Assembly: GCA_903880005.1 (NCBI GenBank)
Contig: CAIRNV010000038.1
Coordinates: 1 to 55,359, forward strand
DNA length: 55,359 bases
Reading direction: 5' to 3'
Source: an uncultured Verrucomicrobiota bacterium
GTDB lineage: Bacteria > Verrucomicrobiota > Verrucomicrobiia > Limisphaerales > UBA9464
In this document: positions 1-55,359 of the stretch, in pieces
Position numbering within the stretch: the stretch's first letter is position 1
Layout: each line of letters begins with the position of its first letter
Translations under genes and position numbers: made by a program
The notes under the pieces: generated by a model
Database searches by the model: none
Seen by the model: only the letters and a program-made list of their open reading frames with translations
Told to the model about the DNA's origin: nothing

Positions 1-412
1 AGGCTGCCGCGGGGATCGCGGCTGGTGGAAAATGTAGTGGAGAAAACGGGGTGCTGATTTTGGGAAACCCCAGCGAAACCAGTGAAACAGCCCCTACAAC
101 TGCGGAACTTGGGCTAGGCCGTAGCCCGGCGGGTTCCATCAGATCAAAAGCCAGCCAACCTTAATCCGAACGGGAAGGGCATTTGCGGAGAGGCATCGGG
201 CCATCTCAGCGTCAAGCCCGGTGGCCCCGTCGTGAATCCCCACGCGATACGTTTTTTGTTTCACGGATCCGGACTTGGATACGGATGGAGTGGTAAGCGG
301 ATGGATCCCAAGGCCCCCATCCGCTCACCCTCTCCGAAGAAACCGAGCATCCCAATGCAAGGAAATGACGCCTTGGGCCCCCGAAGGAAGGACCGCATGG
401 GATCCATTGCCC

Positions 413-472
413 GAAGCCGAAGGTTTCACAGCAGGTAGCCGGTGGTTGAGCGAGGCGACACCACCGGCTACC
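413..472 (+). repeat. Hairpin repeat unit, copy A
   Basis: A perfect 13-bp inverted repeat, GGTAGCCGGTGGT (434-446) with ACCACCGGCTACC (460-472), encloses the 13-nt loop TGAGCGAGGCGAC. The preceding GAAGCCGAAGGTTTC segment is also conserved in the second, inverted copy at 574-636, so the repeated unit is larger than the hairpin. The function is unknown. It resembles REP-type intergenic palindromes. Confidence 0.75.
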
Positions 473-573
473 GATCCCCATCACCCTCCGCACCCTGGAG
501 GGGTGCTAACCAAATCCCGCCCCCGGTGCTGGCATCCCTGCCGGGATGCGGGGGTTCACGTTCGCGTGGGTCC

Positions 574-636
574 CCGGTGGTGTCGTCGCTTCGCTCCTCG
601 ACCACCGGCTACAAGCTGGGAAGCCTCCGGCTTCAT
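574..636 (-). repeat. Hairpin repeat unit, copy B (inverted)
   Basis: CCGGTGGT (574-581) pairs with ACCACCGG (601-608). The 19-nt loop read on the minus strand contains GAGCGAAGCGAC, matching the loop of copy A. The flank AAGCCTCCGGCTTC corresponds to the flank of copy A read in reverse complement. The two units therefore form a head-to-head pair about 100 bp apart. Confidence 0.7.
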
Positions 637-963
637 GGCAGGTGGACGCCGAGGTCACTTCGGATGAGGCCACTCGCGCCCATGCTGCGGTCGCCCATCC
701 GCTACGATGGCGTGTTGGCACGCAGCCTGCCGCCACTCACCTGCTTGTGGATCCAGAGCTTCCGACCTCCTTACGCGGGGATTTGGGCTGTCCGGGAACC
801 CGACACACCCACCCATTCCCCCGTCTCACGCACACTCACTCACTCACTCACCTGTAACGCGCACGCGCATGGGGGCAGTGACTGACTGAGAATGGTTTTC
901 TGACTGCCTCTCCGGGCCTCCTTAAGAGGGGGAAATGAGTCTCCCTCTCTCACACGCTCACAC

Positions 964-996
964 CAGTCAGTAGGCAAAATCACAGTGACTGACTGA
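964..996. promoter_or_regulatory. Inverted repeat upstream of toxin-antitoxin operon
   Basis: CAGTCAGT (964-971) is the reverse complement of ACTGACTG (988-995). The right half lies inside a 14-mer, CAGTGACTGACTGA, that also occurs at 876-889. The site is about 70 bp before the antitoxin ATG at 1065. Phd-type antitoxins usually bind palindromes in their own promoters, so this is a candidate autoregulatory operator. That role is inferred from position and symmetry only. Confidence 0.35.
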
Positions 997-1064
997 CGCT
1001 CTCCCCCACACACCCGCCGCAGGATGGCTTGCTTCATGGTGAAAATGTCGCCAAATTCGCCCTA

Positions 1065-1316
1065 ATGACCGCCTCAGTAACAGACCTACGGCGAAAAACG
1101 AGCGACCTCATCGACGCAGTGAAACGGGGTGAGTCCGTGGAAATCGTCAATCATGGAAAGCCTGTAGCCCGTATGGATCCGAGCCTTAAACCAACTCCGA
1201 TTGCGGAGTTTGTCAGTCTGCTTAAGCAGTTCGGACCGGATCCGGATACTGCGGATGCAATCGAGACGGAGATCAACAAAGCCCGAACCGAACGACGTCA
1301 TGCTGATCTCGATTGA
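1065..1316 (+). CDS. Phd/YefM-type antitoxin
   Basis: This 83-residue protein begins MTASVTDLRRKTSDLIDAV, the usual start of Phd/YefM antitoxins. The N-terminal beta strand and helix (about residues 1-40, including GESVEIVNHGKPVARM) form the DNA-binding dimer. The charged C-terminal tail (about 50-83) would wrap the toxin. The ATG at 1065 is preferred over an in-frame TTG at 1029 because family alignment begins there. The stop overlaps the PIN toxin gene by 17 bp, a coupling typical of type II toxin-antitoxin operons. It probably neutralises the toxin and represses the operon. The family call is firm; partner specificity is inferred from adjacency. Confidence 0.88.
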   Translation: MTASVTDLRRKTSDLIDAVKRGESVEIVNHGKPVARMDPSLKPTPIAEFVSLLKQFGPDPDTADAIETEINKARTERRHADLD

Positions 1317-1749
1317 TACCTCCATCCTGATCCACGCCGAGCGTGGCGATGAGGCTACCATGGCCGCCCTCGAAGCAAGGTCTGCCTCTGGGAAGATCGT
1401 GGTGTCGTCCGTGGCCTTGGCGGAGTGGCTCCACGGAGCATCTGCGGTCAAGGACGCCGGAAGGAGGGTTCGGGCACGACGCTTTTACGATTTGGTATTG
1501 AGTCGCATCGCCGTTCAACCCTTCACCGCAGATGATGCAATAGAGTTCGGCCGTACCTGCGGAGAGCTTAGGGCGAAAGGGGTCACGGTGGACTTTGCCG
1601 ACGGTCTCATCGCATGCCAGGCCTTGCGCTTGGGCGTTGCCGTGCTGACCAGCAACGGCTCCGACTTCTCCAAGATTCCCGGCCTCGAGGTCGTGGATCC
1701 CAAAGCAAAGGCCCCCGACGTCGAGGACGCCGAGGGCCAAGAAGGATAG
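1300..1749 (+). CDS. PIN-domain (VapC-like) toxin RNase
   Basis: This 149-residue protein has a PIN fold spanning nearly its full length. It begins MLISIDTSILIHAERG, carrying the first catalytic Asp, followed by Glu in the VALAEWL segment and the conserved Asp in VDFADGLIACQA. These acidic residues would hold the divalent metal used to cut RNA. The ATG at 1300 lies inside the end of the antitoxin gene, so the two are translationally coupled. VapC-type toxins usually cleave tRNA or rRNA; the target here cannot be read from sequence. The tail after about residue 135 is Asp/Glu/Lys-rich and may be disordered. Confidence 0.88.
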   Translation: MLISIDTSILIHAERGDEATMAALEARSASGKIVVSSVALAEWLHGASAVKDAGRRVRARRFYDLVLSRIAVQPFTADDAIEFGRTCGELRAKGVTVDFADGLIACQALRLGVAVLTSNGSDFSKIPGLEVVDPKAKAPDVEDAEGQEG

Positions 1750-1764
1750 CGATCGGGCATTACA

Positions 1765-2168
1765 TCACGGTGCCCGGAGTGCCAAGACGCCGGACGCCTC
1801 CACCAAGTACCGCCCGAGGTACCCTCCCGATCTCGTGGCCCGGTAGCAGGTTGCCTCGTCGTGCCCGAGGGCCTGGAGCGCCTTCACCAACTCCGACCGC
1901 TTCATCCCAGGGCGAGTGCCGAAGGCCTGCTTCAGGTCCTCCGTGCTCTTGTCGCGTCCCCAGGAGGACGGGTCCGTCTGGGGATCGTGCTCGAAGAACG
2001 TCCCGAAGAGCCGGTGCCAGAAGGCAGGGGCGTCGTTCGACCCGCCGTTGATCTTGGGCGCGCTGAAGTAGATCCGGTCGTCCTCGATGTCGTCGGGATC
2101 AAAGGGCACGCACAGACGGCGAGATGACAGACGGGGGCCATGACGACCAAGTCGGTCGCCATGGCCAC
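1765..2168 (-). pseudogene. Frameshifted remnant, possible RepA-like ATPase C-terminus
   Basis: Read on the minus strand, one frame begins MAMATDLVVMAPVCHLAVCA from a GTG at 2168. A second frame continues from about 2109 as VPFDPDDIEDDRIYFSAP and runs to the stop at 1765. The two join sensibly if one base has been lost near 2109-2112. The second part has balanced, protein-like composition (FWHRLFGTFFEHDPQTDPSSW, then a helical region containing SELVKALQALGHDEATCYRA) resembling a small winged-helix tail. I recall similar tails on phage or plasmid RepA-like ATPases, but cannot confirm this. The upstream ATPase is absent, so this is probably a decayed fragment. Confidence 0.4.
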
Positions 2169-2288
2169 GCATCCGGTTCCCGCCGGTCAGGCGAGGGGAT
2201 CGGCAAAACCCAATCGCCACGCGAGCCTCCGGCCCCTTTAGGCTTGCCGGGAATGGCATGGGGCGCGCAGGAACACGATGCAACGAGC

Positions 2289-3128
2289 ATGAGCATTCCT
2301 CAGACTGGATTGACGGGAGAATTCGCCAGGTTGGTTGTCTGGCTGGCCTTGCTGTGCGCCATCTTCCTGCCGTTGGAACGCCTGGCGTCGGTGAGGCCGC
2401 AACGCGTCCTCCGGCGGGAGTTTGCCACGGATCTCGTCTGGTACTTCGTGAACGGGTTGGTGGCGGGGCTGATTCTGGGCGTGCCCGTCGCCGCCTTGGC
2501 GACGTGGTCCCGAAAACTCATGCCCTCCGGATTCCTCGAATGGACCGGCAACCTTCCCATCTGGGTGCGCGTCGTGGCCGGCTTCGTGGTCGGCGACCTG
2601 GGCTACTACCTCTACCACCGCATCTGCCATCACGTGCCTTGGCTTTGGCGGTTCCACGCCGTCCACCACAGCGCCCAGGACATGGACTTCCTCGTGAACA
2701 CCCGGGCGCATCCGCTGGACCTTGTGGCGGGGCGGTTGGCGGGCTTGGTGCCGCTCTACCTCCTCGGGCTGGCAGGCCCCGTGGGGGCCAAGGGAACCTG
2801 GGTCCCCATCATCATCGGCCTCTTCGGAAACTTCTGGGGCTTCTTCATCCACTCCAACCTTCGCGTGCGGCTGGGCCCCATCGAGTGGCTCCTCTCCACC
2901 CCGTCCTTCCATCACTGGCACCACACGCAACGCGGCCCCATCAACCGCAACTTCGCCGCCATGGTCCCGGGCCTCGACCGCCTCTTCGGCACCCATCACA
3001 ACCCGCCCGGCCAATGGCCGGATTCCTACGGCATCGAGGAATCCATGCCCGACGACGTCGGCGGCCAGCTCCTCGACCCATTCGGCTCCCGGAAACGCAC
3101 GAACGCCGAGCCCTCGACCGCCTCGTGA
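2289..3128 (+). CDS. Sterol desaturase / fatty acid hydroxylase family protein
   Basis: This 279-residue integral membrane protein belongs to the di-iron fatty acid hydroxylase superfamily. The histidine boxes are HRICHH (110-115), HAVHH (123-127) and HHWHH (208-212), with a further His near 188; these would bind two irons. Hydrophobic segments at about 14-30, 47-70, 92-108 and 155-190 form the membrane core. Members introduce a hydroxyl group or double bond into sterols, fatty acids or carotenoids using O2; the substrate is not evident here. The ATG at 2289 is chosen because upstream in-frame sequence is low complexity. The gene converges on the chalcone isomerase-like gene. Confidence 0.85.
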   Translation: MSIPQTGLTGEFARLVVWLALLCAIFLPLERLASVRPQRVLRREFATDLVWYFVNGLVAGLILGVPVAALATWSRKLMPSGFLEWTGNLPIWVRVVAGFVVGDLGYYLYHRICHHVPWLWRFHAVHHSAQDMDFLVNTRAHPLDLVAGRLAGLVPLYLLGLAGPVGAKGTWVPIIIGLFGNFWGFFIHSNLRVRLGPIEWLLSTPSFHHWHHTQRGPINRNFAAMVPGLDRLFGTHHNPPGQWPDSYGIEESMPDDVGGQLLDPFGSRKRTNAEPSTAS

Positions 3129-3191
3129 CGCGGCTTCCAGGCCGGACGGCAGCGGCGTCCTCCCTTTCCCTGACCAGGGGTGGGCGCGCCT

Positions 3192-3797
3192 TCACGACTT
3201 CGACATCCCCAGCAAGCGGTCCCGCAGCCCCTTGTGGATGGGCTCCTTGCCCAGCCAAATCCGGAGGTAACGCGGCCCGAACTCGTCGCCCTCCAAGGTC
3301 ACCAGCGGCTTGCCATTCAAGCGCAGGGTCAACCCGCGCCCGGGCACGTGGGTCAGCGTGTAACGGTCTCCCGGCTTCACATCGACGTACGCCCGGTTGA
3401 GTCGTTCGAGGGCGGGTTGCAGCGACTTCCATTCCTCCGCCGAGACATTCTTCTCCAGCAATGCATTGCCGCCCTCGGCGACTTGGCGGGCGCTGAATGG
3501 CCGGTGGTACTTGAACTCCAAACGCACGGCGCCCCCCTCCAGCGGCTTCTCGCGCAGCGTGCCGGGCCCAAGCCGCAGGTCCACGTCGTATACGTCCAGC
3601 CAGCCCTTCCAACGAAACGTCGTCCCCACCACGTGCGCGAATCGAACCCCGTCCTCCTCCACCACCGAACTCGCCTCGGCCGCGGGCACCGGCGCGGACG
3701 ACGGAACCGCCGCCGAGGCATCCGCGGCCGCGCACGCCTGCGCGAGAAAGCCCGCCGCCATCAACGCGGGTGGAATACGCCCAAACCATGTGCCCAT
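3192..3797 (-). CDS. Secreted chalcone isomerase-like protein
   Basis: This 201-residue protein has an N-terminal signal-like segment (about 1-24, RIPPALMAAGFLAQACA) and an Ala/Pro/Ser linker to about 45. The rest resembles bacterial chalcone isomerase-like (Chalcone_3) domains: GVRFAHVVGTTFRWKGWLDV, then KYHRPFSARQVAEGG and the closing LRIWLGKEPIHKGLRDRLL. Bacterial members are periplasmic or lipid-associated and most lack proven isomerase activity. The start is uncertain: ATG at 3797 or ATG at 3809 both place the signal peptide correctly. The gene is divergent from the PSCyt2 gene at 3917 and could share a promoter region with it. Confidence 0.75.
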   Translation of the reverse strand: MGTWFGRIPPALMAAGFLAQACAAADASAAVPSSAPVPAAEASSVVEEDGVRFAHVVGTTFRWKGWLDVYDVDLRLGPGTLREKPLEGGAVRLEFKYHRPFSARQVAEGGNALLEKNVSAEEWKSLQPALERLNRAYVDVKPGDRYTLTHVPGRGLTLRLNGKPLVTLEGDEFGPRYLRIWLGKEPIHKGLRDRLLGMSKS

Positions 3798-3916
3798 GGG
3801 CCGAACCATGCCCAAGTCATCCGGCAGGGCAACCGTCGCCGCTTGCCCCCCCAACGACATCGTTCCGCACCAACGGACTCTGGCCAACCGTGCCGCCGCG
3901 CCATCATGATCGCGGC

Positions 3917-6900
3917 ATGTCCCTGCACGATGCCGTGATCGCGCCGTGTCGCATCCTGCCCGCGATGCTCGCCGTCGTGTGGCTCGCAGGGAGCGCGCTC
4001 GCCAGCCCGCGGGCCGGCGAGCTCGGCAACGACCCGTCCACCAACCCGCCATCCCCCCACCCCCCAGGGAGCGTCCCGGCCGCAACGGTTCAACCCGCGA
4101 ATCCGTCCGAACTCTGGAGCCTGCGTCCCGTCTCCGATCCACCCCTTCCTCCGGTGGCCCGCGATGGCTCCCCCCATCTGGTGGACCGTTTCCTCGACGC
4201 CACCATGGCGTCCCGGGGGCTGCTTCCCGCCCCTGCGGCATCCCGCGAGGCGGTCCTGCGTCGCCTGACGTTCGTGCTGCTCGGCCTTCCTCCCACCTTG
4301 GAGGAGATGGAGGCGTTCATGGCGGACGCTGCACCGGACGCCCTTGAGCGCGCCGTGGATCGGCTGCTGGCGTCGCCACGATTCGGGGAGCGTTGGGCGC
4401 GCCATTGGATGGACGTGGTGCGCTACTGCGAGTCCCACGGCAGCCAAGGCGACCCGGAGCTGCCGATGGCATGGCGTTACCGCGACTACCTCGTTCGCGC
4501 GTTCAACGGGGACGTGCCCTACGACCAATTCGTCCGGGAACACGTGGCGGGAGACCTGTTGCCTTCGCCGCGGACGGACCCGGTCCTGGGCCTCAACGAA
4601 TCTGCGCTCGCGACCGCCCACCTCCGCATGGTCGAGCTGGGTTACATCCCGGTGGACGCCCTCGACGACCAGGTGAAGGCCGTGGACAACCAAGTGGACG
4701 TGCTGTCCAAGGCGTTCCTCGGGCTCACCGTTTCCTGCGCCCGCTGCCATGACCACAAGTTCGATCCCATCAGCCAGCGGGACTTCCATGCGTGGTACGG
4801 CATCCTTGCGAGCGGACGCCCCGGCCAGGTGGTTGTGGAGCAACCCGGCTTTGCATCCAAGGCCCTCGCCGAAATCCAGGGGGCCAAGGACAACATCCGC
4901 GTCGGCCTCGCCGAGGCCTGGAACGCGGCCGCCGAGCGAATGCCATCCCGCTGGCTCCAACGAGAGCGCAACGACCGCGAGATCGCCGCCTTGCAGCGCG
5001 AGATCGACGGCAACCATGCCGCCCTCCAAACCCTGGAATCCCGCGCCCGCGATGCCTGGCGCAAGGCCCGGCCCACGGAGGCACAAGCCGGCAACGCCTC
5101 CGGCGCCGACGTTCCCATCCCCCTCGCCCGATGGACCTTCGAGTCCGGGTTGACCGACGACATGGGCTCCATGCACGGCCGGGCCGAGGCGGGGGCCAGC
5201 GTGGCCCAAGGCCGACTCCGGCTGAAGGGAGGCGATGCCCACGTCGTTACCGCGCCACTGCCCGTGGACCTCTCCGCCATGACGCTCGAAGCCTGGGTCG
5301 CCCTCGACGACCATGCCCAGCGCGGGGGTGGCGTCCTCACCGTCCAAACGCCCGACAGCGCCGTGTTCGACTCCATCGTGTTTGGCGAGCGCGAACCCGG
5401 TCGGTGGATTGCGGGAAGCGACTTCTTCCGCCGTACCCGCGACGTCGGGGGCCCCATGGAGACGCACAAGGCGGGCGAGCGGGTTCACGTCGCCATCACC
5501 CACGGAGAGGACGGCACGATCACCCTTTATCGCGACGGCGTCCCCTATGGCGGCTCCTACCGTCCCGGCCCCTTCCATCGCTATCGGGCGGGCATCGACC
5601 GCGTGGTGCTGGGACGACGCCACCTGGCTCCGGGGGTCACGGCAATGTCCGGCGACGTGGAGGAGGCGCGGTTGCACGGCCGCGCGCTGACGGCGGCGGA
5701 GGTCGCCGCGTCGTTCAAGGCCGGGTTTGAATCCTTGCCGGACGGCGCCTTGGTCGCCGCGATGCCGGCCCAGGAACGCACGCGCCACGAGGCCTTGTCG
5801 GCCGCCATCGCCCGTCTCGAAGGACGGCTCGCAAGCCTCCGATCTCGGCAACCCAAGGACGACGCCTGGGACAAGGCCGTCGGTGAAGCGGCCAAGGACT
5901 CCGCCCACGCCCTCCATCCATGGGCGGTGCTGCGGGGCGTTCCTCCCGACCAGATGGGCGACGCCTGGGCGAGGATGCTGGCAGGGCATCGGTCCGAGCA
6001 GGCCGCACGCGAGACGTTCAACCGAACGAACTTCACGGCCCGTTGGAACCTGCGGGGAACCGGGGCGGCGGCTTGGTCGATGGGTGGACCCGGAAGGTCC
6101 GCCGAGGCCACGGGCCCGGGCGACTTCATCGTCGAGCCCGCCGGCGACCGCATCGTGACGGGCTTGATGCCCGGAGGCGTCCTGTCCTCCACGCTGACCC
6201 GCAAGCAGCCCGGCGTCTTGTTGTCGCCGCGGTTCAAGATCACCACCGACCAGGTCAGCCTTCGCGCGCTGGGCACGCATGCGAACGCGCGCGTCGTCAT
6301 TGAAAACTATCCCATAGGCAACGGCGGCATCTATCCGGCACGCGGCCTTGACCGCGAGACGCCCGGTTGGCTGCGTTGGGATACCGCGTATCGCAAGGGT
6401 TCCCATGCCTACATCGAGGTCGTCACCTCCGAGGACTTCGCCAGCCCGGGGTTCCGGTCGGGGCCGAGGCCGTATGCCGACGGGCGGGCCGCGTTCGCCG
6501 TGGCGGAGGTGGTGATGCATGACCGGCCCGAATCCCCACGGGAGACCTTGTGGCCATGGCGCGCGCTCGCGACCGCGACGACACCCACGACGGCCGACGA
6601 CGTCGCCCACCTCCTGGCGGGGCATGCATCGCGTTGCATCCAGCGTTGGGCTCGACGCGAGGCGGATGACGAGGAGGTCGCGTTCCTGGATGCGCTGCTC
6701 CGTGCCGATGCCTTGCCAGCAACCCTGACCGGCTTGCCCGGGATCGAGGGCGACGTCGCAAGGCTTCGCAAGGCCGAGTCGGGCATGCCCATCCCCCGGC
6801 GCGCACCCGGCCTGCATGAGGTCGCAGGCGAGGACTTCCCCTTGTTCCATCGCGGCGATCCCAATCGGCCGGGGCCGACCGTCCCGCGTGGCCATCTGTC

Positions 6901-7810
6901 GGCCCTTGGCGGGGGTGCGTATTCAACCCGGGGCTCGGGCCGGGCCGAGCTCGCACGGGATATTGCCAGCGCGGGCAACCCCCTGCTGGCGCGCGTGATG
7001 GTCAACCGCATCTGGCATCACGTCTTCGGGCGCGGCCTTGTCGCCACGCCGGACAACTTCGGCCGGCTGGGCGTGCCGCCCACGCACCCGGAATTGCTCG
7101 ACGCGCTGGCTTGGCGCTTCGCACAGGACGGCGGTTCCGTGCGCCGGATGGTTCGGCTGCTGGTGACATCCCGGGCCTTCGCGCGTTCGGCGGTGCAGGG
7201 CCCCGATGCCGCCCGCCTCGATCCCGCCAACGACCTGCTTTCGCACGCCCGCGTTCGCCGCCTCGACGCCGAGTCCGTCCGCGACGCCCTCCTGGCGACA
7301 TCAGGCCAGCTCGACCTGCGCATGGGCGGTCCCGGCGTCAACGTGTACTACACGGGGAAGACCGAGGGGGGAGGCCCGCCCGGGCCGTTGGATGGGGACC
7401 GCCGTCGCAGCGTGTACCAGCGCGTGCGACGCAACGCGCACCACCCCTTCCTCGAGGCCTTCGACGCCCCCAAGCCCTCCACGCCGCGCGGCGCCCGCGA
7501 CGTCACCAACGTGCCCGCCCAATCCCTCGCCATGCTGAACGACCCCTTCGTGCGCGAGATGGCTCGGCGCTGGGCCTCAACCCTCGTGGCCGATGCCAGG
7601 CCGCGCGCCACCCGCATCCGGGCCATGCTGGCGTCGGCGCTCGGGCGTCCCGGCGACGAGGCCGAGCAGAACGCGGCCCTGGCGCACCTGGACGAGATCG
7701 CCCGTGGCCACGGGCTCGCCGGCGTCGCAGAAGCCGACGCCCACGTCGGCACGTGGGCCGACCTCGCTCAGTCCATCTTCTGCCTGAAGGAGTTCATCTA
7801 TGTTCACTGA
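3917..7810 (+). CDS. PSCyt2-LamG-PSD1 (DUF1549/DUF1553) secreted protein
   Basis: This 1297-residue protein starts with a signal peptide (about 1-32). A DUF1549 (PSCyt2) domain covers roughly 90-300 and includes one CxxCH haem motif, CARCHDHKFDP (274-284). A concanavalin-like LamG segment lies at about 400-610 (WTFESGLTDDMGSMHGRAE onward), and the DUF1553 (PSD1) domain occupies about 1005-1275. Unlike the homologue at 14740-17817, it lacks the N-terminal PSCyt1 cytochrome module. Such proteins are paired with DUF1501 proteins in Planctomycetota and Verrucomicrobiota, possibly for breakdown of complex polymers; no reaction is proven. The stop overlaps the next gene by 11 bp, implying one operon. 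Confidence 0.88.
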   Translation: MSLHDAVIAPCRILPAMLAVVWLAGSALASPRAGELGNDPSTNPPSPHPPGSVPAATVQPANPSELWSLRPVSDPPLPPVARDGSPHLVDRFLDATMASRGLLPAPAASREAVLRRLTFVLLGLPPTLEEMEAFMADAAPDALERAVDRLLASPRFGERWARHWMDVVRYCESHGSQGDPELPMAWRYRDYLVRAFNGDVPYDQFVREHVAGDLLPSPRTDPVLGLNESALATAHLRMVELGYIPVDALDDQVKAVDNQVDVLSKAFLGLTVSCARCHDHKFDPISQRDFHAWYGILASGRPGQVVVEQPGFASKALAEIQGAKDNIRVGLAEAWNAAAERMPSRWLQRERNDREIAALQREIDGNHAALQTLESRARDAWRKARPTEAQAGNASGADVPIPLARWTFESGLTDDMGSMHGRAEAGASVAQGRLRLKGGDAHVVTAPLPVDLSAMTLEAWVALDDHAQRGGGVLTVQTPDSAVFDSIVFGEREPGRWIAGSDFFRRTRDVGGPMETHKAGERVHVAITHGEDGTITLYRDGVPYGGSYRPGPFHRYRAGIDRVVLGRRHLAPGVTAMSGDVEEARLHGRALTAAEVAASFKAGFESLPDGALVAAMPAQERTRHEALSAAIARLEGRLASLRSRQPKDDAWDKAVGEAAKDSAHALHPWAVLRGVPPDQMGDAWARMLAGHRSEQAARETFNRTNFTARWNLRGTGAAAWSMGGPGRSAEATGPGDFIVEPAGDRIVTGLMPGGVLSSTLTRKQPGVLLSPRFKITTDQVSLRALGTHANARVVIENYPIGNGGIYPARGLDRETPGWLRWDTAYRKGSHAYIEVVTSEDFASPGFRSGPRPYADGRAAFAVAEVVMHDRPESPRETLWPWRALATATTPTTADDVAHLLAGHASRCIQRWARREADDEEVAFLDALLRADALPATLTGLPGIEGDVARLRKAESGMPIPRRAPGLHEVAGEDFPLFHRGDPNRPGPTVPRGHLSALGGGAYSTRGSGRAELARDIASAGNPLLARVMVNRIWHHVFGRGLVATPDNFGRLGVPPTHPELLDALAWRFAQDGGSVRRMVRLLVTSRAFARSAVQGPDAARLDPANDLLSHARVRRLDAESVRDALLATSGQLDLRMGGPGVNVYYTGKTEGGGPPGPLDGDRRRSVYQRVRRNAHHPFLEAFDAPKPSTPRGARDVTNVPAQSLAMLNDPFVREMARRWASTLVADARPRATRIRAMLASALGRPGDEAEQNAALAHLDEIARGHGLAGVAEADAHVGTWADLAQSIFCLKEFIYVH

Positions 7811-9254
7811 CGCATCCCCCACGCCGCCGCAGGGCGGCAGGCTCAGCCGACGCGACATGCTGGCCCGTTGCTCCAACGGGTTCGGGCTCGCGGCGTTCGC
7901 GGGCCTCGCCGCGCTTCAAAAGGCGCGCGCGGACGCGGCGCCCAAGCCGTTCGCGGCCCGGGCCCCGTCGTTCCGGCCCAGGGCACGCAACGTCATCTTC
8001 TGCTTCATGTCGGGGGGCGTGTCCCACGTGGACACCTTCGACCCCAAGCCACGCCTGGCTCGCGATCACGGGAAGCCGATGCCCGTGCCGGTGCGGCCGA
8101 CGATGTTCAACCAGAACGGGAACATCCTCGCGAGCCCATGGACGTTCCGCCGCCACGGCCAGTCCGGGCTCGAGGTGTCCGGGTTGTTCCCGCACATCGC
8201 CTCCATGGCCGACGACCTGGCGGTGATTCGTTCCATGACCAGCCGGGGCAACGAGCATGCCCAAGCCAACTACCACCTGCACACGGGCTTCACCTTGGCC
8301 GGCCATCCCAGCGCCGGCGCATGGACCAGCTACGGGCTTGGCTCCGAGTGCCAGGACCTGCCCGGCTTCGTCGTCCTCGCCGGCGGGGGCATGCCCCTGG
8401 GCGGCGTCTCCCTCTACGGCAACGGCTACCTGCCGGCCGTTCACCAGGCGTCGTTGATCGACCCAACCGCCCCCGAGCCCCTCGGCAACATTCAGCCACG
8501 CGAGCCCGACGCCCGGCAGCGCCGACGCCTCGCCTTCGTCGAGGCCCTGGACCGACGCCACCTCGCGCAACTGGCGCACCCGGCCCACGTCGAGGCCGCG
8601 CTGCTCAACCAAGAGGTCGCCTATCGCATGCAGGCCGCCGTGCCGGAACTCATGGACCTGCGAGGCGAAACCGACGCCACCCGTCGCCTGTACGGCCTGG
8701 ACTCGCCCAATCGCGAGAAGGCCGAGTACGCGCGTCAATGCCTGCTCGCGCGTCGGCTCGTCGAGCGCGGCGTCCGGTTCGTCGAGCTGTCCTGCCTCGC
8801 TCGCCCGTCCGAGGCCGGCCAGTCGGGCAACCCATGGGACCAGCACGGGGGCCTCAAGGTGGGCCACGAGGAAATGGCGTTCCAAGTGGACCAGCCCATC
8901 GCCGGCCTCCTCCGCGACCTCAAGGCGCGCGGCCTCCTCGGGCAAACCCTCGTCGTCTGGGCCGGCGAATTCGGCCGCACGCCCTTCGCCCAGGGAGCCG
9001 ACGGCCGCGACCACAACCCCTTCGGCTTCAGCGTGTGGCTCGCGGGCGGCGGGATACGCGGCGGCGTCGTGCACGGCGCCACCGACGACCTCGGGTATCA
9101 TGCCGTGCAAGACGTCTGCACCGTGCAGGATCTTTGGGCCACGGTCCTCCACGCCCTGGGCATCGATCATGAACGCCTCACCTTCCGCTTCGGCGGGCGC
9201 GACTTCCGCCTGTCCGACGTCCACGGCGACGTGATCCGGCCCGTGTTGGCGTGA
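7800..9254 (+). CDS. DUF1501 protein, Tat-exported, first copy
   Basis: This 484-residue DUF1501 protein has a twin-arginine-type leader (LSRRDMLARCSNGFGLAAFA, about residues 16-35). The sulfatase/alkaline-phosphatase-like fold shows as VIFCFMSGGVSHVDTFDPKP near 65-85, WDQHGGLK near 350 and the WAGEFGRTPFAQG and GRDHNP segments near 385-410. The closing FRLSDVHGDVI is typical of the family. These motifs suggest metal-bound active-site residues, but the substrate is unknown. It overlaps the upstream PSCyt2 gene and should act with it in the cell envelope. A second DUF1501 copy lies at 13255-14730. Confidence 0.9.
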   Translation: MFTDASPTPPQGGRLSRRDMLARCSNGFGLAAFAGLAALQKARADAAPKPFAARAPSFRPRARNVIFCFMSGGVSHVDTFDPKPRLARDHGKPMPVPVRPTMFNQNGNILASPWTFRRHGQSGLEVSGLFPHIASMADDLAVIRSMTSRGNEHAQANYHLHTGFTLAGHPSAGAWTSYGLGSECQDLPGFVVLAGGGMPLGGVSLYGNGYLPAVHQASLIDPTAPEPLGNIQPREPDARQRRRLAFVEALDRRHLAQLAHPAHVEAALLNQEVAYRMQAAVPELMDLRGETDATRRLYGLDSPNREKAEYARQCLLARRLVERGVRFVELSCLARPSEAGQSGNPWDQHGGLKVGHEEMAFQVDQPIAGLLRDLKARGLLGQTLVVWAGEFGRTPFAQGADGRDHNPFGFSVWLAGGGIRGGVVHGATDDLGYHAVQDVCTVQDLWATVLHALGIDHERLTFRFGGRDFRLSDVHGDVIRPVLA

Positions 9255-9386
9255 CATCGAGACGTTCCCTCACCCCGTGCCCAAGCGGGGACGATCCCGG
9301 CTCCGGAGGCTCCCGCCGGCGATCCCGACCCGCAGCCGGATTGACGCGTGCGCCTGCACGGGCCGCAGTGCTAAGGTTTCGTCGGG

Positions 9387-9869
9387 ATGAAGACCGACCC
9401 GTTAAGACAATTTGTGGCCTTGCGAAGCCAACTGCTGCGCGAGAAGGAGACGCTGGAAACGCGCTTGGCCGAGATCAACGCGGCGCTGGGCAGCCTCACG
9501 GTCCCGCCGGCGAATCCGCCATCCACCTCACCCGCGCCTGCACCCGCGCCTGCGGCAGCGGTGCCGACGCGAGCGATCTCCCGGAAGGCCAAGGCACCCA
9601 AGGAGGCCGCAGCAGCCGCCCACCGACCCGCCGCCCCCGCACGGACCAAGCCCGCCGCGCAACCGAGCCAGGCCCACCCAGGGTTGTCCCTGCGCGAAGC
9701 CGTCCTCGCCGCCGTCCGTCAAAAGCCCTTGGACCGACACGAGATCCTCAAGGCCGTGACCGCGCTCGGATACCACTTCAGGGCCAAGAACCCGCTGAAC
9801 TCGCTCAGCGCCTTCCTCTACATGGACAAGTCCGTCAAGAACGTCGGCGGCCGGTTCACCCCCGCCTAG
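9387..9869 (+). CDS. Coiled-coil protein with C-terminal HARE-HTH-like domain
   Basis: This 160-residue protein has three parts. Residues 1-40 form a likely coiled coil (FVALRSQLLREKETLETRL). Residues about 45-100 are a disordered Pro/Ala/Lys-rich linker. Residues 101-160 form a compact helical domain (LSLREAVLAAVRQKPLDRHE, then GYHFRAKNPLNSLSAFLYMD and GGRFTPA) that fits the pattern of HARE-HTH winged helices, which end in a Phe/Gly-rich wing. A DNA-binding or chromatin-like role is inferred. The gene stands between a DUF1501 gene and hisF on the same strand with gaps of 132 and 42 bp, so no clear operon partner is visible. Confidence 0.7.
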   Translation: MKTDPLRQFVALRSQLLREKETLETRLAEINAALGSLTVPPANPPSTSPAPAPAPAAAVPTRAISRKAKAPKEAAAAAHRPAAPARTKPAAQPSQAHPGLSLREAVLAAVRQKPLDRHEILKAVTALGYHFRAKNPLNSLSAFLYMDKSVKNVGGRFTPA

Positions 9870-9911
9870 CCCCATCGCTCTTCCCCCCAAAACCCGCTCC
9901 CTCATTGCACC

Positions 9912-10688
9912 GTGCTCGCCCGACGCATCATCCCCTGCCTGGACGTCCATGATGGACACGTCACTCGCGGACTCCAGTTCGGTCGCGCCGAGGACGGCGG
10001 CCTGCGGAACGTGGGCGACCCCGTGGACCTCGCGGTGCGCTACAACGACCAGGGCGCCGACGAAATGGTCTTCTTCGACATCACCGCCACGGCGCACGGG
10101 CGGACGTCGATGATCGACGTCATCGAGCGCGCGGCCGACCGCTGCTTCATGCCACTGACCGTCGGCGGCGGGATCCGGACGGTCGCCGACATGGGCGTCA
10201 TGCTTCGGGCGGGCGCGGACAAGGTCAGCATCAATTCGTCCGCCATTGCCGACCCGGCGCTCGTCCGCGCCGGGGCCGAGAAGTACGGCAGCCAGTGCAT
10301 TGTCGTCTCCATTGACTGCAAGCGAACCGCCCCGGGCCGCTGGGAGGTCTTTGTCGCGGGCGGGCGTCGTTCCACGGGGAAGGATGCCGTGGACTGGGCA
10401 CGCGAGGCCGTCGCGCTCGGCGCGGGCGAGATCGTCCTGAACTCGATCGACGCCGATGGCACGCGGGAGGGCTATGACATCGAGGTGACCCGCCGCGTCA
10501 GCGAGGCCGTTGGGGTGCCCGTCGTGGCCAGCGGCGGCGCGGGGACGTTGGCGCACATGGCCGAGGTGCTGGAGCAAGGCAAGGCCGACGCTGTCCTGGC
10601 TGCCAGCATCTTCCACTTCGGCACCTATACCGTCCGGCAAGCCAAGGAATACCTCGCGTCACGGGGACTGCCCGTCCGCCTGGCCTGA
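9912..10688 (+). CDS. hisF: Imidazole glycerol phosphate synthase cyclase subunit HisF
   Basis: This 258-residue (beta/alpha)8 barrel converts PRFAR plus ammonia from HisH into imidazole glycerol phosphate and AICAR in histidine synthesis. The start RRIIPCLDV carries catalytic Asp11; the second acid, Asp135, lies in VVSIDCKR. Phosphate-binding loops appear as [10 protein letters not shown] and [14 protein letters not shown] at 9912 is the start, since the family begins exactly there. The loop after strand 1 ([20 protein letters not shown]) is about five residues longer than usual, and VLNSIDADG replaces the common LLTSMDRDG. The partner hisH is not in the window. A full 165-bp repeat begins 16 bp after the stop, separating hisF from DUF486 and hisI. 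Confidence 0.95.
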
Positions 10689-10703
10689 CGCCCAACGCCT
10701 CCC

Positions 10704-10874
10704 TAAGCCGGAACGATTCAGTTGGATCGGTCGTGCTTGCTCGATCTGCTCCCGCAAATCCTTCGTCGTTCGCTCGTTACGGGCCTCGAACCGGCCCGCG
10801 CCTCGCTCACTCCTCGGCTTGCAAAAGAATCCGCGGCGCAATCACTTCCCTCCCAATTGAATCGTTCCGGCTAA
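10704..10874 (+). repeat. 165-bp TIR repeat, full copy 1
   Basis: The core runs 10707-10871 and is flanked by a 3-bp direct repeat TAA (10704-10706 and 10872-10874). The terminal inverted repeats are GCCGGAACGATTCAGTTGG and its near-complement at the right end, which has one G-T wobble. An internal GGGCC/GGCCC hairpin sits near the middle. The right-hand third (AAAAGAATCCGCGGCGC) differs from the other copies. It lies 15 bp after the hisF stop and directly before the DUF486 gene. Confidence 0.9.
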
Positions 10875-10875
10875 G

Positions 10876-11229
10876 ATGAACCGAAATGCCTGGCTCCCAG
10901 TCCTGATGCTCGCCGTGAGCAACGTCTTCATGACCTACGCGTGGTACGGCCACCTGAGGGACAAGGGTTCCCCGCTTTGGAAAGCCATCTTGGCAAGCTG
11001 GGGCATCGCCTTCATCGAGTACTGCCTGATGGTCCCCGCCAATCGCTGGGGCAGCGCCACCTACGAACCCTATCAACTCAAGATCATCCAGGAGGTCATC
11101 ACCCTCCTCGTCTTCATCGGGTTCGCCCTCCTCTACCTCGGCGTGCGTCCCCAATGGAACCATCTCGCGGCCTTCGGTTGCATCTTGGCCGCCGTCCTGT
11201 TCACGCTCCTCCCCGGCCGCGCCCGGTAG
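10876..11229 (+). CDS. DUF486 (DMT-type) membrane protein
   Basis: This 117-residue protein has four predicted membrane helices (about 6-25, 37-55, 70-90 and 95-112). The motifs [12 protein letters not shown] and [15 protein letters not shown] are characteristic of DUF486, a small family related to drug/metabolite transporters of the EmrE size class. Transport activity has not been established for this family. The ATG at 10876 lies only 2 bp beyond the 3-bp flank of repeat copy 1, so its promoter or ribosome site must lie within the repeat. The gene ends 29 bp before hisI. Confidence 0.85.
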
Positions 11230-11258
11230 CGTTCACCCAGGGCGCCGCCTTCCCCCGC

Positions 11259-11648
11259 ATGAACTACCTCGATCAGTTGAAGTGGAACCAAGACGGACTG
11301 GTGCCCGCCATCGTGCAGGATTGTCGCGATGGCCGCGTCCTCATGATGGCCTGGATGAACCAAGCCTCCCTCGAGAAAACCGTCGAGACGCGGCGCACTT
11401 GGTTCTGGAGCCGGTCACGACGCAAGTTCTGGATGAAGGGCGAAAGCAGCGGCCACGTCCAAGTGGTCAAGGACATCGCCATCGATTGCGATGGCGACAC
11501 CCTGCTCATCCAAGTCGAACCCGTCGGGCCCGCATGCCACGAGGGCTTCCGATCCTGCTTCTTCCGTTCTCTCCAGGACGCCGGGTGGAACGAGACGGAG
11601 CCCCGGCTTGAAACGCCCGAGGAGATGTACGGCAAAACCCCTAGGTAA
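11259..11648 (+). CDS. hisI: Phosphoribosyl-AMP cyclohydrolase HisI
   Basis: This 129-residue enzyme opens the purine ring of phosphoribosyl-AMP in histidine biosynthesis. Family motifs are [57 protein letters not shown] and the Zn/Mg-binding [11 protein letters not shown] near residues 94-104. The length matches stand-alone HisI with no HisE fusion. The ATG at 11259 is supported by the family start MNYLDQLKW. It lies on the same strand as hisF but is separated from it by a repeat and DUF486, so co-transcription is possible but not assured. The next gene starts 11 bp downstream. Confidence 0.95.
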
Positions 11649-11659
11649 GGCCCCGGACC

Positions 11660-12190
11660 ATGGCCGCGACGATGCCGGGGTTGGAGGACTGGGTCAGGCC
11701 AGGCGACGTCGCGTGGTGGTGGAGCCTGCTCGCCCTCGGGGTCGGCCGGACCGCCGACATGTTCTCCACATGGATCGGGACCCCGGGCCTCCGCAACGAG
11801 GGCAACCCCTTCGCCCGATGGCTCGGCTGGCGAGGCGGCATCGTCCTCAACCTGCTCATCGTCCCCTTGGCCGCATGCTGGCCCATGATCGCCACCTCGC
11901 TCGCGACGACGAGCGCCATGGTGGCGGCTCGCAACCTCCATTCGGTCTGGCTCATGCGCATGATGGGCGAGGAGGCCTACCTCGACTGGTTCGGGGGCTG
12001 GATGCACGCCACGCCACGACTCCTCTTCCTGGGTTGCCATTGGGGCGAGGCCCTGCTCACCGGTGGCCTTGGCGTGGGGTTGGTCCTCCTCGGCCCGCCC
12101 CATGTCATCAGCTTTGGAATCGGCGTCGGCCTCTGCGCCTATGGGTTCGCGGTCGCCGTCTTCACCACCCTCGCATTCCTGAGGCGCTGA
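11660..12190 (+). CDS. Hypothetical multi-pass membrane protein
   Basis: This 176-residue protein has about five hydrophobic segments (roughly 18-34, 60-90, 115-125, 128-146 and 152-172). The early part, GRTADMFSTWIG followed by NEGNPFARWLGW, resembles proteins of the DUF5658 type, in which an acidic residue precedes an NP motif in the first helices. I do not assign a function. The gene starts 11 bp after hisI and ends 14 bp before the WYL regulator, so the three may share a transcript. Confidence 0.65.
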   Translation: MAATMPGLEDWVRPGDVAWWWSLLALGVGRTADMFSTWIGTPGLRNEGNPFARWLGWRGGIVLNLLIVPLAACWPMIATSLATTSAMVAARNLHSVWLMRMMGEEAYLDWFGGWMHATPRLLFLGCHWGEALLTGGLGVGLVLLGPPHVISFGIGVGLCAYGFAVAVFTTLAFLRR

Positions 12191-12204
12191 CCCTCCGCCA
12201 CGCC

Positions 12205-13230
12205 ATGCCCCCCAAGAAACCCCGCGCCACGGCCCGCATCACCCGACCGGCCGAGTCCTTGCCCCAGTCGCGCCCGCCCATGGAACGGATGATGAAGCTC
12301 CATGGGCTCCTCGCGGCGGGGCGATTCCCCAATGCGCGGTCCCTGGCCGAGGAACTCGAGGTCAGCCAAAAGACCATCCTGCGCGACATCGAGTTCATGC
12401 GCGACCGCCTCGGCTTGCCCATCGAGTACAACCCGACGCGGTTTGGATTTCATTACACCGGGCCCGTGAACGCCTTCCCGGCCATGCAAATCAGCGAGGG
12501 CGAACTCGTCGCGCTGCTCGTGGCGGAGAAGGCCCTGCATCAACACCGGGGCACCCCCTTCGAGAAGCCCCTGCTCGCCGCGCTTCGCAAGCTGGAGAAA
12601 AGCCTCCCAGACACCGTCTCCCTCAACCTGCGGGACTGGGACCAAACCATCTCCTTCCGCACCAGCACGGAACCGATGGAGGACGTGCCCTTGATCGGTT
12701 CCCTCGCCCGCTCGGCCGCCCACCGCGAGGAACTGCGCATCCTCTATCGCAAGCCCGGAACACCAGAGGCCGCGCCCCGCACCGTCCACCCGCTCCACGT
12801 CGCGAACGTCAACGGGGAATGGTACCTCTTCGCCCACGACACCGAACGCCAGGGCATCCGGACGTTCGCCGCCACCCGCATCGTCTCCGCCGAGCCCACC
12901 GGCCGAGCCTTCCAACGTCCGCCTCACTTCGACATCGACCGCTACCTCGGGGACAGCTTCGGCATCTTCTCGCGCGAGGGCGCCTTCGACGTCGTCGTTT
13001 GCTTTACCCCCGCCGTCGCGGGCTACATCCGGGAGAAACGATGGCACCCATCCCAGACGATCGTGGAACGGCCCGATGGGGGCGTTGAGCTGCGGCTCCA
13101 CCTGGGGAGCTTGATGGAGGTCCAGCGCTGGATACTTGGATGGGGCCCTGAGGCCCGAGTCGTGGGCCCGCCCGAGCTGGTCCGGCGCATGCAGGACGCC
13201 CTCCAGCGCATGGCCGGCTCCTACGCCTAA
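12205..13230 (+). CDS. WYL-domain transcriptional regulator
   Basis: This 341-residue regulator has a helix-turn-helix of the DeoR/YafY type at about 28-90 (FPNARSLAEELEVSQKTILR is the recognition region). A middle domain follows, then a WYL domain near 170-250 (EELRILYRKPG, PLHVANVNGEWYLFAHD) and a WCX-type C-terminal extension to 341. WYL proteins sense ligands such as nucleic acids or nucleotides and often regulate stress or defence genes; the target is unknown. The ATG at 12205 follows the preceding stop closely and begins a basic tail before the HTH. The TAA stop (13228-13230) coincides with the TNA flank of a repeat remnant. Confidence 0.9.
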   Translation: MPPKKPRATARITRPAESLPQSRPPMERMMKLHGLLAAGRFPNARSLAEELEVSQKTILRDIEFMRDRLGLPIEYNPTRFGFHYTGPVNAFPAMQISEGELVALLVAEKALHQHRGTPFEKPLLAALRKLEKSLPDTVSLNLRDWDQTISFRTSTEPMEDVPLIGSLARSAAHREELRILYRKPGTPEAAPRTVHPLHVANVNGEWYLFAHDTERQGIRTFAATRIVSAEPTGRAFQRPPHFDIDRYLGDSFGIFSREGAFDVVVCFTPAVAGYIREKRWHPSQTIVERPDGGVELRLHLGSLMEVQRWILGWGPEARVVGPPELVRRMQDALQRMAGSYA

Positions 13231-13256
13231 CCGGAACGACTCCATTGTACCGGCCT
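13228..13256 (+). repeat. Remnant of the 165-bp repeat, left arm
   Basis: TAACCGGAACGACTCCATTG matches the left flank and arm of the full element with a few changes and then breaks off at the convergent DUF1501 gene. The TAA is both the WYL stop codon and the expected TNA target triplet. Only the arm survives. Confidence 0.5.
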
Positions 13257-14730
13257 AGGCCAGCAACCCTTTCACCAACTCGCCGTGCACGTCGGTCAGG
13301 CGGAAGTTCCTTCCTTGGAAGCGAAACGTCAGCCGCGTGTGGTCCACGCCCAGCAGGTGCAGCAACGTCGCGTTCAAGTCGTGAACGTGGACCGGGTTTT
13401 CCACGATGTTATAGCAGTAGTCGTCGGTCGCCCCATAGGTCAGGCCCGCCCTGACGCCGGCTCCCGCCATCAGGATGGTATAGCACCGGCCATGGTGATC
13501 CCGGCCATGGTTGTCCTTCGTCAACGAGCCCTGCGAATACACCGTGCGTCCAAACTCGCCGCCCCACACGACCAGCGTGTCCTCCAGCAGTCCGCGCTGC
13601 GCCAGGTCCTCCACCAACGCCGCCGTCGGCCGGTCCACGTCCGAGCATTGGCCCCGTATCTGCCGCGGCAGGTCGCCGTGCTGGTCCCATCCGCGGTGGA
13701 ACAACTGCACGAACCGCACGCCTCGCTCCACCATCCGCCGCGCGAGGAGGCAATTCCGGGCAAAGCCGCCATCCTTCGCATCCGGTCGCACCCCGTAGGC
13801 CTCCAGCGTGGCCGCCGACTCCCCCTTCAGGTCCGTCAGCTCCGGCACGCTCGCCTGCATCCGGTACGCCATCTCGTACTGCGCGATCCGCGCGTCGATC
13901 TCCGGGTCGCCAAAGCTCTCCGCCGCCAAGGCATTCAACGCGCCGGTCGCATCCAACATCCTTCGACGTGCCGGGTCATCCAGGCCGGGCGGGTTGGACA
14001 GGTATAGAACCGGGTCGCCCTGCGAACGGAACCGAACGCCCTGGTGCTGCCCGGGCAGGAACCCGCTGCCCCAGTACCGCGTGCTCAGCGGCTGGTCCGT
14101 CTTGTTGCCGCTCCCCTGCGAGATCATGACCACGAACCCCGGAAGCTGCTGGTTCTCGCTCCCGATCCCGTAGGACAGCCATGAGCCCAGCGCCGGGCGC
14201 CCCGCCTGTTGGTGTCCCGTCTGGATGAACGTCACCGCCGGGTCGTGGTTGATCGCCTCCGTCCACATCGACTTCACCACGCACCAACGATCCGCCACGC
14301 GCCCCATCTGCGGCAGCAGCTCGCTCATCCACAAGCCGCTCTTCCCGTGCTGCCGCCACTCGAACATCGGCGCCACGCACGGGAACTTGCTCTGGCCCGA
14401 CGTCATCCCGGTCAGCCTTTGGCCCATGCGGATCGACGCGGGCAGTTCCTCCCCATGGTGCTGCCGGAGGCCCGGCTTGTAGTCGAAAAGGTCGATGTGC
14501 GACGGGCCGCCCGACATGAACAACCAGATCACGCGCTTGGCCTTGGGGGCGAAGTGCAACGTGGGAAGGGCGCCGTGCACCGCGCCCGCCTGCGATCCAG
14601 CGCCCGCACCCGACAACAGTCCGGGGTTCATCACCGATGCCAGCGCGGCCGTCCCGATGCCCGCGCTCATCCGCCCGAAGAAATGGCGGCGCGTCAACAG
14701 CCGCGCCCGCTCTTGCATCCAGTGTTCCAT
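13255..14730 (-). CDS. DUF1501 protein, second copy
   Basis: This 491-residue DUF1501 protein has an N-terminal leader with the twin-arginine-type segment [20 protein letters not shown] (about 12-31). The alkaline-phosphatase-like core shows [20 protein letters not shown] near 67-86, [10 protein letters not shown] near 365 and [15 protein letters not shown] near 400, followed by [10 protein letters not shown]. It is the last gene of a minus-strand operon: the PSCyt1/PSCyt2/PSD1 gene ends 9 bp upstream. It is clearly related to, but diverged from, the copy at 7800-9254. The enzymatic role is unproven. Confidence 0.9.
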
Positions 14731-14739
14731 AAGCCTCGT

Positions 14740-17700
14740 TCAACCCTTCGTGACCGCCTCGTCCAAGTTCAGGATCGCACCCGCAACCACCGCCCACGCG
14801 GCCATCTCCGCGGCGTCGCCAGACGTCGGGGCGGAGTCGCCCACCGACAACAGCCTGCGCGCCGCCGTGACGTCCTGGCGGAACACCGCCACCTGCTCCC
14901 GGTGCAGCCGCAGGAGCACCTCGATCTCCCTCTTTGTCGGCGTGCGCCCTACCACGCGACGAAAACCGCTGGCGACGCGTTCCTCGTCGGACTTCGCCGC
15001 CTCCACCATGCGCGATGCCAGGTGCCGCGCGGCCTCGACATAAGTGGGGTCGTTCATCAGGGCGAGCGCCTGGAGGGGGGTGTTGGTGCGCGGCCGCCGG
15101 ACGCTGCACACCTGGCGGTCCGGTGCATCAAAGTTGCTCAGGCTGGGGTGCGGGGACGTGCGCTTGATGAACGTGTACATCGTGCGCCGGTATAGGTCGC
15201 GGCCCTTGCTGGGGACGTACTTCTGCGCGGTGAACGCGTCGTTGTCCTCCCGGGACATCAACTCCTCCCACAACCCCGCCGGCTGGTACGGGAACACAGG
15301 CGCCCCGCCGATGCGGTCGTCCAGGAGTCCCGATGCACTCAAGGCAAGGTCGCGAAGGAACTCGGCCTGAAGCCGGACACGAGGGCCGCGGGCCAGCAGG
15401 CGGTTCTCGGGGTCGCGCTCGTAGAGCGTCCTCGGCGCCCGGCTGTCCTGCCTATAGGTGGCGCTGGTCACCACCATCTTGAGGAAGCCCTTCACGTCCC
15501 AGCCGGTCCGGACCAGCTCCAAGGCCAGCCAGTCCAGCAGCTCCGGATGGCTCGGCAGGTCGCCCTGGGTCCCAAAGTTCTCCGCCGTCTTCACCAACCC
15601 GTTGCCAAACAACATCTGCCAAAACCGGTTCACCGTGACGCGCGCCGTGAGCGGTTGCTCCGGCGACACCAGCCACCGCGCCAAGGCCAGCCGATCCGCC
15701 TCGCCCCCGCCCGGCAAGCCGGGCAACGCCGACAGCAGCGTGCGCCCGACCTTCTCGCCCTTCTTGTCGTATTGGCCGCGCACCAGCACGAACGTGTCGC
15801 GCGGCTTCGTCATCTCGGCCATCACCATGCTCGTGGGGATCGCCCTGTCGTGGTCGTCCCTGGCCTTCTTGGCCGACGCCACCTCCTCGCGCAGCCGGCG
15901 CATCCATGGCGACACCTGCTCATGGTAATGGCGCGCGATCTCCTTCTCTTGCTCCGCCGTCCGCGCCGAGGGCTCGACCCGTGCGATCGCGCGGATCGCC
16001 TCCGGCACGTCGGCCGCGTCCTGCGGGTTGGAGTCCGACGTCACGGACACGCGGAATCGGCCCAGCGAATGCCGGTCGAAGGCGGGGCTGAAGCGGAGCG
16101 TGACGACGAGCGGCGCGGCGCCCGCCGTGACGGGCTCGGAAAGAGCGAACACTGCCGACGACGCCTTGCCGGCCCTTGGCAGGATCGCCCAACCGGTCGC
16201 CAGGTCGCCGTCGATGGCCTTGGCGACGGGATACCCGTCCTGGCTGTGGCTCGCGCTCGCTGACTTCCATGCCAGCGAGCGGCCGCCCGAGGTCGCCACG
16301 ACCTCGCCAAGAACGATGTTGCCGTTGTCGAAGCGGCCCGGCCCCTTCGACGGCAGGCGGTCGTCCGGCAAGGCCTCGATGCGCACGCCGGTGACGGGGG
16401 CATCGATGGGGGCCAGCGTGAGCACGTAGTCCTCGCGCGGTGCGGCGGGCAACGGGACAAACCAGGAGCCATCCTTTTGTTCCTCGATGCGCGCCCCGGC
16501 GGAGGACTCGGCCTTGGCGAGGCGGGCGATGTTCCAAGCGGCCCCGGCCTTGGCCAACGACCGCTCCCATTCGCGTTGGGCTTCCCGCACCTCCGGCTGC
16601 GGGTTCGCGAGCCGCGCCTCGGCGGTGCGGAGGATGGCAGCCAGGCGCTCGGTCTCGGCGGCTTGCTCGGCCTTGGGAAGGCGCACGACGGGGACGGCAT
16701 TGCCGTTACGGCCGTCGAGGCCGTTCTCGGGGACGCCGTTGAAGATCGCGTACATGCCGTAGTAGTCACGCGTCGTGATGGGGTCGTACTTGTGGTCGTG
16801 GCACTGGGCACACGCGACGGTGAGGCCGAGCCACACGGTGGAGGTCGTGTTGATCCGGTCCACGATATAGGCCGTGTGGTACTCCTCCGGGATGGCGCCG
16901 CCCTCGTAGTTGATCATGTGGTTGCGGTTGAAGCCCGAGGCGACCTTCTGCGCCTCGGTGGCCCCGGGGACCAGATCGCCGGCGATTTGATCCACTGTGA
17001 ATTGGTCGTATCGCTGGTTGTCGTTGAAGGCGCGAATCACGCCGTCGCGCCACGCCGTCATGTCGCGGGCCGAGTCAATGTGGTAGCCGTGCGTGTCCGC
17101 GTAGCGCGCCGCGTCGAGCCAATCCACCGCCATGCGCTCGCCGTACCGGGCCGAGGCGAGCAGGCGATCCACGAGTTGCTCGTAGGCGTTTGGCGCGGGG
17201 TCGGCCACGAACGCGTCGATCTCCTCGGGCCTCGGCGGAAGCCCCGTCAGGTCGAGCGACAACCGCCGGATGAGCGTGGGACGGGCGGCCTCGGGCCGGG
17301 GTTCGAGCCCCTCGCGTTCCATGCGCGCCAAGACAAACGAGTCGAGCGGGCTGCGGGCCCATCCCTCCTTCTTCACGGCCGGCACGGGCTGCGGCTCCGG
17401 CTTGATGAACGCCCAATGAGGCCGGTACTCGCCACCCTCCGCCACCCAACGTTCCAACGTCGCGCGCTGCGCGTCGGTCAATGGCACGCCCTTTTCCTCC
17501 GGGGGCATCCGGTCGTCGGGGTCCGTCGTGCGCAGGCGCTTGACCAGCTCCGATTCCGCCGTCTTGCCCGGCACGATGGCGGGGTGTCCCGACTTGCCGC
17601 CCTTGAGCGCATCCTCGGCCCGGTCGAGTCGCAGCCCGCCCTTGCGCGTCCGGTCGTCGAGGCCGTGGCAGTTGAGGCAATGCTCGGCCAGGATGGGGCG

Positions 17701-17817
17701 GACGTCGCGGTTGAAGTCCAACCGGGCGGGATCGGCCGCGACGGTGGCGGGCATCAGGGCGGGCAACACGGCGGCCCACGCGAGCAGGCGGCGGAGGGAG
17801 GGGTTCAACAAGGGCAT
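14740..17817 (-). CDS. PSCyt1-PSCyt2-PSD1 secreted cytochrome protein
   Basis: This 1025-residue protein starts with a signal peptide (1-28, ending TVAA). The PSCyt1 cytochrome module (about 30-125) has haem motif CLNCH at 47-51 and possible ligand Met in DDRMPPEEKG. DUF1549 (PSCyt2) covers about 145-350 and includes CAQCHDHKYDP near 336. A middle region about 400-560 has coiled and beta segments, and DUF1553 (PSD1) occupies roughly 710-1000. ATG 17817 is preferred to 17865 because it sits at the signal peptide and leaves a 25-bp gap after the upstream cytochrome gene. It is the middle gene of a three-gene minus-strand operon. Confidence 0.92.
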   Translation of the reverse strand: MPLLNPSLRRLLAWAAVLPALMPATVAADPARLDFNRDVRPILAEHCLNCHGLDDRTRKGGLRLDRAEDALKGGKSGHPAIVPGKTAESELVKRLRTTDPDDRMPPEEKGVPLTDAQRATLERWVAEGGEYRPHWAFIKPEPQPVPAVKKEGWARSPLDSFVLARMEREGLEPRPEAARPTLIRRLSLDLTGLPPRPEEIDAFVADPAPNAYEQLVDRLLASARYGERMAVDWLDAARYADTHGYHIDSARDMTAWRDGVIRAFNDNQRYDQFTVDQIAGDLVPGATEAQKVASGFNRNHMINYEGGAIPEEYHTAYIVDRINTTSTVWLGLTVACAQCHDHKYDPITTRDYYGMYAIFNGVPENGLDGRNGNAVPVVRLPKAEQAAETERLAAILRTAEARLANPQPEVREAQREWERSLAKAGAAWNIARLAKAESSAGARIEEQKDGSWFVPLPAAPREDYVLTLAPIDAPVTGVRIEALPDDRLPSKGPGRFDNGNIVLGEVVATSGGRSLAWKSASASHSQDGYPVAKAIDGDLATGWAILPRAGKASSAVFALSEPVTAGAAPLVVTLRFSPAFDRHSLGRFRVSVTSDSNPQDAADVPEAIRAIARVEPSARTAEQEKEIARHYHEQVSPWMRRLREEVASAKKARDDHDRAIPTSMVMAEMTKPRDTFVLVRGQYDKKGEKVGRTLLSALPGLPGGGEADRLALARWLVSPEQPLTARVTVNRFWQMLFGNGLVKTAENFGTQGDLPSHPELLDWLALELVRTGWDVKGFLKMVVTSATYRQDSRAPRTLYERDPENRLLARGPRVRLQAEFLRDLALSASGLLDDRIGGAPVFPYQPAGLWEELMSREDNDAFTAQKYVPSKGRDLYRRTMYTFIKRTSPHPSLSNFDAPDRQVCSVRRPRTNTPLQALALMNDPTYVEAARHLASRMVEAAKSDEERVASGFRRVVGRTPTKREIEVLLRLHREQVAVFRQDVTAARRLLSVGDSAPTSGDAAEMAAWAVVAGAILNLDEAVTKG

Positions 17818-17842
17818 GGCGGGGAAGGTTGTTTTCCAGCGT

Positions 17843-19804
17843 TCACTCGGGCTTGGGCATGGCATGGCCCAGCTTCAGGTATTCCCAGATGCCTTGGATG
17901 GTGCGCGGGCCGTCGCCATCAAAGAACTCCGGCAGCGGGCTCTTGCCTTGCTCGTCGAAGTACACGGGCATCTTGGTGTTGGGATCGATGCTCAGCGGGC
18001 TGCGCAGCCAGCGGCGGTAGAAGTCGGGCTGCAACCGCTCGAACGACAGGGCCAGGTTGATGCCAGGCGCTTCAAACACGGCCGTCGCGCCGAAGTCCGC
18101 AAAGCCATGGCACGACACGCAGGAAAAGCCCCCGTTCGCGCTCACCAGCTTTCGGCCCTTCTCCGCGTCGGCCGCAACCGACGGCGGTTCCGCCGGCGTC
18201 CGGGCGGGCCTCCCGTGGCGCGTCGCCAAGCCCTCCGCAAGCGCCGACGCATAGGCCGGGAACCCGGGCATGCGCGACTCCAGCCAAGGACGCGGCTTGG
18301 GCATGGACTTGCCGGCGATGAAGCCCGCCGCCCACTCGGGCCGGAGCTTGCCGCCGAGCAATTCCCACGCGGGGAAGCCCTCGTGCTTGCCGTGGCACTC
18401 GGCGCAACGAAGCGACGCCGATTGCCGCTCCACGAACTCCGATGCCACATGGCGGCCCAGCGAGGCGCGGTCGCCGGACGCGAACGCCCGCAAGGCCTCG
18501 CGCTGTCTTGGCGTCAACGCGTACGCGGGAACCTTCCCCCCCACCGCCGTCTCCGCCATGCACCCGCCGCTCCACTTGCCCGCAGGCAACTGCGCCAAGG
18601 CCTTCGCGGTGCCCGACGCCTTCGCGCCCGGCAACGCATGGCATTGCAAGCAACCCGTGGTCTCCACCAGCCCGCGCCCCTCGTCCCGAAGCGCCGCGTC
18701 CGCCGCATCCTCGCCCGGGGCCTCGCCCTCCGCGTGCCTCGTCAAATACGCCGCCAGGTTCGCAGCCTCCTCGGCGCTCAGGCGGAAGTCCGGCATCCGA
18801 ATCCACGCGAAGTGCTCCGAGGGCCGCATCAGGAAAGCCGCCAAGGCCCCGGGCCGGAACTTCGCCTTCACGCCCTTCTGCGACACCTTCGACGGATCCG
18901 CCTCGCCGCCCTCGGGCGCCACATGGCACGACACGCAGTGCAGCTTTTCGTATAGGGCCTTGCCCTGCTCTGCGTCGCCTTCCTTGCCCGGGGCCACGGC
19001 CGGCTCCTTCAAGCCCGCCAGGAAGGCCGCCATCGCCTTCGCCTGCCCCGCCGCCGCCGCCCCATGCACCATGCGAGGCATCGGCGTTCCAGGGCGCACC
19101 GCCGCAGGGTCGGCAATCCAGCTCGCCATCCAACTGGCCCCAAGGCGCGAACCAATCCCCGCAAACGAGGGCGCGTCCATCGACAGCTCCGGCGCCTTGG
19201 CTCCCTCGCCCGCGTCGTGGCATCGCACGCAGCGCAGGTCCATGAACAGCCCACGCCCCTCGCGCACCAACGCCCCGCCCTTCAATGCCGCCGACTCGTC
19301 GTGCGTCAGCACCGACTCCGGCACCGGGTTGCGAGGAGTCTCCGCATTGGACCAGTACAAACGGACGTAGGCATCGCCCTTGGCGGGGCTTCCATAGGTC
19401 AGTCGCAGCCCGTTCGTGCCCTTGCCGAGCTTCACCACGCCGCTCGACAGGCTCAGCCCGCCCGGGGCTTCAGCCGGAGCCTTGCCCCCAGCCACGGACG
19501 CCCCATTCACCTCAAGCTGAACCTCGCCCGACGCCTCGATGTGAAACGTGTATTCCGAGCGAAGCTCGGAGTTCACGAACCCTTCCCAAACCGCCTTGAA
19601 CGCGCCGGGGGGCACGAACGGCGAGGGCGATTGGCCCTCCGCCACATGCAAGTGCGCGCCCGGCCAAGATGTCGCATCGGTCGCACCCCCCGACTCAAAC
19701 GTCACGGCCAACCCCGCCGGTCGCTCCACCGCGAGGGCCGGAAACGATCCAGCCATCCACACGCCAGCAAGGGCCACCAACCAAGTGAGGGGAACGCGCG
19801 CCAT
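17843..19804 (-). CDS. Secreted PA14-type pentahaem cytochrome c
   Basis: This 653-residue protein has a signal peptide (1-26) and a beta-sandwich resembling PA14 (about 30-155, including FKAVWEGFVNSELRSEYTFH). Five CxxCH haem motifs follow: 192-196 (CVRCH), 290-294 (CVSCH), 385-389 (CLQCH), 467-471 (CAECH) and 562-566 (CVSCH). Methionine motifs that could give the second haem ligand occur in PGTPMPRM, WIRMPDF, ESRMPGF and NTKMPVYF. The order suggests tandem cytochrome c modules. PA14 domains commonly bind carbohydrate, so it may bring electron carriers to a polymer surface. The start at 19804 is chosen by the signal peptide. It is first in the operon with the next two genes. Confidence 0.88.
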   Translation of the reverse strand: MARVPLTWLVALAGVWMAGSFPALAVERPAGLAVTFESGGATDATSWPGAHLHVAEGQSPSPFVPPGAFKAVWEGFVNSELRSEYTFHIEASGEVQLEVNGASVAGGKAPAEAPGGLSLSSGVVKLGKGTNGLRLTYGSPAKGDAYVRLYWSNAETPRNPVPESVLTHDESAALKGGALVREGRGLFMDLRCVRCHDAGEGAKAPELSMDAPSFAGIGSRLGASWMASWIADPAAVRPGTPMPRMVHGAAAAGQAKAMAAFLAGLKEPAVAPGKEGDAEQGKALYEKLHCVSCHVAPEGGEADPSKVSQKGVKAKFRPGALAAFLMRPSEHFAWIRMPDFRLSAEEAANLAAYLTRHAEGEAPGEDAADAALRDEGRGLVETTGCLQCHALPGAKASGTAKALAQLPAGKWSGGCMAETAVGGKVPAYALTPRQREALRAFASGDRASLGRHVASEFVERQSASLRCAECHGKHEGFPAWELLGGKLRPEWAAGFIAGKSMPKPRPWLESRMPGFPAYASALAEGLATRHGRPARTPAEPPSVAADAEKGRKLVSANGGFSCVSCHGFADFGATAVFEAPGINLALSFERLQPDFYRRWLRSPLSIDPNTKMPVYFDEQGKSPLPEFFDGDGPRTIQGIWEYLKLGHAMPKPE

Positions 19805-19916
19805 CGCGCCGAGACTATGCACGCACCTAGGACGGTCAAGAATGCCCCCCGGCTTCAATCGGACGCACCCGTGTTGGGTCTTGCCCGGCATCGGGTCGTG
19901 GCAACAGTGTTTCTTC

Positions 19917-20378
19917 ATGAGCAGCACGCTTCACCATGCGCCCGACCTCACCCGGCGCGCCCCTCGCAGCATGCGCGTCCGCCTCGGCGGCTACGTGATT
20001 CTCCCGCGCGTCCTCGACAAGTGCCGCGCCGCCATCGCCGGCACCCTCGGCGAATACAAGTACAACTGTCCCCTCGACCAAAACTTCCTGGGGTTCGTCG
20101 GCATCGACCCCGACGCTCTGAAGTCCGAGGTGGCCAAGGGCGGCGGGGATTCGGAAATCCTCGCGTGGATCGAGGCCCACGCCACGCACAAGCGCTCGCC
20201 TTGGGAAATCCAGCAATGGAGCGCGTTCCACGACCAGCGCGGACCGTCCAGCGACCCCGACACGCTGGGATACTTCGTTGATTCCGTTCGCAAGTTGTCC
20301 AGCACGCGCGAGGACATCCGAACGTGGGCTGACCTGCTCGACCTCGACGACCACGTGTCCTTCGGCGGCAAGGCCTAG
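19917..20378 (+). CDS. DUF5069 domain protein
   Basis: This 153-residue soluble protein matches the DUF5069 pattern: PRSMRVRLGGYVILPRVLDK, then GEYKYNCPLDQNFLGFVGID and PWEIQQWSAFHDQRGPSSD. The family is common in Verrucomicrobiota and Planctomycetota and its function is unknown. The ATG at 19917 is chosen because family similarity begins about 15 residues later. It is divergent from the pentahaem cytochrome gene, with 112 bp between the starts. Its TAG stop (20376-20378) overlaps the left end of a decayed repeat copy. Confidence 0.82.
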   Translation: MSSTLHHAPDLTRRAPRSMRVRLGGYVILPRVLDKCRAAIAGTLGEYKYNCPLDQNFLGFVGIDPDALKSEVAKGGGDSEILAWIEAHATHKRSPWEIQQWSAFHDQRGPSSDPDTLGYFVDSVRKLSSTREDIRTWADLLDLDDHVSFGGKA

Positions 20379-20457
20379 CCGAACGAGGCCGTTGGTAAGG
20401 GAGTAAGGGCGCGGCAGACCCCGCCAGCACCACCGCCCCAACGGAATCATTCCCCGC
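20378..20457 (+). repeat. Short decayed relative of the 165-bp repeat
   Basis: The left end GCCGAACGAGGCCGTTGG and the right end CCAACGGAATCATTCC resemble the terminal arms of the full element, but the whole unit is only about 80 bp. The interior GACCCCGCCAGCACCACCG is also similar to that of the short copy at 34025-34097. It may be an internal-deletion variant. It starts at the last base of the DUF5069 stop codon. Confidence 0.55.
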
Positions 20458-20506
20458 CCGGCCGCACAGGTCAGGGGTCTTTGCATCGGATGAACCCGGC
20501 CCACAA

Positions 20507-20719
20507 ATGAACGCCAATGCCTGGCAAACGCCCATCGCCCTCGGGATCGTGGCGGTCACGGCTGGGCTCTTCGCCTGGCAGCGGCTTCGACCCCGGCGGC
20601 TTTCCTTCACCCGGAACGCGCCCTGTGGCTGCAGCCACGGCGGCGGCGGCAGACGTCCCCAGGGCTTGGTCGTGTGCGGACGCAAGGGGGAGAACCCAAG
20701 GATTGAGCTCCGCCCCTGA
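20507..20719 (+). CDS. Small membrane protein with Cys motif
   Basis: This 70-residue predicted protein has one membrane helix (about 8-24, TPIALGIVAVTAGLFAW) followed by a basic stretch and a cysteine motif, APCGCSHGGGG. The layout resembles small FeoB-associated or related Cys-rich membrane proteins of Verrucomicrobiota. The tail after the Cys motif is Arg/Gly-rich and may not be conserved. Real coding status is likely but not certain. The protein family and role are unknown. Confidence 0.5.
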   Translation: MNANAWQTPIALGIVAVTAGLFAWQRLRPRRLSFTRNAPCGCSHGGGGRRPQGLVVCGRKGENPRIELRP

Positions 20720-20806
20720 GGACTTCATGCCCGGGACCTTGGCCAGGAAGATCCAACCAGCGCGATCAATCCCATGACATCGACCCGGCCTAGGAACCGT
20801 GTCCGC

Positions 20807-21529
20807 ATGAAGCGCATCGTCCTGCCCGCGTTGTTCATGCTCACATGCACGATCGCTTCTGCGGAGGGGGAAACCCTGCCCGTACAACGGGAGCGCGGCG
20901 ATGCCTTGGTCATGCACTTGCGCGCCCAAGCACCCGCCGAGGCCCTCACCAACACCGGCATCCTCCGCATCCGCGATGCGAATGGGCGACGTCGGCAGTG
21001 GCCCGTCACCATTGCGACGTGGCCCGAGGATGGCGGGTGGAAGGTCCGTTACGAGGCGCGGCCCGAAACCAACGGCCCCGTCGAGGCGCTGACCGTCACG
21101 TTCGCCACCAACCGGCCGCCCACGTACCGCACCCTTCCAGCCATCGGCTCGGCTCCAACCTCGGTCCGCCCGTTCGCCGGCACGGACTTTTGGTGGTGCG
21201 ACCTGGGGCTTGAGTTCCTGCACTGGCCGGACCAGCGCGTGGTGAAGCAGGAAATGAGCAACGGCCGCCTGTGCTGGGCCTTAGATAGCTACAACCCTGG
21301 CACCAACGGCTACGCAAGCGTGCGGTCTTGGGTGGATGCCGAGTTCAACGCCCTTCTCCGGGCGGAGGCCTATGACGCCCAACGCCGGAAGGTGAAGGAG
21401 TTCAGCACCGGGAGCTTCCGCGAGGTCAAGGGGGCGGATGGAAGGGACGTGTGGATGCTCAAGGACATCCGCATGCGCGACGACCTCAAGGATTCGCGCA
21501 CCGAGCTCCTCTACGACTTGCCCAAATAG
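20807..21529 (+). CDS. Outer membrane lipoprotein-sorting (LolA-like) protein
   Basis: This 240-residue exported protein has a signal peptide at 1-20 (MKRIVLPALFMLTCTIASA). The remainder has the LolA/COG2834-type pattern: GRRRQWPVTIATWPEDGGWK, then GTDFWWCDLGLEFLHWPDQR and DVWMLKDIRMRDDLKDSRTE near the C-terminus. Members with this WWxDLGxEFL arrangement are usually annotated as outer-membrane lipoprotein-sorting proteins; they form an unclosed beta barrel that binds a lipid or lipoprotein. Start 20807 is preferred over 20774 because the signal peptide begins there. It converges on the DUF420 gene. Confidence 0.75.
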   Translation: MKRIVLPALFMLTCTIASAEGETLPVQRERGDALVMHLRAQAPAEALTNTGILRIRDANGRRRQWPVTIATWPEDGGWKVRYEARPETNGPVEALTVTFATNRPPTYRTLPAIGSAPTSVRPFAGTDFWWCDLGLEFLHWPDQRVVKQEMSNGRLCWALDSYNPGTNGYASVRSWVDAEFNALLRAEAYDAQRRKVKEFSTGSFREVKGADGRDVWMLKDIRMRDDLKDSRTELLYDLPK

Positions 21530-21549
21530 GCAACCGACCGTCGTCGCAC

Positions 21550-21570
21550 CCGGTCGCGCGCCCCGACCGG
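21550..21570. terminator. GC-rich hairpin between convergent genes
   Basis: CCGGTCG (21550-21556) pairs with CGACCGG (21564-21570), a perfect 7-bp stem with a 7-nt loop. It lies between the stop codons of the convergent LolA-like and DUF420 genes. No T-run follows on either strand, so a terminator role is only suggested by position. Confidence 0.35.
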
Positions 21571-21576
21571 CAGGGG

Positions 21577-22008
21577 CTAACGCGCCCAGACCACGTAGAG
21601 CGCCAGGTACACGGCCACACCCGTCGCACTCACGTACATCCAGATGGGCCATGTCCAGCGCGCGATCCGACGGTGCTGGTCCAGTCGCTCGCGCAGGCCG
21701 CGATGAATCGTCACCAAGGCCAAGGGCACCACCGCGACCGCCAGCACGATGTGGCTGAATAGCATCCCCAGATACCAAGGCTTCAAGGAGGCCGGGCCAG
21801 GGAACGGCGTGTTGACCCCCTTCACCACGACGATCTTGTGATAGAGGTACAAGACCAGGAACAAGACCGAGACCCCAAACGCCGACAGCATGCACGCACG
21901 GTGCGCGGCAAGGCGGCGTTGCCTCACCAGGACAAAGCCCGCCAGCAGCAACACGGCGGACAGGCCATTAAGGCATGCGTTGACCAATGGAAGCGTTCCA
22001 GCGCTCAT
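21577..22008 (-). CDS. DUF420 membrane protein
   Basis: This 143-residue protein has four predicted membrane helices (about 7-27, 36-58, 75-97 and 117-138). The motifs NACLNGLSAVLLLAGFVLVR, HRACMLSAFG and LVTIHRGLRERLDQHRRIAR are typical of DUF420, a family associated with cytochrome oxidase biogenesis (CtaM-like). ATG 22008 is preceded by GGGAGAA at good spacing, one of the better ribosome sites here, and overlaps the sco stop by 4 bp. A role in oxidase assembly is inferred from family and location. Confidence 0.88.
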   Translation of the reverse strand: MSAGTLPLVNACLNGLSAVLLLAGFVLVRQRRLAAHRACMLSAFGVSVLFLVLYLYHKIVVVKGVNTPFPGPASLKPWYLGMLFSHIVLAVAVVPLALVTIHRGLRERLDQHRRIARWTWPIWMYVSATGVAVYLALYVVWAR

Positions 22009-22625
22009 TTCCAATTCTCCCTCGACAACCGCGAAACCAATTCCAGCACGCGATCCACGCAACGCGGATCCTCCAATTGAACCATCGCCCGCAGGATTCC
22101 ACGTCGGTCCATGATCGCAAACGACGACGAATGGATGAATTGCTCCTCCAGGTTCCCGCCCTTGGCCGACTCGTCCTCGACCACGGAGAACTTCATCCCC
22201 TCGACCGCAAGCCGGTACACCTCCGCCTTGGGACCCGTCAGGAAATGCCATCGCTCCCCCTCCACGCCATAGCGCTGGGCGTACTTGGACAACACCGCTG
22301 GCGTGTCAAAGGCGGGGTCGGCCGTCAGCGACACAAACCGCACGGGCATGCCCTTGGCAACGCCCGACTGCATCCGGGCCATGGCTTGGCTCAATTGATG
22401 GCATTGCCCTGGGCATCGAGTGAAGATGACGTCCGCGACCACGACCCACCCCTCCAAATCCCCCCGGGCAACACGCAGTCCGAACTGGTTGGTCAGGGCG
22501 AAGGGCCCAAGCTTGGAGATCTCCGGCAAGGGTGCCGCACTTGGTTGCCGACGCACAAAGACGACGGCGACCAACAGCATGATCGCCAACAGGGAGACCC
22601 AGGACGCGCGTTCAATCGCCTTCAC
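22005..22625 (-). CDS. SCO1/SenC family copper chaperone
   Basis: This 206-residue protein has one N-terminal membrane anchor (about 6-25, WVSLLAIMLLVAVVFVRRQ) and a thioredoxin-like domain. The copper site is CPGQC in VIFTRCPGQCHQL plus the conserved late His in EEQFIHSSSFAIMD. SCO proteins load copper into the CuA centre of oxidase subunit II, encoded just upstream. GTG 22625 is chosen because the next in-frame upstream start, ATG 22661, would make codons out of a perfect terminator hairpin. Neither start has a clear ribosome site. The gene overlaps DUF420 by 4 bp and is cut off from coxB by the terminator. Confidence 0.88.
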   Translation of the reverse strand: MKAIERASWVSLLAIMLLVAVVFVRRQPSAAPLPEISKLGPFALTNQFGLRVARGDLEGWVVVADVIFTRCPGQCHQLSQAMARMQSGVAKGMPVRFVSLTADPAFDTPAVLSKYAQRYGVEGERWHFLTGPKAEVYRLAVEGMKFSVVEDESAKGGNLEEQFIHSSSFAIMDRRGILRAMVQLEDPRCVDRVLELVSRLSRENWK

Positions 22626-22629
22626 AAGG

Positions 22630-22658
22630 AAAAAGGCCGCGGCGACGTCGCCGCGGCC
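22630..22658 (-). terminator. Intrinsic terminator after coxB
   Basis: A perfect 24-bp palindrome occupies 22635-22658 (half-site GGCCGCGGCGAC and its complement). On the minus strand it is followed directly by TTTTT (22634-22630). This is a textbook rho-independent terminator for the cox operon. It sits between the coxB stop at 22684 and the sco start at 22625. The sco gene therefore needs its own promoter or partial read-through, giving lower expression than the oxidase subunits. Confidence 0.88.
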
Positions 22659-22683
22659 CATGCAATAAGGATTGCCAGCGTGG

Positions 22684-23469
22684 TCACTCGAAGCTGCCGG
22701 CGCCGCCGGACTTGGCCTTCTCGGCGTACCACTTGTCAAAATCCTCCGGCGAGATGACCTCGAAGTCGCCTCGCATGACGGCGTGGCCGCTGCCGCAGAG
22801 CTGGGCGCAGGTGATCACGTACTTGTCCACCTTCGTCGGGGTGAAATGGGCGGGAATCGTCATCCCCGGGATGGCGTCCTGGGTCACGCGCATGGCGGTC
22901 AACTTGAAGCTGTGGATGACGTCCATGCTCGAGATCTTGCAAATGATGGCGCGCCCGAGCGGCAGCTTGAACGGCTCGCCCAGCGCGCACACCACGTCGT
23001 CCTTGCCGGCGGCGTCGTTCGCATCCAGGCCGAACGGGTTTGTAGCGGACGCGCTCTTGATCTCCTGCTTGCCCCACTTGTTGTCCGGGCCGGCGTAGTG
23101 GGCGCTCCACTTGAACTGCTGGCCCATGATCTGCACCTCGATGGGATCGGTCTTGGGGTCGCCCTTGGCGACGGGGAACTCGTCCACCGCACGCGCCCAC
23201 AATGGAACCGCAAAGCCAACCAGCAGGACCACCTCGACAACAGCGACGCCAATCTCGAGATAGGTGGACATGTGGCTCTTCACGCCCGTGTAGTCCGCCT
23301 TGGGGTTGGCCGACTGGCGGAAGCGATACAAGGCCAGGAGATAGTAGGCGAGCCACCCCACGAAGAGGATGAGCATCAGGACGTGGACGTAGCCGACAAA
23401 GTCGTCCAGCGCGGGTCCGTGCGCAGCCGCCGGGGCCGGCATTCCGAGTTTCTGTAGCAATTGCGTCAT
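22684..23469 (-). CDS. coxB: Cytochrome c oxidase subunit II
   Basis: This 261-residue subunit takes electrons from the periplasmic donor. Two membrane helices lie at about 24-47 and 70-92, followed by the cupredoxin domain. CuA ligands are His186 (DVIHSF), Cys221, Cys225, His229 and Met232 (CAQLCGSGHAVM); Gln223 stands where many homologues have Glu. The aromatic electron-entry patch appears near GQQFKWSAHY (116-125). There is no C-terminal haem c domain, so this is not a caa3-type subunit. An acidic/Ala-rich insertion (about 128-158) follows the first cupredoxin strand. It is last in the cox operon, whereas many operons place it before coxA. A strong terminator follows. Confidence 0.96.
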   Translation of the reverse strand: MTQLLQKLGMPAPAAAHGPALDDFVGYVHVLMLILFVGWLAYYLLALYRFRQSANPKADYTGVKSHMSTYLEIGVAVVEVVLLVGFAVPLWARAVDEFPVAKGDPKTDPIEVQIMGQQFKWSAHYAGPDNKWGKQEIKSASATNPFGLDANDAAGKDDVVCALGEPFKLPLGRAIICKISSMDVIHSFKLTAMRVTQDAIPGMTIPAHFTPTKVDKYVITCAQLCGSGHAVMRGDFEVISPEDFDKWYAEKAKSGGAGSFE

Positions 23470-23487
23470 GGTTCTTGGAGAGGATTT

Positions 23488-23751
23488 CTAGTTGTGCTGG
23501 GGATCGTTCGTGTCCCCCGGGATGGGCTCGCCCGTCTGGCGTGCCCTGCGAACAATGAAGACGAAAAAGGACGCGAAGGCCACCCAGAGCCCAAGGACGA
23601 AGACCAGCAGCGCGAAGATGCCCGCGTTCAATCCCTTGGCCATGGCGGCATCGGATTTTCCAAAACATGCCGCGCATGCGTCCAAACGCGACGCCAGTGG
23701 CAGCAACGCGAGCATCCAAGCCCACATGCGGAACATTCGTCCAATGCTCAT
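23488..23751 (-). CDS. Small membrane protein of the cox operon (87 aa)
   Basis: This 87-residue protein has a signal-like hydrophobic start (1-25), a Cys pair CAACFGKSD and one membrane helix (about 41-67, LNAGIFALLVFVLGLWVAFA) followed by a basic stop-transfer segment. It starts 2 bp after the 68-residue protein and ends 18 bp before coxB. The CxxC pair beside the predicted periplasmic face could bind copper or a thiol, which is speculative. I do not recognise a named family. Confidence 0.75.
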   Translation of the reverse strand: MSIGRMFRMWAWMLALLPLASRLDACAACFGKSDAAMAKGLNAGIFALLVFVLGLWVAFASFFVFIVRRARQTGEPIPGDTNDPQHN

Positions 23752-23753
23752 GC

Positions 23754-23960
23754 TCAGAGGTAGCTAATGTGTCGAAGCTTGCGCACGAACACGGCACCGT
23801 AGGCGACCAACGCCAGGCAAGCCGCGCCCGCCCCCACGCCCCAGGCGAGGTCGGCGGCGGAGCCGCCGGAGCGCCAGTTCCCGATAGCCCACGCCGCCAT
23901 CATGGCGGCAAGGCTGGCCGAGGCGGCAATGAAGACGACGTGGAATGCCTTAAGGGACAT
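23754..23960 (-). CDS. Small membrane protein of the cox operon (68 aa)
   Basis: This 68-residue protein has two predicted membrane helices (about 5-25 and 36-57). Its start overlaps the coxD-like gene by 11 bp and its stop is 2 bp before the next small gene, so it is clearly part of the oxidase operon. It may be an accessory subunit or assembly factor. I do not recognise a named family. Confidence 0.72.
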   Translation of the reverse strand: MSLKAFHVVFIAASASLAAMMAAWAIGNWRSGGSAADLAWGVGAGAACLALVAYGAVFVRKLRHISYL

Positions 23961-24315
23961 AAAGGGCCTTTGCCTCGGAGTTCCTGGGCATGTCGTTGCT
24001 GCTCCACAGCGTGAGCGTCCCGAGCGCGAAGAAGAAGACGACGGTCACCGCCAGCATGCTATAGATCACCTTCTTCTCGGACAGGAGGTGCATGAAGTAG
24101 CCCGCCACCAGGAACGCCTTGATGCTCGCGATGAAGAGCGCCACGGCGACGGTCACCGCCATGCTCTCAAAATGCACGTAATACATCCCGACGGTGATGA
24201 CGGTGCCCACCAGGAGCGCGCCAAACACCACAAGGTAGGTGCGGATATGCGATGCAATGTCGTGGTGGTCGTGCCCGTCCGCGTGCGCGGGGGCATGGTT
24301 GGAATGATCGCTCAT
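23950..24315 (-). CDS. Cytochrome c oxidase subunit IV (prokaryotic type)
   Basis: This 121-residue protein has a His-rich N-terminal tail (seven His in residues 1-23) followed by three membrane helices (about 28-47, 55-77 and 86-107). The segment IASIKAFLVAGYFMHL is characteristic of prokaryotic COX4/CoxD proteins. ATG 24315 is preferred over an in-frame TTG at 24327 because AGGA lies at suitable spacing. It begins 8 bp after coxC. The His-rich tail echoes that of subunit I and may bind metal. Confidence 0.88.
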   Translation of the reverse strand: MSDHSNHAPAHADGHDHHDIASHIRTYLVVFGALLVGTVITVGMYYVHFESMAVTVAVALFIASIKAFLVAGYFMHLLSEKKVIYSMLAVTVVFFFALGTLTLWSSNDMPRNSEAKALYVP

Positions 24316-24323
24316 GTTGGTCC

Positions 24324-25178
24324 TCAAAGCAGATAAACAACGGGGAACAGGAAGATCCAGACGAGGTCAACGAAGTGCCAGAACAGCCCGGCAACCTCGA
24401 TCCGGTTCGTGAATTGCTCCGGGTTCTTCCTCCACATGGAGGCCCCCGGGAATGCGAAGTAGCCCAGCACCAGCGCCCCGCCCAGCACATGCAACCCGTG
24501 CAGTGCCGTCACGACGAAGTAGATGGCGAAGAACGTGTGGTTGCGAAGGATGAAGGCGTCCAGCTTCTGGATGTCCGAAACCTGCACCGTCATCTTCTTG
24601 TGCTCGTGCGCCGCGCCCTCGGCGTGCTTCTCGCCAGGCTTGGGCTTCGCGGGGTCGGCCGTGAAGGCGATTTCCTTCACCTGCTCCTTACCCAGCCGAT
24701 CCAGGTTGTAGATGGATCCAAAATCCCAGAAGCCCGCGTGCTTCCCGTTCACCTCGATGTGCCCGGTGTGCACCTGCCCGTCCTTGAGCCTCAGCTCATA
24801 GTGCGTGAACTTCTCGTTGTACTCGTAGGACTTGATGCCCAGGAAGCCGAAGGCGCAAGCCAAGGTGACCAGCATGTAGGCCCGGAACTTGCCAAACTGG
24901 TTCATCTTAAGCGCCGCCCACGCCAGCACCACGGTGACCGACGACGTGATCAGCACGGCGGTGTTGAAGGTCCCGATGGGGATGTTGAGCAAGCCGTGGG
25001 GCCATGCCCTCTCAACAAGGGGCCACTCGCCCTCCGGGGACGTGACCCGAAGCAGGATGTAGGACGAGAACAACGCCCCGAAGAGCATGATCTCGGATGC
25101 CAGGAAGAGCCAAATGCCCACCTTGGCGTTGTAAAGGCCCGTGTCCGGACGCGGCTTGTATGTGTAGGGGATTTCCAT
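24324..25178 (-). CDS. coxC: Cytochrome c oxidase subunit III
   Basis: This 284-residue subunit has about five membrane helices (18-44, 66-90, 98-116, 212-237 and 258-283). Family motifs are AKVGIWLFLASEIMLFGALF, HTFFAIYFVVTALHGLHVLG and VAGLFWHFVDLVWIFLFPVV. A hydrophilic insertion of roughly 88 residues (about 118-205) replaces the short loop usually found before the HTFF helix; it is rich in Lys, His and Glu and includes GEKHAEGAAHEHKK. The gene lies 30 bp after coxA and 8 bp before the subunit IV gene. Subunit III stabilises the catalytic core and oxygen delivery. Confidence 0.95.
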   Translation of the reverse strand: MEIPYTYKPRPDTGLYNAKVGIWLFLASEIMLFGALFSSYILLRVTSPEGEWPLVERAWPHGLLNIPIGTFNTAVLITSSVTVVLAWAALKMNQFGKFRAYMLVTLACAFGFLGIKSYEYNEKFTHYELRLKDGQVHTGHIEVNGKHAGFWDFGSIYNLDRLGKEQVKEIAFTADPAKPKPGEKHAEGAAHEHKKMTVQVSDIQKLDAFILRNHTFFAIYFVVTALHGLHVLGGALVLGYFAFPGASMWRKNPEQFTNRIEVAGLFWHFVDLVWIFLFPVVYLL

Positions 25179-25208
25179 GTTGGCAATGTTTCTCGACGTG
25201 TGCGTGCC

Positions 25209-27017
25209 TCAGGGCTTTTGGTCCTGGCTGATGTAGCCGCCCTGGGCGTTAGGGGCGCTGTACTCGTAGGGGCCCCGATAGACGACCGGCTCGCTGGCAA
25301 AATTGCCATGCGGCGGTGGCGTGGGCGTCGCCCAGTCGAGGGTGGTTGCGTTCCAAGGATTGTCTCCCTCGACCTTGCGCCCGCTGCGAATGCTCGCGAA
25401 GACGTTGATGATGAAGGGAATTTGGGCGACGGCCAGCAACGCCGCCGCATGCGTGATCGACGTGTTCAACTTCAGGGCGATGTCATCGGCGCCAAAATAG
25501 GTGGCACCGCCGTCCGACATGCGGCGGGACATGCCCCTCAGGCCTTGGATGAACATGGGCGCGAACACGAGGTTCATTCCCACGAGCGAGCCCCAGAAAT
25601 GAATCTTCCCAAGGACCTCGTTCATGTATCGACCCGTCATCTTCGGGTACCAGAAATAAATCCCCGCAAACAACGCGAAGATCGTGCCGGGCGCCACGAC
25701 GTAATGGAAGTGCCCGATGACGTAGTAGGAGTCATGCAGGTAGATGTCCGATGCGTTGAAACCCAAGGGAAGCCCCGTCAACCCGCCAATCCCGAACATC
25801 GGGAGGAACGACACGGCGAACAACATCGACGTGTTGAACCGTATGGACCCACCCCAAAGCGAGATGAACAAGGCGGTTAGGATGATGACGGACGGGATGG
25901 AGATCATCATCGTCGTCGTCTGGAAGAAGGTGGCCACCTTGGTCCCCATGCCCGTCAGGTACATGTGATGGGCCCAGACGATGAAGCTCAGGAAGCCGAT
26001 CGACATCGCCGCGTACACCATGGACTTGTAGCCCCACAACGGCTTGCGGGTGTTGTTGGCGATGATCTCGGACACGACGCCCATGGCGGGCAGGATCAAC
26101 ACGTAAACCTCAGGATGCCCAAGGAACCAAAACAAATGCTGCCACAGCAAGGGGCTGCCGCCGCCGCTGACGGGCAACTGCTGGCCGCTGACCACCAAAC
26201 CCGTCGGAAGGAAAAACGACGTGTGGAACAGGTTGTCCACGAGCTGCAAGATACCGGCCGCCTCCAGCGGCGGGAAGGCCAGCAACAGCAGGAATCCCGT
26301 GACGAACTGCGCCCAAACAAAGAAGGGCAGCCGCATCCATGTCATCCCGCGTGCGCGCAACTGGATGATCGTGGTGATGAAGTTGACGGCACCCAGCAAC
26401 GAGGACGTGATCAACAAGACCATGCCAATCAACCACATCGTCTGGCCATTAAATGGACGCGAGAACTCGGCGACCGTCGCCAGCGGGGAATAGGAGGTCC
26501 ATCCTGACTTCGCAGCGCCGCCGGGCACGAAGAACGAGGCAAGCATCAGGACTCCGCCCCAGAAGAAGACGTGATAGCTCGCCATGTTGAGCCGGGGAAA
26601 AGCCATGTCGGGCGCACCGATTTGCAGCGGCGTGACATAGTTTCCAAAGGCTCCGAAGGCCAAGGGCACGATCGCCAAGAACACCATGATGGTGCCGTGC
26701 ATCGCGCCAAAGGAGTTGTACAAGTCGGCGGATATGACGCCACCCTTGGCGGCCTCGCCAAGCAGGGCCTCGAGGAGGCCGCCGACCACAGGGATGGGCT
26801 TGCCAGGATAGGCCAACTGGAACCGCATGCACATCATCAACATGAACCCAAAGAACAGGAACAGCAGGGACGTGAGCCCATACTGGATCCCGATCATCTT
26901 GTGGTCCGTGCTGAAGATGTATTTTTGCCAGAAGCCAGGCTCGTGATGCTCGTGGTGATGCTCGTGCGCGGGGTGCGCATGGCCCGTTCCATGTTGTGTG
27001 CTCGTCGCGGTGCTCAT
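25209..27017 (-). CDS. coxA: Cytochrome c oxidase subunit I (A1 type)
   Basis: This 602-residue catalytic subunit carries the low-spin haem and the haem-copper oxygen-reducing centre across about 12 helices. Visible ligands are His in GAMHGTIM, His and the cross-linked Tyr in FLGHPEVYVLILP, the CuB pair in IVWAHHMY and the haem ligands in VIGHFHYVV. GHPEVY marks the A1 subfamily with its D-channel Glu. Residues 1-28 contain nine His (HAHPAHEHHHEHH). ATG 27017 is chosen because the family core starts soon after (FWQKYIFSTDHKMIG). It lies 44 bp after ctaB. The C-terminal 60 residues are a Pro/Tyr/Gly-rich extension. Confidence 0.97.
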   Translation of the reverse strand: MSTATSTQHGTGHAHPAHEHHHEHHEPGFWQKYIFSTDHKMIGIQYGLTSLLFLFFGFMLMMCMRFQLAYPGKPIPVVGGLLEALLGEAAKGGVISADLYNSFGAMHGTIMVFLAIVPLAFGAFGNYVTPLQIGAPDMAFPRLNMASYHVFFWGGVLMLASFFVPGGAAKSGWTSYSPLATVAEFSRPFNGQTMWLIGMVLLITSSLLGAVNFITTIIQLRARGMTWMRLPFFVWAQFVTGFLLLLAFPPLEAAGILQLVDNLFHTSFFLPTGLVVSGQQLPVSGGGSPLLWQHLFWFLGHPEVYVLILPAMGVVSEIIANNTRKPLWGYKSMVYAAMSIGFLSFIVWAHHMYLTGMGTKVATFFQTTTMMISIPSVIILTALFISLWGGSIRFNTSMLFAVSFLPMFGIGGLTGLPLGFNASDIYLHDSYYVIGHFHYVVAPGTIFALFAGIYFWYPKMTGRYMNEVLGKIHFWGSLVGMNLVFAPMFIQGLRGMSRRMSDGGATYFGADDIALKLNTSITHAAALLAVAQIPFIINVFASIRSGRKVEGDNPWNATTLDWATPTPPPHGNFASEPVVYRGPYEYSAPNAQGGYISQDQKP

Positions 27018-27061
27018 GAGAAAAGGTGGTTCTTCTCGGACTGGAAAAGGTGTCGATGGAC

Positions 27062-28057
27062 CTATTGCCGCAGGGCCTCCGCCTGCTGCGTCGCCGTGGC
27101 GGCGGCGCCCGGGCGCGAAGCCAGCACCCGCTGGACCGTGCCCATGGGCGTCCGGTCGGCGACCAAGACGCTTAGCAAAACCGGCAGATAAACGATGCTG
27201 ACTAGGAAGAGCCGCCGGGCAGACTCCCTTGTCAGGCGTGCGGCGAAGACCACCGCACAAGCCAGGAATGCAACGCCCAGCACCAAGGCGACGCCCGCAT
27301 ACCAGCGGCCCGAAAGGCCCAGAGCAACGGGCGCGAGGCTAAATGCCATCAGGGCCACCGTGTGCCGCACCGCCGTCACGCCCGTCCGTCGTCCCCCGGG
27401 ATCGACCACGGGCAGCATCCGGAATCCCCCGCGGGCGTAGTCATCCCGGTACATCCACGCGATGGCCATGAAATGGGGGAGCTGCCAGAAGAAGAGAATC
27501 GTGAACAACGCCCACCCGCCCGCCCCCAGTTCGCCGGTGGCGGCCGTCCAACCCATCAAAGGCGGCAACGCACCCGGGACGGCGCCCACCAAGGTGTTCA
27601 ACGTGGTGATGCGCTTCAGGGGCGTGTACACGAACAAATAGCTGCCCAGCGTGAGCGTCCCCAGCAAGCCCGTGAGGGGATTCACCCGAAACGTGAGCCA
27701 GAGCATCCCAATGATCGAAAGGGCGACCCCAACTTGAAGCGCAGTCCCCGGTGCAATTCGCCCACTGGGCAGCGGCCGGGTCCGGGTCCGCGTCATCAGG
27801 GCATCCGCATCCCGCTCGATGTATTGGTTGAGCGCCGCAGCGCCCGACGCCAGCATCGCCGTCGCGACCAGCGTTTCCCAAAACAGGAGGCCGCCCATGC
27901 CTTCCCGGGCCCCAAAGTAAAATCCCAAGGTCGTCGTGAGCACGACCAAGGCCGTCAATCGAGCCTTGAACAGCTCCGACCACACGGCCGCAACCGAACC
28001 GTTCGCCGGGGCTGCGGCGACGTCTTGCATGGCTTCAGTGGTGGACCGAGACGACAT
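27062..28057 (-). CDS. ctaB: Protohaem IX farnesyltransferase (haem O synthase)
   Basis: This 331-residue UbiA-family enzyme attaches farnesyl to protohaem to make haem O. The Asp-rich prenyl-diphosphate site is seen in NQYIERDADALMTRTRTRPL and a second conserved region in WMYRDDYARGGFRMLPV. Eight to nine helices are evident. It starts 10 bp after ctaA and precedes coxA by 44 bp, so cofactor synthesis and oxidase subunits would be co-transcribed. The C-terminus after residue 310 is an Ala/Gln-rich tail. Confidence 0.95.
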   Translation of the reverse strand: MSSRSTTEAMQDVAAAPANGSVAAVWSELFKARLTALVVLTTTLGFYFGAREGMGGLLFWETLVATAMLASGAAALNQYIERDADALMTRTRTRPLPSGRIAPGTALQVGVALSIIGMLWLTFRVNPLTGLLGTLTLGSYLFVYTPLKRITTLNTLVGAVPGALPPLMGWTAATGELGAGGWALFTILFFWQLPHFMAIAWMYRDDYARGGFRMLPVVDPGGRRTGVTAVRHTVALMAFSLAPVALGLSGRWYAGVALVLGVAFLACAVVFAARLTRESARRLFLVSIVYLPVLLSVLVADRTPMGTVQRVLASRPGAAATATQQAEALRQ

Positions 28058-28067
28058 GGAGGGAAAA

Positions 28068-29177
28068 TCAAGCAGGCCGCCCGACGGCGACCGTGGCGCA
28101 AGGTTTTATGAAGGCATCGGTCGCGCCGCAAGGACCGAATGCCATCCGAACTGGCCGTTCGCCCAAGAGCCGCATCGTGGCCAGCGCCACGCCGACGGCG
28201 AGGATCGACGCCCCCACGGCCACGTGGGCCGTGGCCAGGTCCGCAGCCTTGTTGGTCCACACGGTGGCGGCACCCAGCGCGAACTGCACCGCGAAGAGCC
28301 CGGTCCATGCGCGCACCGCGAGCCGGCTGCCGCGACCGAGCCGTGCCGCCCTGCGCCACGTCCACGCCGCGCCCGCGACCAGCACCACCGCCACGAAGCG
28401 ATGGACCATGTGAAGATGAACTTGAAAAGCGGTCACCGGCGCGTCGTCCACGACCCCGGTGCGGCGCTGGTTAATGGCGGCCAGCGTGGCGCTGTCGGTG
28501 GATGGGTAGAGCCGGCCGTAGGCTAGGGGGAAGTCCGGCACGGCAAGACCCGCGTGTTGGTGACGCATCGACGCGGCCACCGTCAACTGGACGAACACCA
28601 GCCCCGCCATGCACGCGAGCGAGGCCCCCATTCGAGGCTCGACCCCGCCTCTAGGCTCGCTCGCCTCTCGGGTTGCCAGCCATTCGTTGAACGTCGCGCT
28701 TGTTCCCAAGACCAACGTCGCAAGCAAGGAAAGGAACACCTGCGCGGTCGTCGCGTGCAACACGCCGAAGAAAATGGACCCGGGAATGCCCATGACATCG
28801 ACGGCATTTAGCACCACGCGTTTCCCGCCGAGGACGCCTTGCACGACGACCAACCCCAGGGCCAGCCAACCCAACGCCCGAACCCATCGGCGGGCGGCAC
28901 CCCATTGGAGCCCGACGGCCAGCACGATGGTCCACAACCCCAAGAGACTCGCGACCAAGCGGTGGACATGCTCGTGAAAAATCCCGCCAGTCCACTGGCT
29001 GATCGGGAAGAAGAACATGTTGTAGCCGTACGTCGTCGGCCAATCGGGCACGGCCATCCCGACTCCCTTGGAGGTGACTAGTCCTCCAATGCTCACCACC
29101 AGCAACGCCCACGCAAAGGTGAACCAGGCCCAGTAATGGACCCAGCGCACCGAAAGGGGTTGCCAACGAGGATTCAT
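28068..29177 (-). CDS. ctaA: Haem A synthase (COX15/CtaA)
   Basis: This 369-residue membrane enzyme oxidises the C8 methyl group of haem O to give haem A. Eight helices form two related halves. Haem-ligand His residues appear in FHEHVHRLVAS (first half), VLHATTAQVFLSL, VHLHMVHRFVAV and LATAHVAVGA. WPTTYGYNMFFFPISQWTGG is typical of COX15-type members. ATG 29177 removes an unlikely Arg/Ser-rich N-terminus seen in the longer frame. It is the first gene of the compact oxidase run, with 204 bp between it and the cupredoxin gene. Confidence 0.95.
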   Translation of the reverse strand: MNPRWQPLSVRWVHYWAWFTFAWALLVVSIGGLVTSKGVGMAVPDWPTTYGYNMFFFPISQWTGGIFHEHVHRLVASLLGLWTIVLAVGLQWGAARRWVRALGWLALGLVVVQGVLGGKRVVLNAVDVMGIPGSIFFGVLHATTAQVFLSLLATLVLGTSATFNEWLATREASEPRGGVEPRMGASLACMAGLVFVQLTVAASMRHQHAGLAVPDFPLAYGRLYPSTDSATLAAINQRRTGVVDDAPVTAFQVHLHMVHRFVAVVLVAGAAWTWRRAARLGRGSRLAVRAWTGLFAVQFALGAATVWTNKAADLATAHVAVGASILAVGVALATMRLLGERPVRMAFGPCGATDAFIKPCATVAVGRPA

Positions 29178-29381
29178 GCGATGTGAGCAAAACCGGCGTG
29201 GAAAGATCGAACGGTGGCGGAGGCGCGGACGGGATGTCGTATTGCAAAAAAACGAGCTTTCCTCCCAACGAACAAAATCGTCGCCTGAACTATTGGCCCC
29301 GCCTTGGCTTGATGCAGCGCCTCGGGTCAAGGCCGTCGCGAACCCATGTTCACGACGGCCCCGGCCTGAGGCCCGGTGAGG

Positions 29382-30080
29382 TTACTTGACCTCGAGGGTC
29401 GCGGCGACGGTCGCGCCGGAATCCTTGACCTCGACCTCTTGGATGACCTCGCCGGCCTTCAAGTGCTTGAAGGCCAGGGAATACTTGCCCGCCGGCAAGC
29501 CCTTGAGGGTGAACTTGCCGTCCTTGTCGGTCACGGCGAAGTACGGGTTCGAGACGACGCCGATGTAGCCGAACATCCAAGGGTGGACGTTGCATTGGAG
29601 CTTCACGAAGACCTCCTGGTTCGGGAACGTCTTGTCCACGGGCTTGGCGCCCGCGCCTTGGGCGAAATTGAAGGTCGTGTTGCCGGCCTCCGACTTCATG
29701 AAGTTGACGTTGTGGAGGAACGCGTCGCTGTTGCGAATCTCGACGGCCTGTCCGGTCTGGGCGCCCGTCACGTAGGGCTCGTACAAGCACGCGACCTGGT
29801 CGATGACGGGCTTGGTGGCGGGAACGTCGAACTTCTTGCCGTCCAGACCCGCCTTCACATAGACGAACACGTTGCCGAGCCCGCTGCCGGAGCCCACGAC
29901 GTAGTGGCGGGTGGTGACGGTGCCCTTGGCGGCCTTGCCGCAGTTCACGTCGGCCATCAACGGGGCGATGGGCTTCTCGGGGGGCGGCGTGCCCTTGAGG
30001 GTGACGGTGCCGGTGACGTCGCCTGCGAACAGAGTCGTCGCCCCGGCGGCAAGGGCGGCGATGGAGGTGAATTGCTTCAT
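29382..30080 (-). CDS. Exported cupredoxin-like protein with regulatory-like beta domain
   Basis: This 232-residue exported protein has a signal peptide (about 1-19, MKQFTSIAALAAGATTLFA). A cupredoxin-like domain follows, with early His in SDAFLHNVNF and the type-1 copper loop LQCNVHPWM giving Cys, His and Met ligands. The C-terminal part (about 178-232, GKFTLKGLPAGKYSLAFKHL) resembles carboxypeptidase-regulatory beta domains. A second Cys pair (DVNCGKAAKG and VACLYEPYV) could form a disulfide. Placed just upstream of ctaA, it could donate electrons to the oxidase, since coxB has no haem c. A perfect TGTGA-N6-TCACA site lies 72 bp upstream. Confidence 0.85.
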   Translation of the reverse strand: MKQFTSIAALAAGATTLFAGDVTGTVTLKGTPPPEKPIAPLMADVNCGKAAKGTVTTRHYVVGSGSGLGNVFVYVKAGLDGKKFDVPATKPVIDQVACLYEPYVTGAQTGQAVEIRNSDAFLHNVNFMKSEAGNTTFNFAQGAGAKPVDKTFPNQEVFVKLQCNVHPWMFGYIGVVSNPYFAVTDKDGKFTLKGLPAGKYSLAFKHLKAGEVIQEVEVKDSGATVAATLEVK

Positions 30081-30263
30081 GGAATCAGTCTTTCAACTTC
30101 TTGCGAAACGCGTCGCACGCTACAAACGGGTTTTTTGCCCGGCAAGCGTCGTGTGAAAAATTTCACAAGCGCCGGTTGGACGGCCGTCACAGCCCACGAC
30201 ATTCAACCCCAATCCCCGAATCGCGCCGCCCTCTCCCGATGCGTCCGGGTCTCCCGACCGGCC
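30081..30263. other. Intergenic region upstream of cupredoxin gene
   Basis: Together with repeat copy 2, this makes a 358-bp stretch without a gene. It holds the CRP-like palindrome at 30152-30167. On the minus strand a weak promoter candidate, TTGCCG (30145-30140) and TAGCGT (30122-30117) spaced 17 bp, lies between the palindrome and the gene. The remaining segment next to the repeat shows no recognisable feature. Confidence 0.5.
30152..30167 (-). promoter_or_regulatory. CRP/FNR-type operator candidate
   Basis: TGTGAAAAATTTCACA is a perfect match to the CRP-family consensus TGTGA-N6-TCACA. It is centred about 80 bp upstream of the cupredoxin start at 30080 and about 50 bp upstream of the start point expected from the weak promoter candidate. 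A CRP/FNR-family activator responding to carbon or oxygen status would make sense for a respiratory operon. The binding protein is not in this window. Confidence 0.55.
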
Positions 30264-30434
30264 TCAGCCAGAACGATTCAGTTGGGTCGGTCGTGCTTGC
30301 TCGATCTGCTTCCGCAAATCCTTCGTCCTTCGCTCGTTACGGGCCTCGTACCGGCCCGCGCCGCGCTCACTCCTCGGCTTGCGCAAGCATCTGCTTCGCA
30401 ATCCCTTCCCTCCCAACTCCATCGTTCCGGCTCA
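30264..30434 (+). repeat. 165-bp TIR repeat, full copy 2
   Basis: The core is 30267-30431, flanked by the perfect 3-bp direct repeat TCA on both sides (30264-30266 and 30432-30434). The arms are the least matched of the four copies: GCCAGAACGATTCAGTTGG on the left against GCCGGAACGATGGAGTTGG read from the right. It lies 4 bp beyond the stop of the minus-strand kinase gene. Confidence 0.9.
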
Positions 30435-30438
30435 GCTG

Positions 30439-31263
30439 TCACCCCACGTACAACGCCTGCCGCACCTCATGGACCAGCACCGACGTCACCGGATACCGCC
30501 GATCCGGATCCCGCTCGAGGCACCGCAGGATGATCCGTTCCAGCGCCGCCGGGATATCCGGGTTGATGGACCGCGGGGGTGCAAACTCCGCACGCTCCAA
30601 CTGGCGCCGCAGGATGGCGTCGGGCGTCTCCCCCGGGAACGGCTTGCGGAAGGTCAGCAATTCGTAGGCGGTCACGCCATAGGCCCAGATGTCGGCTCGT
30701 TGGTCCACGGGTTGCCGGAGAAGTTGCTCGGGTGCCATGTAGTGGGGCGTGCCGGGGTTCTTGTCGAGCTTGCGGGGAGGCTTGGGAATGGGCTGCGCAA
30801 GGTCGAAGTCAATCAGGCGGATGGAACCATTCCGGGTCATCACCACGTTCTCCGGCTTGAAGTCGAGGTGCATGAAGCCGTGGTCGTGGAGGTGCTCGAG
30901 GGCCTCGGCGAGGTCGATGAGCACCTGGGCGACGTTCTCGGCGAGCACGGGGTCGTTGGCGGCCATGCGCAACTTGAGGTTCTCGCCCTCGACGTACTCC
31001 ATGACCAGGGCGAGCTCGCCGCCGATCTTGCCGTGCTCCACGTACCCGATGATCGACGGATGCGGAGGAATGGAGTGGAGGACCTCGGCCCCGACCAAGA
31101 ACCGCTTGCGCTCGGTGAAGTTAAGCAACCGGTTGTCCAGCATCAGCCGCACGGCGTACGAGGTGCCCGCCTCGTCCGTCGCCAGCCATATCTCCGACAC
31201 GCCACCCGCGTTGACGCGTTCGTGAAGCGTGTATGGACCCAACCGTGCACCTGGTTCTGCCAT
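30439..31263 (-). CDS. Atypical serine/threonine protein kinase
   Basis: This 274-residue protein is a single eukaryote-like kinase domain with no membrane segment. The fold is clear: GGELALVMEYVEGENLKLRM hinge, HGFMHLDFKPENVVM catalytic loop, GTPHYMAPEQLL and ADIWAYGVTAYELLTFRKPF. Three key sites differ: the ATP-binding VAIK lysine is Arg39 (YAVRLM), HRD is HLD (132-134) and DFG is DFD (152-154). The glycine loop (NAGGVSEIW) is also weak. Asp134, Lys136, Asn139 and Asp152 remain. It may be a weak or atypical kinase or a pseudokinase scaffold. ATG 31263 begins a normal kinase N-terminus. It is divergent from the LeuC-like gene. Confidence 0.88.
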   Translation of the reverse strand: MAEPGARLGPYTLHERVNAGGVSEIWLATDEAGTSYAVRLMLDNRLLNFTERKRFLVGAEVLHSIPPHPSIIGYVEHGKIGGELALVMEYVEGENLKLRMAANDPVLAENVAQVLIDLAEALEHLHDHGFMHLDFKPENVVMTRNGSIRLIDFDLAQPIPKPPRKLDKNPGTPHYMAPEQLLRQPVDQRADIWAYGVTAYELLTFRKPFPGETPDAILRRQLERAEFAPPRSINPDIPAALERIILRCLERDPDRRYPVTSVLVHEVRQALYVG

Positions 31264-31345
31264 GAAGATCCGCGCTTGCGGACGGGCTTGCCTAGCAAAC
31301 GTCACGCCATGCGGCAAACGACTTCCCGAGTTGGAGCCCTTGCAG

Positions 31346-31375
31346 GGTGGATCCCGAGGTTGTGGTGGATCCCGA
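31346..31375. promoter_or_regulatory. 12-bp direct repeats between divergent genes
   Basis: GGTGGATCCCGA occurs twice, at 31346-31357 and 31364-31375, with start points 18 bp apart. The pair lies between the divergent kinase and LeuC-like genes, about 85-160 bp from either start. Tandem sites could bind a regulator in adjacent turns. No other evidence supports this. Confidence 0.25.
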
Positions 31376-31507
31376 AAACGCCGCGGTTCGCCCAACGCTG
31401 GGCTCGCGCCTTTCCCCGGCCGCCACCCCATGCCCCCGTCCTGCGGTACCGGTGGTCTCTTGCGTCGTGGATTGCAGGCCGGGGGACATCATGGATAGGG
31501 TCGTCCC

Positions 31508-32878
31508 ATGACGTTGACGGAGAAGTTGCTGGCGCGAGCGGCAGGCAAGGCGCGGGTTTCCGCTGGGGACAACATTTGGGTGAAGGCAGACGTCCTCATG
31601 ACGCACGACGTCTGCGGTCCCGGGACGATCGGGGTCTTCAAGCGGGAGTTCGGCAAGACGGCGCGGGTCTGGGACCGGGAGCGGGTGGTGATCATCCCCG
31701 ACCACTACATCTTCACGGCGGACTCGAAATCGAACCGCAACGTGGACATCCTCCGAGATTTCGCTCGCGAGCAAGGGTTGCCGTACTTCTACGACGTGAT
31801 CGACGAGCCAGGCGGGCAGTGGAAGTTCGACACGTCGAAGGGGCTGCTGAAGCGTCAGTATGGGTCGCAGTACGCGGGCGTCTGCCATGCGGCGTTGCCG
31901 CAGAAGGGGCACACACGACCCGGCGAGATCTTGTTCGGGACGGACTCGCACACGTGCATGGCCGGGGCGTTCAACGAGTTTGCGACGGGCATTGGCAACA
32001 CGGATGCGGGGTTCGTGATGGGAACCGGCAAGCTGCTGATCAAGGTGCCCGAGACGATGCGTTTCAGGCTTGAAGGCCGGTTGCAACCCGGCGTCATGGC
32101 CAAGGACCTCATCCTCCACATCATCGGCGAGATCGGCTTTGACGGGGCAACCTACCGCGCCATGCAATTCGACGGCCCGGGCGTGGCGTCGTTGTCGATG
32201 GACGACCGGATGACGGTGGCCAACATGGCCATCGAGGCGGGCGGCAAGAACGGCATTTTCCCGTTCGACGCACGCACGGCGGAGTACGTCGAGGCCCGGA
32301 CCCGCCTGAACGGGACGCGGTCACATTACGAGCCCGTCGAGGCGGATGCCGACCAGGCGTTCTGCTACGAGACGGTCGTGGACCTCGACAAGCTGGAGCC
32401 GACGGTTGCCTGCCATCCCGACCCTGGCCAACGGAAGCGGGCCCGCGACATGGCCGACGTCCGCCTGGACCGCGCCTACATCGGGTCCTGCACCGGGGGC
32501 AAGACGTCGGACTTCGTGGAGTTTGCGCGGGTGGTCCGCGGGCGTCGGGTGGCGATCGACACGTTTGGGGTTCCCGCCACTCCGGAGATCGTGCACGACT
32601 TGCAAACCACCCGCTGGGGTGGGGAGACCATTTGGGACATCCTCGTGGGATCGGGCGTGCAAATGACCGAGAACGCCGGTTGCGCGGCGTGCCTCGGGGG
32701 GCCGGTGGACACGTTCGGCCGCATGAATACGCCGTTGAAGTGCATCAGCGCCACCAACCGCAACTTCCCCGGGCGCATGGGGCACAAGGACTCCCAGGTG
32801 TTCCTCGCCAGCCCCGCGACCGTCGCCGCGTCCGCCTTGGCGGGCCATGTGGCCGATCCACGAGCGCTCGTGGCTTAG
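31508..32878 (+). CDS. Aconitase-family dehydratase large subunit (LeuC-like)
   Basis: This 456-residue protein carries the aconitase superfamily [4Fe-4S] site: Cys328 (YIGSCTGGKTSDF), Cys392 and Cys395 (ENAGCAACLGGP). Substrate and active-site motifs include TDSHTCMAGAFNEFATGIGN and DVCGPGTIGVF. It is closest in layout to 3-isopropylmalate or homoaconitate dehydratase large subunits, which isomerise hydroxyacids in leucine or lysine synthesis. No small subunit (LeuD) gene is in the window, so its exact substrate is uncertain. The start at 31508 matches LeuC starts (MTLTEKLLARAAG). The TAG stop (32876-32878) overlaps the left boundary of repeat copy 3. Confidence 0.88.
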   Translation: MTLTEKLLARAAGKARVSAGDNIWVKADVLMTHDVCGPGTIGVFKREFGKTARVWDRERVVIIPDHYIFTADSKSNRNVDILRDFAREQGLPYFYDVIDEPGGQWKFDTSKGLLKRQYGSQYAGVCHAALPQKGHTRPGEILFGTDSHTCMAGAFNEFATGIGNTDAGFVMGTGKLLIKVPETMRFRLEGRLQPGVMAKDLILHIIGEIGFDGATYRAMQFDGPGVASLSMDDRMTVANMAIEAGGKNGIFPFDARTAEYVEARTRLNGTRSHYEPVEADADQAFCYETVVDLDKLEPTVACHPDPGQRKRARDMADVRLDRAYIGSCTGGKTSDFVEFARVVRGRRVAIDTFGVPATPEIVHDLQTTRWGGETIWDILVGSGVQMTENAGCAACLGGPVDTFGRMNTPLKCISATNRNFPGRMGHKDSQVFLASPATVAASALAGHVADPRALVA

Positions 32879-33045
32879 CCGTAACGATTCAGTTGGATCG
32901 GTCGTGCTGGCTCGATCTGCTTGCGCAAATCCTTCGTCGTTCGCTCGTTACGGGCCTCGTACCGGCCCGCGCCTTGCTCACTCCTCGGCTTGCGCAAGCA
33001 TCTGCTTCGCAATCACTTCCCTCCCAACGGAATCGTTACGGCTTA
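32875..33045 (+). repeat. 165-bp TIR repeat, full copy 3
   Basis: The core is 32878-33042 with flanking direct repeat TTA (32875-32877 and 33043-33045). The arms are GCCGTAACGATTCAGTTGG and, read from the right, GCCGTAACGATTCCGTTGG. The T at arm position 5 is changed on both sides relative to copies 1 and 4, so pairing is kept. The LeuC-like stop codon TAG straddles the left boundary. A truncated second left end follows without a gap, sharing the TTA. Confidence 0.92.
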
Positions 33046-33095
33046 GCCGGGACGATTCGGTTGGGTCGGTCGCCCTTGCTGGATGTTTTTTTTGG
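33046..33095 (+). repeat. Truncated repeat, left end only
   Basis: GCCGGGACGATTCGGTTGG continues as GTCGGTCGCCCTTGCTGG and then diverges at a run of eight Ts. It matches the first 45 or so bases of the full element and abuts copy 3, sharing its TTA flank. It could be a nested or tandem insertion that lost its right part. Confidence 0.7.
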
Positions 33096-33326
33096 GGGCG
33101 TCCGGCCCTTTGTTCGGCAGGTGCAGTTCGCAGGGGCGCGGGCGTCCGGCCTACAATCCTCTCGGTCCATTCCAGACTCACCCGCAAGCGGCGAGCGAGG
33201 TCTGGGATTCATGCGCACGCGTACGCCTCCCTTGATTGAGAAGGCCGTTTGCTGGATTTGGGACCTTGTGCAACGGCGGTTTTCAGAACCAGCGATCCTC
33301 AACCATCCCCGCCAACTTCCGAAAGC
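33096..33326. other. Gene-free stretch before HNH gene
   Basis: I see no gene. GGCGTCCGGCC occurs twice (33098-33108 and 33141-33151). Nothing else is recognisable. Together with repeat copy 3 and the truncated copy it makes a 448-bp gene-free stretch downstream of two convergent genes. Confidence 0.5.
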
Positions 33327-34016
33327 TCAGCCGTTTTCGTCGCCGAGCTCGACGTTCCAGTAGGCGACGTCGAGGAAATGCCTCCACGAATCGTGGATGG
33401 TGGCCCCGAAGGTGACTTGGACGAAAGGACGCCACTTGGGCCGCTTGGGCTTCCGGACCAGCCGCATGGAGGCCTCGGCAGGGGTGCGGTTGGACTTGCG
33501 CGTGTTACAGGGGATGCAGGAGCAAACGATGTTCTCCCAGGTGGTGGGGCCGCCGCGGTCTCGGGGAACCACGTGGTCCAGGTTGAGCTCTCGCCGGTCG
33601 AAGACCTTGCCGCAGTACTGGCAGGTGTTCTTGTCGCGCTCGAAAATGTTGTGACGGGTAAACTTGACCTCCTTGCGAGGCAGGCGGTCGAAGAGAAGGA
33701 GAAGGATCACCCGGGGCACTCGGAAACGGAGGGAGACCGTGCGGACGACGTCGCGGTCGTCGTCGGCCGCGCCAAAGTCCCGCCACTGCTGGAAGTCGTA
33801 GGTGCGGAACTCGCCCGCGCCATCGGCGGAGACAATTTGGGCATGGCCCTCGAAGACCAACGTCAGCGCACGCCGGACGGAGCACAGGTTCACCGCCTGC
33901 CAGAGTCGGTTGAGAACCAGGACTTGCTGCCCAAGGATGTTCACGAGACCCAACGCAACCTTCGACACGGCGATATCCAAATCGTCGCCGGGTGTCAATT
34001 CCGTGCTCGGGAACAT
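33327..34016 (-). CDS. HNH endonuclease domain protein
   Basis: This 229-residue protein has an N-terminal half (about 25-110) of the type found before stand-alone bacterial HNH domains (VLVLNRLWQAVNLCSVRRAL). The HNH nuclease domain spans about 125-185. The zinc ligands are Cys132, Cys135, Cys167 and Cys170; the catalytic core is LNLDHVVPRDRGGPTTWENI with Asp147-His148. The arrangement matches the common RRXRR-lacking HNH family often found singly in bacterial chromosomes, of unknown target. Start 34016 is likely, with a downstream GTG (VNILGQQ) as alternative. A short decayed repeat lies just upstream. Confidence 0.85.
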   Translation of the reverse strand: MFPSTELTPGDDLDIAVSKVALGLVNILGQQVLVLNRLWQAVNLCSVRRALTLVFEGHAQIVSADGAGEFRTYDFQQWRDFGAADDDRDVVRTVSLRFRVPRVILLLLFDRLPRKEVKFTRHNIFERDKNTCQYCGKVFDRRELNLDHVVPRDRGGPTTWENIVCSCIPCNTRKSNRTPAEASMRLVRKPKRPKWRPFVQVTFGATIHDSWRHFLDVAYWNVELGDENG

Positions 34017-34024
34017 CGTGCCCC

Positions 34025-34097
34025 GCCATGGGAATCCCGTTGGACCTGGCAATCGGGAGGAAGGACCCGCCAGCACGACCGATCCAACGGCCCCGGC
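34025..34097 (-). repeat. Short decayed relative of the 165-bp repeat
   Basis: One end, GCCATGGGAATCCCGTTGG, resembles the element arm. The other end, read on the minus strand, gives GCCGGGGCCGTTGGATCGG followed by TCGTGCTGGC, close to the full left end. The unit is only 73 bp and resembles the short copy at 20378-20457. It lies between the divergent HNH and Tm-1-like genes. Confidence 0.55.
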
Positions 34098-34217
34098 CCG
34101 CCCACGTCTGGGCTGGCCGGGAGGAAGCGGTTCCAACCCCACCGGCGGATCACGGCGCCCCATCGGGAAAGGAGTTTGAACCATCGGCTCGGCGCCGGAT
34201 AGCCTTCGGGGATTCCT

Positions 34218-35444
34218 ATGGCAACGATTGCAGTTCTGGGGACCTTCGACACCAAGGGCGAGGAGCATCGATACGTGGCGTCGCTGATTGAAGGGCGCGG
34301 GCACAGGGCGTTGTTGGTGGACGCGGGCACGCTCGGGCCGAGCACGGTGAAGGCGGACGTGCCCAGGGAGGCGGTGGCGGAGGCGGGCGGCGGAAGCCTT
34401 GCCGACGTGGCCGCGCGCAAGGACCGGGGCGAGGCCGTCGCCTTGATGACGCGGGGCGCGCCCGTGGTGTTGGCATGCTTGCAGCGCGAGGGACGCATCG
34501 ACGGCGTCCTCTCGCTGGGCGGCGGCGGTGGCACGGCGATCGGCACGGCGGCCATGCGTGCGCTTCCCGTGGGATTCCCAAAGCTCATGGTCTCCACCCT
34601 GGCCAGCGGCAACACCGCCCCATACGTCGGCGTGAAGGACATCGTCATGATGCCCTCCGTCGTGGACGTGGCGGGATTGAACCGGCTTTCAAGGAAGTTG
34701 CTGGCCCAGGCGGCCGGGGCCATCTGCGGGATGGTCGAGGCGCGCGTCCCAGCCGACGCCGCCGACCGCCCGGTGATCGTGGCCTCGCAATTCGGCAACA
34801 CCACGCCTTGCGTCAGCCATGCCCGCGGCTTGCTCGAGGCGGCGGGTTACGAGGTCATGATCTTCGCCGCCACCGGCATCGGCGGCCGCACGCTCGAGTC
34901 GTTGGTGGAGTCCGGCATCGTCTCGGGCGTGCTGGACATCACCACCACGGAATGGGCCGACGAGCTGGCGGGAGGCGTGTTGGGCGCGGGGCCGACGCGC
35001 CTGGAGGCGGCGGCGCGCGGCGGGGTTCCCGCCATCCTGACGCCCGGCTGCCTCGACATGGTGAACTTTGGCGAGCCGGCGAGCGTTCCGGCGCGCTATC
35101 AAGGGAGGCGGTTCTACCAGCACAACGCGCAGGTCACCCTCATGCGCACCGACCCCGGAGAATGCGCCGAACTCGGCCGCATCCTCGCCGCCAAGGCCAA
35201 CCTCTCCACCGGCCCCGTCACCGTGCTGCTTCCCCTGGGGGGCATCAGCGTCATCAGCGCCCCGGGTCAGCCCTTTTACTGGCCCGAGGCCGACGCCGCG
35301 TTGTTTGGCGAATGGACGCGGAACCTGCGGCCGGGCATACGCGTGGTGGAATACCCGGGCAACATCAACGACCCGGCCTTCGCCGAGCTGTGCGTGCGCG
35401 AGCTGCTGGCCAACATCCAGGCTCGCCCAGGATCCGCCGCGTAA
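34218..35444 (+). CDS. Tm-1-like / UPF0261 ATP-binding protein
   Basis: This 408-residue protein matches the UPF0261/Tm-1-like family across its length. The N-terminal nucleotide-binding part starts IAVLGTFDTKGEEHRYVASL and includes SLGGGGGTAIGTAAMRALPV and STLASGNTAPYVGVKD. The C-terminal half contains SQFGNTTPCVSHARGLLE, DITTTEWADELAGGVL and LLPLGGISVISAPGQPFY. The plant homologue Tm-1 binds a viral replicase; the bacterial function is unknown, though a TIM-barrel hydrolase-like role has been proposed. The start fits the family. It is divergent from the HNH gene with 201 bp between. Confidence 0.9.
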   Translation: MATIAVLGTFDTKGEEHRYVASLIEGRGHRALLVDAGTLGPSTVKADVPREAVAEAGGGSLADVAARKDRGEAVALMTRGAPVVLACLQREGRIDGVLSLGGGGGTAIGTAAMRALPVGFPKLMVSTLASGNTAPYVGVKDIVMMPSVVDVAGLNRLSRKLLAQAAGAICGMVEARVPADAADRPVIVASQFGNTTPCVSHARGLLEAAGYEVMIFAATGIGGRTLESLVESGIVSGVLDITTTEWADELAGGVLGAGPTRLEAAARGGVPAILTPGCLDMVNFGEPASVPARYQGRRFYQHNAQVTLMRTDPGECAELGRILAAKANLSTGPVTVLLPLGGISVISAPGQPFYWPEADAALFGEWTRNLRPGIRVVEYPGNINDPAFAELCVRELLANIQARPGSAA

Positions 35445-35717
35445 GACGCCGCGGTGACCCGCAGGACATCACCCGGCTGCGGAGGTGCAGCACGAGAGCT
35501 TCGTCCTTCGCTGGTCACGGGCCACGCGGCGGGACCGTGTCGGCCATGATCCTGGCCGGACGCATGCCACGACGATTCCCAAGAAATATTGAAAGGTTTT
35601 GACGGGTCGCTTCGATGTCTTAGAGAGTAGAGGCCTTCACGTGCCCGATCCGTGTTTGGAACCCGGGTGGTCGTGGAGGTGGCTCTGTCGCATTGCAGTG
35701 AACTGAAAGTTAATACC
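35445..35717. other. Intergenic region with decayed repeat and weak promoter
   Basis: GAGCTTCGTCCTTCGCTGG and the following ACGGGCCACGCGGCGGGACC (around 35497-35537) resemble the middle of the 165-bp element in decayed form. TTGACG at 35599-35604, with TAGAGA at 35621-35626 (16-bp spacing), is a weak promoter candidate for the PEP-CTERM gene. Nothing else is evident. Confidence 0.35.
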
Positions 35718-36491
35718 ATGTCCAGCAAGCAGTCCTCTCGGTGGCTTCACGTCACCCTCGTCACGGTTGCAGCCGCCATGACGGTCCAAGCGCAAAACCT
35801 CGTCACCAACGGTGACTTTGAGAACAGCACCAACGGACCGGACAAGCAGGCGGACCTCAACACCCAAGCGACCGGCTGGACCTCGACGCTGGTTCCTGAA
35901 AGCCCCTACTGGGCGTCTGTCGGCATGGGCTCCTACAGCTTCCTCATGAGCTCTGCATCCGCCTCGGCTCCGTCCCGCACCGACGGGAATGGGACCATGA
36001 ACCTCTGGACGGCGGCCAACGGCGGCGTCAACAACGCGCTGGCAGCCAACAGCCCCAGCGGAGGCAACTTCTGGATGACGGACGCCGGATGGAACACCGG
36101 CAAGCTGGAGCAAACGATTTCAGGCCTGGTCCCGGGTGACACGTACACCCTGACCTTCTACTCGGCGGGTGCGCAGCAACAAGGCTTCTACGGGGATACG
36201 GCCACCCGCTGGGGCGTGAGCCTCGGGTCAAGCCCCACCCAGTACACCTCATGGATTAACGTGAGCAGCCAAGGCTCGTCGGCGTGGACCGCCCAGACCA
36301 TGACCTTCACGGCTCCGGACCATACAGCCGTGCTCTCGTTCCTCGCCGAAGGCACCCCGGGCAACCTTCCCCCGATGGCGCTCCTCGACGGGGTCTCCCT
36401 GACGGCTGTTCCCGAGCCCTCCACCTACGCGGCTGTCGCGGGTGGCTTGCTCGTGCTCGTCGGCATCTCCCGCCGTCGCAAGGCGAACTAA
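35718..36491 (+). CDS. PEP-CTERM sorting domain protein
   Basis: This 257-residue exported protein has a signal peptide (about 1-27, ending MTVQA), a beta-sandwich body starting QNLVTNGDFENSTNG, and a C-terminal PEP-CTERM tail. The tail is VPEPSTYAAVAGGLLVLVGI followed by SRRRKAN. The body (DTYTLTFYSAGAQQQGFYGD, LSFLAEGTPGN, LLDGVSLTAV) resembles the DUF642/choice-of-anchor type of carbohydrate-binding-like domain. In other bacteria such tails are recognised by exosortase during exopolysaccharide-linked export; no exosortase gene is in this window. ATG 35718 is chosen at the signal peptide. A clear terminator follows. Confidence 0.9.
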   Translation: MSSKQSSRWLHVTLVTVAAAMTVQAQNLVTNGDFENSTNGPDKQADLNTQATGWTSTLVPESPYWASVGMGSYSFLMSSASASAPSRTDGNGTMNLWTAANGGVNNALAANSPSGGNFWMTDAGWNTGKLEQTISGLVPGDTYTLTFYSAGAQQQGFYGDTATRWGVSLGSSPTQYTSWINVSSQGSSAWTAQTMTFTAPDHTAVLSFLAEGTPGNLPPMALLDGVSLTAVPEPSTYAAVAGGLLVLVGISRRRKAN

Positions 36492-36856
36492 GCGCCTCGC
36501 CGGTTCTCCCATGGGAACCCGGCGCAACAAGAGACGCATCCGAGGCCCGTGTTCTGCCGCAACCCCCGGCGGGACACGGGTTTTTCGCTTCAACTCACGG
36601 CAAAAAACACGGCCCCTGGGATGGGATCACCCGAACCCCACTTCCGTTTTTTGGTTCATGGGCGTCGTGTGCTCTGGGCGCATTCGCCATGGATGGGACC
36701 TCCCGACTTGGACCTATCCGTGTCATCCGTGCCATCCGCGATGGGCAACCTCCACGCTGCCCCACAGAAAAGCCCGGTGGGTTACATCCATCCCTCGGGG
36801 CCGTGGGCTCCCGGTTTTGTGACTTCAACCGCCGCTTCCCGTTGAAGCGCGCCCTG
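36492..36856. other. Gene-free stretch after PEP-CTERM gene
   Basis: Apart from the terminator at 36546-36585 and a short GGTTC/GAACC hairpin near 36502-36519, I see nothing in this 365-bp segment between convergent genes. Open frames here have no coding-like composition. Confidence 0.5.
36546..36585 (+). terminator. Intrinsic terminator of PEP-CTERM gene
   Basis: CCCGTGT (36546-36552) pairs with ACACGGG (36574-36580). The 21-nt loop contains a further GCCG/CGGC pairing. TTTTT (36581-36585) follows at once. It lies 55 bp after the stop codon. Confidence 0.85.
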
Positions 36857-37738
36857 CTAGCCCCCGAATCGCGCGATCTTGGCGTCGAGTCGCGTGCTGC
36901 GCTCGGTGTCGATGACAAGGCCCGGGAAGTCACGTTCGAGTTCGGCGCGTGAGGGGATGCGGCCCCAGGCGGTGAGGGTGAAGGCCTCGTGGGCGTGCCC
37001 CACGGGCAGGCCGAGTTCCCGTGATTGGCGATCGAACCGCTGCCGGAGCTTGGCGCTCCATGCAGCGAGGTTGGCGGTGGGCTCGATGTGGTGCCGGGCG
37101 ACCCATGGCAGCCATTCATTCACCTGGCTTTGGTGGCACCATGACTCGGCCGCGATGACGTCGAAGGCCGGCTCCACGTCCACCACCAGGTCGCACTGGT
37201 TCGATCCCGCCATGTAGCCGTCGTAGGTGTTGAGGATCACCGGCGTCGGGATCCATTCGGAGACGGACTCGTCCGCGACGGGATACTCCGAGAGGAAGGC
37301 ATGCGGGACGTTGATCATGTAGGCCACGCGTCGGATGGCATCCGCGACGGTGAGGTGGTCGGGGTGGATGCCCGCGAGCGGCTCGAAGGGCAACGGCGGG
37401 CAGAACAGGTAGTCGGGCTTGAACTCGCGGATGGACCTCCACAAGGCGGCGAGGAGGTCGGTCGTGAGGGTGCGGCAGGCTTCCTCGAAGGGCTCGCCCG
37501 AGGGCTTTCGGAGGAGTTCCCATTCATAGTGCCCCACGGCGGCGCTGGCGGCCTGCTCGGCCTGCCGCACGCGCGCGGTCTCCTCGCGGCTTCGGAAATG
37601 ATGGCCGGACCGGCCGTCGGTGCAGATGAGGGCGCGCGCACGAAAGCCCGGCGGGGCGACGCGGCGCATGAGCTCGAAGGTTCCGGCGGCGACGAACTCG
37701 AAGTCGTCGAAGTGGGCATGGACGCAAAGGACGCGCAT
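36857..37738 (-). CDS. PIG-L (LmbE) family deacetylase
   Basis: This 293-residue protein begins MRVLCVHAHFDDFEFVAAGT, in which AHFDD is a variant of the zinc-binding AHPDD motif. The third zinc ligand lies in AGIHPDHLTVADAIRR. The family removes N-acetyl groups from GlcNAc-containing small molecules or lipids. The C-terminal third (NQCDLVVDVEPAFDVIAAES to the end) follows the pattern of secreted-sugar-type PIG-L homologues. The start at 37738 is fixed by the family N-terminus. It follows pdxJ by 40 bp on the same strand. Confidence 0.88.
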   Translation of the reverse strand: MRVLCVHAHFDDFEFVAAGTFELMRRVAPPGFRARALICTDGRSGHHFRSREETARVRQAEQAASAAVGHYEWELLRKPSGEPFEEACRTLTTDLLAALWRSIREFKPDYLFCPPLPFEPLAGIHPDHLTVADAIRRVAYMINVPHAFLSEYPVADESVSEWIPTPVILNTYDGYMAGSNQCDLVVDVEPAFDVIAAESWCHQSQVNEWLPWVARHHIEPTANLAAWSAKLRQRFDRQSRELGLPVGHAHEAFTLTAWGRIPSRAELERDFPGLVIDTERSTRLDAKIARFGG

Positions 37739-37778
37739 GGGAGGGGATGGCGAACGGTGGGTGGCGATGGCGGGATCG

Positions 37779-38519
37779 TCAGCCGGGATAGCCTTGCATG
37801 GCGGCGAGAAACTCGCGGATGGCGGGCTGGAGCCCCACGAACACGGCACGGCTGACGATGCTGTGGCCGATGTTGAGTTCGACGAGATGGGGCACGAGGT
37901 GGAGGAGGGGGAGGTTTTGGAGGTTCAGGCCATGGCCTGCATTGACCCGGATGCCCAGGCCTTTGGCATGGCGGGCGGCGGCGGCGAGGCGCTCGATCTG
38001 GAGGTTGCGCTCGCGCTTGGAGTGCCACGCCTCGGCGTAGGCGCCGGTATGCAACTCGACAAACTGGGCGCCGGTGCGGGCCGCGGCATCGAGTTGGGCA
38101 AGGTCGGGGTCCACGAACAAGCTGACCTCGATCCCGGCATCCTGCAGGCGCCGGGTGGCGTCGCGCACCGCGTCGCACGCGCCCGCCACGTCCAGGCCGC
38201 CCTCCGTGGTCACCTCGGTCCGCTTCTCGGGCACGAGGCAGCAAATGTCCGGGCGGAGGCGCAGGGCGATGTCGATGATCTCGGGGACCACGGCCATCTC
38301 GAAGTTGAGCCGGGTGCGGATGGCCTCGCGCAGGCGGAAGACGTCGCGGTCGAGGATGTGGCGGCGGTCCTCGCGGAGGTGGGCCGTGATGCCGTGCGCG
38401 CCGGCCTCCTCGGCCGCGATGGCGGCGGCCACGGGATCGGGCTCGCCGTCGTCCATGCCCCGGTAGCGGGCCTGACGGAGGGTGGCGACGTGGTCGATGT
38501 TGACGCCGAGCTTGAGCAT
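37779..38519 (-). CDS. pdxJ: Pyridoxine 5'-phosphate synthase PdxJ
   Basis: This 246-residue TIM-barrel enzyme condenses 1-deoxyxylulose 5-phosphate with 3-amino-2-oxopropyl phosphate to form pyridoxine 5'-phosphate. Family motifs are LGVNIDHVATLRQARYRGMD, GAHGITAHLREDRRHI, LVPEKRTEVTTEGGLDV and RVNAGHGLNLQNL. The conserved His in NIDHVATLR, Glu in PEKR and His in NAGHG are present. Start 38519 matches PdxJ starts. It lies between a secreted protein gene (26 bp upstream) and the PIG-L gene (40 bp downstream), likely co-transcribed. No other vitamin B6 gene is visible here. Confidence 0.95.
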   Translation of the reverse strand: MLKLGVNIDHVATLRQARYRGMDDGEPDPVAAAIAAEEAGAHGITAHLREDRRHILDRDVFRLREAIRTRLNFEMAVVPEIIDIALRLRPDICCLVPEKRTEVTTEGGLDVAGACDAVRDATRRLQDAGIEVSLFVDPDLAQLDAAARTGAQFVELHTGAYAEAWHSKRERNLQIERLAAAARHAKGLGIRVNAGHGLNLQNLPLLHLVPHLVELNIGHSIVSRAVFVGLQPAIREFLAAMQGYPG

Positions 38520-38545
38520 GGGGGCTGGGTTGGACGGATGGGGCG

Positions 38546-39988
38546 TCACGGGGCGGGCTTGGGCACGGGGGGCGGAGCGAACCTGCCGCCAAGGATGTCG
38601 TGCGGGGCGTCGATCCAGCGGGCGAGCAACGTCATCTCGAGGCCGTCCAGCCCGATGTCGGACTTGCGGACGAGGGTGTATTCCGTGGGGGAGACGCGGA
38701 AGACCTCCGTGATGGAGTTGCCAAGGTTGGGCGCGAGGGCCATGAGCCATTTCCGGGCGCGGGCATTGGCGGGGAAGGGAATCTGGCGCTGGACCATCTT
38801 GTTGAAGTCGAAGACGACATTCCAATGGAGGAAGGACTCCCCGGCGATCTCCCACTCGTAGGCGACCAAGGAGGGCCGATGGAGCTGGGCGAGGATCTCG
38901 CGGGGCATGGGGTTGGTGCTGGAGATCGTGGGCGCGAAGGACGCGATCAGGTAGGGCTGCCCGGCCTGCTCGTAGGAGAGGAGCGCGGGCTGGCAGGCCT
39001 GCAAGCCCAGCACGGCCAAGGCTTGATGGTTGGTGGCGATGACCAGCTTGCCCTCGTATTGGCCCGGCTGGTTCGTCGTCCCGAAATACGGGCGGATGTC
39101 GCCGTACACCTTCTGGAGGCGGGGCTGAGGCTTCTCCACGGGGAACGCCACCCAGTTGCGGAAGGGATTCAACGGTTGCGCCCATCCGAACACCTGCGAC
39201 GGCGCCGGGCCGCCCGCCAACGTGGCCATCCAACCCACCTTGGACACCCACGGCGCCGCGCCGCGGAGCGCCTGGAACCGGATGATCGGGTCGCGGATGG
39301 CGCCATCCGGCACCTTCCATGGCCCCGGCTCGCCCAAGGGCGCGGTGGCGAACGAAAGCTTGGCGGAGGTACGGACGGCGTTGTTGCTGGCGAAGACGTT
39401 CAAGGCCACGGACGGCCACGATTCATGGCCCGGCCCCAGGACCTTGGGAAGGTTCAACTCGGCCTCCACCATCCCCGCCACGGGACGGCCCGTGGCTTGC
39501 CATGCGCGCCCGAGGCCACCGGGCTCCGACGCGGCCAAGAACCACCCGTTCGTCACCCACGTGGCTGCCTGGCCCTTGCCGCCCGTCATCAACGCCCCGG
39601 CGGAAGCGGCGAGGCGCGACGTCACCGTCGCCGGGGCGCGCACCGCGACGTGCCAGCCTTGCTGGGTCACCTCGCCCAACGACTCATGGTCCAGCAGGGC
39701 CTCCGCCAAGGGATGCAGCGCGCGCGTGCGCGCGGCGTCGTCAGCGCCCGTGATCCGGTGCACGACGAACTGGGCCAGGTTGGTGGCGGCGCGTCCGCCC
39801 ACGCCCGCGGCATCGGGATGGGTCAACGCGGCCTTCAACTGCGGCGCCCCCAACTGCTGGCGCATGCCCTGCCCGCCCACTGCATGCCAGCGGACGACGG
39901 GACGCTCCGCCGCCACCGCCATGATCGGCACGCCGACGCACCCCGCCGCCATGACTGCCATCCAACCCATCCCACGTCGCTTGTTCAT
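38546..39988 (-). CDS. Secreted hypothetical protein
   Basis: This 480-residue protein has a signal peptide (about 1-27, ending AVAA). The mature part has alternating hydrophobic beta-like strands (VSKVGWMATLAGGPAPSQVF, NWVAFPVEKPQPRLQKVYGD, GQPYLIASFAPTISSTNPMP) and a C-terminus containing IGLDGLEMTLLARWIDAPHD. I do not recognise a named domain; similar sequences are probably restricted to Verrucomicrobiota. Start 39988 lies at the signal peptide. It heads a minus-strand run with pdxJ and the PIG-L gene. Confidence 0.75.
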   Translation of the reverse strand: MNKRRGMGWMAVMAAGCVGVPIMAVAAERPVVRWHAVGGQGMRQQLGAPQLKAALTHPDAAGVGGRAATNLAQFVVHRITGADDAARTRALHPLAEALLDHESLGEVTQQGWHVAVRAPATVTSRLAASAGALMTGGKGQAATWVTNGWFLAASEPGGLGRAWQATGRPVAGMVEAELNLPKVLGPGHESWPSVALNVFASNNAVRTSAKLSFATAPLGEPGPWKVPDGAIRDPIIRFQALRGAAPWVSKVGWMATLAGGPAPSQVFGWAQPLNPFRNWVAFPVEKPQPRLQKVYGDIRPYFGTTNQPGQYEGKLVIATNHQALAVLGLQACQPALLSYEQAGQPYLIASFAPTISSTNPMPREILAQLHRPSLVAYEWEIAGESFLHWNVVFDFNKMVQRQIPFPANARARKWLMALAPNLGNSITEVFRVSPTEYTLVRKSDIGLDGLEMTLLARWIDAPHDILGGRFAPPPVPKPAP

Positions 39989-40138
39989 CGATGCGTCCTT
40001 GGTGCCAAAGCCCGCCCCTTCAATCAATGCCACTGTTCCGTATCGGCCCGCGCCCCGGGTTGCCAATTTCGTCCCGGCAACCGCCAACGATGGCTTGGCG
40101 GTCCGTCGGCAAGGAAGGGGATGCTGGGGCCGGTTCCC

Positions 40139-41056
40139 ATGAATGCACGCATCCTGCCCGTCCACCGGCCCTGGCTCTTGCCGGCCATCCTCCTCTTCAT
40201 GCCATGCGGCGGCGGTGCCATGGCAGCGGGTGGGGGCGCGGCGGCGGACGGCGGCGAGGCGTTCTCGTGGTTCCAGTTCCTCGCACCCTTCCACATGGTG
40301 GTGTTGCACTTCCCCATCGGGTTGTTTGCGGCGGTCGTGGCGCTCGAGGCATGGGCTTGGCGACGACCCTCGGAGGCACGGCGGGAGGCCATGGGGTTCC
40401 TCCTCGGGCTCGGAGTGGTCGCGACGGCCATCACGATGGCCTTGGGTTTCCTGCGCGCGACGGACGGCGAATACGAGGCGATGACCCTGGGGCGGCATCG
40501 GGGCTGGGGGATCGCCGCCGCCGCGTTGATCACCATTTCATGGGCGTTGCATCGGCATTTGCACCGGCATCCGGCACCGGGCGGGTGGGTGGCGTTCCGA
40601 TTCTTGCTCGGCACGGGGTTCGTGGCCTTGGCGGTCGCCGGGCATCATGGGGGCACGCTGACGCATGGCTCCGCCCTGTTGACCGAGCATGCGCCCGGGA
40701 TGCTGAGGCACCTGTTGCATGCGTCGGTCACCCCGGCGAGCCCGGACGGCGGTCGGGCCGGGAGTCCGGGCGGCTTCGTTGCGGTCCGCGCGGTCTTGGG
40801 GGGCAAGTGCGTGGGTTGCCATGGCCCGGAGAAGCAAAAGGGCGGGCTCCGGCTCGACACGCGCGACCTGGCGTTGAAGCCGGGGAAGAGCGGACGCCCG
40901 TCGGTCGTGCCGGGCGACCCGGCGCGTTCGGAGTTGGTTCGCGTCCTGTTGCTGGACCCGGCGCATGACGGGGCGATGCCGCCCGAGGGCAAGGAACGGC
41001 TGACGGAAGCGGAGGTTGCCGTGGTGGTGAGATGGGTACGAGACGGGGCGAGATAG
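40139..41056 (+). CDS. DUF2231-PSCyt1 membrane cytochrome
   Basis: This 305-residue protein has a signal-like start (1-30), then four to five membrane helices of DUF2231 type (about 44-175; FQFLAPFHMVVLHFPIGLFA is the family entry motif). A C-terminal planctomycete-type cytochrome module follows (about 215-305). The haem motif is KCVGCHGPEKQKGGLRLDTR, and PPEGKERLTEAE follows with a possible Met ligand just before it. It would be membrane-anchored and face the periplasm. Members of this fusion are proposed to pass electrons between the membrane and secreted PSCyt proteins; no partner is adjacent here. ATG 40139 is preferred over 40121. Confidence 0.85.
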   Translation: MNARILPVHRPWLLPAILLFMPCGGGAMAAGGGAAADGGEAFSWFQFLAPFHMVVLHFPIGLFAAVVALEAWAWRRPSEARREAMGFLLGLGVVATAITMALGFLRATDGEYEAMTLGRHRGWGIAAAALITISWALHRHLHRHPAPGGWVAFRFLLGTGFVALAVAGHHGGTLTHGSALLTEHAPGMLRHLLHASVTPASPDGGRAGSPGGFVAVRAVLGGKCVGCHGPEKQKGGLRLDTRDLALKPGKSGRPSVVPGDPARSELVRVLLLDPAHDGAMPPEGKERLTEAEVAVVVRWVRDGAR

Positions 41057-41110
41057 CGCTTTCAAGCGACGCGCCGTGGCGGCCCTTGTGCCTTGCCGAC
41101 GGGAGAGGCG

Positions 41111-42034
41111 TTGGCACTCTGGCGGCGCGTGCGCGTCGTCCTTCTCCTGGCTTTCTTGCCGTCGTTCCATGGTCTTGCCACGGACCCCGTCCTTCGGGCC
41201 CGGCTTCATGAGCAAACCCGGCAGGGCGCGGTGGTGATCCCCTACTCGTCCTCGACGCGCTTCGACGCGGCGGATGCGTTGGCCGTGCTGGATGCGGTGC
41301 CCGGCAACACCAACCTCGTGCGGCTCGTGTACAGCACGGCGGTGCTGCCTGCGACGTCCTTCTCCACCACGACCGGATGGAACCGCGAGCATCTCTGGCC
41401 CAATTCCTATGGGCTTGATGACGTCGAGCCCTCGTTTTCGGACCTCCACAACCTCCGGGCCTGCGACGCCAACGTGAACAGCTCCCGGAACAACAAGTGG
41501 TATGACCTGTCCTCGGCGGCCGAGGGTGGCATCCGCGCCCCGGCCCATGCGGAGGCGCCCGAGTGCACGGCGGACTCGAACAGTTGGCAGCCTCCCGTCG
41601 CCCAACGCGGCGACATCGCCCGGGCGCTGTTTTACATGGCGATCCGATACGAGGGGGGATTTGCGGGCGAGCCGGACCTTGAGTTGGTGGAGGACGTGGC
41701 CCGGATCTCCACGTCGGGCACCTTCATGGGACGCCTGAGCACGTTGCTCAACTGGAACCGCGAGGATCCGCCGGACGACGCCGAGCGCGCCCGCGACGCC
41801 GACGTTGGGCGCATCCAAGGCAACCGAAACCCCTTTGTCGCCGACCCAGGCCTCGCCAACGCGATCTGGCTTCCCACCATCGACGTGATCCCGACCCAAG
41901 GCGGTCCCGTGTTCGTGGTGGAGCCCACGGACTTGCCGGTCGTTGTTGAATACGCGTTGGAACCCGCTGGGCCATGGACCGCCAACCGTCCTCCTGGGGC
42001 CAGCGCGTTGTTTGCGCGCGTCAGGTTGCGATGA
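41111..42034 (+). CDS. Endonuclease I (EndA/NucM family), secreted
   Basis: This 307-residue protein has a signal peptide and an endonuclease I domain (about 55-215). The Mg-dependent nuclease core is TGWNREHLWPNSYGLD and SDLHNLRACDANVNSSRNNK. YMAIRYEG and LLNWNREDPPDDAERARDAD are also characteristic, as is GNRNPFVADP. The family cuts DNA non-specifically, usually outside the cytoplasm for nutrient use. A TTG at 41111 is chosen because GGGAG sits five bases before it; a TTG at 41093 also stays in frame. A decayed repeat fragment begins right after the stop. Confidence 0.88.
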   Translation: MALWRRVRVVLLLAFLPSFHGLATDPVLRARLHEQTRQGAVVIPYSSSTRFDAADALAVLDAVPGNTNLVRLVYSTAVLPATSFSTTTGWNREHLWPNSYGLDDVEPSFSDLHNLRACDANVNSSRNNKWYDLSSAAEGGIRAPAHAEAPECTADSNSWQPPVAQRGDIARALFYMAIRYEGGFAGEPDLELVEDVARISTSGTFMGRLSTLLNWNREDPPDDAERARDADVGRIQGNRNPFVADPGLANAIWLPTIDVIPTQGGPVFVVEPTDLPVVVEYALEPAGPWTANRPPGASALFARVRLR

Positions 42035-42112
42035 GGCCCGCGCCTCGCTCACCCCTTGTCGTGCGGAAGAATTTTCTGCGCCATCCGTCCCTCACAACGG
42101 GGTCGCCCCGAC
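42035..42112 (+). repeat. Right-half fragment of the 165-bp repeat
   Basis: GGCCCGCGCCTCGCTCACC matches the middle of the full element; GAAGAATTTTCTGCGCCATC and CCCTCACAACGGGGTCGCC follow in the order expected for the right half and terminal arm, with many changes. It begins directly after the endonuclease I stop codon. Confidence 0.55.
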
Positions 42113-42241
42113 CCAATCCGGCAAAGAGTCGATCTCGCCGCGTAGCTTGGGATAGCGTGTCCGCGTCACGTCCATGCAGCCGCCGGCACGACGGGGTGCC
42201 TGCCGTTCTCCCCCAGGGACGGCCAGTGGACGAACAGCGAC

Positions 42242-42637
42242 ATGAAGAGCCTTATGAAGCGTTGCATCACCATCGACGAATCCATGCCTCCATTCGTCCG
42301 AGGCGTCGGCACCACCGTGATCCTGGTGGCCACGATCGTGTCCCTTGCCACCGCCCGTCATCATGGAACACCGCCGGCGGCGTTGCGACTGCCCCTGGCG
42401 AGGCCCACCCCGGCCACCGTCCCGAAGCCATCCCATGCGCCCGTCCCGGACCCGGACATCGCACGCGAACTCGCGGCGCTGCGCGGCGAGGTTGCCGACG
42501 ACAGCCTTCTTGAGGAGGTCTTCGAGAACCCGTGGTTCGAGATCAGCGGCATCCTGGGCACAACCCTGATCGCGGCATCCTTCTTCCTCGAATGGTCCAT
42601 TCGGCGAAGGAAGCTGGCAGCGAAGCCGGCCAGCTAG
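42242..42637 (+). CDS. Hypothetical small membrane protein
   Basis: This 131-residue protein has one hydrophobic segment near 18-38 (VRGVGTTVILVATIVSLATA), a Pro-rich linker, an acidic helix (DIARELAALRGEVADDSLLE) and a second membrane segment near 100-117 (ILGTTLIAASFFLEWSI) with a basic end. I recognise no family. It is convergent with the PfkB kinase gene, 33 bp away. Confidence 0.55.
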   Translation: MKSLMKRCITIDESMPPFVRGVGTTVILVATIVSLATARHHGTPPAALRLPLARPTPATVPKPSHAPVPDPDIARELAALRGEVADDSLLEEVFENPWFEISGILGTTLIAASFFLEWSIRRRKLAAKPAS

Positions 42638-42670
42638 ACGATCCCCGGAACCGGCGCGCGGAGGGCGGGA

Positions 42671-43570
42671 TCAACCGATGCCGAGATGGCTTGGCAGGCG
42701 GGGCGTGGCACCGGGCTGCGTGCAAACAAAGGCGGCGACATCGGTGGCTCGCTCCAGGATGGCGGCGGCGTCCCAACCTTGCTGGAGCCCGAGGATCAGG
42801 GCCGCCGTGAACGCGTCGCCCGCCCCGACGGCGTCACGCACGCTCACCACACGCGCAGGCCCGGTCGTCCAACGGTCGTCCAAGAGAAGGGCGGCGCCCC
42901 GTGCCCCGCGCGTCCATGCCACGGCACGCAGGCCGAACTGCCGCGCGAGGCCTCGCACCTGGAACTCGGCGTCGCCCTCCAGCCCGAACTGGCTCGCCAG
43001 CACGGGCAGCTCGTCCTCGTTCAGCTTCAGGACGTCGGCATGCCCCAGCGATGCCTCGATGACGTGGGGCGAGTGGAAAGGGGGGCGGAGGTTGATGTCG
43101 AGGACGCGCAGGACCCCTGGTTGGGCGCCGGCCACCAAGGCGAGCACGTCCGCGTGGGCCTCGGGGGTCCGCTGCGCCAATGTCCCGAAGCACACCGCAT
43201 GCGCCTCCGCCACCTTCGCCCGGGCCGGGTCACCGGCCTCCAATCGATCCCACGCCACGTCGGCCACGATGTCGAATTGCGGATGCCCGGAGGGATCGAG
43301 GGTCACGTGAACCGTGCCGGTCGGGACACCGGAAAGGATGCGGACGGCGTTCGTGTCGAGGCCGCGGGACCGGAGGATTCCGAGGGCTTCATGCCCAAGG
43401 GCGTCGTCGCCCACGCTGGATACGACGGCCGCGCGTGCCCCGAGGGCCGCAACATGGCAGGCGACATTGGCCGGGGCCCCGCCCAACTGCGGGCCCGCTG
43501 GCAACAGGTCCCACAAGAGCTCGCCCAGCGAGACCACCAGCGGCCGTGTGATGTCGCTCGATGGGTTCAT
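42671..43570 (-). CDS. PfkB-family carbohydrate kinase
   Basis: This 299-residue ribokinase-like enzyme has an N-terminal substrate lid (PLVVSLGELLWDLLPAGPQL, GGAPANVACHVAALGARAAV) and a C-terminal ATP site (RVVSVRDAVGAGDAFTAALI) with catalytic Asp in GAGD. GVPTGTVHVTLDPSGHPQFD fits fructokinase-type sugar binding, and KLNEDELPVLASQFG is also family-like. The likely substrate is fructose or a related sugar, unproven. ATG 43570 overlaps the RND pump stop by 4 bp, so the kinase is translated with the efflux operon although no functional link is obvious. Confidence 0.9.
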   Translation of the reverse strand: MNPSSDITRPLVVSLGELLWDLLPAGPQLGGAPANVACHVAALGARAAVVSSVGDDALGHEALGILRSRGLDTNAVRILSGVPTGTVHVTLDPSGHPQFDIVADVAWDRLEAGDPARAKVAEAHAVCFGTLAQRTPEAHADVLALVAGAQPGVLRVLDINLRPPFHSPHVIEASLGHADVLKLNEDELPVLASQFGLEGDAEFQVRGLARQFGLRAVAWTRGARGAALLLDDRWTTGPARVVSVRDAVGAGDAFTAALILGLQQGWDAAAILERATDVAAFVCTQPGATPRLPSHLGIG

Positions 43571-46500
43571 GACTCGGACGGGGCCGGGACCGGGGCCGTC
43601 GCGGTCTCGGGGCAGGTGCGATTCGCAGACTGCAACGAGGCGAAGACCACGTACACGACGGGGATGACCAGCAACGTGAGGACGGTGGATGTCACCATGC
43701 CACCGACGACGGCGACGCCCATGGGACGTCGCGACTCGGCGCCGGCACCGAAGCCGATGGCGATGGGGAGGATGCCGGCGACGGTGGAAAGGGCGGTCAT
43801 GAGGATGGGCCGAAGCCGGACGATGCCTGCCTGGACCATGGCTTCGACGGGGTCGATGCCGCGCTCGGCCTGTTGGTTGGCGAACTCGACGAGGAGGATG
43901 GAGTTCTTGGTGACGAGGCCGAGGAGGAGGACGACGCCGACCTGGGAGAAGAGGTTCCAGTTCATGGAAGGCAACGGCGGGATGGCGCCGACGAGGCCGA
44001 GTCGATGCAGGAGAAGAAGGCCGCCGAAGGCTCCCACGAGGGCGAGCGGCACGGCGAGGATGACGGTGAAGGGGTGGACGAGGCTCTCGAACTGGGCGGC
44101 GAGGGTCATGTACACGATGACAAGGGCGAGCCCGAAGACCCACCAGACCTCGGTGTTGGCCTCGCGCAAGTCACGGGCCTCGCTGGACCATGCGTAGGTG
44201 GTGCCGGCCGGAAGCTCGCGGGCGAGCATGGCCTCGGTGACGCCAATGACGGACCCCATGGTCGCCCCGGTGGCGGGCGAGCCGGAGATCGTGGCGGAGC
44301 GGATGCGGCCGTAGTGGTTGATGGCGTTGGGTGCGGCGCCGGACTTCCGGTTGACGAGGCTGGAGAGCTGGATGAGCTGGCCGGACGAGGACCGGACGAA
44401 GAGGGAGTCCAGGTCCTGGGGAGTGAGGCGGGAGGCGCGCTCGAGCTGGGCGATGACCTTGTACTCCTTGCCGGCCACCTTGATGCGGGAGAGGTCGAGG
44501 CCACCGAACAGGATTTGGAGCGTGCGCGAGATGTCCTCGATGGAGACGCCGAGGGAGGCGGCGCGTTGGCGGTCCACGGAGATTTCGAGCTCGGGCTTGT
44601 TGACCTCGTAGGAGACGCGGACGTTCTGGAGGAGGGGCTGGCCGCCGGGGCCTTGGAGTTGGCGGAGCTGGTTGGCGGTGGATGCCGCGACGCGGTTGAG
44701 GGCCGCGAGGTCTTGGTTTTGGAGCACCAGCTCGAAGGGTGCCGAGAACGAGCGCCCGATCGCCTTGGGGATGTTGGGGATGGCGATGCCTCCCTCGACT
44801 TGGCCCATGAACTTGGAACGCAGGCCGCCGGGGCCATTGATGATCTCCTGGATCGATCGGCGAGGTCCGTCCTTCAGGGTGGCGAACAGGATGCCGGAGG
44901 TGGCCTGGCCCGGCCCCGAGAAGCCGGGCGCGACGATGGCGGCGTAGGCGACGATCTCGGGCACCTCGGCGACGAAGGCCTCCAGCTTGCGCAACTGCCG
45001 GTCCGTGAACTCCGCCGTCGATCCGTTCGGCGTCACCATGAAGGCAAACACCCGCCCCTTGTCCTCGTCGGGCAGGAAGTCCTTCTCCAGGGCGTTGTAC
45101 AACGGCAGGACGGCGCCGCCCGAGGCGAGCGCGAGGATGGCGACCACGGCGAGTCCCGTGATGCCACGAAGCAAGAGGGGCAGGCGACCCAACGGCCGCG
45201 CGATGCGCTGGGCCAACGCCACGAACGGCCGCAGCACCCGGCCATACAGGCGGCCCATGCCGTCGAAGAACGCCTCCAGCACCCGGTAGAAAAAGCCGTG
45301 GTTCCCGCGTTCGACCGGCTTGAGGATGCGGGCGGCCATGGCGGGTGACAGCGTGAGCGCCACCAACGCCGAGATCGTCACGGAGCCGCACACGGCGACG
45401 GCGAACTCGATGAAAAGGCGGCCGGTCTGGCCAGACTGGAAGGCGAGCGGGATGAACACCGCCACGAGGGAGAGCGTGATGGCCACGATGGCGACCGAGA
45501 TTTCCTCCATGGCCTTGTGCGCCGCCTGAAGGGGCGGCATCCCCTCCTCGATGTGCCGGTGGATGGCCTCCAGCACCACGATCGCGTCGTCCACCACCAC
45601 GCCGATCGCCAGCACCAGGGCCAGCATGGTCAGGATGTTGACCGAGTAACCGAAGAGGTGGAGCACGGCGAAGGTGGCGACGATGGAGACGGGGATGGCG
45701 ACGGCCGGGATGAGGGTGGCGCGGAGGTTGCGAAGGAAGACAAAGATGATGAACACCACGAGGAGGAACGCGATGAGGAGCGTCTCCCACACCTCGGAGA
45801 TCGCCTTCTCGACATAGACGGCCTCGTCGTAGGTGACGCGGAGGGAGATGCCGGCGTCGAGCTGGCCCTCCAGCGCGGAGACCTGCGAACGGATGCCGCG
45901 GGCGACGGCGACGGTGTTGGCCTTGGATTGCTTCACGATCCCGAGGAAAACCGTGGGCAGGCCGTTGGCACGGGCCGTGGTCCGGTAGTCCTCCACGCCC
46001 TCCTCGGCCCGGCCCACGTCTTGCAGGCGCACGACCGAGGTGCCGTCGGCCCTGAGGACCAGCTCGTTGAACTCGGCGGCCGTCTTGAGCTCGCCCCGGG
46101 TGAGGATGGTCATCTCGCGGTCGAGGTTTTCCACGCGGCCGGAGGGCAGCTCGATGTTCTGCTGGCGGAGGGCGCGTTGGACGTCCAGCACGGTGACGCG
46201 GCGGGCCGCCATGCGGGACGAGTCCAGCCAGAGGCGCATCGCGAAGCGCTTCTCGCCGCCGATGATGATGGACGAGACGCCGGGGACGGTTTGGAACCGG
46301 GGCTTCACGACGCGCTCGGCGATGGTGCTGAGATCAAGGGGCGAGTGGCGGTCGCTGTTCATCGCCACCCACAGCACGGCCTGCGCGTCCGCGTCCTGCT
46401 TCGCGACGACCGGCTCCAGGATGTCGTCGGGCAACGCCCCGCGGACGCGGCTGACGCGGTCGCGGACATCCTGCGCGGCGAGGTCGATCTGGCGGGAGAG

Positions 46501-46788
46501 CTCGAACTCGATGGTGATGTTGGAGACCTGCTCGCGGGACTCGGACGTGAGGGTGCGGATGCCCTCGATGTTGTTGATGGCCTCCTCCAGGCGCTCCGTG
46601 ACCTCCGTCTCGACGACCTGGGCGTTGGCCCCGGGGTAAACCGTGGTGACGGAGACGATGGGCGGGTCGATGTCGGGCAGCTCGCGCACCGGGAGTCGGC
46701 CAAGGGAGATCAGGCCGAACAGCACGAGCGAGAGGTTGAGCATCGTGGCCAGGATCGGGCGCTGGATGGAGACGCGGCTGAGGAACAT
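43567..46788 (-). CDS. RND efflux transporter (AcrB-like)
   Basis: This 1073-residue inner-membrane pump has 12 helices and two large periplasmic loops. The start LSRVSIQRPILATMLNLSLV, RLPVRELPDIDPPIVSVTTV and VLAIGVVVDDAIVVLEAIHR with the paired proton-relay Asp in helix 4 are diagnostic of the HAE1 subclass, which exports drugs and other amphiphiles using the proton gradient. The C-terminal TKNSILLVEFANQQAERGID is also typical. ATG 46788 is the family start; 55 bp separate it from the adaptor gene. No outer membrane TolC-like channel is in the window. Its stop overlaps the PfkB start. Confidence 0.95.
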   Translation of the reverse strand: MFLSRVSIQRPILATMLNLSLVLFGLISLGRLPVRELPDIDPPIVSVTTVYPGANAQVVETEVTERLEEAINNIEGIRTLTSESREQVSNITIEFELSRQIDLAAQDVRDRVSRVRGALPDDILEPVVAKQDADAQAVLWVAMNSDRHSPLDLSTIAERVVKPRFQTVPGVSSIIIGGEKRFAMRLWLDSSRMAARRVTVLDVQRALRQQNIELPSGRVENLDREMTILTRGELKTAAEFNELVLRADGTSVVRLQDVGRAEEGVEDYRTTARANGLPTVFLGIVKQSKANTVAVARGIRSQVSALEGQLDAGISLRVTYDEAVYVEKAISEVWETLLIAFLLVVFIIFVFLRNLRATLIPAVAIPVSIVATFAVLHLFGYSVNILTMLALVLAIGVVVDDAIVVLEAIHRHIEEGMPPLQAAHKAMEEISVAIVAITLSLVAVFIPLAFQSGQTGRLFIEFAVAVCGSVTISALVALTLSPAMAARILKPVERGNHGFFYRVLEAFFDGMGRLYGRVLRPFVALAQRIARPLGRLPLLLRGITGLAVVAILALASGGAVLPLYNALEKDFLPDEDKGRVFAFMVTPNGSTAEFTDRQLRKLEAFVAEVPEIVAYAAIVAPGFSGPGQATSGILFATLKDGPRRSIQEIINGPGGLRSKFMGQVEGGIAIPNIPKAIGRSFSAPFELVLQNQDLAALNRVAASTANQLRQLQGPGGQPLLQNVRVSYEVNKPELEISVDRQRAASLGVSIEDISRTLQILFGGLDLSRIKVAGKEYKVIAQLERASRLTPQDLDSLFVRSSSGQLIQLSSLVNRKSGAAPNAINHYGRIRSATISGSPATGATMGSVIGVTEAMLARELPAGTTYAWSSEARDLREANTEVWWVFGLALVIVYMTLAAQFESLVHPFTVILAVPLALVGAFGGLLLLHRLGLVGAIPPLPSMNWNLFSQVGVVLLLGLVTKNSILLVEFANQQAERGIDPVEAMVQAGIVRLRPILMTALSTVAGILPIAIGFGAGAESRRPMGVAVVGGMVTSTVLTLLVIPVVYVVFASLQSANRTCPETATAPVPAPSES

Positions 46789-46843
46789 GGGCGCGGGCGG
46801 ATGAAGGGTGGCGGTGCGGTTCGCGGGTGGGCGCGGCGTGGGG

Positions 46844-47935
46844 TCAGTCCTTGTAGGCGGCGGCGGACGCCTCCGGGGCGAGCTTGACGGGGGCGCCCGG
46901 GAACAACTTTTGGTGGCCCTCGACGACGACGACCTCGCCGTTGGTGAGGCCGGACACGATCTCGGCCTTGCCGGCCAGGCGAAGGCCCACCTTGACCGGG
47001 CGGATGACGGCGTTGGTTTGGGGGGTGACCACGAACACGGAGAAGGCGTCGCCGTTGGACAGCAGGGCGGGCTCGGGCACGACCAAGGCGTCGTCCCGCA
47101 ACTGGATGGCAAGGTCCAGCTTGGCAAACATGCCGGCACGCAGGCGGCCGTCGCGGTTCGTCACCCGCGCCTTCACCAACGCCGTGCGGGTCGCGGCGTC
47201 GAGCTGTGGCGACACGAAGTACACGTCGCCCTCGAACAACTCCTTGGGGTACGAGTCCACGCGGAAGCGGATCTTCTGGCCCACGCTGACCTGGCCGAGG
47301 TTTCGCTCGGGCACGTTCATCTCGACCTTCACGGTGTCGAGATCCACGAGGGACGTGAGGGTGGACTGGCGGGAGATGACCTGCCCGGGGCTGACGAGGC
47401 GGGCGCCCACGATGCCGGAGAAGGGGGCGAGGATGCGGGCGTCGCGGAGGTTGCGGCGGCGCAGCTCCACGGTGGCCTCGTTCATGGTGAAGGTGGCGGA
47501 CGCCTGCTCGAACTCGGCCTGGGAGATGAGCTTGCCGTCGGCCAGTTGCTGGGCGCGCTTGAAGTTGGCCTCGGCGAGCCGTTGGCCGGCCTCGGCCTCG
47601 CCGAGCGTGGCCTTGAACTTCGTCTCGTCGAGCGCCACCAGCAGCGCGCCCTTCTCCACCCGTTGCCCCTCCTCAAACCGAATCTCGGCCACCGTGCCAT
47701 CGGCCTCGCACTTCACCTCGACGGACTCGTTGGCGGCGATGGAGCCCACGAGGGGGACGACCTCGGTCACGGGACGTTGGCGTGCCGGGACGGCGACCAC
47801 CTGGACGGCCATGGGCCCGCCGGGGCGACCGGGACCGCCCGGGCCGCCCGTCGGACCGTCCGCAGGCCGCTTGCAGCCATTCCATGCCACCGTCATCAGC
47901 CCCAGGAGGGCGCTCGTCATCCAACGTCTTGTCAT
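46844..47935 (-). CDS. RND efflux periplasmic adaptor (HlyD/MexA family)
   Basis: This 363-residue adaptor has a signal-like start with Cys at about residue 21 (MTVAWNGC, a non-ideal lipobox), then a Gly/Pro linker. The lipoyl/barrel-sandwich parts are VEVKCEADGTVAEIRFEEGQ and LAPFSGIVGARLVSPGQVIS. A helical hairpin (AEAGQRLAEANFKRAQQLAD) and the beta-barrel end (NGEVVVVEGHQKLFPGAPVK) complete the fold. It links the pump to an outer-membrane channel. ATG 47935 is preferred over an upstream TTG at 47941. It is first in the operon with the pump. Confidence 0.93.
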   Translation of the reverse strand: MTRRWMTSALLGLMTVAWNGCKRPADGPTGGPGGPGRPGGPMAVQVVAVPARQRPVTEVVPLVGSIAANESVEVKCEADGTVAEIRFEEGQRVEKGALLVALDETKFKATLGEAEAGQRLAEANFKRAQQLADGKLISQAEFEQASATFTMNEATVELRRRNLRDARILAPFSGIVGARLVSPGQVISRQSTLTSLVDLDTVKVEMNVPERNLGQVSVGQKIRFRVDSYPKELFEGDVYFVSPQLDAATRTALVKARVTNRDGRLRAGMFAKLDLAIQLRDDALVVPEPALLSNGDAFSVFVVTPQTNAVIRPVKVGLRLAGKAEIVSGLTNGEVVVVEGHQKLFPGAPVKLAPEASAAAYKD

Positions 47936-48138
47936 GCGCAACGTCCGCAGGCCCGGTCATGCCGGGACGGCGGTTGCCTATGGGCCAATGCCTTGCCCTT
48001 CGATTCAAGATGGAACTGCGGCGGCAAGCCCGCCCGGTGCCCTTCCTGGGCGACCCTCGCCGCATGGGCGTCCCGTCTTCCTGAAATCCCGCTGGGAACG
48101 ACGCTCCGTCGCGGGCTAGGATGCGCGCCAAGTCCGGC

Positions 48139-48915
48139 ATGAAAGTCGTCATCCTGTGCGGTGGGCTCGGGACCCGCCTCCGAGAAGAAACCGAGTACCG
48201 TCCCAAGCCCATGGTACCCGTGGGGGGGCGTCCCGTGCTCTGGCACGTGATGAAGCTTTACGCGCGCCACGGCCACAAGGACTTCATCCTTTGCCTGGGC
48301 TACAAGGGCGAGGTGATCAAGGACTACTTCCGCAACTACCTTTGGAACACGTCCGACGTGACGCTGCGGCTCGGGCGGCAGCCCCAGATCCGGTACCACA
48401 GCACCCACGAGGAGGAGGATTGGACGGTCACGTTGCTGGAGACCGGGCTCACGACGCAGACGGGCGGGCGGCTCCGGCGCGCCCTCGCCCATGTCCACGA
48501 CGACAACTTCTTGTTCACCTATGGCGACGGGCTGACGGACAGCGACATCAACGGTTCGATCGCCTTCCACCAAGCCCATGGGGCCGTCGCCACCATCACC
48601 GCCGTCAAGCCCACGGGCCGCTTCGGCGAGCTGGCCATGGATGGCCAGACCATCACCGCCTTCAAGGAGAAGCCCGAGCAGGAGAGCGCCTACATCAACG
48701 GCGGCTTCATGGTCCTGAACCGCCGGATCGACGCGTACCTCGACCCCGACGACGGCTGCGTCTTCGAGCGCGCTCCCCTCGAGCGGCTCGCCAAGGACGG
48801 CCAGCTCAAGGCGTGGTGCCACGACGGCTTCTGGCAGTGCATGGACACCTACCGCGAGCAGCAGATGCTCGACGGCCTGTGGCAGCAAGGCCGGGCCCCG
48901 TGGAAGACGTGGTGA
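48139..48915 (+). CDS. rfbF: Glucose-1-phosphate cytidylyltransferase
   Basis: This 258-residue nucleotidyltransferase makes CDP-glucose from CTP and glucose 1-phosphate, the first step to 3,6-dideoxyhexoses and related surface sugars. Key segments are KVVILCGGLGTRLREETEYR, PKPMVPVGGRPVLWHVMKLY, FLFTYGDGLTDSDING and SAYINGGFMVLNRRIDAYLD, ending FWQCMDTYREQQMLDGLW. The length matches RfbF enzymes. ATG 48139 is chosen because the family begins MKVVILCGG. It is not accompanied by other CDP-sugar genes in this window. Confidence 0.93.
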   Translation: MKVVILCGGLGTRLREETEYRPKPMVPVGGRPVLWHVMKLYARHGHKDFILCLGYKGEVIKDYFRNYLWNTSDVTLRLGRQPQIRYHSTHEEEDWTVTLLETGLTTQTGGRLRRALAHVHDDNFLFTYGDGLTDSDINGSIAFHQAHGAVATITAVKPTGRFGELAMDGQTITAFKEKPEQESAYINGGFMVLNRRIDAYLDPDDGCVFERAPLERLAKDGQLKAWCHDGFWQCMDTYREQQMLDGLWQQGRAPWKTW

Positions 48916-49062
48916 AGCCAGGACCGCTCCGTCCCGCCATGTCCCACGACTTCTGCCCGGGCATCGGGCGTGCCTGATCTTGGGCAACAACGTGTTCGCC
49001 CATGCGCCGGACCCGAATGACTTCGTGGCGGGGCTGGCAGCATGGGGGGCGCTGACGGGCCT

Positions 49063-49554
49063 TCAGCCGGCCTGGGCTGGCCGCCGAGCCATCCACCGCA
49101 ACGCCCAGCCCGTGCCGAGTGCGTAAACGAGCACGCTCTGGGCATACCCGAGCGGGTCGATGGACCCTGCCTGCGGATGCGAAGGCGCAAGATACGGCGC
49201 GATGGAGCCCCAGGCCAACAGCGCCGAACCCCAGCTCAACCCACTGGCGAGCGGCCATAGCCGGGACGATTCAGTTGGGAGGGAAGTGATTGCGAAGCAG
49301 ATGCTTGCGCAAGCCGAGGAGTGAGCGAGACGCGGGCCGGTGCGAGGCCCGTAACGAGCGAACGACGAAGGATTTGCGGAAGCAGATCGAGCAAGCACGA
49401 CCGATCCAACTGAATCGTCCCGGCTTAGCCACCAACCGCGAAAACGACCGGCCGCGAGCAAGGCGGCCTGGCAAAAACCCAGGCAAAGGCCCATCACGAC
49501 ATAGGTGAACCAGGCCAACGCCATCGAAAGCACGAACCCAAGTCCCGTGGCCAC
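49063..49554 (-). CDS. Small membrane protein with in-frame 165-bp repeat
   Basis: This 163-residue protein starts at GTG 49554, 13 bp after the Gfo/Idh gene on the same strand. Residues 1-38 form a membrane helix (VLSMALAWFTYVVMGLCLGF, then CQAALLAAG). Residues about 44-99 are encoded by a full repeat copy read through without a stop (SRDDSVGSVVLARSASANPS and onward). Two further hydrophobic segments follow (GLSWGSALLAWGSIAPYL and AQSVLVYALGTGWALRWMA). Without the repeat and one flank triplet the frame is intact and leaves about 107 residues. The host family is not recognised. Either the insert is tolerated as a surface loop or the gene is inactive. Confidence 0.6.
   Translation of the reverse strand: MATGLGFVLSMALAWFTYVVMGLCLGFCQAALLAAGRFRGWWLSRDDSVGSVVLARSASANPSSFARYGPRTGPRLAHSSACASICFAITSLPTESSRLWPLASGLSWGSALLAWGSIAPYLAPSHPQAGSIDPLGYAQSVLVYALGTGWALRWMARRPAQAG
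49257..49427 (-). repeat. 165-bp TIR repeat, full copy 4 (inside a gene)
   Basis: The core is 49260-49424. The arms are a perfect 19-bp inverted repeat, GCCGGGACGATTCAGTTGG. The flanks read TAA and TAT on the minus strand, one mismatch from a TNA duplication. Orientation is opposite to copies 1-3. Core plus one triplet is 168 bp, so the reading frame of the host membrane protein is kept. Confidence 0.92.
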
Positions 49555-49567
49555 CGGCCCCGCCCCC

Positions 49568-50932
49568 TTACACCTTGCTCGGCGTGGGATGCACCCACGG
49601 CGCGCGATAGGGCCGCGCGAGGAGCTTGTTGGCCTCCTTGTCCCCGACGACCTCGTGCTTGACCGGGTCCCAGCGAAGCGAACGACCGAGCTTCATGGAC
49701 AGGTTGGCCAGGATGCAGGACGCGGTGGAGATGTGGCCCTCCTCGATGTCGGCGACGGGCCGTGAGCGGGACTCAACGCACTCAAGGAGGTTCTTCATGT
49801 GGCCGCGGATGGCCGGGGCGACGTGCCGCTCGAGATCCTTCTCGTCGCGGTCCTCGGGGTAGAGGTCCAGCTCCATCACCTGGTCCTTGTGCTCCGGCTT
49901 GCCGCCGTCGCGCGGGATGAAGTCGTAGCTGAACACGCTCGCCTTCAAGGTCCCCTTCTCCCCGTAGAACGTGGCGGACCAAGGATACTTCGGGTCCGGC
50001 GTCTCACCCCACGTGCGGTGCGTCCAGACGACCTTCACGTCGTTGAAGTCGAAGGTGGCCGTCTGCGTGTCCGTGATGTTCGCGCGGGCGGCCTTGTCCA
50101 CGAGGATGCCGCCGGACGACGCCACGGAAACCGGCCATCCAAGGCCCATCATCCACCGCACCATGTCGAGCATGTGGATGCACATGTCGCCCACGATCCC
50201 GTTGCCGTACTCCATGAACGCGCGCCAACCCCGGGGATGGGCGATCTTGTTGTAAGGGCGCATCGGCGCGGGCCCCGTCCACATGTCCCAGTCCAGGTAG
50301 TCGGGCGGGGCCGTGTCCGGAGCGGTGGCGAGGGTGTCGCGGTTGCGCATGTGCCAGTAGCAGCAGACCTCGACGTAGGCGATCTTGCCCAGGCGCCCTT
50401 CCTTGATGAAGCGGTCCCGCGCCTCGATGAGGTGGGGGGTCGAACGGCGTTGGGTGCCCACCTGGACGACGCGTCCGTGCTTGCGCGCGGCGGCGAGCAT
50501 CGACTGGCTTTCCACCACGTCCACGCCCGTCGGCTTCTGCACGTAGATGTCCGCGCCCGCCTTGCACGCCTCGATCACGGGCAACGCATGCCAATGATCC
50601 GGCGTCCCGATCACCACGACCTCCAGATCCTTCTCCGCCAGCATCTTCCGGTAGTCCGAGTAAAGACGGGGGCGTTTCCCCGACTTTTGCCGCGATGCCA
50701 CGATGCCCGCCGCGCCCTCCAGCATCTGCTTGTCCACGTCGCACAACGACACCACCTCGACCGGGGCGACCTGGATCATGCGCAGCAGGTCCGCCTTGCC
50801 GTACCAACCCGTGCCGATGAGCCCCACGCGCCGGGGCTTGGGCTCGATGGCGAAAGTGGTGGGGACGTAGGTCGCGGCGGCGGTCGCGGCGAGCGCGGCG
50901 GAACCCTGCTGGAGGAACGTGCGGCGTGTCAT
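49568..50932 (-). CDS. Tat-exported Gfo/Idh/MocA oxidoreductase
   Basis: This 454-residue protein has a twin-arginine leader (MTRRTFLQQGSAALAATAAA). The Rossmann NAD(P) site is RRVGLIGTGWYGKADLLRMI, followed by VIGTPDHWHALPVIEACKAG and DIYVQKPTG (EKP-like motif with Gln for Glu). The C-terminal domain includes GIVGDMCIHMLDMVRWMMGL with the substrate-binding Asp/His region. Exported members are abundant in Verrucomicrobiota and Planctomycetota and act on sugars or sugar acids; some carry tightly bound cofactor. The start 50932 fits the leader. It is followed at 13 bp by the repeat-bearing membrane protein gene. Confidence 0.93.
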   Translation of the reverse strand: MTRRTFLQQGSAALAATAAATYVPTTFAIEPKPRRVGLIGTGWYGKADLLRMIQVAPVEVVSLCDVDKQMLEGAAGIVASRQKSGKRPRLYSDYRKMLAEKDLEVVVIGTPDHWHALPVIEACKAGADIYVQKPTGVDVVESQSMLAAARKHGRVVQVGTQRRSTPHLIEARDRFIKEGRLGKIAYVEVCCYWHMRNRDTLATAPDTAPPDYLDWDMWTGPAPMRPYNKIAHPRGWRAFMEYGNGIVGDMCIHMLDMVRWMMGLGWPVSVASSGGILVDKAARANITDTQTATFDFNDVKVVWTHRTWGETPDPKYPWSATFYGEKGTLKASVFSYDFIPRDGGKPEHKDQVMELDLYPEDRDEKDLERHVAPAIRGHMKNLLECVESRSRPVADIEEGHISTASCILANLSMKLGRSLRWDPVKHEVVGDKEANKLLARPYRAPWVHPTPSKV

Positions 50933-51143
50933 GCCTTCTCCCTATCCGGCACGGCCCGGTGCGGAAAGCGCAAACTCCCGGCCGGCCGACGAAGGCCTTG
51001 CGCATGGGATCCAGCCAGCGCCACCGACCCGATCGGCGGTGGATTCATTCGCGTGAGCGGCCGAAACAACGATTGCGACCCGTGCCAGACTTTGGTGCCA
51101 TGCCCACGGGCCTCGTGAGATGCCTTGCGACCCCATCCGAACC

Positions 51144-51323
51144 ATGAAGAAAAAACCCTCCAAGACCACGCCCAAGAAGACCTCCAACAAGAGGAAGCCA
51201 ACCCAGGCCAAGGCTGGAACCCCCAAGCCGCCGAAGGAATCCACGGCGAGCCGGAGCGCCAGCCTGTCCGGTGGTCCCGGCATCCGGGACGGTCGTGGCT
51301 CCGACAACCCCGCCAATCCGTAG
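51144..51323 (+). CDS. Small Lys/Pro/Thr-rich basic protein
   Basis: This predicted 59-residue protein starts MKKKPSKTTPKKTSNKRKPT and continues with Pro/Lys and Ser-rich sequence, ending GRGSDNPANP. It is very basic and probably unstructured, like small nucleic-acid-binding or histone H1-like tails. No clear ribosome site precedes ATG 51144. The biased composition supports coding but could be chance. Confidence 0.4.
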   Translation: MKKKPSKTTPKKTSNKRKPTQAKAGTPKPPKESTASRSASLSGGPGIRDGRGSDNPANP

Positions 51324-51335
51324 CAACTCGGCCGA

Positions 51336-51435
51336 GCCGGGGCGAGGCCGTCGGATCGGTCGTCCTGCGCTCGTTGTCCCACGCCTGCGGGTCACCTGCG
51401 GGCCGCCTCGCTCCCTTCTTGGCTCGGAGGGGAAC
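51336..51435 (+). repeat. Decayed copy of the 165-bp repeat
   Basis: GCCGGGGCGAGGCCGTCGG followed by ATCGGTCGTCCTGCGCTCG matches the left end of the full element with substitutions. CGGGCCGCCTCGCTCCCTTC resembles the later middle part. No clear right arm remains. A further weak match lies near 51010-51050. Confidence 0.5.
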
Positions 51436-51542
51436 CCGCCGCGTCATCCCTGTTCTCCCCTGGGCATCTTCCCGTCGCAGTTGGAATGTTGCTCGCCACG
51501 GAAGGGGCCAAGGATGAACCCTTAACGGGCTGGCACGAGCGT

Positions 51543-52262
51543 ATGAATCGCCATCCGAAGGGTCAGGCTGCGGAGCAAGGATTGGAATCCCCGCGTTCCC
51601 GGGCAGGGGGCACGGGGTCGTGGTGGCCTTTTTTCCTGGGTGCGTTGGCGTTGGCGGCGGCGCTTCACTGGGATGACACCCTGTGGGAGTTGCGCGGCGG
51701 CCAGTCGTCCGGCGCCCGCCACGTGGCCGCCCAGTGGATCAGCGCGTCGGCCAACGGCGGGGTCCTGATCCCCATCGCCGCCGTTGTTGTGGGGTGGCTG
51801 GCCTGGCGTGGTCCGCGCCCGGCCGCGCGCTGGTTGCTCGCCATGACGCTTGCGGGCTCCATCGCCGGCCTGTCCGGCACCCTCCTACGTTCCGCCATTG
51901 GAAGGGCGCGGCCCTTGTCACCCGTGTGCCAAGGGTGGCATGGCCCGCGCGTGGACGGCCAATGGGTGATCGGGCGCCATGCCTACGGGGCATTCCCATC
52001 GGGCCACACGTCGTTGGCCGCCGGCTTCGGTGCCTTTTGGTTCCTTCATCGTCGTCGATGGGGACTCCTTGGGCTCGGGTATGCCGTCGCCGTCGGGTGG
52101 TCCCGGGTGGAACTCGGCGCGCACCGCCCATCGGATGTCATGGCCGGGCTCCTCGTCGGACCCGCCGTGGCGCTCCTGGTCGGGCCTCCCCTTCTGGCTC
52201 GCGCCCGGGGATGGCTCCCTGACAAGCCGGTGGACGGCGACGCCCTGACTGTTCCAACCTGA
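51543..52262 (+). CDS. PAP2-family membrane phosphatase
   Basis: This 239-residue protein has about six membrane helices and the complete acid-phosphatase signature: RSAIGRARP (KX6RP type), FPSGHTSLAAGFG and SRVELGAHRPSDV (SRX5HX3D). Such enzymes remove phosphate from lipid phosphates, including undecaprenyl diphosphate, at the outer face of the membrane. ATG 51543 is the likely start; 51486 is possible but adds a polar lead. It precedes rsfS by 6 bp on the same strand, suggesting co-transcription. Confidence 0.9.
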   Translation: MNRHPKGQAAEQGLESPRSRAGGTGSWWPFFLGALALAAALHWDDTLWELRGGQSSGARHVAAQWISASANGGVLIPIAAVVVGWLAWRGPRPAARWLLAMTLAGSIAGLSGTLLRSAIGRARPLSPVCQGWHGPRVDGQWVIGRHAYGAFPSGHTSLAAGFGAFWFLHRRRWGLLGLGYAVAVGWSRVELGAHRPSDVMAGLLVGPAVALLVGPPLLARARGWLPDKPVDGDALTVPT

Positions 52263-52268
52263 CGACAC

Positions 52269-52715
52269 ATGGAATCACGCAAGCTGGCGCAATTGTGCCG
52301 GGCACTCGCCGAGGACAAGAAGGCCGAGGACATCGTCGTCCTCGACGTCCACTCCCTTTCAAGCGTCACCGACCACTTCGTCCTCGCCACAGGGACCAGC
52401 GAGCCCCACCTCCGGGCCATCGCGTCGAACATCTCCGACACCCTCGCCGTGGAGCATGGGGTCCGCCCGGTTGCGGTGGATGGCTCGCCCAAGGCCAACT
52501 GGGTGGTGCTCGACTACTTCGACGTCATCGTGCACGTCATGCGGAAGGAAACGCGGGAGAAGTTCGACCTGGAGGGTCTCTGGAGCGATGCGCCCCGCGT
52601 GCCCGCGCCCCGCGTGCCCGCGCCTCGCAAGCGAGCGCCACGAAAAGCCAAGGCCCCGGCCAAGGCCTCGCCTGACCCCGAGGGCTCCGGGCCGTCCACC
52701 GACGAAGCCTCCTGA
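52269..52715 (+). CDS. rsfS: Ribosome silencing factor RsfS (Iojap family)
   Basis: This 148-residue protein has the RsfS domain at about 3-105: [20 protein letters not shown], then [20 protein letters not shown] and [20 protein letters not shown]. It binds ribosomal protein uL14 and blocks subunit joining when nutrients are scarce. The C-terminal 40 residues form a basic Ala/Pro/Lys tail with two RVPAP repeats followed by [10 protein letters not shown], longer than in most homologues. It lies 6 bp after PAP2 and 11 bp before the GH140-like gene. Confidence 0.94.
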
Positions 52716-52726
52716 GCGGCGGCTCC

Positions 52727-54205
52727 ATGGATTTCCCGTTCAAAGATCGACATCGAACGCTTGGCTCCCCCCGCGCAGGATCGACGCGTACCCGGGTTCC
52801 ATGGCTCGCATGGGTTGCGTTCCTCCTCTTGGCCTTGGCCCCCAGTGATGCCACTGCCGCGCCGCTTCCAAGGCTCCACGTCAGCGACAACCAACGATTC
52901 CTCGTCACGGCCGACGGCCACCCGTTCTTCTGGCAAGGGGATACGGCATGGGAATTGTTCCATCGGCTCGATCGCAAGGACGCCGAGTCCTACCTGCGAA
53001 CCCGGGCGTCCCAGCGGTTCAACGTCGTCCAGGCGGTCGTGCTGGCCGAACTCGACGGCTTGTCCGAGCCCAATGCCAACGGCGACCGTCCCTTGTCGGA
53101 CAACGACCCGCTCCGCCCCGTCGAGAAGTACTTCGACCACGTCGAAGCCGTCGTGCGCATGGCCAACGACCTGGGGATATATGTCGGGCTGCTCCCGACC
53201 TGGGGCGACAAGTGGAACAAGAAGTGGGGCGTGGGCCCCGAGATCTTCAACACGAACAACGCCGCGGCCTATGGCGAATGGCTCGGTCGGCGGTTCCGGG
53301 ACGCGGGCATCGTCTGGATTGTCGGAGGCGACCGCCCCGTCGAATCCGACCACCACAAGGCCATCATTCGCTCCATGGCCCTGGGCCTGCGTCGCGGCGA
53401 CGGGGGCGCGCACCTGATCACGTTCCATCCCACCGGCGGGGCGGGCTCCTCCAAGGACTTCCACGGCGAGGCTTGGCTCGACTTCAACATGCGCCAGAAC
53501 GGCCACTCGGCGGAGCACACGGGCCGGTATAGCCTCACACGCGACGACCATGGGCGCACGCCCACCAAGCCCGTGATCGACGGGGAACCGTTGTACGAGG
53601 GCCACCCGCTGGCGTTCGATGCGGCCAAGCAAGGGCACTCGGTGGCGGCCGACGTCCGCCCTCCGTTGTATTGGGACCTCTTCGAGGGCGCCTTCGGCCA
53701 CACCTACGGGCACCACTCCGTCTGGCAGATGTGGACCCCCTCGAAGAAGCCGGTGAACGCGCCACTGATGCCTTGGGCCGAGGCGCTCCAGGAACCCGGC
53801 GCACGGCAGATGCAACACGGCCGCGCCCTGATCGAGTCCAGGCCCTTCCTCTCCCGCGTTCCAGCGCCGGAGATCATCGTCCCCGAACGCGTCGAGACCT
53901 CCGTCCCGGGCGCCGGACGGGGACGATTCGTCGCCACCCGCGACACCGAGGGCACCTACGGCATGGTGTACGTGCCCGTGGGCCGTCCCTTCACGGTCCG
54001 GCTCGACTTCCTCCGCGGCGACCGCGCCAAGGCATGGTGGTTTGATCCTCGCACCGGCAAGGCGCGGGGTGCCGGCACGTTCCCCGCGCAAGGCGAGCGC
54101 ACCTTTGCGTCGCCGACGCCCGGCGAACGAATGGACTGGGTCCTTGTGCTCGACGACCCCGGCGCCGGCTATGGCGCGCCCGGGTCGGGCGTCCGGCCTC
54201 GCTAG
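52727..54205 (+). CDS. GH140-like (DUF4038) secreted glycoside hydrolase
   Basis: This 492-residue protein has a long signal region (about 1-44, core [19 protein letters not shown]). A DUF4038 TIM-barrel follows (about 50-380): [60 protein letters not shown] and [11 protein letters not shown], which likely hold the acidic catalytic residues. A C-terminal beta domain of collagen-binding-like type (about 395-492) ends the protein. GH140 members release apiose from rhamnogalacturonan II; related ones have other substrates. It converges with the methylase gene, sharing the tetranucleotide CTAG at their stops. Confidence 0.88.
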
Positions 54206-55359
54206 GCCGGTCCAACGGCTTGCTCGACCGTCGCGACCTCGTCCGGGCCGAGCCCGAACAACGCTTGCACCCCCGCATCAATTTGCCGGTCGGTGGCCGC
54301 CATCGCGTTCCTCAACAGGTCCCGCTCCGTCCCCTCCCTTGCGTCACGCAGCCTCGGCGCCAGGGACAGCATCTTCTCCACCCACCCCACCAACTGGTCG
54401 TGCCGCGCCTTGTCGCTGGGAATCGAAAGGTCAAGGCGGGGGATGGGAATCGAGAGCAACGCCTCCTTTTTCACCTTCGGGAACGTCTTCTTCTGGTCGT
54501 AGAAGTGGTGAAGCCAGAACCAACGCCCCGTGGAGGACAGCATGATGCCGAGGACGAACTCCAACCGCATCGAGGTCGGGACGGTGAAGAAGATATTGTA
54601 GATGGTGTTGAGTGCATAGATCCCGCCGGGGATCAGGGTGGCAACGGGCGTGCGCCCAATCTGCCGAACACCAATCCTCGGCGACTCATGGACCGCAGGG
54701 TTGCCCCCGCTCTTGATGGCCATCGGCCGGAAATCCACGAACTCGCTGCCCAAAACGAGGTCGTACCGCTGGATGTGGACGCCGTCCACGACCGGCTTGT
54801 GGGACTCCTTGTCGCGCACGGTTCCCACGAACCGGGCGCGATCGTGTGTCTGGATGCCAAAGTAGGCCGTGGCGACATCCCCCAGGGGAAAGCTTCGAGA
54901 TCGAATCTTCTCAACGACCGCCTCCGACATGCCGTCGCCCGGCAGGAGGAACTCCCTGTGCGGATGCCGCGCCCATGGGGCATGGGTGGTCTCCTGCACG
55001 GACGATTCCTCCGGAGAGACCGAGCGCTCGACCTTGATGCGGGCGTCGGGCTTGGGATTCCGGACCTTGCTGGCGATCAAGATGCAGGTGTCCACGCTGG
55101 CTCCCCGGAACACGGGGTAGAAGAAGACCCTGAGGCAGCGGACCTGCGCACCCTCGAGGATGAGGGACCGGAGACCCGCCGCATGCTTGTTCCTCAGGAA
55201 GCTGTTTGGCGTGATGAACCCAAAGGCCCCGCCCTCCTTCGCGAGGCCAATCGCCTTCTCCATGAACACCTGATACGTATCGATCTTGTAGCACGCCGAC
55301 CGATAAGCCTTGGCGAGGTAATCAAAGACAGGCCGGTCATCGATCGACTGCATCAACAC
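54202..55359 (-). CDS. Type IIG/Eco57I-like restriction-modification methylase, C-terminal part
   Basis: The window ends inside this gene, leaving at least 385 C-terminal residues. The visible part covers the last methyltransferase elements ([20 protein letters not shown] and [19 protein letters not shown]) and a TaqI-like target-recognition domain (RRYD-like [57 protein letters not shown]). The NPPY motif and any nuclease domain would lie beyond the window. This pattern fits type IIG enzymes or BREX PglX-type methylases. The stop TAG shares CTAG with the convergent GH140-like gene. Confidence 0.85.

Follow-up and report, generated by a model that had tools for sequence, protein, structure and literature searches.

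The window, by which we mean the whole 55,359-nucleotide stretch of Verrucomicrobiota DNA analyzed here, contains four copies of a 165-nt repeat whose ends form inverted arms. Copy 1 lies at positions 10707 to 10871 (+), copy 2 at 30267 to 30431 (+), copy 3 at 32878 to 33042 (+), and copy 4 at 49260 to 49424 (−). The cores of copies 1, 2, and 4 are found at 10743 to 10834 (−), 30303 to 30394 (−), and 49297 to 49388 (+), respectively. Copy 3 is the element on which the finding was made. Its left arm, a terminal inverted repeat at 32878 to 32897 (+), carries the allele GTA at positions 4 to 6 and is identical over 18 bp to the ends of an IS1380-family insertion sequence (IS), while its right arm (33023 to 33042, −) carries the same allele and is mismatched to the left arm at position 14. 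The folded core of this copy, at 32914 to 33005 (−), scored 111.6 bits against covariance model R1 and has its ladder of G.A loops on the minus strand. CTTAG target sites lie on both sides of copy 3, at 32874 to 32878 on the left and at 33042 to 33046 on the right. The right site is a junction to a further left arm (GCCGGGACG), which, together with part of an interior, makes up a truncated copy (33046 to 33079, +) standing in tandem with copy 3 through their common CTTAG. Immediately upstream, an open reading frame (31508 to 32878, +), whose product we take from its sequence to resemble the LeuC/aconitase large subunit, ends with a TAG at 32876 to 32878, inside the CTTAG site where copy 3 begins. 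The insertion of copy 3 supplies or preserves the stop codon of this reading frame. Elsewhere in the window, a possible decayed core coincides with a weak direct repeat at 41988 to 42076 (−; 21.2 bits, E = 0.021), and a very weak core-like match at 35485 to 35573 (−; 18.4 bits, E = 0.088) is probably due to chance.

The initial annotation proposed that the two arms of the repeat change together from copy to copy, and within the window this pattern was borne out. Over the first nine bases, read inward, the arms are matched in copy 1 (GCCGGAACG/GCCGGAACG; GGA/GGA at positions 4 to 6), copy 3 (GCCGTAACG/GCCGTAACG), and copy 4 (GCCGGGACG/GCCGGGACG; GGG/GGG), and are unequal in copy 2 (GCCAGAACG/GCCGGAACG; AGA/GGA). 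Farther inward, a further mismatch separates the two arms of copy 1 (position 15) and those of copy 3 (position 14). Three matched copies out of four are unremarkable at the genome-wide rate of 47%, for which our arithmetic gives a probability of about 0.27.

We then considered all copies in the genome from which the window comes (G000), a draft of 5.0 Mb in 492 contigs. An interior 17-mer with up to three mismatches had 389 matches, compared with 14 for a reversed control, giving a copy number of about 375. From 182 full-length copies, we kept 169 for arm statistics, leaving out 12 that were not 165 nt long and 1 with more than 40 differences from the consensus; 103 partial matches were also set aside. 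Positions 5 and 6 were equal between the arms in 79 of 169 copies (47%), where shuffling gave 54.5 (SD = 5.5, P ≤ 0.0002). All four of positions 5, 6, 12, and 14 were equal in 51 of 169 (shuffled, 24.5; SD = 4.2). Arm agreement is therefore commoner than in shuffled copies, but the association is weak, with unequal arms at positions 5 and 6 in 90 of the 169. Sites 5 to 6 and 160 to 161 are about 155 nt apart, and the assembly appears to have used a word length of 141 bp (see below), so that in G000 the left arm is linked less securely to the right arm than either arm is to the interior. Assembly chimeras should weaken the association between left and right arms rather than create it. Among near relatives, the covariation score of the arms in 96 sequences was 0.234, compared with 0.131 when shuffled and at most 0.061 when slid, and 26 paired arm changes were counted on the tree of 222 sequences (null mean, 6.2; maximum, 13). 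In G007, which was scored as belonging to the same genus as the window's genome, position 5 was equal in 12 of 12 copies, which carry three alleles.

Only four positions were strongly variable in both arms, each with two main bases. Across 338 arms, these were position 5 (G in 263, T in 70), position 6 (A in 211, G in 117), position 12 (T in 242, G in 88), and position 14 (A in 295, C in 35). The remaining arm positions diverged to about the same degree as the interior (about 4%). Both arms carry the same alleles at the four positions, as do the two interior subfamilies described below. Such two-base alphabets (G/T, A/G, T/G, and A/C) would be consistent with a protein whose contacts in the groove are tolerant.

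The repeat is a miniature transposable element (MITE), a nonautonomous transposon of about 163 to 165 nt that is noncoding and dispersed. One passage of PMC3733652 defines MITEs as noncoding elements of 70 to 300 bp with terminal inverted repeats of 15 to 30 bp that resemble IS ends. The element studied here is short and multicopy, is dispersed, has 18-bp ends in common with an IS in the same genome (contigs C131, C18, and C21), and is associated with a target-site duplication at CTNAG. Its left flank read C-TNA in 111 of 166 copies and its right flank TNA-G in 99 of 166. When both flanks were TNA, they were equal in 63 of 85 copies (shuffled, 29.9); over all copies, flanks were equal in 68 of 167. 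CTNAG fits a 5-bp direct repeat, and a 3-bp TNA repeat can be read equally well since the element begins with G and ends with C. Tandem arrays with a spacing of 168 nt were also present, and regeneration of the target at both junctions upon insertion would explain them.

A profile search with PF01609 located a transposase on contig C131 of G000. The protein (463 aa) matched NF033539 (transpos_IS1380) at 242 bits, above the family cutoff of 180, and also matched PF13701; on this sequence evidence, the IS belongs to the IS1380 family. A reading of the target as the TNA type of IS5/IS1031 was dropped when the transposase search gave IS1380. Contig C131 extends between arm position 6 and a right arm that is complete (read inward, GCCGTAACGATTCAGTTG). 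Two more contigs, C18 and C21, break off within this IS; their left arms are GCCGGAACG and GCCGTAACG, respectively, and the 141 bp that follow are identical. The overlap among the three contigs is likewise exactly 141 bp, a value that resembles the word length of the assembly. The right end and the two left ends of the IS match the MITE arm over 18 bp, and the left ends vary at position 5 as the MITE does (GCCGG in C18, GCCGT in C21). The covariance model of the core had no match in the IS locus. Searching seven other element-bearing genomes with the IS1380 transposase protein gave no match in G004, G007, G012, G023, G027, or G029 and a match of 28% identity in G046, so the putative mobilizing enzyme is known only from the window's genome. 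A plasmid search for the repeat returned no match. On another G000 contig (C31, locus L272), tandem elements at positions 1 to 250 directly precede a transposase fragment matching PF01609.

Why should the two arms of a copy agree? Descent by interior subfamily, the alternative that the initial annotation set against its own reading, would have a few master copies with symmetrical arms give rise to lineages that later diverged. The copies in G000 fall into two interior subfamilies, A (116 copies) and B (53 copies), whose consensus sequences have 14 differences, all in the interior and none in the arms; the excess of arm agreement was also present in subfamily A on its own. Some observations are consistent with descent. 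Swapping arms with the nearest neighbor by interior distance recovered part of the excess (65.0, compared with 54.5 shuffled and 79 observed), the least diverged copies had the highest arm agreement (22 of 39), and matched arm types in G007 largely track interior types. Nevertheless, all arm alleles are present in both subfamilies, and copies with close interiors are no likelier to have the same left alleles: these were common to 0.36 of pairs with zero to two interior differences and to 0.33 to 0.38 of more distant pairs, although the interior is short and carries private mutations, so that descent is poorly measured. Symmetric arm sites correlate at r = 0.22 to 0.34, whereas the mean absolute correlation between arm and interior was 0.115 over all copies and 0.087 inside subfamily A. 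Arm alleles thus show almost no linkage to the interior, so that the interior subfamilies fail to explain arm agreement, and we regard descent by itself as a rather doubtful account.

Several observations indicate that copies have recombined with one another. Among the 128 copies of the 169 with both halves assignable, 15 were A/B half-chimeras, and swapped apices occurred in both directions (21 A-B-A and 7 B-A-B). One G007 copy (L303) has arms of one type and an apex of another. In the window, the right half of the interior of copy 1 is of the subfamily B type. A search for sister copies with common rare interior variants found no pairs. Arms agreed in 4 of 15 A/B chimeras and in 55 of 113 other copies, a difference that was not significant (P = 0.17). 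With rising copy divergence, agreement fell from 0.56 through 0.51, 0.46, and 0.36 to 0.31, which is a trend only (rank correlation, P = 0.068).

The initial annotation also suggested selection for a folded form. This suggestion was supported, mainly by the interior, which the annotation did not cite; for the outer arms, which an IS1380-family element has as its terminal inverted repeats, binding of a transposase to both ends is a sufficient explanation. In all seven consensus sequences, the minus strand forms one long hairpin that is more stable than the plus strand, with predicted energies of −98.5 versus −77.2 kcal/mol for subfamily A and −88.0 versus −69.3 kcal/mol for G046. As RNA, the minus-strand consensus sequences were predicted to fold at −88 to −98 kcal/mol (A, B, G004, G029, and G046) or −82 to −83 kcal/mol (G007 and G023). 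The minus strand was the more stable under both RNA and DNA energies, which therefore do not separate the two. For the near relatives, we used 96 sequences from seven genomes, leaving out the 14 longest or most divergent of 110. Interior pairs were formed in 90.5% of cells, and interior covariation was 0.213 (shuffled, 0.108; slid, at most 0.059). On the tree of 222 near-relative sequences, 19 paired interior changes were counted (null, 9.2; maximum, 17). In the G000 arms, G.U and A.C mismatches favored the minus strand (222 versus 54), with positions 6 and 20 dominating, and the same comparison in the interior relies on the minus-strand fold; we give both little weight. Counted against the fold, A/B chimeras fold less stably on average and yet persist as copies.

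A wider set of sequences gave stronger evidence. The center of the element is a 92-nt hairpin with a ladder of 2 × 2 G.A internal loops on the minus strand. Using a covariance model built from 59 of 74 prepared core sequences, we found this core in 18 of 286 genomes of the class, representing 14 of 137 genera and including the window's genome; with BLAST, the element had been reached in 8 of 58 genomes, again counting that of the window. The core also occurs in the Verrucomicrobiota assemblies UBA6176 and KLAP45. Among 34 aligned cores, 91.8% of cells were paired, 24 of 29 core pairs had changed on both sides, and covariation was 0.626 (shuffled, 0.178; slid, at most 0.129) in an alignment fitted to the structure. 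In a structure-naive alignment of one core per genome (n = 19), covariation was 0.420 versus 0.190 when shuffled, although sliding the partner by −1 still scored 0.32. Positions in the lower stem showed up to five pair types, and the ladder of 2 × 2 loops, mostly GA facing GA, was nearly invariant. The annotation had named covariation analysis as a check on its reading. We compared column pairs with a home-made, R-scape-like null in which the tree and the substitutions on each branch are preserved. In the structure-fitted alignment of the wider core set, 10 pairs covaried significantly, and all 10 belong to the structure, as for a conserved structured nucleic acid; however, the R-scape-like test found no significant pair among 222 near-relative sequences. 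The case for the fold therefore rests on the wider set, with its alignment fitted to the structure.

The arms around the core are not constant. In G282, G161, G041, G138, G198, and one G269 element, the core is flanked by inverted repeats unrelated to GCCGGAACG, and in G146, G260, G318, and G009, among others, there are no long arms within 60 nt of it. No family in Rfam 15 matched the window's repeat or the cores at eight distant-genome loci above the gathering score. We are evenly divided on whether these cores make up an undescribed structured family of the Verrucomicrobiota, that is, a portable core independently taken up by transposons with unrelated arms and essential as a folded single strand.

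A conserved fold close to genes might instead be an RNA of use to the host, for example, a stabilizer of mRNA 3′ ends or a terminator, with arms and core both kept for the fold of the message. Genes were called with a home-made finder around 109 copies, using flanks of 700 bp. Copies were within 20 nt of gene 3′ ends in 54 of 114 cases, compared with 10 of 79 for 5′ ends, and lay between convergent genes (n = 28) more often than between divergent ones (n = 10). These locations, along with the predicted stability of the minus-strand RNA consensus sequences (−82 to −98 kcal/mol), would be consistent with a host RNA. Yet copies downstream of a gene showed no orientation preference (plus strand, 55; minus strand, 59), and the G.A ladder is present on the minus strand only. 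With a one-stranded fold and both orientations equally common, it is unlikely that selection acts on a function in host mRNA. Moreover, the family is patchy (the 8 of 58 genomes reached by BLAST), as for a mobile element, and location near gene 3′ ends fits tolerated insertion sites combined with a CTNAG target that resembles a stop codon. We consider a host RNA improbable.

A further possibility offered by the annotation was that the sequence of one arm is used to correct the other. Substitutions would then become paired through gene conversion or through template switching in a hairpin, and such a process would be consistent with the same alleles occurring at four positions in both arms, with agreement above chance, and with IS left ends that differ at one arm site and are identical over the 141 bp beyond. 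The closest inverted pair is formed by the arms that face each other across CTNAG in tandem arrays. Facing arms agreed at 8 of 34 junctions, whereas the arms of the same copy agreed at 23 of 34 (Fisher's exact test, P = 0.0005; junctions between two full copies were counted from both sides). In addition, agreement did not rise with copy divergence, and fixed mismatches persist: position 7 was mismatched in 12 of 12 G046 copies, and position 15 was A on the left and G on the right in 9 of 15 G023 copies and 9 of 9 G029 copies. The G.A loops of the core were likewise retained rather than turned into Watson-Crick pairs. Correction between arms was not supported, and we think it very unlikely. Finally, the window's paired arms might reflect chance plus common ancestry with no biology of their own, given that four copies provide only three variant pairs and that the arms differ at positions 5 and 6 in 90 of the 169 copies across the genome, but the genome-wide excess (P ≤ 0.0002, and also in subfamily A alone) and the 26 paired arm changes on the tree (null maximum, 13) leave this reading with a negligible probability.

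Arm pairing is thus real but weak across the genome, and its best explanation is joint inheritance of the two ends under a single transposase. An IS1380-family transposase with the same ends would move the MITE between CTNAG sites. Each arm would be an end bound by the transposase, with two bases tolerated at each of positions 5, 6, 12, and 14, and arms would agree because the two ends of a copy came together at its birth. Agreement would then be lost through mutation and through recombination between copies, which would also unlink arms from the interior, and arm-to-arm correction would not restore it. The interior, in turn, would be a single long hairpin maintained by selection on pairing, with the minus strand, folded and single-stranded, taking part in propagation of the element itself. 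Because the copies lack an orientation preference toward host genes, that strand is slightly more likely to be single-stranded DNA than RNA. Taken as a whole, a MITE mobilized by an IS1380 element, with arms inherited together and a separately selected interior hairpin, is the explanation that we consider likely.

Bacterial MITEs are usually regarded as remnants that are defined by their ends alone. The repeat resembles RUP, NEMIS/Correia, and Nezha in its IS-like ends, target duplication, and many intergenic copies. Unlike these elements, for which we know of no class-wide covarying core, it has such a core, and the core recurs with unrelated arms. A search of the open-access literature found no description of this element or of a covarying MITE core. 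Direct repeats in the IS1380 family are 4 to 5 bp long, and one member, ISEcp1, accepts right ends that match poorly. The repeat is linked to this family (e.g., IS1247 and ISEcp1/ISEc9) by a partner transposase above the cutoff and by CTNAG, which fits the 5-bp direct repeat listed for IS1247 along with a 16/13 inverted repeat (Table 2 of PMC3281130). In contrast to IS1380 elements, the MITE has only their ends and not their coding region. It shares with Rfam structured RNAs a conserved, covarying fold with purine-rich internal loops but matches no family in that database. The inside of the element is more conserved than its ends, with the fold kept by compensatory change while whole arms are replaced. 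The general possibility that small transposons contain a folded strand with a function, be it RNA or single-stranded DNA, thereby becomes testable. With natural copies in the hundreds and four positions free to vary in each arm, the family would also provide a readout of the end preference of a transposase.

The REP and REPIN sequences of RAYT transposases, with GTAG/CGTC repeats, occur in a Verrucomicrobia genome, that of Opitutus terrae, according to a passage of PMC3733652. Like them, the repeat is a high-copy, intergenic palindrome that forms hairpins, and some distant genomes have inverted pairs of cores. It differs from REP/REPIN sequences (20 to 40 nt) in its length of 165 nt, its target duplication, and its DDE-transposase ends. 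Specifically, loci in G260, G318, G214, and G009 (L437, L452, L443, and L454, respectively) contain two inverted cores roughly 20 nt apart, a layout that resembles a REPIN doublet, and a small hairpin of the CCCTTCGGG type lies beside the core at several two-core loci. At another locus (L349 in G012, positions about 767 to 1020), an element of the family is split by another long palindrome of unrelated sequence (CAGCGCAGAG.../...CTCTGCGCTG), an arrangement of nested MITE-like insertions.

Follow-up and report, generated by a model that had tools for sequence, protein, structure and literature searches.

A high-copy palindromic element lies in frame within a probable membrane-protein gene remnant and within export leaders of a Verrucomicrobial genome

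The window analysed here, that is, the whole stretch of 55,359 nucleotides (contig CAIRNV010000038.1 of assembly GCA_903880005.1, from an uncultured Verrucomicrobiota bacterium), carries on its minus strand an open reading frame of 163 aa (49063..49554), which represents the 3′ part of a membrane-protein gene whose 5′ part is missing. A Gfo/Idh/MocA gene (49568..50932, minus strand) lies upstream, its stop 13 nt before this frame. Embedded in the frame is one copy of a 167-bp, nearly full-length hairpin repeat (49259..49425, minus strand), recognised by repeat matches, fold and open frame. Orthologue alignment defines the two host halves on either side of it: an upstream half (49426..49554, minus strand), equivalent to approximately residues 77-119 of the orthologue, and a downstream half (49063..49258, minus strand) that begins with TATGGCCGCTCGCC. 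An earlier note, made from the sequence alone, had described a full repeat copy inserted in frame at this place, and this is confirmed. Its core length of 165 bp has to be corrected to 167 bp, while its net gain of 168 bp, or 56 codons, stands, one duplicated base being added to the element. The copy is 93-94% identical over ~170 nt to three others, all on the plus strand: 10706..10872 (intergenic, flanks CTA/AAG), 30266..30432 (flanks CTC/CAG) and 32877..33043 (flanks CTT/TAG). A partial copy (33045..33084, plus strand) is arranged in tandem to the last of these at a 168-bp pitch, which brings the window to four full copies and one partial tandem copy.

The 163-aa host protein was searched in 58 relatives. 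In G006 both halves of the host gene are directly adjacent in a whole gene of 185 aa; host residues 1-43 match it with E = 2e-11, and the other half is found directly next to this match. The G040 orthologue is also whole, with contiguous halves and 38% identity. In the sister genome G004 the halves are contiguous, but the gene is decayed, having acquired a TAG stop and lost 44 codons. All three orthologues are free of the insert and pass straight from one half into the other at the insertion codon, which was the check that the earlier note had proposed. At the junction, the window reads GRFRGWWL[56 aa]WPLASGLSWG, compared with GRVRGWFLWPMISGASWW in G006 and GQFRRAYLWPLLGGMAWA in G040; more closely around the site, GWWL[insert]WPLASG corresponds to GWFLWPMISG in a relative, with LWP conserved at the insertion point. 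The identities cluster at this LWP, at an LLAAG segment and at a C-terminal ALGTG.ALRWM motif. Neither the host protein nor its orthologue matched any family in Pfam or NCBIfam, and the codon scores of the host frame are weak. Relative to the whole G006 orthologue, the window gene lacks ~76 N-terminal codons, including those of the first membrane helices. Thus the insertion into a membrane-protein gene, as proposed earlier, is borne out by the orthologues, but the host itself is likely nonfunctional because it is 5′-truncated and decayed in its sister genome. The window case is probably an in-frame insertion in a gene remnant. In G040 (L186, C1 46046-49534), the homologous membrane domain has a C-terminal fusion partner that resembles DCC-type thiol oxidoreductases in its YYDGACSFCERW motif.

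Approximately 320 copies of the element are present in the source genome (5.02 Mb, 492 contigs), mostly between genes, and many contigs of this draft terminate inside a copy. A 20-mer from the middle of the element gave 326 genome matches with at most 2 mismatches and its reversed control gave 0; the element folds into a hairpin on either strand (z = -6.8 and -10.1). Both results place the repeat far beyond chance. Copies were taken by region, and the counts that follow describe a sample rather than the whole genome. The length is exactly 167 bp in 105 of 108 sampled full copies, which is too short for a transposase frame. The ends read AGCCGGAACGAT...ATCGTTCCGGCT, and the terminal arms of ~20 bp are paired in the fold. 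The strand starting with CTN-AGC-CGG is stop-free in most copies, and in the window the host frame reads its copy as CTA-AGC-CGG. In frame 0, 97 of the 107 genome copies sampled and all four window copies are free of stops, as the earlier note had observed for the host frame; a random, composition-matched frame of 55 codons would be open 28% of the time. A search of the window against Rfam found no RNA family, and the element found no match in a plasmid collection. An internally deleted form of 82 bp with the same ends (net insertion 83 bp) is recurrent in the source genome (L083 2912-2994; L135 1321-1403; L149 2628-2710; L157 2412-2494; L158 2386-2468; L159 2427-2509).

The element is flanked as CTN/AGCC...GGCT/NAG (slashes mark its borders). 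The left and right N are the same base in 83 of 107 copies, and this arrangement recurs in the congener G007. Identical flanking 5-mers are found in 39 of 107 copies, and the outer flank positions vary more than expected if a 5-bp duplication had decayed. At the window site, CTAAG on the left, CTATG on the right and the host codons CTA TGG fit a one-base duplication. Whether the duplication comprises one base or the whole CTNAG, the host gains a net 168 bp (56 codons). As CTNAG is re-formed at every junction, tandem copies are spaced by exactly 168 bp. In relatives, the window gene and the genes of contig C423, the sulfatase and the hydrolase described below are uninterrupted at the corresponding sites, which shows that the element has moved. 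It is a MITE-like, Verrucomicrobial family with the target CTNAG, which is regarded as distinct from the Rickettsia palindromic elements (RPE). The enzyme that mobilises it would presumably be supplied in trans. Pairs of element ends lying 0.8-4.3 kb apart, inspected by eye in part of the genome as a trace of a parent IS, enclose ordinary-looking genes and no recognised transposase. Mobilisation by RAYT was considered and rejected: both Y1 transposase genes (PF01797 loci) found in the source genome are unflanked by the element.

Two further in-frame copies, independent and in opposite orientations, are found together on contig C423 of the source genome (L055 (G000:C423) 2740-2906 and 3094-3258). 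They reside in a polyamine-aminopropyltransferase-like gene, an open frame of 1003 aa with a Spermine_synth domain and a hydrophobic N-terminal part, which has matches in 32 of 39 genomes searched. Identity to the window copy is 96% for the sense copy and 85% for the antisense one. All 7 aligned orthologues are without both copies; the inserts sit at variable positions where orthologues are short or empty, and the frame stays open through to the conserved C-terminus. In addition, at least seven copies, some of them only partial, sit in frame after a start codon and ahead of an export signal. Prepilin-like leaders carry them at L051 6905-7070, L140 949-1026 and L060 4681-4761, and the leaders of other secreted proteins at L152 2503-2621 and L159 12218-12300, again as full or partial copies. 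Full copies are present in the signal peptides of a sulfatase (L054 2117-2282) and a hydrolase (L084 3615-3781). In orthologues of the latter two, the signal peptide is similarly long and uninterrupted, which makes it very likely that the start codon 5′ of the element is original. In the hydrolase, the insert splits the hydrophobic core, and its export may therefore be impaired. The C423 gene and the export leaders provide better evidence of tolerance than the window gene does. Two leader-like cases, L049 and L086, were left out of the count because another element lies directly upstream and their start is uncertain. The copies at L050 and L158 were rejected as in-gene copies, since they appear before the start and past the 3′ end of genes, respectively. 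At L056 (G000:C236) 558-724, the antisense frame of the element introduces a stop into coding sequence and has probably disrupted the gene.

Two-sided codon scoring, which is blind to insertions near a start codon, returned few in-gene copies; the leader insertions were revealed by a frame-by-frame scan. Seven of the 11 insertions in coding sequence lie within 10 codons of the start (P ~5e-6 if 8% are expected), and 6 of 7 full copies within coding sequence are open, against a six-frame mean of 30% (P ~0.004). Both values were obtained from a sample that is to some extent biased by ascertainment, the N-terminal cases having been discovered partly through being open.

Several other explanations of the window case can be weighed against these data. 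The flanking frame might be a chance open sequence in a GC-rich genome, in which no gene was ever interrupted, as the lack of a Pfam or NCBIfam match and the weak codon scores would allow. However, the significant G006 match with its adjacent second half, the alignment of the whole protein in G040 and the clustering of identities refute this reading, to which we give practically no credence. It is highly improbable, too, that the metagenomic assembler joined unrelated contigs through the repeat. Short-read assembly can indeed mis-join at common repeats, and many contig ends of this 492-contig draft fall within the element; yet in G006, G040 and G004 a single orthologous gene accounts for the two halves, with order, orientation and frame preserved, one conserved gene continues colinearly on either side of both C423 copies, and a chance chimera would not bring back such colinearity. 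Another reading holds that the window frame still encodes a working protein, restarted at GTG 49554, in which the insert is tolerated. No stop interrupts the frame before the normal C-terminus, and the GTG follows a purine-rich stretch, but with ~76 codons and the first membrane helices gone, and with the gene decayed in G004, this is unlikely.

A different question is whether the element encodes a selected peptide, its length and frame being kept through regular translation in hosts. The predominance of open copies in frame 0, a net gain that is a multiple of three and the uniform length (105 of 108 copies) could be taken in favour of this; a recently amplified family, however, would be uniform in length anyway. 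The singleton substitutions in frame 0 comprise 32 synonymous (expected 28.5 +/- 4.5) and 69 nonsynonymous ones (expected 70), and those making stops number 0 versus an expected 2.5 +/- 1.5, so there is no synonymous bias. Moreover, the copies are mainly intergenic, the net insertion is 164 or 169 bp in G007 and 83 bp in the short form, and the host fusions employ three different element frames. These observations make a selected peptide very unlikely, and on the same grounds the suggestion of the earlier note that the element length is selected to preserve frame is unsupported. Divisibility by three is a property of the amplified subfamily, for which selection is not demonstrated; it would be a by-product of which subfamily happened to amplify. 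The net insertions in G023 are 167, 168 or 181 bp. Diverged relatives of the element (L163-L182, in G007, G023, G029 and G046), from other genera and families of the order, have cores of 163, 166, 168, 180 and 182 bp.

The reading that we favour, and regard as highly probable, is that a high-copy, non-autonomous, palindromic element of the MITE type was inserted into a protein gene, and that the in-gene copies retained are mostly those that are open and lie where they would be tolerated. As the flanks and the empty site show, the 167-bp element lands at CTNAG-like targets and adds a net 168 bp. Because 168 is divisible by three and one strand is mostly stop-free, an insertion in the right phase adds 56 codons rather than breaking the gene. 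Selection may then filter the in-gene copies for an open frame and for a tolerated position. The copies found lie in variable loops of a membrane enzyme, in exported or pilin-like leaders and in an already decaying gene, where extra residues would be tolerated. The in-gene copies would be translated within their host proteins, which are predicted from sequence to gain ~56 aa wherever a copy is in frame. Inserts in signal peptides and prepilin leaders would probably be cut off on export by signal or prepilin peptidase. As a tentative extension, for which we see a limited chance, the mobile hairpin may have repeatedly entered export signals, its peptide being added after the start codon and before the hydrophobic core of signal peptides and prepilin leaders and then removed by cleavage on export, so that secreted and pilin-like genes would form a protected niche within coding DNA.

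The best-known case of palindromic repeats spreading in frame into proteins is that of Rickettsia, an obligate intracellular group whose genomes are reduced. That an apparently unrelated Verrucomicrobial family of ~320 copies does likewise suggests that the phenomenon is not bound to the intracellular lifestyle. The C423 gene, the sulfatase and the hydrolase are natural pairs of genes with and without an insert, in which tolerance could be measured, and export leaders are indicated as intragenic places where mobile elements may ride at little cost. The element also calls for caution with such assemblies, which it helps to fragment and in whose predicted proteins it puts unrelated residues.

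Among known systems, RPE are palindromes of 105-146 bp found in frame in Rickettsia genes; translation and activity were demonstrated for one guanylate kinase that carries an RPE, and the target duplication of RPE is given as unknown (PMC2229807). They have terminal inverted repeats and many copies, both intergenic and in frame in conserved genes, where the host protein can tolerate the extra peptide (PMC2229807, PMC10969869, PMC3767692). The comparison with RPE made in the earlier note is apt as an analogy, since here too a palindromic repeat is in frame in protein genes (the window gene, C423 twice and the export leaders). However, the present element is longer, belongs to a different phylum and is likened to RPE by behaviour, not by sequence homology; its in-gene copies are a small minority, many of them in export leaders, and its flanks are CTNAG. 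Fused frames are also made by Correia and ERIC elements (PMC2229807, PMC10969869). These and other bacterial MITEs (the Correia 107-bp form, ERIC, YPAL) are 100-200 bp long, with terminal inverted repeats, a stable hairpin, no transposase gene and open frames fused to host ORFs, and several of the listed families have 5′-TA-3′ at their termini (PMC2229807). The present element shares the hairpin, the terminal inverted repeats, the absence of a transposase gene and the fused frames, but differs in its CTNAG flanks. One Verrucomicrobia species has been reported to be rich in GTAG repeats (PMC3733652). High-copy palindromes are likewise typical of the GTAG/CGTC REP with their RAYT, but REPs are 20-40 bp long with an unpaired GTAG or CGTC tag, whereas this element has 167 bp and paired ends. 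Its identity with a RAYT-mobilised REP was rejected on unit size, paired ends and absence at the PF01797 loci. Searches of the open-access literature for the target motif or for Verrucomicrobial MITEs yielded no description of this element. The sole other named genome found with close copies of the element is that of the uncultured Verrucomicrobia bacterium LaPlata-b_bin-1236.
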